Shown piece after piece: positions 1 through 39,806 of a stretch of 39,806 nucleotides of DNA. Under the pieces are notes generated by a model. That model had not been told where the DNA came from and did no database searches. It was given only the letters and a program-made list of their open reading frames with translations. The stretch's first letter is position 1. The number at the start of each line of letters is the position of its first letter. The stretch is from Patescibacteria group bacterium (lineage in GTDB: Bacteria > Patescibacteriota > Minisyncoccia > Phycocordibacterales > Phycocordibacteraceae), in assembly GCA_013815345.1 (NCBI GenBank), contig JACDGK010000005.1, forward strand, positions 27,374-67,179. Direction: 5' to 3'. The translations under genes and the position numbers were made by a program.

Positions 1-2040
1 CTGCGAAGCAGTCGCGTCTTGCGTGTTTGCAAAAAGCTTTTTTGAATCTTCAATAATCTCATCAGCGAGACGATGCCAGGCGTAGTGATAGAGCTTTTCC
101 GCGGCCATATACACGCGATACTCTTCGAGGTCGAGCGTTACGTCTTTCGCAAGGGAAGTGAATTCCATCCAGAGTGCCGCATCAGCTTCGTTCGGTATTG
201 AGTGCATGTCGACTCCTTCAGTGTTGTCGAGAATAAAACGTGTAATATTCCAAAGCTTATTCGCGAAATGCTTGTAGCCTTTGACTTTGTCTTCATCAAA
301 ACGAATGTCATTACCGATTGCGGTGCCCACGAGCAAACCCATACGAAGAGCGTCTGCGCCATATTTCTCGATCATATCGATTGGGTCAATGCCGTTTCCG
401 ATCGACTTGCTAAATTTACGTCCTTGCTTATCACGCACTAACCCGTGAATTAAAACTGTCTTAAAGGGAACCTGGCCAAGATGAAAACCACTCATGAGAA
501 TCATGCGGGATATCCAAAGTTGGAGAAGCTCATACGCAGGGGACATAAAGGATGTCGGATGAAATGTAGCAAGGTCTGATGTTTGCTCCGGCCAACCGAG
601 CGTTGAAAACGTCCACAGGGCTGAAGAAAACCACGTATCAAGCACATCGGATTCCTGTGCCCATCCGTCTCCTTCAGATGCTGCAATGCCGCAATAGATT
701 TCCTCTCCGCGATACCAGATAGGAATGCGATGGCCGAACCAGATTTGTCGGCTTATGCACCAGTCATGCAGATTACTGATCCAGTGAAAATACGTTTTTC
801 TAAATCCCTCTTGCTCCATGGTGATGTTCCCGCTCTCTACGGCAGTGCGCATAAGCGTTTTGAGCGTTGTGGTGCTGCCGCTTTCAATGCCGGTAATCTC
901 TGAATGAGGAATTTTAAATGGAGTATCCACTCCCACGAACCACTGAAGTTTTGGAAGTGGTTCAATAATGCCGCCAGTGCGCTCTGCAGTAGAAACGTTT
1001 TGTTGAACATCTTCCTCTTTTTCGAGAAGTCCTTCCGCACGAAGCCACTCTGCAACTATCTCCCGAGCGTCGGTTACTTTTAGTCCTTCGAGGCGACCGT
1101 TCACCGTCATCTTTGCGTATTCATTAATGACGATCCTATCTTTCGGAAGATCATGACGTTCTGCAATATACCAGTCGATCTGGCTATGTGCGGGAGTTAC
1201 GCCGAGCGCACCTGTGCCGAATTCTGGATCCACTTCTTTGTCCGCGATGATCGTTATGTGGAGCGGCACGTCGCAGAAGACCGCATCATATTCTTTGCCT
1301 ACGAATTCTTTGTACCGCGCATCCTCTGGGTGCACCGCCACAGCAACATCGCCGACTTTCGTCTCCAGACGAGTCGTCGCGATAGGAATAGGAAAGTCCT
1401 TACTGTATCTAAAAGTGTAAAGTTTCGCCGTACGTTCTTCATGCACGATCTCATCGTCTGAAATAGTCGTTTGACCTTTCGGGTCCCAGTTCACGATGCG
1501 ATTGCCTCGATAAATAAGTCCGGCAGCATACATTCGTTCAAAAGCCGTGAAAACTGCGTTATTGCGAGCATCGTCAAGTGTGTAGGCATACCGCGACCAA
1601 TCAAGTGAAGCGCCAAGACGGCGCACCTGACTTAGAATCGTGCTCTCGCTATCTTTAGCAAACTTCGACACACGCTGCACCAATTCTTCTCGTCCAAGGT
1701 CATGACGGCTTTTGCCTTCCTCTTTTTGTATATTCTTTTCAACACGTGCTTGAGTCGCAATGGCTGCTGAATCGGTGCCCGGAACCCACAACGCTTTTTT
1801 TCCACGCATACGCTGGTAGCGGATGACGGTGTCTTGAAGCGCGTCCTCGTAGGCATGCCCGATGTGAAGCACACCGGTCACGTTCGGTGGTGGAAGAGTA
1901 ATGGTGAAGCTCTCGGTGCGAGTTCCCGGCAAATTGTCAGGATTGAAATACCCGCTTTCTTCCCATGCACTATAGATGCGAGGCTCCGTCTCGGCGGAGT
2001 CATAGGGTTTAGAAAACTTCTCGAATTCTTGATGAGCCAT
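1..2040 (-). CDS. valS: Valyl-tRNA synthetase, 3' end cut by window edge
   Basis: Manual minus-strand translation from ATG at 2038-2040: MAHQEFEKFSKPYDSAETEPRIYSAWEESGYF...TLPPPNVTGVLHIGHAYEDALQDTVIRYQRMRGKKALWVPGTDSAAIATQ...; KFSKSIGNGIDP (KMSKS-like). Frame stays open to base 1, so it is absent from the ORF track. Confidence 0.95.
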   Translation of the reverse strand, partial: MAHQEFEKFSKPYDSAETEPRIYSAWEESGYFNPDNLPGTRTESFTITLPPPNVTGVLHIGHAYEDALQDTVIRYQRMRGKKALWVPGTDSAAIATQARVEKNIQKEEGKSRHDLGREELVQRVSKFAKDSESTILSQVRRLGASLDWSRYAYTLDDARNNAVFTAFERMYAAGLIYRGNRIVNWDPKGQTTISDDEIVHEERTAKLYTFRYSKDFPIPIATTRLETKVGDVAVAVHPEDARYKEFVGKEYDAVFCDVPLHITIIADKEVDPEFGTGALGVTPAHSQIDWYIAERHDLPKDRIVINEYAKMTVNGRLEGLKVTDAREIVAEWLRAEGLLEKEEDVQQNVSTAERTGGIIEPLPKLQWFVGVDTPFKIPHSEITGIESGSTTTLKTLMRTAVESGNITMEQEGFRKTYFHWISNLHDWCISRQIWFGHRIPIWYRGEEIYCGIAASEGDGWAQESDVLDTWFSSALWTFSTLGWPEQTSDLATFHPTSFMSPAYELLQLWISRMILMSGFHLGQVPFKTVLIHGLVRDKQGRKFSKSIGNGIDPIDMIEKYGADALRMGLLVGTAIGNDIRFDEDKVKGYKHFANKLWNITRFILDNTEGVDMHSIPNEADAALWMEFTSLAKDVTLDLEEYRVYMAAEKLYHYAWHRLADEIIEDSKKLFANTQDATASQ

Positions 2041-2065
2041 TCTTTAAAATATAGCAAAAGACGCT

Positions 2066-3283
2066 CTACTTTGCTCGTTGCGGGAGAGGCGCAGCAAGAG
2101 AAAGATTTCCGTCAGCCATCAGAGTGCCAGCTTCGACAAATTCAGTGTGGAGAAAACGATAGAAGCCTGCGAGACCGATCATAATCGCATTGTCGCCGGT
2201 AAGGCCGTCGGGAGGATACCGAAGATCAATATATGGTAAATCATTTTTCAATTTTTCTTCAAAACGTCGCCGAATATGAATGTTTGCTGAAACACCGCCG
2301 CCGATGGCGAGAGTTTGCGCTCGTGTCTCTTCGAGAGCCTTTACAGTCTTTGCGATCAGCACATCGGCGGCGGCGTCCTCAAACGCCCGTGCGAGTTGTT
2401 CTTTCTCCCGTTCCGACACCAGTGTCTTTTCTTTCAGTAAATTTTTCAGGGTGTACAACACCGCAGTCTTAAGTCCTGAAAATGAAAAATAATAATCCGG
2501 ACTATCGATCATCGGCCGTGGAAGTTTGAAGGAATTAGTCGAGGAATCTTCTCGATCCCGTTCCGCGAGTTTTGAAACCTCCGGTCCCCCAGGATAGGGA
2601 AGGTCGAGCATGCGGCCCACTTTATCAAATGCCTCACCCACCGCATCGTCACGAGTTTGTCCGAGCAGACGATAGGAAAGCCAGTTCTCCATGAGATCGA
2701 GCTCGGTGTGACCACCCGAAATAAGCAGACCGAGAATGGGTGTCTGCACATTCTCGATTGAGAGTAGGTTCTCCTCCACATCACGTTTTGCAAGCGCGAT
2801 CATAAAATGCCCTTCCATATGATTCACTGGCACCAGCGGAATATTCCACGCGAGCGAGAGTGCCTGTGCGAAATTAACGCCGACCCAAAGCGCAGGAGCA
2901 AGTCCAGGGCCATAGGTAACGGCGATCGCATCGATTGGTGGGCGCTCGACTCCTTCTATAAAATGTACGAAATGTTCTGTTAATCCCTCCTCTCGAAAAA
3001 GAAAATCACCAACTTTTACATACATATCGGGAGGAAATATTTGCGAATCTTCATGAAGCATCTCGGCTTCTTCTAGAGCTGAGTAAAGTAAGGGAACAAG
3101 ATTCTTTGCATGTTCTCTTTTTGCCACCGCCGGAAACACGCCACCGAACTCGCGATGGATTTCTATTTGTGAAAGAAGTGCATGCGATAGTACCTTAAAA
3201 GTAGCTGACTGTTCATCACCATCGCATTCGAGTATCGCTATGGCTGTTTCGTCGCAGGAAGTTTCAATCGCCAATATTTTCAT
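2066..3283 (-). CDS. tsaD: tRNA N6-adenosine threonylcarbamoyltransferase
   Basis: MKILAIETSCDETAIAIL... NHMEGH... SGGHTEL; Kae1/TsaD family motifs. Confidence 0.95.
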   Translation of the reverse strand: MKILAIETSCDETAIAILECDGDEQSATFKVLSHALLSQIEIHREFGGVFPAVAKREHAKNLVPLLYSALEEAEMLHEDSQIFPPDMYVKVGDFLFREEGLTEHFVHFIEGVERPPIDAIAVTYGPGLAPALWVGVNFAQALSLAWNIPLVPVNHMEGHFMIALAKRDVEENLLSIENVQTPILGLLISGGHTELDLMENWLSYRLLGQTRDDAVGEAFDKVGRMLDLPYPGGPEVSKLAERDREDSSTNSFKLPRPMIDSPDYYFSFSGLKTAVLYTLKNLLKEKTLVSEREKEQLARAFEDAAADVLIAKTVKALEETRAQTLAIGGGVSANIHIRRRFEEKLKNDLPYIDLRYPPDGLTGDNAIMIGLAGFYRFLHTEFVEAGTLMADGNLSLAAPLPQRAK

Positions 3284-4121
3284 TTTCTATTATTTTCCAC
3301 GGCATCTCTACATCTAGGGGTATTTGAAATCCTGCTGAAGCCGAGTGTCCATTTCCTCCATATTTTCGAGCAATTTCTGCTACATCTACTGTCCCATCAC
3401 TTCGGATAGAAACGCCGTATCCTTCAGGGTGCGCTGACACTACAAGTGCGATAGGTGGTTTTTCTTTATAGAGTACTTCCGCGACTGTGGATTTAAGGGT
3501 AATAAGCGGATGAGAATTGGCAAAGTAACATTCATAGCCTTCAAACGCTACAAGATTTGCTTTGCTTGCTGCATATTTTGCAAGAAGGCCGAAGTATTCC
3601 ATATACACTCGAGCCTTGATAAAAAACTCTTCACGCCCTTTTCGATCTTCCAATTGCTGCACTAATTGATCCCACGCTTCGAATTCATAGGGATTAACGA
3701 TGAGATAGGCGAGTACCGCACGAGTGTCAGGAAGAGCGAAACGGTATATATCATCGTCTTCGACAAAAAGAAGAAGAGCTGGTACGGGAGTATCGGGATG
3801 AAAATAGCGCCACGCTATGGTCGCACCAGAGTGATTATTATCAAATACGAATTCTGGCATGCTCTCGGTTACTGCTCGCACTCCAAGGTGATGATCAAGT
3901 ACCGTCACTGATTTTGCTTCGGCAACAATCTGATCCATAACCTCTTTCTCATAGCAGAAATCGACGAAAAATAGATGTGCTCCAGACAAGTCTTCTGGTA
4001 CCGGTCTTCCGTATTTTACGGGAAGATATTCAGCAGTATCGGCGAATTTTTTCCACGCGGCATAAGCGCCACCAAATCCATCAGGGCAGTTAGCGTGGTA
4101 CAGAATCATCGTACGTTCCAT
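3264..4121 (-). CDS. DHH-family phosphoesterase
   Basis: ILYHANCPDGFGGAYAAW, VLDHHLG, C-terminal GGNGHSASAGF (DHHA1-like); overlaps the tsaD start by 20 nt. Confidence 0.85.
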   Translation of the reverse strand: MERTMILYHANCPDGFGGAYAAWKKFADTAEYLPVKYGRPVPEDLSGAHLFFVDFCYEKEVMDQIVAEAKSVTVLDHHLGVRAVTESMPEFVFDNNHSGATIAWRYFHPDTPVPALLLFVEDDDIYRFALPDTRAVLAYLIVNPYEFEAWDQLVQQLEDRKGREEFFIKARVYMEYFGLLAKYAASKANLVAFEGYECYFANSHPLITLKSTVAEVLYKEKPPIALVVSAHPEGYGVSIRSDGTVDVAEIARKYGGNGHSASAGFQIPLDVEMPWKIIENENIGD

Positions 4122-4166
4122 CTCTCTGTTATAGCGTATTTGAGGACTTGAGGCGAGGAAAGGAAT

Positions 4167-4190
4167 ATCGCCGCGGCATGCCGCGGCGAT
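4167..4190. repeat. Perfect 24-nt palindrome ATCGCCGCGGCATGCCGCGGCGAT
   Basis: 12-nt half-sites are exact reverse complements; intergenic. Confidence 0.9.
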
Positions 4191-4208
4191 TAGTCGAACG
4201 TGAATCCC

Positions 4209-4352
4209 TCATTTGCGCTCTTTGTGTGTCTGCAACACAGCACGTACTCCAAAGAGTATCAACATCGGCCCAACGACTCCAAAAACGAGTACGGCAAAGC
4301 CGTTTTTTGGGTCTTCATTAAACCATGCGAGAAAAGAGTGAATTACTCCCAT
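4209..4352 (-). CDS. Small single-TM protein (47 aa), unknown function
   Basis: MGVIHSFLAWFNEDPKNGFAVLVFGVVGPMLILFGVRAVLQTHKERK; strong AGGAGG Shine-Dalgarno just upstream of the internal ATG at 4352. Confidence 0.55.
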   Translation of the reverse strand: MGVIHSFLAWFNEDPKNGFAVLVFGVVGPMLILFGVRAVLQTHKERK

Positions 4353-4477
4353 CGGAATATACCTCCTGGTTTCTAGCGTAAATGGTACCACTTCATAAAA
4401 ATGAATTTCATCTTCTGCACCTTTAGTGCACCCCAAGGGTACTGGATTTTCTAAGCCGCTTCGCTCCTAACAAAATC

Positions 4478-4554
4478 TGGTGCGCGGTGAGGAATTCGAA
4501 TCCCCGACCTTCTCAACGTCAATGAGACGCTCTAACCAGCTGAGCTAACCGCGC
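4478..4554 (-). tRNA. tRNA-Val(GAC), CCA encoded
   Basis: Minus: GCGCGGTTAGCTCAGCTGGTTAGAGCGTCTCATTGACGTTGAGAAGGTCGGGGATTCGAATTCCTCACCGCGCACCA; anticodon loop TTGACGT. Confidence 0.95.
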
Positions 4555-4602
4555 ATGAGCGAACCCTCGCAGGATAGCGTGTTTGAAGATACTATTCAAT
4601 AT

Positions 4603-5223
4603 ATGGAGATCGTACGGATTTCAGATACCTCGATACAGCACGCCGCCCAAAGGGCGGCGTCGGCTATGGCCGCTGGTTCACTCATTGTGTATCCGACCGA
4701 TACGCTCTATGGAATCGGGGTCGATCCTGCGAATCCTCAAGCACTCGCCCGAGTGTGGGCGTTAAAAGTGAGACAATCTAAAAAGCCAATTTCGATCATT
4801 GTTCCCGACATTGAGTCCATTGAACAGTATGCAGTTCTCAGTGATACGGCACATGCGTTTGCACAAAGATTTCTTCCGGGGGCACTAACACTCGTGCTAC
4901 CTGCAAAATCTACCGTTCCGAATGAAATCACCTTTAACAACTCAATTGGCATTCGCATTCCCAATGATGCATTTTGTCTTGAGCTCTCGCGAGCATTTGG
5001 CAAGCCTTTCACCGCCACAAGTGCAAACAGAAGCGGTCATCAAACAGCAACGAATCCACGCCTCATATTGGAGCAATTCGGGCCTCAGATGGAAGAAATT
5101 ACGCTCGCCGTCGAAGACGGCGAGCGTTCCGGCACTATTCCTTCAACCGTCGTCTCTTTTATTAATGACGTCCCCTACATTTTGCGTGAAGGTGCTATCA
5201 CTCGTGAAGAACTGGGTTTCTAA
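4603..5223 (+). CDS. tsaC: Threonylcarbamoyl-AMP synthase (Sua5/YrdC/TsaC family)
   Basis: GSLIVYPTDTLYGIGVDP..., KxRQSKKPISIIV, SANRSG, PSTVV. Start moved from 4555 to 4603 because 4555 abuts the tRNA-Val. Confidence 0.92.
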   Translation: MEIVRISDTSIQHAAQRAASAMAAGSLIVYPTDTLYGIGVDPANPQALARVWALKVRQSKKPISIIVPDIESIEQYAVLSDTAHAFAQRFLPGALTLVLPAKSTVPNEITFNNSIGIRIPNDAFCLELSRAFGKPFTATSANRSGHQTATNPRLILEQFGPQMEEITLAVEDGERSGTIPSTVVSFINDVPYILREGAITREELGF

Positions 5224-5224
5224 T

Positions 5225-5839
5225 TTAGGTTGCTGTATCCATCAGCTCCCACAAATACCAGCAAGCCACAGTACGATACGGTCGCCAATGCTTTGATAGC
5301 TGCTCCATTTTCTTTGCAACAGGCGGATTTTTCATCTTAAACAATTTTTGAAAACCTTTCTGTATAGCAAGGTCGCCGGTAGGAAGCACGTCGGGGCGGT
5401 AGAGCGTAAACATAAGAAACATATCCGCTGTCCATCGTCCGACGCCTTTGACGACGATCAAATGCTCTCGAATTTTTTCGTCAGTCATGTTTTTGAAATT
5501 GCTCGGGTCGATAGTGCCATCTAAGAAACGCCGAGCAAGGTCACGAAGGTAGCTCATCTTTTGTGACGAGAGACCCACTTTCCGAAGTTGGGTATCTTTT
5601 AATGTGAGTACTTCTTTTGGCGTAGGGTAGCGACTATCGGGAAAAAGCGTGAGAAACCGAGAAAGAATCGTTCCAGCAGCCTTTCCCGAAAGTTGTTGAT
5701 AGATTATGGAACGAATAAGGGAGTGGAAAGGATCAGCAGGGCGCTTGAAAGGCGGCCCTTTCTCGGTGAGCGCAATCATCGCAAGTCGTGGATCTTTCCG
5801 TAGATAAGCCAACGATTCCTCATAGAGTTTCTTCTTCAT
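5225..5839 (-). CDS. DNA-3-methyladenine glycosylase II (AlkA-like, HhH-GPD)
   Basis: IRSIIYQQLSGKAAGTIL..., VVKGVGRWTADMFLMF, LPTGDLAIQKG. Confidence 0.9.
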   Translation of the reverse strand: MKKKLYEESLAYLRKDPRLAMIALTEKGPPFKRPADPFHSLIRSIIYQQLSGKAAGTILSRFLTLFPDSRYPTPKEVLTLKDTQLRKVGLSSQKMSYLRDLARRFLDGTIDPSNFKNMTDEKIREHLIVVKGVGRWTADMFLMFTLYRPDVLPTGDLAIQKGFQKLFKMKNPPVAKKMEQLSKHWRPYRTVACWYLWELMDTAT

Positions 5840-5907
5840 GCGCTGATTGTCTCATAAGAAAGCTCTTCATGCCCATTTCGTATACAATACCCACATCACT
5901 CTTTCGT

Positions 5908-6741
5908 ATGAGCATCTCATCAACTATTCCTCCGTATGTCGTGCTCCACAAGAAGCGGGGCGAAACGCCCCTCGAGACACTGGAAGCGTGGAAGTCACAG
6001 CATTCCGCTCTCGCAGGTATTCCTACGTCATACGCGGGTCGGCTTGATCCTATGGCGGAAGGGAAGCTGCTGGTGTTGCTGGGAGATGAGTGCAAAAAAC
6101 AAGACCAATATACGAAGCTCGATAAAGAGTATGAAATTGAGGTGCTACTTGATATGAAAACTGACACGGGAGATGTGTTAGGAATAGGAGAGTACGGCGG
6201 GAAGGTAACGTTCCCGGATCGGGCCGCTTTGCGGCCCGTCCTCTCTCACGAGCTCGGTCCTCGCTCACATCGCTACCCGATCTTTTCTTCGAAAACCGTA
6301 AATGGCAAGCCCCTTTTTCTGTATGCGCTTGAAGGAACCTTGAGTGAGATAACAATTCCCGAGCATATTGAAACCATCTATCGAATCATTCATGAGAATT
6401 CATATCGTCTCTCCACGATCGAGCTTAAGAAACGCCTTGATGAATTACTTGCGCACATTCCTCGCAGTGACGAGCCATCAAAGATTCTTGGCGCAGACTT
6501 TAGGCAAGATGCAGTGCGCGCTCGCTGGAACGAAATTTTTAAAACACTTCCGAATCGTCAGTTTGAAATCCTAAAACTTCGCGTGATCTGCGCTTCTGGC
6601 TCATACATGCGTACGCTTGCTGAACGCATCGGCACCTCGCTGGGCACTACGGGTCTCGCTCTCTCAATCAATCGAACAAAAATAGGGAAGTTCACGTCAC
6701 TAGGCCCCGTCAATTTTTGGTCAAAACAATATACCGCTTAG
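5908..6741 (+). CDS. truB: tRNA pseudouridine(55) synthase with an internal insertion
   Basis: VVLHKKRGETPLETL..., YAGRLDPMAEGKLLVLLG, VNGKPLFLYALEG, CASGSYMRTLAERIG. ATG at 5908 chosen. Confidence 0.92.
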   Translation: MSISSTIPPYVVLHKKRGETPLETLEAWKSQHSALAGIPTSYAGRLDPMAEGKLLVLLGDECKKQDQYTKLDKEYEIEVLLDMKTDTGDVLGIGEYGGKVTFPDRAALRPVLSHELGPRSHRYPIFSSKTVNGKPLFLYALEGTLSEITIPEHIETIYRIIHENSYRLSTIELKKRLDELLAHIPRSDEPSKILGADFRQDAVRARWNEIFKTLPNRQFEILKLRVICASGSYMRTLAERIGTSLGTTGLALSINRTKIGKFTSLGPVNFWSKQYTA

Positions 6742-6765
6742 AAAATTAGAAATAATATAAAATGA

Positions 6766-6792
6766 AACCCCGCAACCAAATGGTGCGGGGTT
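6766..6792. terminator. GC-rich hairpin between convergent genes
   Basis: AACCCCGCA..TGCGGGGTT stem with ACC/GGT extension between truB (+) and the 6835 gene (-). Confidence 0.6.
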
Positions 6793-6834
6793 CTCGATTT
6801 AAGGTTAGATCGAGTAAACCTTTGTGTTGATGCT

Positions 6835-7803
6835 TTACGTGCTCAGAGGAGTGAACTTGCCGAGCGTGTTGATCTTATCGGTGTGAACCGAATAGACCAG
6901 CATCTTGCCGGACGCGTCGACGCCCTTCACCGCCACATAGGTGCCTTCATTGAGTCCAGCCGTTCGTGCCTCGCGGATTTTGTCCATGGAGCCGTAGAGC
7001 TGCACTTCGAAGGCAGCGTTATCCATCTCGATGAAAGTGCTCCCAATCGGGCGCACGGCCACGGCAGTGGATACGGCCGTCTTCGGCCTTTCGGCGGTGA
7101 CGAATGCCGCGAAACCCTTTGAGGGATTCCTGCCGCGTTCCTTCGTGACCTTGAAGGATTCGATCGGAGTTCCGATCTCGCCCTTTGCCCCGATGGAGTC
7201 GACGACGACGACGTGGACGCCGTTCGAGCACGAGGGCCACTCGGATTCGAGCAGCGGTATGCCGTACCGCTTTTGACCGTCTGCCGTGAAGCAGGTGATC
7301 TGACCTCGCGCCAGCATGGTGCGGACTCGCAGCTCACGTGCGGCCGCACGGACTTCAGCCGCCGCCGCTTGAGCAGCTTCCTGCTCGGCACGCAGACGGG
7401 CTTTGTCGGCCAGTGCGATTTTTTCCTCCGTGGAGGAAAGATGGCACTCCCGACCGAGGTAGTCCGCGGCGGCCCTTTTGAGACGAATGGTCTCTCGAAG
7501 GCCGATTTGCTGCGAGCCTGCGAGCTTGGAGAACGGAATGACCCGCTCCACCTTGCCGCACCTGCCTGAGCCGGTGAGCGCGATGACGGGATTGTCGCCC
7601 GCCATCGCGAGCACGCCGACGCCGAAGAAGCTTTCCTGTCGAAACGTCCAAAGAATCTTATCCTTCGGGTCCAGAACCTTGGCGACCACGAAGGGCAGAT
7701 GATTGAACTTCGTGCTCCTGATCATCTCGAGGGTGAAGACGGCACCGGCCGCCTGAATCGTGCCCCTTTCCACTTCGTGGGTCGGGGTATCCAGGATCGC
7801 CAT
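6835..7803 (-). CDS. Hypothetical protein, locally GC-rich gene
   Basis: Long ORF; ATG at 7803 preferred over the TTG at 7827; MAILDTPTHEVERGTIQAAGAVFTLEM...; family not recognised. Confidence 0.75.
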   Translation of the reverse strand: MAILDTPTHEVERGTIQAAGAVFTLEMIRSTKFNHLPFVVAKVLDPKDKILWTFRQESFFGVGVLAMAGDNPVIALTGSGRCGKVERVIPFSKLAGSQQIGLRETIRLKRAAADYLGRECHLSSTEEKIALADKARLRAEQEAAQAAAAEVRAAARELRVRTMLARGQITCFTADGQKRYGIPLLESEWPSCSNGVHVVVVDSIGAKGEIGTPIESFKVTKERGRNPSKGFAAFVTAERPKTAVSTAVAVRPIGSTFIEMDNAAFEVQLYGSMDKIREARTAGLNEGTYVAVKGVDASGKMLVYSVHTDKINTLGKFTPLST

Positions 7804-7840
7804 GCTGACGAAACCCGAAAAGGGCAATATGCCGCTAAAG

Positions 7841-7869
7841 GCTATACATTATTGAAAAATAAAAGTCAA
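7841..7869 (-). promoter_or_regulatory. Predicted sigma70-type promoter for the 6835-7803 gene
   Basis: Minus: TTGACT (7864-7869) - 17 nt - TATAGC (7841-7846). Confidence 0.6.
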
Positions 7870-7870
7870 G

Positions 7871-7942
7871 TGACCCCACGGGGAATCGAACCCCGATTTC
7901 AGCCGTGAAAGGGCCGCGTCCTAACCGTTAGACGATGGGGCC
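7871..7942 (-). tRNA. tRNA-Glu(TTC), CCA not encoded
   Basis: Minus: GGCCCCATCGTCTAACGGTTAGGACGCGGCCCTTTCACGGCTGAAATCGGGGTTCGATTCCCCGTGGGGTCA; anticodon loop CTTTCAC. Confidence 0.95.
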
Positions 7943-7962
7943 TTCTAAAAGGCACGCACTAG

Positions 7963-8002
7963 GCCATCCTAGCATTTTTATACGCAGAAATGCTAGGATG
8001 GC
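7963..8002. promoter_or_regulatory. 15-bp inverted repeat between divergent tRNAs, candidate bidirectional extended -10 promoter
   Basis: GCCATCCTAGCATTT-N10-AAATGCTAGGATGGC; places TGCTAGGAT (TGn-TAnnnT) on both strands. Confidence 0.5.
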
Positions 8003-8008
8003 TCTACT

Positions 8009-8093
8009 GGAGAGGTGGCAGAGTGGTCGAATGCACCGGTTTCGAAAACCGGCGTGCCGCAAGGTACCGGGAGTTCGAATCTCCCCCTCTCCG
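8009..8093 (+). tRNA. tRNA-Ser(CGA)
   Basis: GGAGAGGTGGCAGAGTGGTCGAATGCACCGGTTTCGAAAACCGGCGTGCCGCAAGGTACCGGGAGTTCGAATCTCCCCCTCTCCG; long variable arm; anticodon loop TTCGAAA. Confidence 0.95.
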
Positions 8094-8106
8094 CCCGAGT
8101 ATATTT

Positions 8107-8724
8107 ATGGTTAAAATTTACCTAGCTCGACACGGACAAGACGAAGACAATGCTGCTGGCATTTTAAATGGTCGTAGAGACGCTCCGCTTACACCTCTTG
8201 GTCTTGAGCAAGCAAAAGTTTTAGCGCAAACGATACAAGATCGTAATCTTGATATAACAAAAATATATAGTTCTCCCCTCCAGAGAGCTTATGAAACTGC
8301 AGTAATAGTCGCCGATACGTTACAGATTGAGATACCTCAAAAGACTGATCTCCTCATTGAAAGGGATTTCGGAATAATGACTGGAAAACACATTACTGAA
8401 ATTGAGACGCTTTGCAGTTCTGAAATAATAAAATCAGATCCGATAATTTATTTTCTTTCGCCACAAGAAGCGGAAACATTTCCGCTACTCATTGAGAGAG
8501 CAAAAAAGATTCTAACGTGGCTTAATGAAATTAATACTGACAAAAACATCCTGTTGGTCTGTCATGGTGATATTGGCAAGATGTTGTATGCCACTTTTTA
8601 TAACCTACACTGGAAGGACATTTTAATTGAATTTCACTTTGGCAATTCAGAAATACTTTTGCTTTCGGAAAACACACCAATCGAGGAACGCCATGTACAT
8701 AAAGTAGAGCAACATAATCATTAA
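8107..8724 (+). CDS. Histidine phosphatase superfamily protein (phosphoglycerate mutase-like)
   Basis: [36 protein letters not shown]..., [23 protein letters not shown]-track start at 7990 runs through the tRNA and is rejected. Confidence 0.88.
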
Positions 8725-8731
8725 ATATAGT

Positions 8732-9940
8732 ATGTTTGCTCTACCAAAACCGAAGAGCTGTGAGGAGTGTGGGTACGAAGCGATATTTCACCGATCTACC
8801 TATATCTCTTTGTTCATCGATGAAATTGTAGGATCGATATTTAAATCCAGGAAAAGTGAAGGAAGGGTGGCGCAGAATTTGTATAGACTTGAGGAGTGGT
8901 TTTCGTCGCGTTTTTTACTATTTTCTGTAGCAATAGGGTGGACAAGGATACAAAGAATGCCTGATGAGAACACATTTCTTCTTGCGCGGTGTATGTGGGA
9001 TGAAGCTACGAAGCGGAGGATTGAGATGCAGGAACTGCGACCTTTTGGAGTGGCTCGCAATATTTTTAAGGCAAAACTGCCCGCAGGAAAAACAATTACC
9101 TTTCAAGGTATTCCGGCTGCTCAGTATGAAAGTGAGTGCGTGTCGTGGATAAGTGATAAATCACGACTTAAAAAAGAATTGGTAAAGCTTGGCATGCCCG
9201 TCGCAAAGGGAGGTGCCGTTCGTACAAAAGATGAAGCTGCGGCACTTTTTCGCGCGCTCGTGCCGCCGGTGATCGTAAAGCCGCATCAGGGTTCCGGATC
9301 GCGGCATACCATTCTTCATATAAAGACTGAAAACGAATTGTCGCTCGCATTCATCATAGCTAAGCAAGTTTCGCCGATGGTGGTAATCGAAGAAGAGCTT
9401 GTCGGGTCGGTATACCGAGCCACGCTCGTAGGTGGAAAATTAATAGCCGTGCTACGTCGCGATCCGCCGCAAGTGATGGGAGACGGCGTGCATACTATTT
9501 TTGAACTTATCGAAGAGGAAAATAAACATCCTGCGAGAAGTGGTCCATATTTTGCGAAGATTCAGCTAGATGAAAGAGCCCGTGAGGAACTTGCACGGCA
9601 AGAATATGAAATGGATAGCGTGCCACTGGAGGAGGCACGCGTCTCATTGCATCAGAAAGTACACTGGAGTGCGGGTGGCACGAGTGTGGATGTGACAGAC
9701 GAAGTGCATCCTGACAACGTGACTATTTTCGAACAGATCGCACGTGAGTTGCGAGCTCCCGTCGTAGGTATTGATTTCATCATCAGTGATATACGTCGAT
9801 CGTGGAAAGAAGAAAAGCGATGCGGTATTTTGGAATGTAACTCCATGCCATTTATAGACAAGCATCATTTTCCGTTTGAGGGAAAACCGCGGAATGTAGC
9901 AGGAGCAATATGGGACATGGTTATGACACACTATATATAA
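8732..9940 (+). CDS. ATP-grasp protein, cyanophycin synthetase/glutathione synthetase-like
   Basis: VIVKPHQGSGSRHT..., VIEEELVGSVYRATLVGGKLIAVLRRDPPQVMGDGVHTIFELIEEENKHPAR, VVGIDFIISD...ILECNSMPFIDKH. Confidence 0.82.
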   Translation: MFALPKPKSCEECGYEAIFHRSTYISLFIDEIVGSIFKSRKSEGRVAQNLYRLEEWFSSRFLLFSVAIGWTRIQRMPDENTFLLARCMWDEATKRRIEMQELRPFGVARNIFKAKLPAGKTITFQGIPAAQYESECVSWISDKSRLKKELVKLGMPVAKGGAVRTKDEAAALFRALVPPVIVKPHQGSGSRHTILHIKTENELSLAFIIAKQVSPMVVIEEELVGSVYRATLVGGKLIAVLRRDPPQVMGDGVHTIFELIEEENKHPARSGPYFAKIQLDERAREELARQEYEMDSVPLEEARVSLHQKVHWSAGGTSVDVTDEVHPDNVTIFEQIARELRAPVVGIDFIISDIRRSWKEEKRCGILECNSMPFIDKHHFPFEGKPRNVAGAIWDMVMTHYI

Positions 9941-10024
9941 AAGTTTTCCTTTGACGCGTTTCTTTTTGTGGATTACCGTATAACGAGGAGCATTTCGCTC
10001 TTGTTTTTATTGGGGGACGACAGA

Positions 10025-10453
10025 ATGTCGTGTAACAAAAAAGATACGCACAGTTCTTTTTATATGGAAGTGAACCGGCCTACTTCCGCTGAAATTCGAA
10101 AGAAAAGGCTGGCCGAGCTTGCGCAAGAGCAAGCTCGGAGAAACTGCAAGACGGGCGAGGTAGTCGTTTTTGGGGAAAGTCTGATCGATTCTCCCTGTAC
10201 GGCCCACGAAGAGTTTCAAAACGTTTTACAACGCCTGAATGGAACTCAGATGTTCGTGGTATACGTCACCATGTGCGAGTCACCGGACACTATTGCCCAG
10301 TATTTATTCCGGGCAAAAGGGGGCGGCGCGCGCAGTGCGCATATGTTCATTGAACTCAGTTTATTCTCACCAGACCCGAACGAGATTTTGGAATTGCTGA
10401 GAGACTATGAGCAACGGGGCTCGAACATTACCCCCTTCAATGCGGCGGCTTAG
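10025..10453 (+). CDS. Hypothetical protein
   Basis: MSCNKKDTHSSFYMEVNRPTSAEIRKKRLAELAQEQARRN...; GGGGGA Shine-Dalgarno upstream of 10025; followed by a terminator. Confidence 0.65.
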   Translation: MSCNKKDTHSSFYMEVNRPTSAEIRKKRLAELAQEQARRNCKTGEVVVFGESLIDSPCTAHEEFQNVLQRLNGTQMFVVYVTMCESPDTIAQYLFRAKGGGARSAHMFIELSLFSPDPNEILELLRDYEQRGSNITPFNAAA

Positions 10454-10476
10454 CCACTTCGACTTACGTTCGATCC

Positions 10477-10508
10477 AAGCGATTCCTTTTTTGGGATCGC
10501 TTTTTTAT
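10477..10508. terminator. Intrinsic terminator between convergent genes
   Basis: AAGCGATTCC-TTTTTT-GGGATCGCTT then TTTT. Confidence 0.75.
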
Positions 10509-10513
10509 TTCTA

Positions 10514-11449
10514 CTATTTACGAACTTTTTTCTTTAACCAAAGATAGATATCTTCAAGAGCTTTCACGGCGTCCCCGGCGGCAATGTTGTTTTGATGATA
10601 GAGCTCATCGGTGCAGTCACCGGCAGCCCATATTCCTTCAACACTCGTGTGTTGATTTTTTGGATCGGCAATGATTCGGTTGAAATTGTCGAGCGCAACG
10701 GTATCTTTTGCAAAGCTTGTGTTCGGGAGCACGCCAATTTCTACGAAAATACCCGTAACCGCAAGCTCACGCTGTTCACCCGTCTTGCTATTTTTAATAA
10801 CTAATCCGCTCACAAATTTATCACCCCTGACCTCCACGGGATTGGTCTCGGTGAGGATCGTCATCTTTGGATTGTTCCGAACCTGTTCTACGGTGATTGG
10901 ATCAGCTTTAAAATCGGGAGAACGATTTATGAGTGTGACTGATTTTGTGTATGCCAAAAGCTGAAGTGCTGACTCAAAGCCGGCGTTTCCACCGCCAACG
11001 ACGACGACATCAGCTCCGGAAAAAAGGGGACCATCGCATGAGGCGCAATACGTGAGGCCTTTGTTTTCAAAAATGTCGGCGCCGGAAACGGGAAGTTTAC
11101 GTCTTCCGGCGCCTGAAGCGATAAGCACGGCACGTGCTGTGTGCGTGACACCAGCCTTTGTAGTTATTTTAAATGTGCCATCTTCACTTTTCTCCAGTTT
11201 TTCGACTCGATCACCTTCATGTACTTGCACTACTTCGCCTTTATATGCATCGAGGTGCGCGTGCAGAGCTTTGCCCAGCTCGATGCCTGAGATCTTCGGA
11301 GTGCCGATCCAGTTTTCCACACCTTCTGACACCGTACTCTGACCGCCAAATTCTTCCGTGATGAGGGCCGTCTTTAGTTGTTTACGAGCAGCGTACACAC
11401 CGGCAGCAACTCCTGCAGGACCACCACCTATAATTATCAAATCATGCAT
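10514..11449 (-). CDS. trxB: Thioredoxin reductase
   Basis: DLIIIGGGPAGVAAGVYAAR, YCASCDGP (CxxC), VVVVGGGNAGFESALQL, GIWAAGDCTDE. Confidence 0.93.
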   Translation of the reverse strand: MHDLIIIGGGPAGVAAGVYAARKQLKTALITEEFGGQSTVSEGVENWIGTPKISGIELGKALHAHLDAYKGEVVQVHEGDRVEKLEKSEDGTFKITTKAGVTHTARAVLIASGAGRRKLPVSGADIFENKGLTYCASCDGPLFSGADVVVVGGGNAGFESALQLLAYTKSVTLINRSPDFKADPITVEQVRNNPKMTILTETNPVEVRGDKFVSGLVIKNSKTGEQRELAVTGIFVEIGVLPNTSFAKDTVALDNFNRIIADPKNQHTSVEGIWAAGDCTDELYHQNNIAAGDAVKALEDIYLWLKKKVRK

Positions 11450-11541
11450 ATTCCTTTAGTATACCAAACTAAAAAAACCCGTGCGATTTTGGGTATAGTC
11501 ACGAAACGAAGAAGGACTCAAACGATTTTAGGGGCTCTCGG

Positions 11542-11661
11542 TTAGTCACAAAGCGAGGAAAGACAGAGATGATTTTGGGGACTCACGGAGCGCGACGGCG
11601 CGAGTGGGAGCAAATTTTTAGCAAAAAATTATGCGTATCCTAAAATCGTCTCTGTCTTTCC
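11542..11661 (+). repeat. Element copy A (tag 11542-11557; arms 11557-11579 / 11639-11661; core 11582-11636)
   Basis: Core CTCACGGAGCGCGACGGCGCGAGTGGGAGCAAATTTTTAGCAAAAAATTATGCGT; arms complementary at 21/23, both exceptions G-T on the + strand; right arm ends 3 nt before the ftsZ stop complement. Confidence 0.9.
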
Positions 11662-11664
11662 GAG

Positions 11665-12903
11665 CTACTTTTTATGTCGTCGTAGAAAACTTGGAATCGC
11701 GCCCCACGTCTCATCTTCTTCATCAACCGAAGGCGGCTTCATGATTTCATTATCGATACGACGCTGCGGTTGCGCGGTAACGATTGGTTCAACACGCTCA
11801 TTTTTTGTTGCTGGTACAGGAGTTTCTTCAGCCACATCTACGGGAGCTTCTTCACGGCCGCCGAATACCTTACTGCGGACCTCCTGCTGTTCTTTTGGCG
11901 GCATAGCAAAAAGGGAACGTTCGCTGCCCATACTCTCTAAAACATTGTCAGGAAATCCCGTCGCAATAACGATAATACGGATCTGACCTTTCTTAAGCTT
12001 TTCATCACGCATGATACCGAAGATGACCTTAGCATTTTTATCAACTGATTCATTAATAACCTTAGCGGCGTCTTGCACCTCGAGGATTCCGAGGTCATCA
12101 GACCCCGCAACGACGAAGAGAATTCCTTTCGCACCATTTATCGAAACATCGAGAAGTGGGGAATTAACGGCTTGGGCAGCTGCATCGCGTGCGCGGTTAT
12201 CACCATCAGCAACGCCGATACCCATGAGCGCTGGACCGGCATTCTCCATGATAGTCTTGATGTCATTAAAGTCAGTGTTGATCTCACCGGGAGTGGTGAT
12301 GATGTCGGAAACGCCTTCAACTGCCTGACGGAGTATTTCATCCGCAAGCGCGAAGGCGTTCTTTGCGGACGTCTGTGCCTCGACAATAGAAAGAAGTTTA
12401 TCGTTTGGAATAATGAGAAATGCATCAACTTCTTTTTTAAGTTCGGCGAGTCCTCTTTCTGCAATCTCGCTGCGCTGCGCACCTTCGAAAGCAAATGGTT
12501 TGGTGACGACGGCAATCGTAAGAGCGCCAAGCTCTTTGGAAATTTTAGCGACGGTCGGGGCGCCGCCGGTTCCGGTGCCGCCACCCATACCGCAGGTGAT
12601 GAAAACCATATCGGAGCCCTGAAGCGCCTCCTGGATCTCCTGACGAGTCTCTTCAGCAGCGCGACGACCGAGATCAGGATTCATTCCCGCACCAAGTCCG
12701 CGGGTGAGATTCTTGCCGATGTGGATTTTTCGTTTGGCAAGGGATCGGTGGAGGTCCTGAGCGTCAGTATTTACGGCAATAAATTCAACCCCTTTGACTT
12801 TGGAGTCTATCATGTGGTTTATGGCATTGCAGCCAGAACCACCTACTCCGACAACCCTGATACGGGCGAATGTTTCGACTTCGGGGGTAACGCGCTTAGA
12901 CAT
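11665..12903 (-). CDS. ftsZ: Cell division protein FtsZ
   Basis: IRVVGVGGSGCNAINHMI, GMGGGTGTGGAP; C-terminal peptide IPSFLRR. Confidence 0.97.
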   Translation of the reverse strand: MSKRVTPEVETFARIRVVGVGGSGCNAINHMIDSKVKGVEFIAVNTDAQDLHRSLAKRKIHIGKNLTRGLGAGMNPDLGRRAAEETRQEIQEALQGSDMVFITCGMGGGTGTGGAPTVAKISKELGALTIAVVTKPFAFEGAQRSEIAERGLAELKKEVDAFLIIPNDKLLSIVEAQTSAKNAFALADEILRQAVEGVSDIITTPGEINTDFNDIKTIMENAGPALMGIGVADGDNRARDAAAQAVNSPLLDVSINGAKGILFVVAGSDDLGILEVQDAAKVINESVDKNAKVIFGIMRDEKLKKGQIRIIVIATGFPDNVLESMGSERSLFAMPPKEQQEVRSKVFGGREEAPVDVAEETPVPATKNERVEPIVTAQPQRRIDNEIMKPPSVDEEDETWGAIPSFLRRHKK

Positions 12904-13047
12904 AGGGAGATGCTGGTAAAATACTCAGTAATAAATAGCTTAATACATGCACACGGAAATATGCCGATATAACATCCGTATCATACCAGAGACGTCAAGT
13001 ATGCAAATATTGACAAGAATGCCTGCCGTGCTGATCTAAAATCGCGT

Positions 13048-14223
13048 TTATGGCAGGAATTGCTGGATAAAACGGGTAAAAAAACTGCGTATCTCTTTCA
13101 AGGAAAATCCTGATAGCTTGCTCGGTGTTTCGGTATCTCCGGTGAGACCCCATAGTGCGAGCCCGTATGCTACAGCCCAGGTCGCGTCGCGCACTTTCGT
13201 ATCTGAAGATATTTTAAGATCGGCAATTCGTGCCGGCAGATTGAGTGCGCCTTTTGCAATGTCGCTGATGGAGCCTTGCCCCGCGCCGCCGCCCGACAGA
13301 ACAATTCCTGCGGGCAATGTGCCGCGTTTACCGATAGCACGTAAATGTTTATCGATGAGATCGAATAAATTCCGAAATCGAAGCGTAATGATCTCGTCTA
13401 CTTTTTTACGCGGATACATGGCGCCGCCAAGTCGGCCAAGCTTAATACGTTCAGCATCCTCGAGCGAGATCTTAAAACCGAGCGCGAGATCGTCGGTAAT
13501 GTTAGTGGAGCCAGAAGGGAACACTTTCAATGAAATAGGTACTCCTTCGTCATATACCACAATGGACACGGTTTCAGCTCCTATATTGGCCAATACGCAG
13601 CCTTTTATCTTCTGGTCTTTGTTGAGGGTCACGTATGAGCCTGCTAGCGGTGAAGCCATCTGATCAACGACTTCAATATCCGCTGCTTCCACTACGGCCG
13701 CGAGACCTTCTGCATGCTGAGAAAGACAGGTGATGAAAAGATAATCAATCTCAAGTCGGGTTCCTTTCATGCCAAGGGGTTCGCCGAATGTTTTAGCGCC
13801 ATCAACCCGGTATTCCAAAGGAATCTCATGGAGAATACGGCGATTGATAAAATTAGCTTTTGCAGCTTCTTTTGCCGTCTCACGCGTTTTATCGAGATCA
13901 AGTTCGGTCACTTCCTGGTCGGCACGCGATATGACCGTGTCGCCAGTGGCGCGTGTTTCTTCGAGCGAGATGCCTCCAATGGCGAGAAAGGCGTTTTTCA
14001 GTGGCAAGTGCGTCATGCTCTCTGCCTGTGCTTTTGCAGCACGTATCGAAGCCGTCGCGTCTGCAGCGTCCACGACATACCCATGCCGCAATCCCTGGGT
14101 CTCTGAGAGGCCGGTACCGATGATATGAAGTGATGGACCATCTGGTCCTACAATCTCTTCCACGACCACTATCTTCGTTTGGTGCGTGCCGATATCAATG
14201 CCCGTTGCGATGCGTCGTGCCAT
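13048..14223 (-). CDS. ftsA: Cell division protein FtsA
   Basis: IATGIDIGTHQTKIVVVE..., SGGGAGQGSI...; directly upstream of ftsZ. Confidence 0.93.
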   Translation of the reverse strand: MARRIATGIDIGTHQTKIVVVEEIVGPDGPSLHIIGTGLSETQGLRHGYVVDAADATASIRAAKAQAESMTHLPLKNAFLAIGGISLEETRATGDTVISRADQEVTELDLDKTRETAKEAAKANFINRRILHEIPLEYRVDGAKTFGEPLGMKGTRLEIDYLFITCLSQHAEGLAAVVEAADIEVVDQMASPLAGSYVTLNKDQKIKGCVLANIGAETVSIVVYDEGVPISLKVFPSGSTNITDDLALGFKISLEDAERIKLGRLGGAMYPRKKVDEIITLRFRNLFDLIDKHLRAIGKRGTLPAGIVLSGGGAGQGSISDIAKGALNLPARIADLKISSDTKVRDATWAVAYGLALWGLTGDTETPSKLSGFSLKEIRSFFTRFIQQFLP

Positions 14224-14623
14224 AGGTTACGGTCTCGCCGGTGAAGCGTTTGAGGAGGGAGCGTTCATGTCGTTCCATTGTAGTGCCGTGTGCCTTTCCT
14301 TTCAAATGCAGTAAACCGTGGATAAAAAGGAAAATCACAAAATGAGGATAGGATACGCCATATGATGACGATTGTTTCTTCGCGATCTCGAGACAGATTA
14401 TGATCTCGCCCGACTTCTTTCCGAGAGAATACGATAAAACATTCGGAATGTAGGTTTTACCTCGAAGTGATTTGTTAAGAGATTGCGCTCGTTTCGTACC
14501 AGCGAACACGAGTGAAATGTTCCAACCGGGAAGAATTGCTTTCGCGATCTTTTCATGCGCAAAAACCGGCGCGGAGCGCCGGGTGAGGGTACGTACGTCG
14601 ACCTGCTTCAGGACGGTACGCAT
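14195..14623 (-). CDS. ybeY: Endoribonuclease YbeY
   Basis: LRGKTYIPNVLSY..., FLFIHGLLHLKGKAHGTTMERHE (HGxLHLxGxxH). Confidence 0.85.
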   Translation of the reverse strand: MRTVLKQVDVRTLTRRSAPVFAHEKIAKAILPGWNISLVFAGTKRAQSLNKSLRGKTYIPNVLSYSLGKKSGEIIICLEIAKKQSSSYGVSYPHFVIFLFIHGLLHLKGKAHGTTMERHERSLLKRFTGETVTYGTTHRNGH

Positions 14624-14648
14624 TAGAGTTGCAAAAACTGAACGGCGA

Positions 14649-14912
14649 CTAACGTCCTCCGCGGCGATTGGTACGCGCAGCAGGATCGATCTTGCCCAGC
14701 TTTACGAGTTCTGCGTAATTCTTGCGGCGTTCGAGAGAGACGAGCGCACGCTTATGATTCACATTGTCCGACTTCAAGCGTTCGTAGTAGCGGCGTTTGC
14801 GCATTGCACGCACGAGGCCGAGTCCCATCGCGCGACGGGAGAAACGACGAATAAGCGAGGTTGAGCTCTCGTTTTTGCTGCGACGAACCTCTACGCGAGT
14901 TGCGTTTACCAT
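14649..14912 (-). CDS. rpsU: Small ribosomal subunit protein bS21-like
   Basis: VEVRRSKNESSTSLIRRFSRRAMGLGLVRAMRKRRYYERLKS; internal ATG at 14912 preferred. Confidence 0.75.
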   Translation of the reverse strand: MVNATRVEVRRSKNESSTSLIRRFSRRAMGLGLVRAMRKRRYYERLKSDNVNHKRALVSLERRKNYAELVKLGKIDPAARTNRRGGR

Positions 14913-14965
14913 GTAGGCCGACAATAGCACAGATAGGCGTTTTCTGTCCAGGCAATCACCATTTG

Positions 14966-16111
14966 TTACGCGACAAGACGGAGTTGGTCGATGAGACTAT
15001 CGAAGGGAATGAAGGTCTCGGTGTGGGTTGCGCGCTCGCGAAGGATGACGGAACGCTCGAGTGCTTCTTTGCGGCCCATGATGATGAGGTACTGAGGATT
15101 GAGTATTTCCGCGAAGCGCATTTGTTCGGAAAGGGACTGCACGCCAATGGCTTGAGTCATAGGGATACGTGCCTTACGAAGCGCATCGGTCATCTTCATG
15201 CTTTCGCGTTTTGCTTCGTCGCCGATGTGTACGAAGACGAATCGTGCTGCGGGACGGGTTTTGAGGGGAGCGATGTCGCTGTGTCCCTCTATGTTGATAC
15301 GAATAAGCGCTCCGATTGAAGGAAGCGGTGTTTTGAAAAAATGTCGGGCGAGTTCGTTATAGCGGGAACCCCAGGCGGTGAGGTGATTTTCTGTGGTGAT
15401 TTCGAAACACGTTTCGGTCCAGGCGGTGCCTCTTGAGAGAAGGTCAGGGGCGAGCTCGTAGGGTGTGTCGGTCGCTTCTAAATATTCGAGAAGACATTCA
15501 AAGTGCTTGCGGCTCGCTTCAGAGAGATGATCGGTCGGAGAGGGAAGCTCATCACGCATGTCGCCTTTCGATACGAGCTCAGCTGCTTCAAAGACGTCGC
15601 GTTTTGAGCACGCAACACAGTCGGGGGGAAGGGTTGTGCTTTGTTTACGGAAATACACGCCCAGCTCACGAGCGAAGCGGCTCCGTGTTTCTTTATCGCC
15701 CATGCTATTGATACGGAGCTGCGGTTCGTCTTTTCCGAAGTCTTGCATGAACGCACGAATGGCACGAATCAGCACTGCGTCTGCGATCGCATGCTCAACA
15801 CCGAGTGCATGGAACTGTATAAGAATCTGTTTTGGCGCAGGCCGTCCCGCAGCAGCGTTTGTATGCCATAAGAAAAGTGGTTGAGTGGCAGAGGGAACAA
15901 GGCCGGCATCGCGAACTTGCTTTAAAAATCCGGCAACCTCACGAGCGTTTGGATCAAGCGAGTCAAGAACGAGGTTTTCAGGATAGGGTGCGCGAGCGCT
16001 CGCGCGCTTCGCTGCTGCGGCAGAAGAGAAAGACGTAAAGCCGTAGTAGTTACCTATCGCATGTGCACGCTTGAGAATATCATCAGGACGAAGTGCATGA
16101 ATGTTGCTCAT
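14966..16111 (-). CDS. Histidyl-tRNA synthetase-like class II protein, divergent
   Basis: QFHALGVEHAIADAVLIRAIR; LARGLDYY-equivalent replaced by LLSRGTAWTETCFEI; C-terminal HGTP-anticodon-like domain. Confidence 0.7.
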   Translation of the reverse strand: MSNIHALRPDDILKRAHAIGNYYGFTSFSSAAAAKRASARAPYPENLVLDSLDPNAREVAGFLKQVRDAGLVPSATQPLFLWHTNAAAGRPAPKQILIQFHALGVEHAIADAVLIRAIRAFMQDFGKDEPQLRINSMGDKETRSRFARELGVYFRKQSTTLPPDCVACSKRDVFEAAELVSKGDMRDELPSPTDHLSEASRKHFECLLEYLEATDTPYELAPDLLSRGTAWTETCFEITTENHLTAWGSRYNELARHFFKTPLPSIGALIRINIEGHSDIAPLKTRPAARFVFVHIGDEAKRESMKMTDALRKARIPMTQAIGVQSLSEQMRFAEILNPQYLIIMGRKEALERSVILRERATHTETFIPFDSLIDQLRLVA

Positions 16112-16659
16112 TGAGGTTGGATTGTCTTGCCCGGAAGCACTCCTACTTCAGAAGCAGGAAGGAGACGCAGGAAGACGCGTCCCAGAATGTTCTCTTTCGG
16201 AAGCGGTCCCCATACACGAGAGTCGGAACTTTCAGGTCGATTGTCACCCATGACAAAGTACTGATCCGCACCGAGTGTGGTGTTTAAGGTATAGGTGGCG
16301 TCTTCTATAACCGCGTAGGGCTCGGTGAGGGTCAAACTTGTGCCATCGGTTTTGGTAATCATCACCTTACCGCTGCTTATGTGGACGGTTTCACTCGGAA
16401 GACCGATGATACGCTTAATATAAAAGATTTTAGGGTTGCCGGGATAGCGAAAAACGATGACATCGCCGCGCTGTGGAGCGCTAAAATGATAGGTAAGCTC
16501 GTCAATAATGAGATAATCGCTGCTTTCAAACGTGGGGTGCATTGATTCGCCCTCCACGACGAAGGGTTGCGCGACGAAAATCCGCACGGGGAGGACGATG
16601 ATGACGGCGAGCACGATGAAGATAAAGATTTCTTTCAACGCATGCTCTAAGAACTTCAT
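16108..16659 (-). CDS. lepB: Signal peptidase I
   Basis: VEGESMHPTFESSDYLIIDE, FYIKRIIGLPSETV, YFVMGDNRPESSDSRVWG. Confidence 0.95.
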   Translation of the reverse strand: MKFLEHALKEIFIFIVLAVIIVLPVRIFVAQPFVVEGESMHPTFESSDYLIIDELTYHFSAPQRGDVIVFRYPGNPKIFYIKRIIGLPSETVHISSGKVMITKTDGTSLTLTEPYAVIEDATYTLNTTLGADQYFVMGDNRPESSDSRVWGPLPKENILGRVFLRLLPASEVGVLPGKTIQPQ

Positions 16660-16706
16660 GCCGGTATTGTATGCTTAGTTTTTGGCACGTCAACAGTGAC
16701 GCTCAC

Positions 16707-16827
16707 CGCGCAGATAAAACGATTTTGTGGCACGCATAATTTTCTGCTGAAAATTTGCTCCACTCCCGCCGTCGCAGTGCGTGAGGCCTCAAAATCGTTT
16801 TATCTGCGCGTCTCGCTTAGTGACTAA
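16707..16827 (-). repeat. Element copy B (arms 16707-16727 / 16790-16810; core 16732-16785; tag 16812-16827)
   Basis: Minus-strand core CTCACGCACTGCGACGGCGGGAGTGGAGCAAATTTTCAGCAGAAAATTATGCGT; 21-bp perfect arms CGCGCAGATAAAACGATTTTG / CAAAATCGTTTTATCTGCGCG; tag TTAGTCACTAAGCGAG. Confidence 0.92.
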
Positions 16828-16872
16828 AATTTATTTATGTGATTTATTCACGCTGCTGATATACTGGAAGGA

Positions 16873-17472
16873 ATGGCGTACGTGATTATTGGGCTTGGGA
16901 ATCCAGGGAATGAATATGTGAAGACGCGACACAATGCGGGGCGTATGGTGGTAGAGCTTCTTGCAAAAAAAGAAAGCTTTGATGAATTCGCGCTGCGAAA
17001 GACTGCAAAGGCCTCAGTCGCAGAAGGGGAGATCGAAGGCGAGAAAGTAGTCGCCGTGCTTCCCGAAGTGGCGATGAATCTTTCGGGAAAAGTTGCGCCG
17101 AATTTCGTAAAAAGTGTGAAAGCCGCCCAAAAACTTTTAGTAATACGAGATGATCTCGACTTGCCACTTGGCGTTATCAAGATGACGATGTATGGAAGAG
17201 GATCGGGAGGCCACAAGGGTGTTGAAAGTATTATGCGTGCACTCAAGACCAAAGATTTTATACAAATGAAAATCGGCATTTCAAACGCGACTCCTAAAGG
17301 AAAAATAAAGAAACCATCAGGAGAAGATAAGGTGATCACACACGTGATAGGAAAGTTTTCACCAAAAGAGGAACCTCTGCTAAAGAAGACGCTTGCACGC
17401 GCGGCTTCTGCCGCGCGTCTCTTCGTCGCCGAAGGTGTCGAGAAAGCAATGATGGAGGTAAACACGCGCTAG
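16873..17472 (+). CDS. pth: Peptidyl-tRNA hydrolase
   Basis: YVIIGLGNPGNEYVKTRHNAGRMVVE, RDDLDLPLG, GRGSGGHKGVESI. Confidence 0.95.
   Translation: MAYVIIGLGNPGNEYVKTRHNAGRMVVELLAKKESFDEFALRKTAKASVAEGEIEGEKVVAVLPEVAMNLSGKVAPNFVKSVKAAQKLLVIRDDLDLPLGVIKMTMYGRGSGGHKGVESIMRALKTKDFIQMKIGISNATPKGKIKKPSGEDKVITHVIGKFSPKEEPLLKKTLARAASAARLFVAEGVEKAMMEVNTR
17397..17418. repeat. Intragenic hairpin, 9 bp, in pth
   Basis: ACGCGCGGC-TTCT-GCCGCGCGT. Confidence 0.85.
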
Positions 17473-17532
17473 TTTTACAGACTCTTCTTTTGCGGGTAGT
17501 ATCCGACAAGAATCGTTCTGGGAGGAAGGTTA

Positions 17533-17952
17533 ATGCTTAATGGTTTTAAAAAACCGCTGGTGCTCGCGTGGCACGCGCCGGAAATAATAGCTCGCCACGA
17601 GCGTATGGGCTATCGACTGTTTTCTGGATTTGGAATCTACGTTCGGTTTTCTCGAATCAAACAATCCGGAAAACCGAAGTCTAAATCAAGAAAGAGAAAT
17701 GACATCGCGGGAGAGGAAATCTTTCGAATCGATCTCTCCTCACCGGATGATTTTCCTCCGTCAAAGAAAGGTCCGCGAACAGTGCGAGTAATTCGTGATT
17801 GGGATGCAGACCTGCGACTACGCGAAATCCTTTATGCGGCGATCATGCTGAAGTGCGTCCCTCTCGATATATCACACCGTCTGCAGGTAAGGGTGGGGTC
17901 TTCTATTCGAGACATGCACATTGTTCGCCGAAAGCTCTCTGTGCTGAACTAA
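17533..17952 (+). CDS. Hypothetical protein
   Basis: GGGAGGAAGG Shine-Dalgarno before ATG 17533; followed by a terminator. Confidence 0.7.
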   Translation: MLNGFKKPLVLAWHAPEIIARHERMGYRLFSGFGIYVRFSRIKQSGKPKSKSRKRNDIAGEEIFRIDLSSPDDFPPSKKGPRTVRVIRDWDADLRLREILYAAIMLKCVPLDISHRLQVRVGSSIRDMHIVRRKLSVLN

Positions 17953-17954
17953 AT

Positions 17955-17990
17955 AAATGAGGCCGTCCGAAAGGACGGCCTCATTTTCTT
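17955..17990. terminator. Intrinsic terminator between convergent genes
   Basis: AAATGAGGCCGTCC-GAAA-GGACGGCCTCATTT, then TTCTTTT. Confidence 0.85.
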
Positions 17991-18005
17991 TTACATTTTT
18001 GATTT

Positions 18006-19139
18006 TTATTTCTTCACACCTTTCTTCGGACCGATATATGCCAGCGTCATACGCTGATCTTTTGGCTCAAAAAGAGTAATGGTGAAAGGATAGCTTTTGC
18101 CGAGCTCGAGCGTCTCACGAAGCTCTGCTGGGGTTGCGAACTCGCTGATGTGTACGAGACCTGCAACGCCTTCTTCGATAGATGCGAGCGCACCGTGCTT
18201 GTTGTATTTTATGATAACGCCCGATACTTCTTTACCTTTTTCATATCGCTCGCTCGCGCTCTTCCAAGGGTTTTCCTTCAGTGCTTTTATCGAGAGAGAT
18301 ACTTTGCCATCTTTAATCTCAATAACTTTTACCTTAGTCGATTCGCCAACTTTGAAGAGGGTGCGCGGATCCTCCACGAGACCCCAGTCGAGTTCGCTGA
18401 TATGCACGAGTCCCTCGAGACCGCTTTCAAGCTTCACGAAGACGCCGAAGTCAACCGCGCCAGTGACTTCACCTTCCACGACATCACCGACTTGGTACTT
18501 ATCGATAAGGGAGGTTTTCTCCTCGTCTTCCGAACCAGTGCGTTCTGAGAAGATAAGTTTACCTTCTTTTGGATCAGCGGTAATCACACGAACCGCGAGA
18601 CTTTGGCCAGCAAGTTTTTGGAGTTCACCGAATATTTTTTCTTTATCGCCTTCAGGTACGCGAGGATAGTGCTCTTTTGAAAGCTGTGAAGCTGGCAAGA
18701 ATCCTTGGATGCCTTGCCAGGAAAGAATCAAACCACCCTTATTCGCTTCTTCAACCGTAAGGTTGTAGATGGTACCAGCAACGATAGCTTGCTCAGCCTC
18801 GCCCCAAATAGCTGCCTGACGGGCTTCTTTGAGCGAAAGCTCGATATAGCCCTCAATTCCCGAAGGATCGACGACTTTCGCCGTGATGGTGTCGCCTGGA
18901 TTTGATTTTCGGAGAACGTCTGCCGCGTTCAAATATTCGCGTCCGTAAATAATACCAGCCCCGAATGGAGGCAAGTCGACATACAGACGTCCGCGGACGA
19001 GTTCAATAATAGTGCCTTCGACTAAGTCTCCCGCACGAGGCGGGGTAGCGATGGAATCGGCAAGATGGGCCATCGGGTGGTCGGCATCAACGACATATGC
19101 TGGAGCAATGACTGCTGCAGCCTTTTTTTCTTCAAGCAT
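18006..19139 (-). CDS. rpsA: Small ribosomal subunit protein S1
   Basis: Tandem S1 motifs, e.g. GDVVEGEVTGAVDFGVFVKLESGLEGLVHISELDW, GKEVSGVIIKYNKHGALASIEEGVAGLVHISEF. Confidence 0.92.
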   Translation of the reverse strand: MLEEKKAAAVIAPAYVVDADHPMAHLADSIATPPRAGDLVEGTIIELVRGRLYVDLPPFGAGIIYGREYLNAADVLRKSNPGDTITAKVVDPSGIEGYIELSLKEARQAAIWGEAEQAIVAGTIYNLTVEEANKGGLILSWQGIQGFLPASQLSKEHYPRVPEGDKEKIFGELQKLAGQSLAVRVITADPKEGKLIFSERTGSEDEEKTSLIDKYQVGDVVEGEVTGAVDFGVFVKLESGLEGLVHISELDWGLVEDPRTLFKVGESTKVKVIEIKDGKVSLSIKALKENPWKSASERYEKGKEVSGVIIKYNKHGALASIEEGVAGLVHISEFATPAELRETLELGKSYPFTITLFEPKDQRMTLAYIGPKKGVKK

Positions 19140-19248
19140 GACAAAAATTAGGCAAGCGCGCTTGCACGACGGGTACTCTCCCTACCGGCTAAGTGCCGAT
19201 ATAAGGATGAGGGTTAGCCCGAAGCGGCTTATGTGCACACGCTCGCGA
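19140..19248 (-). promoter_or_regulatory. Structured 5' leader of rpsA
   Basis: Local hairpins: CGGC-ACTTA-GCCG, GGTA..TACC, and the 14-nt palindrome GCAAGCGCGCTTGC (19152-19165) close to the start codon; extended -10 TGTTATAGT upstream; no clear Shine-Dalgarno. Confidence 0.45.
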
Positions 19249-19282
19249 CATGAGGACTATAACAGATTGTCCAAAATAAAGA

Positions 19283-19329
19283 AAGGCAAAAAAAACAAAA
19301 GACCCTTACCGAAAGTGGTAGAGGGTCTT
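19283..19329 (-). terminator. Intrinsic terminator of the candidate sRNA
   Basis: Stem AAGACCCT(C)TACC / GGTAAGGGTCTT followed by a T-rich tract on the minus strand. Confidence 0.85.
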
Positions 19330-19456
19330 GCGATAAAGAGCAAAATGAAAGAGGTTGCCGACCCCGGTGAGTTTCCCAAGAACCTTTGGGCAAGGAAGGG
19401 AATTCCCACCGGGGCCGACGGTGCGCGACTGGAACGGGGGGATCCCAGCCGTACCT
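19283..19456 (-). ncRNA. Candidate structured small RNA, family not recognised
   Basis: Minus: promoter-like TTGCAA-N16-TATGTT (19483-19488 / 19461-19466), long stem GTCGGCCCCGGTG / CACCGGGGTCGGC, then terminator AAGACCCTCTACC-ACTTTC-GGTAAGGGTCTT + TTGTTTTTTTT. No convincing ORF. Confidence 0.55.
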
Positions 19457-19570
19457 GCTTAACATACCACCATTCTTTTGTTTTGCAACTCTCTCAATCT
19501 CTCTCATTTCTTAGCGAGTACTCATGCTGCTTCTACAGACGAGTACCAAAAATTCACCATTCACGATATA

Positions 19571-20221
19571 ATGAGCAGAATGGTTATCACGCATCATGGC
19601 GGACAGTGTTTTAAGGTGACGTTTGGAGACTTGACCCTCGTATTTGACCCTATCTCAAAAAATGGCACGCTCCCTGGTATTCGTTTTGGAGCTGACATCG
19701 CACTTATTTCGCGGAATCATCCAGACATGAATGGCAGCAGCGAAATTTCATCGGGAGGGAAGGAGCTCTTTGTCATTTCTGGTCCGGGGGAATACGAACG
19801 CGGCGGCGTCACCGTGCAGGGTTTTTTTACGAAAAGCGAATATGGCTTACCAAAGGGAGAAACAGAGGCAGCTAATACTGTGTACGCCGTGAAGCTGGAA
19901 GGTATGACGCTCGTGCATCTCGGTGCCCTTGCTGAACCAGCCCTCTCTCAAGAAGCGCGAGAAGCGATCGATGATATAGATATCCTTTTTGTTCCGGTCG
20001 GAGGGGACGGCGTGCTTGATGCAGCGGATGCGGCAAAACTTTCCACGATTCTTGAACCGAAGATAATTATTCCTATGCACTGGCATGGGATGGGTGAGCC
20101 TAAGTCACTCGAAGCCTATATAAAAGAAGAAGGCGGAACGGCAGAAACGGTCGACAAACTCACCATAAAGAAGAAAGATACTACGGATAAAGATGGTGCT
20201 ATCATGGTATTAACCGCATAA
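19571..20221 (+). CDS. Metallo-beta-lactamase-fold hydrolase
   Basis: MVITHHGGQCFKVTFGDLTLVFDPISK..., ISRNHPDMNG, PMHWHGM. ATG at 19571 preferred. Confidence 0.75.
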   Translation: MSRMVITHHGGQCFKVTFGDLTLVFDPISKNGTLPGIRFGADIALISRNHPDMNGSSEISSGGKELFVISGPGEYERGGVTVQGFFTKSEYGLPKGETEAANTVYAVKLEGMTLVHLGALAEPALSQEAREAIDDIDILFVPVGGDGVLDAADAAKLSTILEPKIIIPMHWHGMGEPKSLEAYIKEEGGTAETVDKLTIKKKDTTDKDGAIMVLTA

Positions 20222-20225
20222 GGAT

Positions 20226-20627
20226 ATGGATAAAAACACCGCAATTGATTTTGTTGAAAGACTTCGGACTAAACCGGAACACGTGCGTCGTCGTATTGCG
20301 TTTGGTACGACACTGGGTGTTACAGGGCTTGCCGCACTCGGTTGGTTTTTCGCGCTTGTGTTTTCGGGAAGTCTCTCGCTTACGCCAAATCCATCCTCAA
20401 CACAGGGAGGTACGCTTGCTGCAGACGGCACTGTGGTAGGAGGACAAGCACAAACGGCCGTTACTCAAACGAAGTCCGGCTTTTCACAACTACTCGGCGC
20501 CGCTGGTCTTGGGGGAGCAAGCGCTGCTCCTACGGCATTAAGGATTGTCGATGCTCCCACGAGCACTCCCATCTCTACGGAAAATCAATCGCCCACCGGC
20601 GGAGATCAAACCATCATTCCTTTTTAG
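20226..20627 (+). CDS. Small membrane-anchored hypothetical protein
   Basis: One TM segment (TLGVTGLAALGWFFALVF) then a low-complexity extracytoplasmic tail. Confidence 0.65.
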   Translation: MDKNTAIDFVERLRTKPEHVRRRIAFGTTLGVTGLAALGWFFALVFSGSLSLTPNPSSTQGGTLAADGTVVGGQAQTAVTQTKSGFSQLLGAAGLGGASAAPTALRIVDAPTSTPISTENQSPTGGDQTIIPF

Positions 20628-20662
20628 TATTCGTTCCTAGTATTCTCATTCAGTAATTTTGT

Positions 20663-23125
20663 ATGGCAAAGAAAGAACCCGAGAGTGAAGTAGTCCCGCG
20701 CGTCAATGTGATCGATCAGTCGATCACGAGCGAAATGCGTTCGTCGTATCTGGACTACGCCATGTCGGTGATCACTTCGCGTGCCTTGCCGGATGTACGC
20801 GATGGTCTAAAACCTGTCCATCGCCGCATCCTGTATGCCATGCGTCAGACGGGACTCACTCCCACTGCAAAGTTTCGTAAGTCGGCCACCGTGGTAGGAG
20901 AGGTGCTTGGTTCGTATCATCCGCACGGCGAAACCTCAGTGTATGACGCGATGGTAAAACTTGCGCAGGATTTCTCCACACGATATTTGCTGGTACAAGG
21001 ACAGGGTAATTTTGGATCGATCGATGGTGATCCGCCTGCTGCGTATCGCTATACGGAGGCAAAGATGTCGCGTCTTGCCGATGAGCTTCTTCGTGATCTC
21101 GAAAAAGATACCGTCGAATGGATCCCGAATTTTGACGGCAGCAAACAAGAGCCAACCGTGCTTCCTGCGGCAGTGCCAAATCTTCTTTTAAATGGCGCGC
21201 TTGGTATTGCTGTGGGTGTGGCAACGAATATTCCACCACACAACCTTCGTGAGGTGGTGGATGCGACCGCACACCTTATCGATAATCCTGAGGCGACCAC
21301 TGATGATCTTTTGGAGTTTGTAAAAGGTCCCGATTTTCCTCTGGGCGGCATCGCATTCAATCAGACCGATATTAAGCATGCGTACACGAGTGGCAGAGGT
21401 GGTGTGGTCGTGCGTGGCGTCGCGGAGATAGTGGAAGAAAAGAAAGGCACCTCGATCATCATTACTTCCATTCCGTATCGCGTAAACAAAGCCGATCTTA
21501 TTGTACGAATCGCTGATCTAGTGCGCGACAAAAAAATAGAAGGTATTAAGGATCTTCGGGATGAATCAGCAGAAGATATTCGTGTGGTTGTAGAGCTGAA
21601 AGGCACCGCGCACCCCCAAGCAGTTCTCAATAATCTTTTCAAACACACGGAACTCGAAAGCACCTTCCACTACAACATGCTTGCGCTCGTTGATGGAGTG
21701 CCGCAGACTCTTTCTCTGAAAGGAATGCTTGAAGAATTTGTAAAGCACCGCCGAATCGTGGTGAAGCGTCGCACGGAATATGATCTACGCAAAGCAGAAG
21801 AGCGGGAACATATTTTGCTCGGTCTTGCCAAAGCACTCGATCACATCGATGAAGTCATCGCGATCATTCGCAAGGCGGCTGATGTGCCCTCTGCAAGTCT
21901 CGCGCTCCAAAAGAAATTTGCGTTTACCCCAATCCAAGCACAAGCCATTCTCGACATGCGGCTCCAGAAGCTTGCAGGACTCGAACGCAAAAAGATTGAA
22001 GGCGAGCTCACCGAGGTGCAGGCCCTCATCACAAGCTTGAAAAAGATTCTTGCCACTGAGAAGAGCATTTTGAAAGTGGTTCGCGCTGAGCTGACAGAGC
22101 TTGGGGATAAATTTGGGGATGACCGGCGCACGAAGATCGTGAAAGGCGGCGTAAAGAATATTTCTGTGGAAGATTTGGTGCCCGACGAGGAATCGGTGCT
22201 GGTGCTTACGCAGGGCGGCTACGTAAAACGCACGAATCCCGACGAATATAAAATACAAAAACGTGGCGGCGTGGGTGTTATCGATATGTCCACGAAAGAG
22301 GAAGACGTGGTGACGCATTTCTTAAAGGCATCAGCGCACTCAGATCTGCTCTTCTTTACTGACTACGGCAAGGCCTACCAAATGAAAATGTATGAGCTTC
22401 CTGAAGGTCGGCGTGCCACGAAAGGAAAATCGATTATGAATTTCTTGCAGCTTGCAGGAGAGGAGAAGGTTACTTCCGTACTAGCGGTGCCTAAAGGTGC
22501 CGCACGCGACGCGCTCTCTGTTTTCTTTGTCACTACCGAGGGCGTGGTAAAGAAAGTAGAAGCGAAGAATTTCTCCGATGTACGACGTTCTGGCATTATC
22601 GCGATCAGTTTGAAAGGAGGAGATAAATTAGTTGCCGCACACCTCGCAGCACAAGGTGAAAGTATTTCAATAGTAACAGCGAAAGGCCAATCAATCCGTT
22701 TTGACGAAGGAGACGTGCGCGCGATGGGACGTACTGCAGGAGGCGTGCGGGGTATGCTCGTGAAAAAAGATGACCGCATAGTTTCTGCAGAAATGGTCTC
22801 CGCGACCTCGCAAAAAGCATCACTCCTCGTCATTATGAGCAAAGGATACGGAAAGCAAACGGCCTTCAGCGAATACAAAGTACAAGGACGTGGTGGCTCA
22901 GGCATCAAAACCGCGGATGTGACGGCGAAAACGGGTGAAATTATCGGTGCAAAGGTACTTGTCGGCGACGATATTAAAGAAGAAGAAATTGTGGTGATAT
23001 CGAAAAAAGGCCAAGTCATTCGTGTTTCCGCTCACGAAATCCCGTCGCTCTCGCGCGCAACGCAAGGTGTCAGAATAATGAAAATGAGGGAGGGCGACAG
23101 TATCGCCTCAATGGTCGCATTATAG
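20663..23125 (+). CDS. gyrA: DNA gyrase subunit A
   Basis: [55 protein letters not shown]-terminal pinwheel repeats. Confidence 0.97.
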
Positions 23126-23144
23126 TTAACGTATCGGGCGGGAG

Positions 23145-23246
23145 AGACGCAATATGCATAAATAGCGCCTCACGCAGCGCGTCGGCGCGAGTGGAGCAAA
23201 TTTTCAGCAGAAAATTATGCGTGCGCTATTTATGCATATTGCGTCT
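23145..23246 (+). repeat. Element copy C (arms 23145-23168 / 23223-23246; core 23169-23222)
   Basis: 24-bp perfect arms AGACGCAATATGCATAAATAGCGC / GCGCTATTTATGCATATTGCGTCT around CTCACGCAGCGCGTCGGCGCGAGTGGAGCAAATTTTCAGCAGAAAATTATGCGT. Confidence 0.95.
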
Positions 23247-23277
23247 ATGCCCGCTGTTGCATACACATGGTATCTTT

Positions 23278-23814
23278 ATGATAATGAACTTTAGCGACCC
23301 GAAATCGAACGTCTTGCAGATGGGACTTCGTGAGGGAATGAAAGTAGCTGATCTCGGGTCGGGAAGCGGACACTATACACTCGCAGCGTCGGGAATTGTT
23401 GGGTCAACGGGTCGGGTGTATGCCATCGATATTCAGGAAGATATTTTAAAAAACGTTCAGAATGCAGCGCATAGTGCAGGACGCAGGAATATTGAAACCA
23501 TATGGGGAAATTTCGAAAAGGCGGGAGGCACAAAGCTGCGAGACCACTCGGTAGATGCCATTATTCTCTCAAATGTGCTCTTTCAGCTTGAACATGTCGA
23601 AGAAGCCATACACGAGATAAAACGCATACTCAAACCCCAAGGAATTCTTTTAGTGACGGACTGGGCAGGGGCGTATGAGGGAATGGGACCAGCGCCAGAA
23701 CAGGTGGTCTCCGAACACAAAGCAGAGGAACTTTTTATCACCGGCGGCTTTTACAAAGTAAAAGATTTTCGAGCAGGCCCCCATCACTATAGTATTGTAT
23801 TTACGGCACCCTAA
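23278..23814 (+). CDS. SAM-dependent methyltransferase (class I)
   Basis: GMKVADLGSGSGHYTLAAS..., YAIDIQEDILKNV, DAIILSNVLFQLE. ATG at 23278 chosen; the ORF-track start falls inside element C. Confidence 0.85.
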   Translation: MIMNFSDPKSNVLQMGLREGMKVADLGSGSGHYTLAASGIVGSTGRVYAIDIQEDILKNVQNAAHSAGRRNIETIWGNFEKAGGTKLRDHSVDAIILSNVLFQLEHVEEAIHEIKRILKPQGILLVTDWAGAYEGMGPAPEQVVSEHKAEELFITGGFYKVKDFRAGPHHYSIVFTAP

Positions 23815-23817
23815 TCT

Positions 23818-25137
23818 ATGAATTCACTCAAAAAACTCAGTCCATTTCAGATCATCATCATTGTCGTTTTTGTACTGCTTGCATTCGGAGGGCTCTACCT
23901 TTTCGCTAACTTTACCGGCAACAACGCGGCGAACAAAATCGGGGCGGTGGTCATTTGGGGAACACTTCCTGAGACCGTCATGACCCAAGAATTAGGCACC
24001 CTTTCTAACGTTGATAATTCATATACCAAGGTGACGTACGTTCAGATCCCAGCGGCAAGTTTCGATGCTGACCTTGCTAATGCGATCGCTTCAGGAAATA
24101 GTCCCGATCTCATTCTTATTTCGCAAGAACAGCTTTTGACTGAAGAGAACAAATTAAGCATTATTCCTTTTTCTTCAATCTCGCAGCGCTCATTTATAGA
24201 TACCTATCTTCCCGAGAACGAAATGTACCTGACCGCGAATGGTACATACGGTATTCCCTTTGTGCTCGATCCACTCGTGCTGTATTACAACAAAACCATT
24301 CTTGCGTCGGCCGGGGTACCGCTTCCGCCGACAACGTGGGAGAAGGTGACGGGACTTACACCTCCTTTGACTCGACTTAATCCGGACCAATCGATTGCCC
24401 AAAGTACGGTTTCCTTCGGTCTCTATAATAATGTCGAGAATGCCCGCGCAATACTTTCACTCTTGCTTTTGCAGTCGGGAAGTACGATCACCGAGACGAG
24501 CTCCATCGGCGTGCGCTCGACGCTTGCTCGCGATGATCAAAATGCAAGCGGAGCCTCCTCTGCTACCTCAGCGCTTAATTTCTATACCCAGTTTGCCGAT
24601 CCGTCGCGTACCGTCTATTCATGGAATGCAAATTTTGGCAGTGCACTCCAAACATTTATTGCCGGAAATCTCGCTTTCTACCTCGGCTACGCATCCCAAG
24701 AAGCTTCGCTTAAAGCCCAGAATCCAAATCTTAATTTTGATATGGCGCAGATTCCCCAGCCACAAACAGCTTCGAGTGCCACTGATTATGGGCTTGCGTA
24801 CGCCTTCGCAATTCCGAAAGCCTCCAAGAACCCTTCGGGATCTTTTGCTACCGCGCTCGCGCTCGGAGGGAATAGCGTTCTTCCGGCAGCAGCGCACGCG
24901 CTCTCGATGGCACCTTCCCAACGTGCGCTACTCACTGTTTCTCCCACCGATACATTTGAACCCATCTATTACCCCGAAGCACTCGTAGCCAGAGGATGGC
25001 TATCCCCAGCGCCCGCGACAACGGATGCCATCTTCTCCGCTATGATTAGCAACATAACCAGCGGACGATACCAAACGCATGAAGCGATTCCGGTCGCTGA
25101 CCAAGCCCTCAACGCTGCACTTCCTTCTTCTCCATGA
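23818..25137 (+). CDS. Extracellular solute-binding protein, membrane-anchored
   Basis: N-terminal TM; IASGNSPDLILISQEQL, GIPFVLDPLVLYYNKTILASAGVPLPPTTWEKV typical of family-1 solute-binding proteins. Confidence 0.82.
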   Translation: MNSLKKLSPFQIIIIVVFVLLAFGGLYLFANFTGNNAANKIGAVVIWGTLPETVMTQELGTLSNVDNSYTKVTYVQIPAASFDADLANAIASGNSPDLILISQEQLLTEENKLSIIPFSSISQRSFIDTYLPENEMYLTANGTYGIPFVLDPLVLYYNKTILASAGVPLPPTTWEKVTGLTPPLTRLNPDQSIAQSTVSFGLYNNVENARAILSLLLLQSGSTITETSSIGVRSTLARDDQNASGASSATSALNFYTQFADPSRTVYSWNANFGSALQTFIAGNLAFYLGYASQEASLKAQNPNLNFDMAQIPQPQTASSATDYGLAYAFAIPKASKNPSGSFATALALGGNSVLPAAAHALSMAPSQRALLTVSPTDTFEPIYYPEALVARGWLSPAPATTDAIFSAMISNITSGRYQTHEAIPVADQALNAALPSSP

Positions 25138-25655
25138 TTCTCACCCGAAAGATTCTATCGATGTTTTTCATTCTATTTCTCTTTCTATCGATTGCGCCGG
25201 TTGCTCATGCAGGAAACATCCCCGTCGGAAGCGCCTGTCCTTCCGGTAGTAGTCTTGACTGCGAAGGAACGAGTCTCTGCGTAAATAACATTTGCCAACA
25301 CGCCAGTGATGTTACGAATGGAACCTATGGCTTTCCACAAACCACCAACCCAGGTGGTGTGCCGCAAGTTACGAATCCTGGAACTCCAGGTACATCCGCA
25401 CTAAATAATCCTCTTAACTCCTCAACTCTTACCGACCTTCTTAATAAAGTACTGACGTATGTGGTACAGCTCGGAGCTATATTTCTTACGATTATGCTCG
25501 TATATGTCGGGTTCCTTTTTGTGTCAGCGCGCGGAAATGAAGAAGGAATCAAAAAAGCTCGTTCCGCGCTTCTCTGGACCGTCGTCGGAGGACTTTTGCT
25601 GCTTGGAGCGAAAGCTCTGAGTGATGTGATTACCGCTACCGTGCAAGGTCTATGA
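25134..25655 (+). CDS. T4SS-pilin-like small membrane protein 1
   Basis: Signal peptide; LTIMLVYVGFLFVSARGNEEGIKKARSALLWTVVGGLLLLGAKAL. Confidence 0.7.
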   Translation: MILTRKILSMFFILFLFLSIAPVAHAGNIPVGSACPSGSSLDCEGTSLCVNNICQHASDVTNGTYGFPQTTNPGGVPQVTNPGTPGTSALNNPLNSSTLTDLLNKVLTYVVQLGAIFLTIMLVYVGFLFVSARGNEEGIKKARSALLWTVVGGLLLLGAKALSDVITATVQGL

Positions 25656-26008
25656 AAACATCGAAACGTTTTACCTCTCGTTCCACAATTGCCACGATAT
25701 TCTTCGTTCTTAGTCCTTTTCTTGTTCACGCACAAACTCCTCCCGCCACCGGTATAACGTTTGCGGCATTGGTTGGTAAGTTGGTTACTCTCGTAAATAC
25801 TTCGGTTCTCCCATTACTGTATGCGCTCGCGTTTGTATTTTTCCTCTTCGGTCTTGTACGTTTCTTTTTCATAGGAGGAGAGGAGGGACGGGAGAAAGGA
25901 AAACAGCTCATGCTATATGGGCTTATCGGACTTTTTGTCCTTTTTTCCGTATGGGGTATCGTCAATGTGCTCCTTACTGTTTTCGGTACACTTGGCACCA
26001 CTCACTAA
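25652..26008 (+). CDS. T4SS-pilin-like small membrane protein 2
   Basis: ALAFVFFLFGLVRFFFIGGEEGREKGKQLMLYGLIGLFVLFSVWGIVNVLLTVFG. Confidence 0.7.
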   Translation: MKTSKRFTSRSTIATIFFVLSPFLVHAQTPPATGITFAALVGKLVTLVNTSVLPLLYALAFVFFLFGLVRFFFIGGEEGREKGKQLMLYGLIGLFVLFSVWGIVNVLLTVFGTLGTTH

Positions 26009-26062
26009 AATAAGCGTGTATAACTCCCTACATATCAATACTAAACTGTTACTCTTATATCT

Positions 26063-26629
26063 ATGAAAATAAAAACATCTTCCTTTCTTGCCGCAGGAGC
26101 CGTGTTTCTCTTTCCGCTTTTAGCCGCCGCACAAGTGGGTGGATACGGCGGATATCCTCCAAGCTCTGGTTCCGGGAGCACCTGTAAATTTACTGATCTC
26201 GCGAGTGCTTTCAGTTGTGGCCTTACTATACTCAATAGCTATGTCGTCCCGGTAATCTTTGCCGTTGCATTTGTCGTTTTCTTGATAGGCATCTATCGGT
26301 ATTTCATAGCCGGAGGCGGAAGTGACGAAAAAGTAAAAGAGGGAAGACAATTCCTGCTTTGGAGCATTATCGGTTTCGTCGTCATGTTCTCGGTGTGGGG
26401 CATTATCAATATCTTTGTAGGAACATTCGGATTCAATAATTCGACTCGACCCCCTATTCCTACTTTTAATAACACCACGTCGGGTTCGCAAACTACTACA
26501 GGGTTACCGATTGCACCGCCTGCTCCGAATGGTTCCTCTTACGGTGGCAGTACTCCTCCACCAAGCACTCCACCACCAGCGGCAGGAGTGAATGCTAACC
26601 CGTATGGCAGTGGCGCGGCTCGTTATTAA
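26063..26629 (+). CDS. T4SS-pilin-like small membrane protein 3
   Basis: VVFLIGIYRYFIAGGGSDEKVKEGRQFLLWSIIGFVVMFSVWGIINIFVGTFG; Pro-rich tail. Confidence 0.7.
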   Translation: MKIKTSSFLAAGAVFLFPLLAAAQVGGYGGYPPSSGSGSTCKFTDLASAFSCGLTILNSYVVPVIFAVAFVVFLIGIYRYFIAGGGSDEKVKEGRQFLLWSIIGFVVMFSVWGIINIFVGTFGFNNSTRPPIPTFNNTTSGSQTTTGLPIAPPAPNGSSYGGSTPPPSTPPPAAGVNANPYGSGAARY

Positions 26630-26733
26630 AGGGCGAATTCTTTTCCCCATGCCAACTCGTATCCTCATTGACGCATGTTCTATAACGTCTATGCTTAGCT
26701 AGGTAACACAGCGTTACGCTATAATCACTCTCT

Positions 26734-27090
26734 ATGATGAAAAAACTTGCCTACATCGGCACCTCGTTCGCACTTCCGTTTTTTGCTCTCGCTCAAACAA
26801 CCGTAAATAGTGCCCAAAGTTTGGGTGCGTTTATTATCACGTTCATCAACACGGTGGCGGTCCCCGTCATCTTTGCCATCGCTTTCATCGTATTCGTCTT
26901 CGGTGTCTTCCAGTATTTCATTTTTGGACGCGGAAATGAAGAAGCCGCAAAACAAGGCCGTAGTCTCATGCTGTACGGACTCATAGGATTCTTTCTTATG
27001 GTCTCTGTATGGGGACTCGTGAACATTCTTGTTGGTTCTATTGGCCTTGATCGTAACGTGCCTACCTATCCCCACGCTCCTACCCGATAA
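26734..27090 (+). CDS. T4SS-pilin-like small membrane protein 4
   Basis: IVFVFGVFQYFIFGRGNEEAAKQGRSLMLYGLIGFFLMVSVWGLVNILVGSIG. Confidence 0.7.
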   Translation: MMKKLAYIGTSFALPFFALAQTTVNSAQSLGAFIITFINTVAVPVIFAIAFIVFVFGVFQYFIFGRGNEEAAKQGRSLMLYGLIGFFLMVSVWGLVNILVGSIGLDRNVPTYPHAPTR

Positions 27091-27147
27091 GCTTCAGTAA
27101 GTGTCGATAAGTGCAAGTAAATAACGGCGGCCCGCTTTTCTCCACGC

Positions 27148-27177
27148 CAGAAACCCGCACTTCAGTGCGGGTTTCTG
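27148..27177. repeat. Intergenic perfect hairpin, 13 bp, between pilin-like genes 4 and 5
   Basis: CAGAAACCCGCAC-TTCA-GTGCGGGTTTCTG; no T-tract follows. Confidence 0.9.
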
Positions 27178-27190
27178 CTATTATAAATCT

Positions 27191-27469
27191 ATGTATCCTC
27201 CCAGTACGAGCACGAATGCGCCGCTCAACGATTTTATTACCAAGGCCGAAACACAAATACTCACTCCTCTCATCACGCTTCTTGCGCTTGCAGCATTTGT
27301 GATTTTTATTTGGGGAGTGATTACCTACATCCGCAACGCTGATAATGACGAGAAGCGCAAAGAGGGAACTCGACATATGCTCTGGGGCGTTATCGGTTTG
27401 ACCATTATTTTCGGCGCAAGTGCTATCGTGACAATTATAGGAAATACCGCAAACTCGCTTTTTAAGTAA
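27191..27469 (+). CDS. T4SS-pilin-like small membrane protein 5
   Basis: FVIFIWGVITYIRNADNDEKRKEGTRHMLWGVIGLTIIFGASAIVTII. Confidence 0.68.
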   Translation: MYPPSTSTNAPLNDFITKAETQILTPLITLLALAAFVIFIWGVITYIRNADNDEKRKEGTRHMLWGVIGLTIIFGASAIVTIIGNTANSLFK

Positions 27470-27496
27470 AGTGAGAAGAGTTCAGGAAAAAGAAAA

Positions 27497-27526
27497 GGCG
27501 CGGTACTCCCGAAGGAATACCGCGCC
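27497..27526. terminator. Hairpin between convergent genes
   Basis: GGCGCGGTA..TACCGCGCC with inner TCC-CGAA-GGA. Confidence 0.6.
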
Positions 27527-27552
27527 ATTGTTGTTGCCCTTGACGTACTGTC

Positions 27553-28311
27553 TTAGGCAGTCTTTGCGGGAGCGAAGCGGTAGATGACCGGTCCGTCATC
27601 TCCCTCCGTCCGTAGGAACTGGGCTGCGTCGCCGCCCTCTGTGGAATGACAGATGTCATCCTTTGGATCAGTTGGCCACTCCGTTGAAAGGGTGCCGATC
27701 TTGTGGCACCTCATCATGAATTGGCCACCCTCCTGAGTTTTCAAAGTCATTAGGGTATAGCCCGGAGGAATTTTGATGGTCTCTGACCACTTTTGTTCCC
27801 TATAGCCTTTCGCCTTATCTTCCGCGAATGCAAGGACTGTTTGCCAGTCCTCCGAGACGATAGTCGCCGCCGGTGGTATTGGCGGCTGAACCGTCTTGGC
27901 CGGTGAGGCCTGAATAGTCTCCGGCGATTGGGGAGTCTGCGAGACCCTGCCAAAAGCATGGGATCCGTATTCCGCCACCATCGCGCTGTGCCAAAAGCCT
28001 ACGACGATTTTTACAACGACGAGAAGCACCACGAGACAGACCGCAGCCAGAATTAACGAACCGACAACGGAAAGAACTTTTTTGCCGCTGGCGTTCGCGC
28101 CACTGAGCAAGCCCTTAGATGAACTCGCCTTTGGTGCGGGCGACGTCACCGGTTGAGGGTTATTCGTTTGAGCCGCGGGTGTGGATCCCCGTCTCGCACG
28201 ATTGGCGCGAGAATGTGACCAGAGAATCGCCAGTGCACCCGCAACAATCGCGAGCAACACAATGAGGATTCCGAGCACGCCCCATGCCACGGCGTTGGCT
28301 AATGATTCCAT
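27553..28311 (-). CDS. Hypothetical membrane protein
   Basis: Two predicted TM segments, charged C-terminal domain; overlaps the downstream end of the 28311-29495 gene. Confidence 0.65.
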   Translation of the reverse strand: MESLANAVAWGVLGILIVLLAIVAGALAILWSHSRANRARRGSTPAAQTNNPQPVTSPAPKASSSKGLLSGANASGKKVLSVVGSLILAAVCLVVLLVVVKIVVGFWHSAMVAEYGSHAFGRVSQTPQSPETIQASPAKTVQPPIPPAATIVSEDWQTVLAFAEDKAKGYREQKWSETIKIPPGYTLMTLKTQEGGQFMMRCHKIGTLSTEWPTDPKDDICHSTEGGDAAQFLRTEGDDGPVIYRFAPAKTA

Positions 28312-29495
28312 TACTTGTCCTCCAGTAGCTTCTTGAACGCTTCCGGCGTCGTGATGCCGAGAGAATTGAGAAGTGGCGCAAGGCCGGTTTGAGAGATAAG
28401 CGGGTTGTTAGCCCAGATAATCGTTTTGCCTTCTCCGTTGGCTTGCATGGCGTCGAGTTGAGCGAGTAGTGCTCCCGTCTCGCCATGAGCTTCCATCACT
28501 TTCAGTCGAGCAGCGAGCGATTTCGCCTCAGCCTTGCCTTTTTTAAGAATGACATAGGCGTCAGCTTTACCGCGGTTTTGCGTGGCCAGCGCTTCTTGCT
28601 CGGACGTATACCTGTCCAAGGTCGTCCGCTCATGCTCAGCCGCGGCAGCGCCGGTCAGATCCACGTCAAGCAGATCCGCCGTTCGAATGGATGTGCCATA
28701 TCGTTCGGCAAGTCCGCTCGAAACGCCTTCGCCGTCATCTGGGAGTTTTCCCGTAAGTTGGATGATCGGCGTGGAAAAGTTCCGCGTTACGTCTGGATGA
28801 TCACCCGGAGATCCTGACGTCGCGCCAAGTTCCGAATTGATCATGGAAAACGTGCGAGAACCGATGAAGTCCCGCCCCCGACGATCGGACCCGGCAGTCA
28901 CCTGCTTGAGCCAATCTTCGGTCTTGAAGAGTGCGCGGTATGGATTGTTCGTCCAGGTGGTAAGCAGATAGGTGACGTCGACCGGTAGAGGGTCGATGGT
29001 CTTTATGCTTCTCATCTGGATGGCATATGGAAAATCCTTAACGTAGATGAAGTTTGTGCGCTCCTTACGTGACTTCACGCACTCATCTCCCGCCGAATTA
29101 ACGCTGAACTCCTTCCATTCGAACGGATACGTGTAGACCGTTCGAAGATTCGGAATTCCAACCCAATGAAGGCCGAGCCACCGAACCAGAGGATGGCGAT
29201 CATCGTAGTGCTCCGCGGACTCAGTGTCGGGCAGCACCTCCCAATCGGGTTTACGGGGATCGTGCAGCCGCTTCTTTCGCGGGTCGTTGAGATGATAGTT
29301 TTTGAACGCCATCACGAAGTGGTCGAAGTCCTCGCCCCGCATGATAGCTTTCGCGGTGCCTTCTTGAACCGTGGTGAACAAAATATCACCGTCGGCAAGT
29401 TCACGCAAAATGAAAGGAAGACCCAAGCCAAGGGCGATGAGACCTCCTAGCACAAACGCGAAAAGCGTGAGCAGTAGCGGATAGTTGTGAGCCAT
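28311..29495 (-). CDS. Membrane-anchored SPFH/band-7-like protein (tentative)
   Basis: N-terminal TM then YGTSIRTADLLDVDLTGAAAAEHERTTLDRYTSEQEALATQNRGKADAYVILKKGKAEAKSLAARL, SPFH-like organisation. Confidence 0.55.
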   Translation of the reverse strand: MAHNYPLLLTLFAFVLGGLIALGLGLPFILRELADGDILFTTVQEGTAKAIMRGEDFDHFVMAFKNYHLNDPRKKRLHDPRKPDWEVLPDTESAEHYDDRHPLVRWLGLHWVGIPNLRTVYTYPFEWKEFSVNSAGDECVKSRKERTNFIYVKDFPYAIQMRSIKTIDPLPVDVTYLLTTWTNNPYRALFKTEDWLKQVTAGSDRRGRDFIGSRTFSMINSELGATSGSPGDHPDVTRNFSTPIIQLTGKLPDDGEGVSSGLAERYGTSIRTADLLDVDLTGAAAAEHERTTLDRYTSEQEALATQNRGKADAYVILKKGKAEAKSLAARLKVMEAHGETGALLAQLDAMQANGEGKTIIWANNPLISQTGLAPLLNSLGITTPEAFKKLLEDK

Positions 29496-29537
29496 CTAAT
29501 TCTCCTTTGAATGGCAAAGATCAATTAAGCTGAATAT

Positions 29538-29565
29538 AGTATACTAAAACAATAGGTAATGTCAA
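29538..29565 (-). promoter_or_regulatory. Predicted sigma70-type promoter for 29495-27553
   Basis: Minus: TTGACA (29560-29565) - 16 nt - TATACT (29538-29543). Confidence 0.65.
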
Positions 29566-29612
29566 GCCTCTCTCTATTGCCAGAGTTCTTTATTTACTCG
29601 TTTATTTAAATG

Positions 29613-29694
29613 TGCCCAGGAGAGGACTTGAACCTCCACCCCCGAAGGGACCTGCTCCTAAGGCAAGCGTGTATACCAATTTCACCACCTGGGC
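29613..29694 (-). tRNA. tRNA-Leu(TAG)
   Basis: Minus: GCCCAGGTGGTGAAATTGGTATACACGCTTGCCTTAGGAGCAGGTCCCTTCGGGGGTGGAGGTTCAAGTCCTCTCCTGGGCA; anticodon loop CTTAGGA. Confidence 0.95.
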
Positions 29695-29727
29695 GTCTCA
29701 CTACTGTATCGTGTTTTTTTAAATTTG

Positions 29728-29800
29728 TCCGCCTGCCTGGATTCGAACCAGGGACCATCTCCTTAAGAGGGAGTTGCTCTACCAACTGAGCTACAGGCGG
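29728..29800 (-). tRNA. tRNA-Lys(CTT)
   Basis: Minus: CCGCCTGTAGCTCAGTTGGTAGAGCAACTCCCTCTTAAGGAGATGGTCCCTGGTTCGAATCCAGGCAGGCGGA; anticodon loop CTCTTAA. Confidence 0.92.
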
Positions 29801-29811
29801 TGAGTGAGGTC

Positions 29812-29839
29812 AAACCATATAGTTCTTACTATATGGTTT
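29812..29839. repeat. 11-bp inverted repeat upstream of the tRNA-Lys/tRNA-Leu pair
   Basis: AAACCATATAG-TTCTTA-CTATATGGTTT. Confidence 0.85.
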
Positions 29840-29926
29840 TGCGCCGAGCGAGCCGCTGGTATGTAATCATACAGGCGGTAGCGACGACGTGAGGAAATCA
29901 TATAAGAAATGCTGGTACTTTTCAAT

Positions 29927-31075
29927 CTATTCCACGATACGTTTCAAGTGTTGAGGAATGTGCACGAGGATGACATACGGTGTGGTTCTAGAAAGTTCGG
30001 CCATCTTCTCCACGGAATTGATGTCAGAAGAGTTTCGACTGATGACGGTCACGACGTCGCCAGGGGCGACGTCGTGAACATGCGTCACCTCAATACTACT
30101 CATATTCATACTCACACGACCCGCAATGGCGCAGGACTGTCCTCGCACCTGCATCGCGCCCACATTCGAAAGTTGGCGATCAACACCTTCAAAATAGCCT
30201 GCGGGAACCGTCGCTATTTTTGAAGTTTGCGTCGCAGTATGGGTTGCGTTGTACCCAACTGATTCGCCACTTTGAATTTCACGTACTGAACTTATCAATG
30301 AGCGCATTTCAAGTACGGGCATAAGCGGCAAATCACCATGCAGAGACGTATCGAAACCATACAAGCCGATGCCAAGTCGGATAACATTGACGTTCATTTC
30401 CCCACTTAAGGGGATACCTTTAGTGGCCGGCATATGACGGTACTCAGTAGTGGGAAACGCATCGGCAACTCGTGGAAGAATTTTCTTCCACACAGCGATT
30501 TGTTTTTGGGTGAACGATTGATCAGAATTCTCTGCATCAGCAAAATGTGAACAAATTCCCACAACGCTCAAATGAGAATTTGATTTGATGAGCACAATTG
30601 CTTTCTCAAGATCTTGAGGAAGTATTCCTTGACGATGCATGCCGGTGTCGATTTTCAAATGGATTCGTATGGGCTTTGTAGCTATCCGCACCAAATCCTG
30701 AAGTTGGATAATATCTATGATGCCGTAGTCGACGCTTTGGAGACGATTGTTATTTATTTCCTCGGGACGGACGTATCCGATGATAAGGATGCGGGATTGA
30801 ATGCCCGCACGCCGGAGCGTGCGGGCTTCATAAAATGAATCAACGGCAAAAAATGCAATGTTCTCTTTATCGAGGAGCTCAGCAATAACGCAAAGTCCGT
30901 GACCGTACGCATTGCTTTTGAGTACGGGAGCAAAGGCGACGTCGGGGTATCGTTCCCGATACGTTCGTAGGTTATGCAGGAGATTGGCTCGGGAAATGCC
31001 GACCTCCACAATCGGACGATGCGTTTCGAATTTCCTGCGAATTTTTCTCGCGATACTGCGAATGGTTTTCTGCAT
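29927..31075 (-). CDS. alr: Alanine racemase
   Basis: PVLKSNAYGHGL, HLKIDTGMHRQGI, NVIRLGIGLYG, VGYNATHTA. ATG at 31075 preferred. Confidence 0.93.
   Translation of the reverse strand: MQKTIRSIARKIRRKFETHRPIVEVGISRANLLHNLRTYRERYPDVAFAPVLKSNAYGHGLCVIAELLDKENIAFFAVDSFYEARTLRRAGIQSRILIIGYVRPEEINNNRLQSVDYGIIDIIQLQDLVRIATKPIRIHLKIDTGMHRQGILPQDLEKAIVLIKSNSHLSVVGICSHFADAENSDQSFTQKQIAVWKKILPRVADAFPTTEYRHMPATKGIPLSGEMNVNVIRLGIGLYGFDTSLHGDLPLMPVLEMRSLISSVREIQSGESVGYNATHTATQTSKIATVPAGYFEGVDRQLSNVGAMQVRGQSCAIAGRVSMNMSSIEVTHVHDVAPGDVVTVISRNSSDINSVEKMAELSRTTPYVILVHIPQHLKRIVE
30049..30077. repeat. Intragenic hairpin, 13 bp, in alr
   Basis: TCACGACGTCGCC-AGG-GGCGACGTCGTGA. Confidence 0.92.
30803..30826. 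repeat. Intragenic hairpin, 10 bp, in alr
   Basis: GCCCGCACGC-CGGA-GCGTGCGGGC. Confidence 0.9.
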
Positions 31076-31077
31076 GG

Positions 31078-31160
31078 TGTCGGGAGTGGGAGTCGAACCC
31101 ACACGGCATTTCTGCCAGGGGATTTTAAGTCCCCGCTGTCTACCATTCCATCATCCCGAC
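31078..31160 (-). tRNA. tRNA-Leu(TAA)
   Basis: Minus: GTCGGGATGATGGAATGGTAGACAGCGGGGACTTAAAATCCCCTGGCAGAAATGCCGTGTGGGTTCGACTCCCACTCCCGACA; anticodon loop CTTAAAA. Confidence 0.95.
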
Positions 31161-31212
31161 TACTTTACTATTGTAGTCGTTTTTCTACCTATTTCGCAAT
31201 GGACATTTATTA

Positions 31213-31287
31213 TGGAGGCCTGAGCGGGAATCGCACCCGCGCGTAGAGGATTTGCAGTCCCCCGCGTTTCTACTTCGCCATCAGGCC
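31213..31287 (-). tRNA. tRNA-Cys(GCA), CCA encoded, atypical T-loop
   Basis: Minus: GGCCTGATGGCGAAGTAGAAACGCGGGGGACTGCAAATCCTCTACGCGCGGGTGCGATTCCCGCTCAGGCCTCCA; U73; T-loop TGCGATT. Confidence 0.9.
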
Positions 31288-31299
31288 CGTTCGATAATA

Positions 31300-31668
31300 C
31301 TAACTCGGGTCGGTCTCGGACGCTACGCTTGAATCAGATATCTCATTGCTGATCTCATCGAGGCGCTGCCGGTTCTGTTCACCGTAGTCGAATTCGAACT
31401 TGATAAAGGGAAGTATGGCAAAACGGCCGTGTTGTTTTAAGTATTGGCGAAAAGGATCACGATGACGCGCCAGGAACGTTACCGCGTGTTCTCGTTCTTG
31501 GTCAGGAAAAACACTTACGAAAATAGTGGCGTTTTTGCGATCGGGACTAATATCAGCGCGTGTGGGAGTGATGAGAGTCGTTCGACCGGCTTCAAGCGCG
31601 ATATATTGTGCTGCAAGGTGGAGAAGGTTCGATGCCGCTTTGTCACTTCGTATGCGGTCAGGCTTCAT
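31300..31668 (-). CDS. rbfA: Ribosome-binding factor A
   Basis: RIRSDKAASNLLHLAAQYIALEAG...TPTRADISPDRKNATIFVSVFPDQ; adjacent to infB. Confidence 0.82.
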   Translation of the reverse strand: MKPDRIRSDKAASNLLHLAAQYIALEAGRTTLITPTRADISPDRKNATIFVSVFPDQEREHAVTFLARHRDPFRQYLKQHGRFAILPFIKFEFDYGEQNRQRLDEISNEISDSSVASETDPS

Positions 31669-33149
31669 GACTCAACGATGCGGAAGAAGGTGATGGTATC
31701 ACCACCGGCTACTTCGGCTTTGGTTTCTATTTGACCGCCAAACTCACCTTCGGTGCGAATCTCTTTTACATCGGCCCGTGCTTGCTGGAGATTGGTGATT
31801 TTACCGCTGCCGAGGTCCAAACCGCGCCGGTTAATCTTAACAAGATTGCCCACGGCAACAGCACCCGAATCCAGGCGGGCACCGATAACTTGTTTACTGC
31901 CGGTTGCATTAAAAACTTTTAAAATCTTCGCTTCACCCAAAATCTCTTCGACGCGCACCTTCGGTGCGCGTGCTAACAAAAGCTCGCCTACTTTCTTTTC
32001 GAGATCGTAGATAATATCAAACGTTTCGATTTGAACACCGGCGCGTTCAGCGAGCTCTCGAGCACTTTGATCAGTTCCCACATGAAAAGCGATAATTGTC
32101 GCACCACCCGCCTGTGCCGTTTTTACATCACCTTCCGAAACACTCCCTACCCCCTCGTGCACTATCTGCAGTGCTGCTCGATCATGCGTTGCTTTAGAAA
32201 GCTCGTGGATGATGGCTTCAATGCTCCCCGTAACATCGGCTTTAATGATGATCGGAAGAAGCTCTTTGCCTTCCGCAGTTGCGTCTTCTCGAATACGGGA
32301 AGCATTTGTCGGCTGCACACCGCTCGCCATAATCTTCTCTGCTTCTTTTTTGTTCGCCACAATACTAAACGGAGTACCAGCCGCAGGAAGACCGTTCCAC
32401 CCTGAAATTGATACAGGCTGTGATGCTTTTCCCTCGGGAATTCGTTTGCCAAGAAAGTTCTCAATAAAACGAACGGGTGTGCTTGCTTGTCCTGCAACTG
32501 CCACAGAACCTGTCGTCAAGGTGCCGTCCTTAATGATGAGGGTCGCACTAACGCCTCGCTTTGGATCTTGTGATGATTCGAGCACGAATCCTGTAGCGGG
32601 AAGTGTCGCATCTGCCGTGAGTTCGGCAAGATCAGCGGTGAGAAGCACAAGGTCGAGAAGTCCCGGTATACCCTCACCGGTTTTCGAAGAAACCGGCACA
32701 TAGGGAATCGAACCGCCAAGTCCCTCGAGATATATGCCGTTTTCTATAACCGATGCCTTGGCGCGTTCGATGTCTGCACCGTTTTTGTCCATTTTAGTAA
32801 AGGCAATGACATAGGGAATGCCGGCTTCTTCGATAGCCTCATGGGCCTCTTTTGTTTGCGGTTTTACTGCTTCGTCAGCAGCAACGACGAGAATAGCAAC
32901 ATCAGCAACTTGTGCACCGCGCGCGCGGAGCGCGCGGAAAGCTTCATGGCCAGGCGTATCGAGAAAGGTAATAGTACGCAGTACGCCTTCATGCGCGTGC
33001 TCTGCTTCATAGGCAGATACATGCTGCGTAATGCCGCCGGCTTCGCCGGCGGTCACGTTGCTTTTGCGGATATAGTCCAGCAACGACGATTTTCCATGGT
33101 CGATGTGACCCATAACGGCGACAATAGGGGGACGAGGAGTACGTGCCAT
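31665..33149 (-). CDS. infB: Translation initiation factor IF-2 (short N-terminus)
   Basis: [46 protein letters not shown] at 33149 preferred. Confidence 0.96.
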
Positions 33150-33208
33150 ATCAAATGAGTACACCACAGCACTTGCATAAATGCAATTAGCAGTACACTT
33201 TAAGAAGC

Positions 33209-34414
33209 ATGAATCTGTTTACGAATAAAAAAGCACGAGTATACCTTGACTGGGCTTCTGCTGCACCGATTTCTAAATCTGTTCAGCAATTGTTCTTGGA
33301 TTGTCTTACCGAGTACGGAAATCCTTCCTCTCCTCATGCAGAAGGCGAGCGAGCGAGAATCATGCTTGAGGATGCTCGAAGTACTATCGCGCGACTCGTC
33401 GAAGTAAAGCCCGAAACCGTACTCTTTACGTCAGGAGCTACTGAAGCAAATGCGATTGCGATACAAGGCCACATTCGTGCACTTATAGCGAAAGGGAAAA
33501 AACCCGACGATCTCCATGTGCTCTATCTGCCAACGGCACACGCATCAGTTATTGAAAATATGAAAGCGATTGCAAAAGAAGGCGTTCTCATCGAGGCCTT
33601 GAAGTTGGGTGAAGGCGCTATTGATCTTGCGATGTTAAAAAAACAAATTCGACCGGAGACGGTACTTGTCTCGATGGACCACGTGTGTGGGGAAACGGGG
33701 ACGATCTATAAAACTCGGGACGTCAGGAGGGTTTTAGATGCAGTGCAGAATGGTCAAGAGAAAAAGGGCCGTGCGCGTATTCTTCTGCATGTCGATGCGA
33801 GTCAGGCGCCTTTGATAGAATCTATCGAGCATACCCGTCTTGGCGCAGACCTTCTTACGCTGGATGCACAAAAGATAGGTGGCATTCGGGGTATCGGTGC
33901 TCTCATACGAGCGAACGTACAGATCCCACTCGAACCTCTCATGTACGGCGGTGGGCAAGAGCAAGGAATGCGGCCGGGAACGGAAAATCCAGCTCTGGCA
34001 GCTGCGTTTGCTCAAGCGCTATCTGAAGCACAAAAGGGAAGGGAAGTTTTTTTGGAACACGCGCGCGAAGCGCGCGTGTTCCTTTTGGAAATTCTTTCAA
34101 AAGAATTTCCAGACATGTTGCTGAACGCCGGAAAGATTTCTGCACCTCATATCCTCAATATTTCCTTTCCGGGACGCAATACCGATTATGCCGTTATGTT
34201 GTTTTCGGAGGCAGGCTACGCCGTATCGACAAAAAGTGCGTGCGAAACAAATGAAGAAGGTTCTCGAGCGGTGCTCATTCTTACGGGAGATCGAGAGCGA
34301 GCGATTTCAACCCTCCGAATTTCGTGGGGTCCCTCTACCCGCAACTCAGAACTCGAACGTTTTGCGCAAGAACTTATTCGTACCATCCGATTTCTCGACA
34401 TGAATCAGATATAA
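33209..34414 (+). CDS. Cysteine desulfurase (NifS/IscS-like)
   Basis: VYLDWASAAPIS, FTSGATEANAIAIQG, HVDASQAPL, DAQKIGGIRGIGAL, STKSACETNEE. Confidence 0.9.
   Translation: MNLFTNKKARVYLDWASAAPISKSVQQLFLDCLTEYGNPSSPHAEGERARIMLEDARSTIARLVEVKPETVLFTSGATEANAIAIQGHIRALIAKGKKPDDLHVLYLPTAHASVIENMKAIAKEGVLIEALKLGEGAIDLAMLKKQIRPETVLVSMDHVCGETGTIYKTRDVRRVLDAVQNGQEKKGRARILLHVDASQAPLIESIEHTRLGADLLTLDAQKIGGIRGIGALIRANVQIPLEPLMYGGGQEQGMRPGTENPALAAAFAQALSEAQKGREVFLEHAREARVFLLEILSKEFPDMLLNAGKISAPHILNISFPGRNTDYAVMLFSEAGYAVSTKSACETNEEGSRAVLILTGDRERAISTLRISWGPSTRNSELERFAQELIRTIRFLDMNQI
34054..34082. repeat. Intragenic hairpin, 13 bp, in the cysteine desulfurase gene
   Basis: GGAACACGCGCGC-GAA-GCGCGCGTGTTCC. 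Confidence 0.95.
34086..34111. repeat. Intragenic hairpin, 11 bp, 3 nt downstream of the previous one
   Basis: TGGAAATTCTT-TCAA-AAGAATTTCCA. Confidence 0.92.
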
Positions 34415-34432
34415 ATGTCGTATACTATACCT

Positions 34433-35206
34433 ATGAATATTGAGGATCTTTCGAAGGCACAGCTTTTATTGCTTATGCTTCTCGTAAATTTTATTACGTC
34501 AATCGCGACGGCAGTGTTGACCGTGTCTCTCCTTGACCAAGCTCCGGCGAATGTAACGCAAACCGTAAATCGAATCGTTGACCATACGATCGAAACTATT
34601 GGTACTACTTCGCCACTTGCCACTATCATCTCGCCTCCTGTTCCGGCACCGAAACCAGTCATTCAGAACAATGACCAGCTTTTGATCAGCGCGATAAGTG
34701 CCGAAAAGGCACGCATGGTGAGTGTGTACGGTAGCTTGGGTACGTCGACACCAGTCATCGCGACAGGTACCTATTTACCAAAAACGCGCGCTGTCATTCT
34801 CGCGACGCAGCCTGGACTACCTTCCACCGTCACGATTTTATTTTCTGATGGATCTAAGCAGCTCGCCTCGACTTCTCATCTGGGTGCCACTATTACGATC
34901 TACGGCTTCTCCGATACTGCCGTATTACCAAGTGCTCCCACTCCACTCATTATCGACCACGCCACCTTAAAACAAGGTCAGTCAGTGGTCGCTCTCGCTG
35001 CAGATGACAGCGCGGTTACCGGCATCATTTCCAAGGTAGATGATCTGGGAGTGCACACTAATTTACCTGCTATCCCAGCAGGAAGCGCTGCGGTGGATAA
35101 CGCGGGAAATATTGTGGGTATATCAAGCGGCACTGCAGGACTTTTCCTTCCTGCCGACAAAATAACGACGCTTCTCACCGCAACATCTACTCCTACTGGC
35201 CCGTAA
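34433..35206 (+). CDS. Membrane-anchored protein with a trypsin-like fold, apparently degenerate
   Basis: N-terminal TM; STPVIATGTYLPKTRAVILAT, AGSAAVDNAGNIVGISSGTAGLFLPADKI resembling S1C proteases; no clear catalytic triad. Confidence 0.5.
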   Translation: MNIEDLSKAQLLLLMLLVNFITSIATAVLTVSLLDQAPANVTQTVNRIVDHTIETIGTTSPLATIISPPVPAPKPVIQNNDQLLISAISAEKARMVSVYGSLGTSTPVIATGTYLPKTRAVILATQPGLPSTVTILFSDGSKQLASTSHLGATITIYGFSDTAVLPSAPTPLIIDHATLKQGQSVVALAADDSAVTGIISKVDDLGVHTNLPAIPAGSAAVDNAGNIVGISSGTAGLFLPADKITTLLTATSTPTGP

Positions 35207-35231
35207 TACTATATAGGAGTAAAATCTATAT

Positions 35232-37955
35232 ATGCCGCCATTTAAGAACTTCACGACCAAAGCAAAAGAAGCCATAAAGAAAGCACATGAACTCGCTATT
35301 GAGCGGGGGCAAAACCATGTCAGCCCGCTGCATCTTTTGACGGCCCTCGTCCATCAGGAAGAAAGTCTCGTATTTTCGGTCTTAGACCGTCTCGATATCG
35401 ATACACTTTTGCTTTCCGATACGCTGCTTGAACTTCTCGAAACACCTGAAAATGCTTCAGTGCTCTCTCCTTCCTATCAGATCTTCCTTACACCGGAATT
35501 AGCCCAAGTGCTTGAAGACGTCGGAAAGATCGCTGCACGCATGAACGATTCATTTATTGGCACGGAACATCTTTTTGTGGGAGTGCTCGAACATCCTGGT
35601 CCTGCTGCAGACGTGCTCGCGCGTTTTAAAATAGAAGAAGAAACCGTGCTGCAAGTGTTAAAGGAATTAAAAACTTCCAAGGAAGGTCATGTCGCAGAAC
35701 CGAAACGATTTCGCGCGCTGGCTAAATACACGAGAAATCTCACGAAACTCGCCGCCGAGAATAGCCTCGATCCCGTCATCGGAAGGGATCAAGAAATCAA
35801 TCGTGTCATTCAGATACTTTCAAGGCGAACAAAAAACAATCCCGTGCTTATCGGCGAAGCCGGCGTGGGGAAAACCGCGATCGCGGAAGGTCTCGCGACG
35901 CGCTTTTATCAAGGAGATGTTCCTGAATCACTGAAAGGAAAAGAACTTCTTTCTTTGGATCTCGGACTATTGATCGCGGGTACAAAATATCGCGGTGAGT
36001 TCGAGGAGCGCATGAAGAATGTAATGAAAGAGGTCGAGAAAGCCGAAGGCAAAGTGATTCTTTTCGTCGATGAACTTCATACGCTCGTTGGCGCAGGGGC
36101 CGCAGAGGGTTCAATGGACGCAACAAACATGCTAAAACCAGCGCTTGCCCGTGGCGAGATCCGCATGATCGGCGCAACGACCCTCAAAGAATATCAGCAG
36201 CACATCGAAAAGGATGCTGCACTTACAAGGCGTTTTCAGCCGGTCTATGTGAACGAACCAAGCCTTGAAGACGCGGTCGCTATTCTCCGTGGACTCCGCG
36301 ACAAATACGAGCTATTTCATGGGGTCCGCATCACCGATGGCGCGATTGTGAATGCTGTTGAACTTTCCTCGCGATACATTTCTGATCGTTTTCTTCCTGA
36401 CAAAGCCATCGATCTCATCGACGAAGCCGCTTCTGGTTTACGTATTGCGCTTGAAAATAAACCACCAATACTAGAAGAGACTGATCGCAAGATTCGTCGT
36501 CTGGAAATCGAAAGGGAGGCGCTTCGGAAGGATGAAGAGGGAAGTAATGGAAAAGAATTACGCGAACGAATAAAGGTAATTGATTCGGAGATTGCCGACT
36601 TACGCGAAAAGACAAGCGAGATAGAGCTTAAGTGGAAGAATGAAAAAGAAGTACTTACAAGCATTCGCGCCATAAAAGCTGAGCTCGAAAGACTGCGAGT
36701 GTCTGCCGACAATGCTGAAGCCACTGCCGATCTGGGCATGGCTGCTGAAATTCGCTATGGAAAAATCCCGCTTCTCCAGAAGGAGCTTGAAATCAAAACG
36801 AAGCGCTTGAAGCAGCTTCAAAAGTCACGCCGTATTCTTCATGAGGAAGTGACCGAGCATGAAATTGCTGGGGTAGTTTCGCGCTGGACTGGCATTCCGG
36901 TTTCTCGAATGCTTGAAGAGGAAGCACTCAAGCTTGCGCGTATGGACGAAGCGTTAAAGAGCGCGGTAATGGGACAAGCTCCGGCGGTAAAGATCGTCAC
37001 CGACGCTGTAAAGCGTTCTCGAGTGGGCATCGCTGATCCTAATCGCCCTATTGGCTCATTTCTTTTTCTCGGTCCTACCGGCGTCGGAAAGACCGAGCTC
37101 TCTCGGCGACTTGCTGAATTCATGTTCAATGATCCCGACGCGCTCGTGCGCATCGACATGAGTGAATTTATGGAAAAGCACTCGACCGCAAAGCTCATCG
37201 GTGCTCCTCCCGGCTACGTGGGGTATGAAGAAGCAGGATCTCTCACCGAACGCATTCGCCATCGACCGTATGCGGTGGTGCTCTTCGATGAAATCGAAAA
37301 GGCTCACCCTGAAGTTTTCAATATTCTGTTGCAAGTCCTCGACAGCGGTCACCTCACCGACGGAAAGGGGCGTAAGGTCAATTTCAAGAACACGATTATC
37401 ATTCTCACCTCGAACATCGGTGCAGAATATATCGATCGCATGGCTCGGATCGGGTTTGGCCACAGCAGTGCAGAAACAACCGCGCAATACGAGGAGGTAA
37501 AAGAACGCGTGATGGGTTCGCTCAAAGATCATTTCCGTCCTGAATTTTTGAATCGTCTCGACGATATCGTTATCTTCGACGTGCTCTCGAAAGAAGCACT
37601 GGCTGAAATTGTAGAAAAACAAGTACAAGAAGTTGTGTCCCGACTTTTTGGCAAGCGCATCACCCTTTCCATCAGTCCTGAAGTGCGTTCCTGGCTTGCG
37701 GAGAAAGGATACAACCCGCAGTACGGAGCGCGACCATTAAAACGCGTCATTCAGGATAAGATTCTCACTCCAATAGCTTCTCTCATGATCGATCAGGGCA
37801 TCATGGATGGAGGCGCTGTAGCAGTCACTCTAAAAAGTGGCGAACCAGTGTTTGAGGTTCGGAAGTCTGGCGCGCGGGGAAGAGCAAAAAATACTTTTAA
37901 AGATACTCGCAACGCGAAAAGCACCTCTAAACGTGCGGTTGCAGCAGGAGCGTAA
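35232..37955 (+). CDS. clpC: ClpC/ClpB-type AAA+ ATPase
   Basis: Clp_N repeats; [47 protein letters not shown]. Confidence 0.93.
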
Positions 37956-37975
37956 ATCTGCTAAATTGCCTTTAT

Positions 37976-38128
37976 ATGTCACAAGATCGACTCCAGAAAA
38001 TGCGCTCCGAATCCGGGCACACTATTTACACTCGTAAAAACAAAAAGAAAGTCGAACGTAAGCTTGAACTTACAAAATTCGACCCTAACACTAGGAAGCG
38101 AGAAGTTTTTAAAGAAGTGAAGAAATAA
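37976..38128 (+). CDS. rpmG: Large ribosomal subunit protein bL33
   Basis: Manual translation MSQDRLQKMRSESGHTIYTRKNKKKVERKLELTKFDPNTRKREVFKEVKK (50 aa, below the ORF-track cutoff). Confidence 0.85.
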   Translation: MSQDRLQKMRSESGHTIYTRKNKKKVERKLELTKFDPNTRKREVFKEVKK

Positions 38129-38151
38129 AATCAAAATAATACATAGATTAA

Positions 38152-38916
38152 ATGATATTCCTCTTACTCCTTCTTTTCGTCTTTATAGTGCTGGTACTCC
38201 TCTCCATTCGTATTGTGAAGGAATACGATCGAGGCGTCGTGTTTTTTCTCGGAAGATTTCGTGACGTGCGTGGCCCCGGGCTCATCTTACTGATACCGCT
38301 TCTCGAGCAAATGACGCGCATCACCCTTCGCACGATTACGATGCAGATACCTTCGCAAAAGATCATCACTAAAGACAATGTATCCATCGACATTGCGGCA
38401 GTGGCCTATTACCTCATTGTCGATCCAGCAAAATCAGTTATTGCCATCGAAAATATAACCTCGGCGATCAACCAGATCAGCCAGACAACCGTTCGAAATG
38501 TGGTCGGGCAATTCAGTCTTGATCAACTACTTTCTCAGACGCCGGATATTAATCAAAAGATCAAAGATGTGATCGACACTCACACCGAGCCTTGGGGCGC
38601 CAAAGTCACCGCTGTAGAGATAAAAGACATCACACTTCCCGATAATATGCAGCGGGCGATGGCAAAAGAAGCTGAAGCTGAACGTGAACGCCGCGCCAAG
38701 ATCGTTGCAGCAGAAGGCGAGTTCCAGGCGGCAGTAAAGCTTGGTCAAGCAGCAGATATCATATCGGCCCATCCAGTAGCGCTTCAACTCCGCACGCTTC
38801 AAACCATGGCTGAGATTTCTACCGAAAAGAATTCCACCATTATTTTCCCGGCTCAGTTTATGACCACGGTACAAGAAGCAATAAAAACGCTTAAAATCGA
38901 TTCATCTAAATCCTAA
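38152..38916 (+). CDS. SPFH/band-7 (stomatin-like) protein
   Basis: [93 protein letters not shown]. Confidence 0.92.
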
Positions 38917-38921
38917 TTTTT

Positions 38922-39806
38922 TTAACTGCCGTACGAGAAATAGGCTGAGTGGATAAGGACTTTGAATGCCTCAAGTCCGACATCGTGAAGTGAGAAGTCT
39001 CCATTGTCTCCCGGTGCATCAAAGTATATGATGGCTTTCATTTGCGGCATTTGCGTAGGAATATCCTGCTGCATACCTTGGAAATATGCCGGTTGATCTA
39101 CGGCATATGCGCCCGTTGAACCAACCATCATGGGTTTACCGCGTCCTACCCACTGATTGTAGAAATCTCCAAATACACCGACGAAAGTTGATGCATTTGG
39201 CTTTTCTCGATTAAAACCATCTGCGGCAATCCAGTCCACATAATTATTTCCCGGATAATACTGCCTAGTGTATTGATTATTCGCACTTGGACACCAGACA
39301 AATGCAACATTTGTTGCGCCTACTTGTGTGAAAATGTCTTTTATATGTCGCCACGCAGCCATAAAGTTAGCGCCATTATTATACGCATCACAGTTTCGCC
39401 CGGTATGAGCAACGTCGTTCTTATTCATTTCCCAGTACCACCGCAGCATGATTGGCCTAGCAAAGGTCTTAAGTGATTGTGCCTCGGCAGTGATCGCCGC
39501 ATCATCTACTCCTGACGTTACCTCTTCAAGGTTCGCACAGCCTAAATCAACGAGAGGTATAGAACCATTCTGTTCAAAGGCGGCAAGGGTTGTTAAAGGA
39601 ATGGCTGCGGTGAAGGGTACAAATACCGGCAAAATCGCTACCGTTTTTCCAAGGGCTGCGTTAAAAGCGGGTAATTGTGCGAGTTCGTTAGTGCCATAAG
39701 GATCATTGTCTCCATTTTTAACATTTCCTGGGTTTACGCGAGCCCCCAGATAAAGACCTGAAGACGGTATTGAGGGAGGAACTAATGGAGGAGGCGGAGG
39801 AGGTGG
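38922..39806 (-). CDS. Glycosyl hydrolase (GH26-like), N-terminus cut by window edge
   Basis: Frame continues upstream of the TTG at 39632 to the window edge: PPPPPPPLVPPSIPSSGLYLGARVNPGNVKNGDNDPYGTNELAQLPAFNAALGKTVAIL...; MLRWYWEMNKND, VAFVWCPS, YPGNNYVDWIAADGF. Confidence 0.72.
   Translation of the reverse strand, partial: PPPPPPPLVPPSIPSSGLYLGARVNPGNVKNGDNDPYGTNELAQLPAFNAALGKTVAILPVFVPFTAAIPLTTLAAFEQNGSIPLVDLGCANLEEVTSGVDDAAITAEAQSLKTFARPIMLRWYWEMNKNDVAHTGRNCDAYNNGANFMAAWRHIKDIFTQVGATNVAFVWCPSANNQYTRQYYPGNNYVDWIAADGFNREKPNASTFVGVFGDFYNQWVGRGKPMMVGSTGAYAVDQPAYFQGMQQDIPTQMPQMKAIIYFDAPGDNGDFSLHDVGLEAFKVLIHSAYFSYGS

What the first reader, a model, noticed from the sequence alone, without database searches (positions are those of the whole stretch)
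16707..16827. Element copy B in the divergent lepB/pth intergenic region, with an adjoining 16-nt tag shared with copy A
SEEN: 21-bp perfect arms (CGCGCAGATAAAACGATTTTG), extended inward past one A/A mismatch by GGC/GCC. Immediately outside one arm is TTAGTCACTAAGCGAG; copy A has TTAGTCACAAAGCGAG (15/16) in the same position next to its arm. The family therefore has an asymmetric outer tag as well as the core. INFERENCE: the copy sits where promoters for lepB and pth should be, so it may affect their expression, or it may lie in the lepB 5' UTR in sense orientation.
Basis: partly seen in the sequence, partly recalled or inferred. Interest (0 to 1): 0.7.

Follow-up and report, generated by a model that had tools for sequence, protein, structure and literature searches.

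The report
Palindromic mobile repeat in Parcubacteria
The hairpin between lepB and pth is one copy of an apparently undescribed family of roughly 100-base palindromic elements found across tiny-genome Parcubacteria, which sit just after genes and even in frame inside essential genes, and whose long stems differ from site to site yet stay nearly perfectly paired.

Summary
Copy B (16707-16810) has 21-bp perfect arms, a conserved two-hairpin core and a 16-nt outer tag shared with copy A. Its genome (839 kb) holds 7-8 copies and the family is widespread in Parcubacteria: 40 of 59 relatives, up to about 50 copies per genome. No Rfam family matches. The core is the conserved part; the stem differs from site to site. 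The tag belongs to A and B only, not to the family. Copies cluster just after stop codons (50 of 76, against 10% of random intervals) or lie in frame inside tsaD, fmt, prmC, recJ and dnaE, as Rickettsia palindromic elements do. Pairing is kept by changes on both sides: 27 of 48 pairs in nine coding-slot copies. In prmC of three genomes one arm is conserved host codons and the other their inverted copy, so outer arms can be copied from host flank; two empty sites in closely related genomes did not show this. lepB and pth each have a promoter-like sequence between themselves and B, so the 5'-UTR idea is not supported. Best reading: a new RPE-like family of palindromic elements with site-specific, self-complementary outer arms.

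The parts
16707..16731 (-). Copy B, arm on the lepB side (3' arm in the element's orientation); 21 bp perfect plus 4 with one mismatch
16786..16810 (-). Copy B, arm on the pth side (5' arm in the element's orientation)
16732..16785 (-). Conserved two-hairpin core of copy B (54 nt between the arms)
16734..16758 (-). Hairpin H2 of the core: GCAAATTTTC-AGCA-GAAAATTaTGC with one bulged A
16761..16783 (-). Hairpin H1 of the core: GNA/GA internal loop, GNNG apical loop
16812..16827 (-). Outer tag TTAGTCACTAAGCGAG, shared with copy A only
11542..11557 (+). Outer tag TTAGTCACAAAGCGAG at copy A
11552..11666 (+). Copy A, directly after the ftsZ stop codon (ftsZ on -)
11494..11541 (+). Truncated half-copy next to A: tag-like sequence, left arm and start of a core
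   Evidence: direct reading of the sequence
23140..23251 (+). Copy C, 14 nt after the gyrA stop codon
16666..16693 (-). Predicted lepB promoter TTGACG-16-TACAAT, between the element and lepB
16860..16865 (+). Predicted pth -10 box TATACT

Best explanation
Copy B is one member of a family of small palindromic mobile elements, about 100-120 bp, in Parcubacteria (Paceibacteria). Shown: a conserved core of two hairpins (a three-way junction) sits at the tip of a long, near-perfect stem. The inner part of the stem (about 8-14 bp) is shared between close copies; the outer part (about 12-20 bp) is site-specific. Copies are present in some genomes and absent in others at the same site, lie next to stop codons or in frame inside essential genes, and keep their stems paired by changes on both sides. 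Inferred: the core spreads as a selfish element recognised by its structure, in the manner of Rickettsia palindromic elements (RPEs). The outer stem is made, or kept perfect, by copying one flank onto the other in inverted orientation, most simply by foldback template switching at the hairpin during replication. At lepB/pth it sits upstream of both promoters and is probably tolerated rather than needed.
For: 7-8 copies in the own genome and 40 of 59 relatives positive. All 27 pairs of the 51-copy consensus have changes on both sides; in nine coding-slot copies (eight tsaD, one fmt) 27 of 48 pairs do. In-frame copies without stops in tsaD, fmt, prmC, recJ, dnaE. Stop codon within 30 nt for 50 of 76 copies, control 9.7%. 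Presence/absence between close genomes G014 and G028 at two sites. Nearly identical cores with unrelated outer arms. In prmC of G008, G059 and G007 one arm is conserved host codons (EQLM/EEML) and the other arm their inverted copy, with paired changes between G008 and G059.
Against: At the two presence/absence sites neither arm is found in the empty allele, which a simple copy of the local flank would predict. Some subfamilies (G038 type) repeat the same arms in several places, so arms can travel. No enzyme is linked to the element: Y1 transposase genes are only weakly associated. Movement itself was never observed; gain and loss cannot be told apart at the two sites.
Confidence: 0.68

Rival explanations
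1. The core inserts into the loop of long hairpins that already exist, above all two-way terminators just after stop codons, so the outer arms are old host stems and not made by the element.
For: Most relatives carry an ordinary terminator hairpin in the RNase J slot, and the G033 copy there has an outer arm with A-tract/T-tract and GC stem like one. The genome is rich in long perfect hairpins. Palindromes without any core occur in the same prmC slot. A small imperfect hairpin is visible at one empty site (by inspection).
Against: Outer arms of most G000 copies do not look like terminators. In G008, G059 and G007 prmC the arm is conserved coding sequence with its inverted copy. The empty alleles in G014/G028 do not contain the long arms.
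Confidence: 0.25
2. The elements are functional RNA structures at mRNA 3' ends (terminator, stabiliser or RNase III site), and covariation is ordinary selection on RNA structure.
For: Strong covariation and strong preference for the first 30 nt after stop codons.
Against: Copies also lie inside coding regions, in both orientations, and between divergent promoters (B). The RNase J slot has the element in only 2 of about 50 relatives. No T-tract or terminator-like site around B.
Confidence: 0.15
3. It is a REP/REPIN-like element moved by a RAYT/Y1 (HUH) transposase that recognises the hairpin with its bulged base.
For: Hairpin with a bulged base; neighbouring copies in opposite orientation in some genomes; Y1 genes common in the genus and one in G000.
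Against: Y1 matches in 19 of 25 element-positive and 18 of 34 element-negative genomes; G033, G039, G040 and G052 have copies but no Y1 match. Copies occur inside genes.
Confidence: 0.12

Closest known systems
Rickettsia palindromic elements (RPE), as reviewed in PMC10969869
   Same: About 100-150 bp, palindromic, dispersed, intergenic and in frame inside unrelated essential genes without stops.
   Different: Other host group; a conserved two-hairpin core at the tip with site-specific outer arms; sequence relation to RPE families not tested.
REP / BIME / REPIN elements with RAYT transposases (PMC3116915, PMC2817692)
   Same: Small structured repeats spread within genomes, often after genes; some pairs in opposite orientation.
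   Different: Three to five times longer, arms differ from copy to copy, occur inside genes, no firm link to a Y1 transposase.
MITEs
   Same: Small, non-coding, inverted-repeat ends.
   Different: MITE ends are conserved between copies and flanked by target duplications; here the outer arms are site-specific and no direct repeat flanks the arm-bearing type.
Coding palindromes in Nematomorpha mitochondria (PMC6649704, abstract only read)
   Same: Perfect inverted repeats inside protein genes, with arms made of conserved coding sequence.
   Different: As far as the abstract says, those are not copies of one dispersed element with a shared core.

Membership tests
Rickettsia palindromic elements | Dispersed palindromic elements of about 100-150 bp | tested here: met
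Rickettsia palindromic elements | In-frame insertion in unrelated protein genes without stops | tested here: met
Rickettsia palindromic elements | Sequence relation to the described RPE families | not tested
   RPE sequences were not compared
Rickettsia palindromic elements | Occurs in Rickettsia | tested here: not met
   an exact 21-mer scan of one genome per species (capped at 118 stretches) gave Parcubacteria and one chance-like other hit; the cap leaves it incomplete
REP / REPIN | 20-40 bp hairpin, extragenic | tested here: not met
   about 100-120 bp and also inside genes
REP / REPIN | Linked RAYT/Y1 transposase | tested here: inconclusive
   19 of 25 positive and 18 of 34 negative genomes have a Y1 match
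MITE | Terminal inverted repeats conserved between copies | tested here: not met
   outer arms differ between copies with nearly identical cores; exception: G038-type copies
MITE | Flanking target-site duplication | tested here: not met
   arm-bearing copies show none above chance-like length; a separate tRNA-linked type does
Intrinsic terminator | GC stem followed by a T run | tested here: not met
   none found around B
Any Rfam RNA family | Score above the gathering threshold | tested here: not met
   best match over copy B 27.4 bits against a cut-off of 114

The most novel reading that the evidence does not exclude
A mobile element that carries only a structured tip and an inner stem and builds the rest of its stem from the host: during or after insertion, foldback copying turns neighbouring host sequence, including essential codons, into a perfect inverted repeat and keeps it perfect, so that the fold rather than the sequence is what persists.
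Probability: 0.3. Interest if true: 0.85.

Novelty: new variant of a known kind. Interest (0 to 1): 0.62.

Why it matters
In-frame palindromic elements are a long-known curiosity of Rickettsia without a settled mechanism (own knowledge; PMC10969869). A separate family spread through reduced Parcubacteria genomes, with site-specific but nearly perfectly paired stems, orthologous slots that can be followed through dozens of species, and closely related genomes that differ by single copies, makes the origin of such stems directly testable. It also explains odd linkers in Parcubacterial TsaD, Fmt, PrmC and DnaE, which matters for annotation and structure work.

Tried and rejected
Rfam scan: no family. 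The tag as a family mark: rejected, only two sites in the genome. Target-flank inverted duplication at insertion as a general rule: supported in prmC but not seen in two empty alleles, so not claimed as general. Insertion into old terminators: kept as a rival. Y1 transposase as mobiliser: weak. Viral carriage: no exact core 21-mer in IMG/VR. Resemblance to group II intron domains V/VI and integron attC: considered from memory and dropped because the motifs were not seen by eye, not formally tested. Long concatenated DNA queries lost matches (one search scored only 3 windows per genome), so slot counts are lower bounds. The paper library gave no description of such elements in Parcubacteria/CPR; that library is open access only.

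Full report
OBSERVATION. The repeat is as described. Arms 16707-16727/16790-16810 are perfect over 21 bp and extend to 25 bp with one mismatch. The 16-nt tag lies one base outside the pth-side arm and its 15/16 twin touches copy A's arm. In the complete own genome (27 contigs, 838,886 bases, read in pieces) the tag occurs only at these two places within two mismatches.

ANATOMY. What the three window copies share is the middle: about 58 nt that fold into two hairpins, H1 (GNA/GA internal loop, GNNG loop) and H2 (AGCA loop, bulged A), with fold z-scores of -7 to -9 for the whole element. The long arms around it differ from copy to copy. A and B align partly in the inner arm (GATTTTG) but hardly in the outer arm, although the tag outside it is conserved (sequence).

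FAMILY. BLAST found six copies in the own genome; the covariance model R1 (51 copies, all 27 pairs with changes on both sides) found 7-8 copies in G000, 40 of 59 relatives positive and up to about 50 copies per genome. A phylum-wide draw gave 32 of 287 positive, most of the same order and a few other families. IMG/VR has no exact core 21-mer. No Rfam family matches.

WHERE COPIES SIT. Of 76 arm-bearing copies, 50 have the stop codon of an ORF of at least 100 aa within 30 nt of the palindrome, against 9.7% of random intervals; 11 are spanned by an ORF of at least 120 aa. In G000: after ftsZ (A), gyrA (C), RNase J, dnaJ and rplE; B, between divergent genes, is the exception. Several copies are in frame, without stops, in essential genes: tsaD, fmt, prmC, recJ, dnaE, and also xerD-like and dusB genes (gene names by motif, not by a family search). 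The tsaD and prmC linkers are hot slots: most relatives carry some palindromic insert there, of this or other core types, and a minority are plain. This is the pattern described for Rickettsia palindromic elements (PMC10969869).

PAIRING IS MAINTAINED. In nine coding-slot copies with one layout (eight tsaD, one fmt), 27 of 48 pairs show a change on both sides with the pair kept, including outer arm pairs. Two orthologous fmt copies show GGGCAG/CTGCCC against GGGATG/CATCCC. The lepB/pth slot holds an element in the same place and orientation in G000, G008 (near-perfect arms of different sequence) and G006 (decayed); in the six other relatives where pth could be placed none was found.

WHERE THE OUTER ARMS COME FROM. 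Copies with nearly identical core and inner arm (TTTTGGAGC) have unrelated outer arms, so outer arms do not simply travel with the core. In prmC of G008, G059 and G007 the left arm consists of host codons (EQLM, EEML) that relatives also have at that position with or without an insert, and the right arm is their inverted copy; between G008 and G059 most changes are paired. That shows host flank in the stem. Against a simple rule: G014 and G028 are about 98% identical at two shared element loci, and at two sites where one has an element and the other does not (84-91% identity over the flanks) neither arm is in the empty allele. The RNase J slot suggests, for G033, an old terminator stem as outer arm. 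I therefore hold host copying as likely but not general, and name insertion into old hairpins as the main rival. A contrary subfamily (G038 type) repeats the same arms at several sites.

EFFECT ON lepB AND pth. lepB has TTGACG-16-TACAAT at 16693-16666 (-) and pth has TATACT at 16860-16865; similar boxes lie at the same places in relatives, including those in which no element was found. Copy B lies upstream of both. A place in either 5' UTR is not supported; an upstream effect is untested.

VERDICT. A new RPE-like family of palindromic elements in Parcubacteria, with a conserved structured core and site-specific, self-complementary outer arms. Shown: family, distribution, in-frame insertions, covariation, presence/absence. 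Inferred: mobility and its mechanism, foldback copying, neutrality at lepB/pth.

Noticed in passing
G000 C15:88026-88093, C19:66128-66193, C18:34603-34662, C19:64570-64637: A second family of the same style: a short loop like GAAAGCACTTAG inside 24-28-bp perfect arms that differ at each site.
   Followed up: no
G000 C19:77575-77657; prmC slots of L410, L418, L422: A third core type (GACTTGGCCTAGCGGCCCGG) inside long variable arms, in the own genome and in frame in prmC of relatives.
   Followed up: no
L064, L133, L028, L037, L378, L391: A related type without long inverted arms lies at tRNA 3' ends and elsewhere, flanked by direct repeats of 17-30 bp that, at tRNAs, repeat the tRNA 3' end from the T-loop on.
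   Followed up: partly
L395, L405, L415, L420, L421, L423 (prmC slot): The prmC linker of this genus repeatedly holds perfect palindromes, some with 2-3-nt loops and no core; G008 has two elements in tandem.
   Followed up: partly
L277, L281, L286 (fmt slot): Another in-frame insert type coding PSAFSTSPLxRGRLGGG-like peptides.
   Followed up: no
G435:C4:55018/55146, G351:C37:34957/35079, G379:C65:1222/1380: Pairs of neighbouring copies in opposite orientation, tens of bases apart, as in BIMEs.
   Followed up: no
L300 against L297 and L302 (tsaD slot): The core lies in opposite orientations inside similar arms in orthologous slots, as if it had flipped or been replaced.
   Followed up: no
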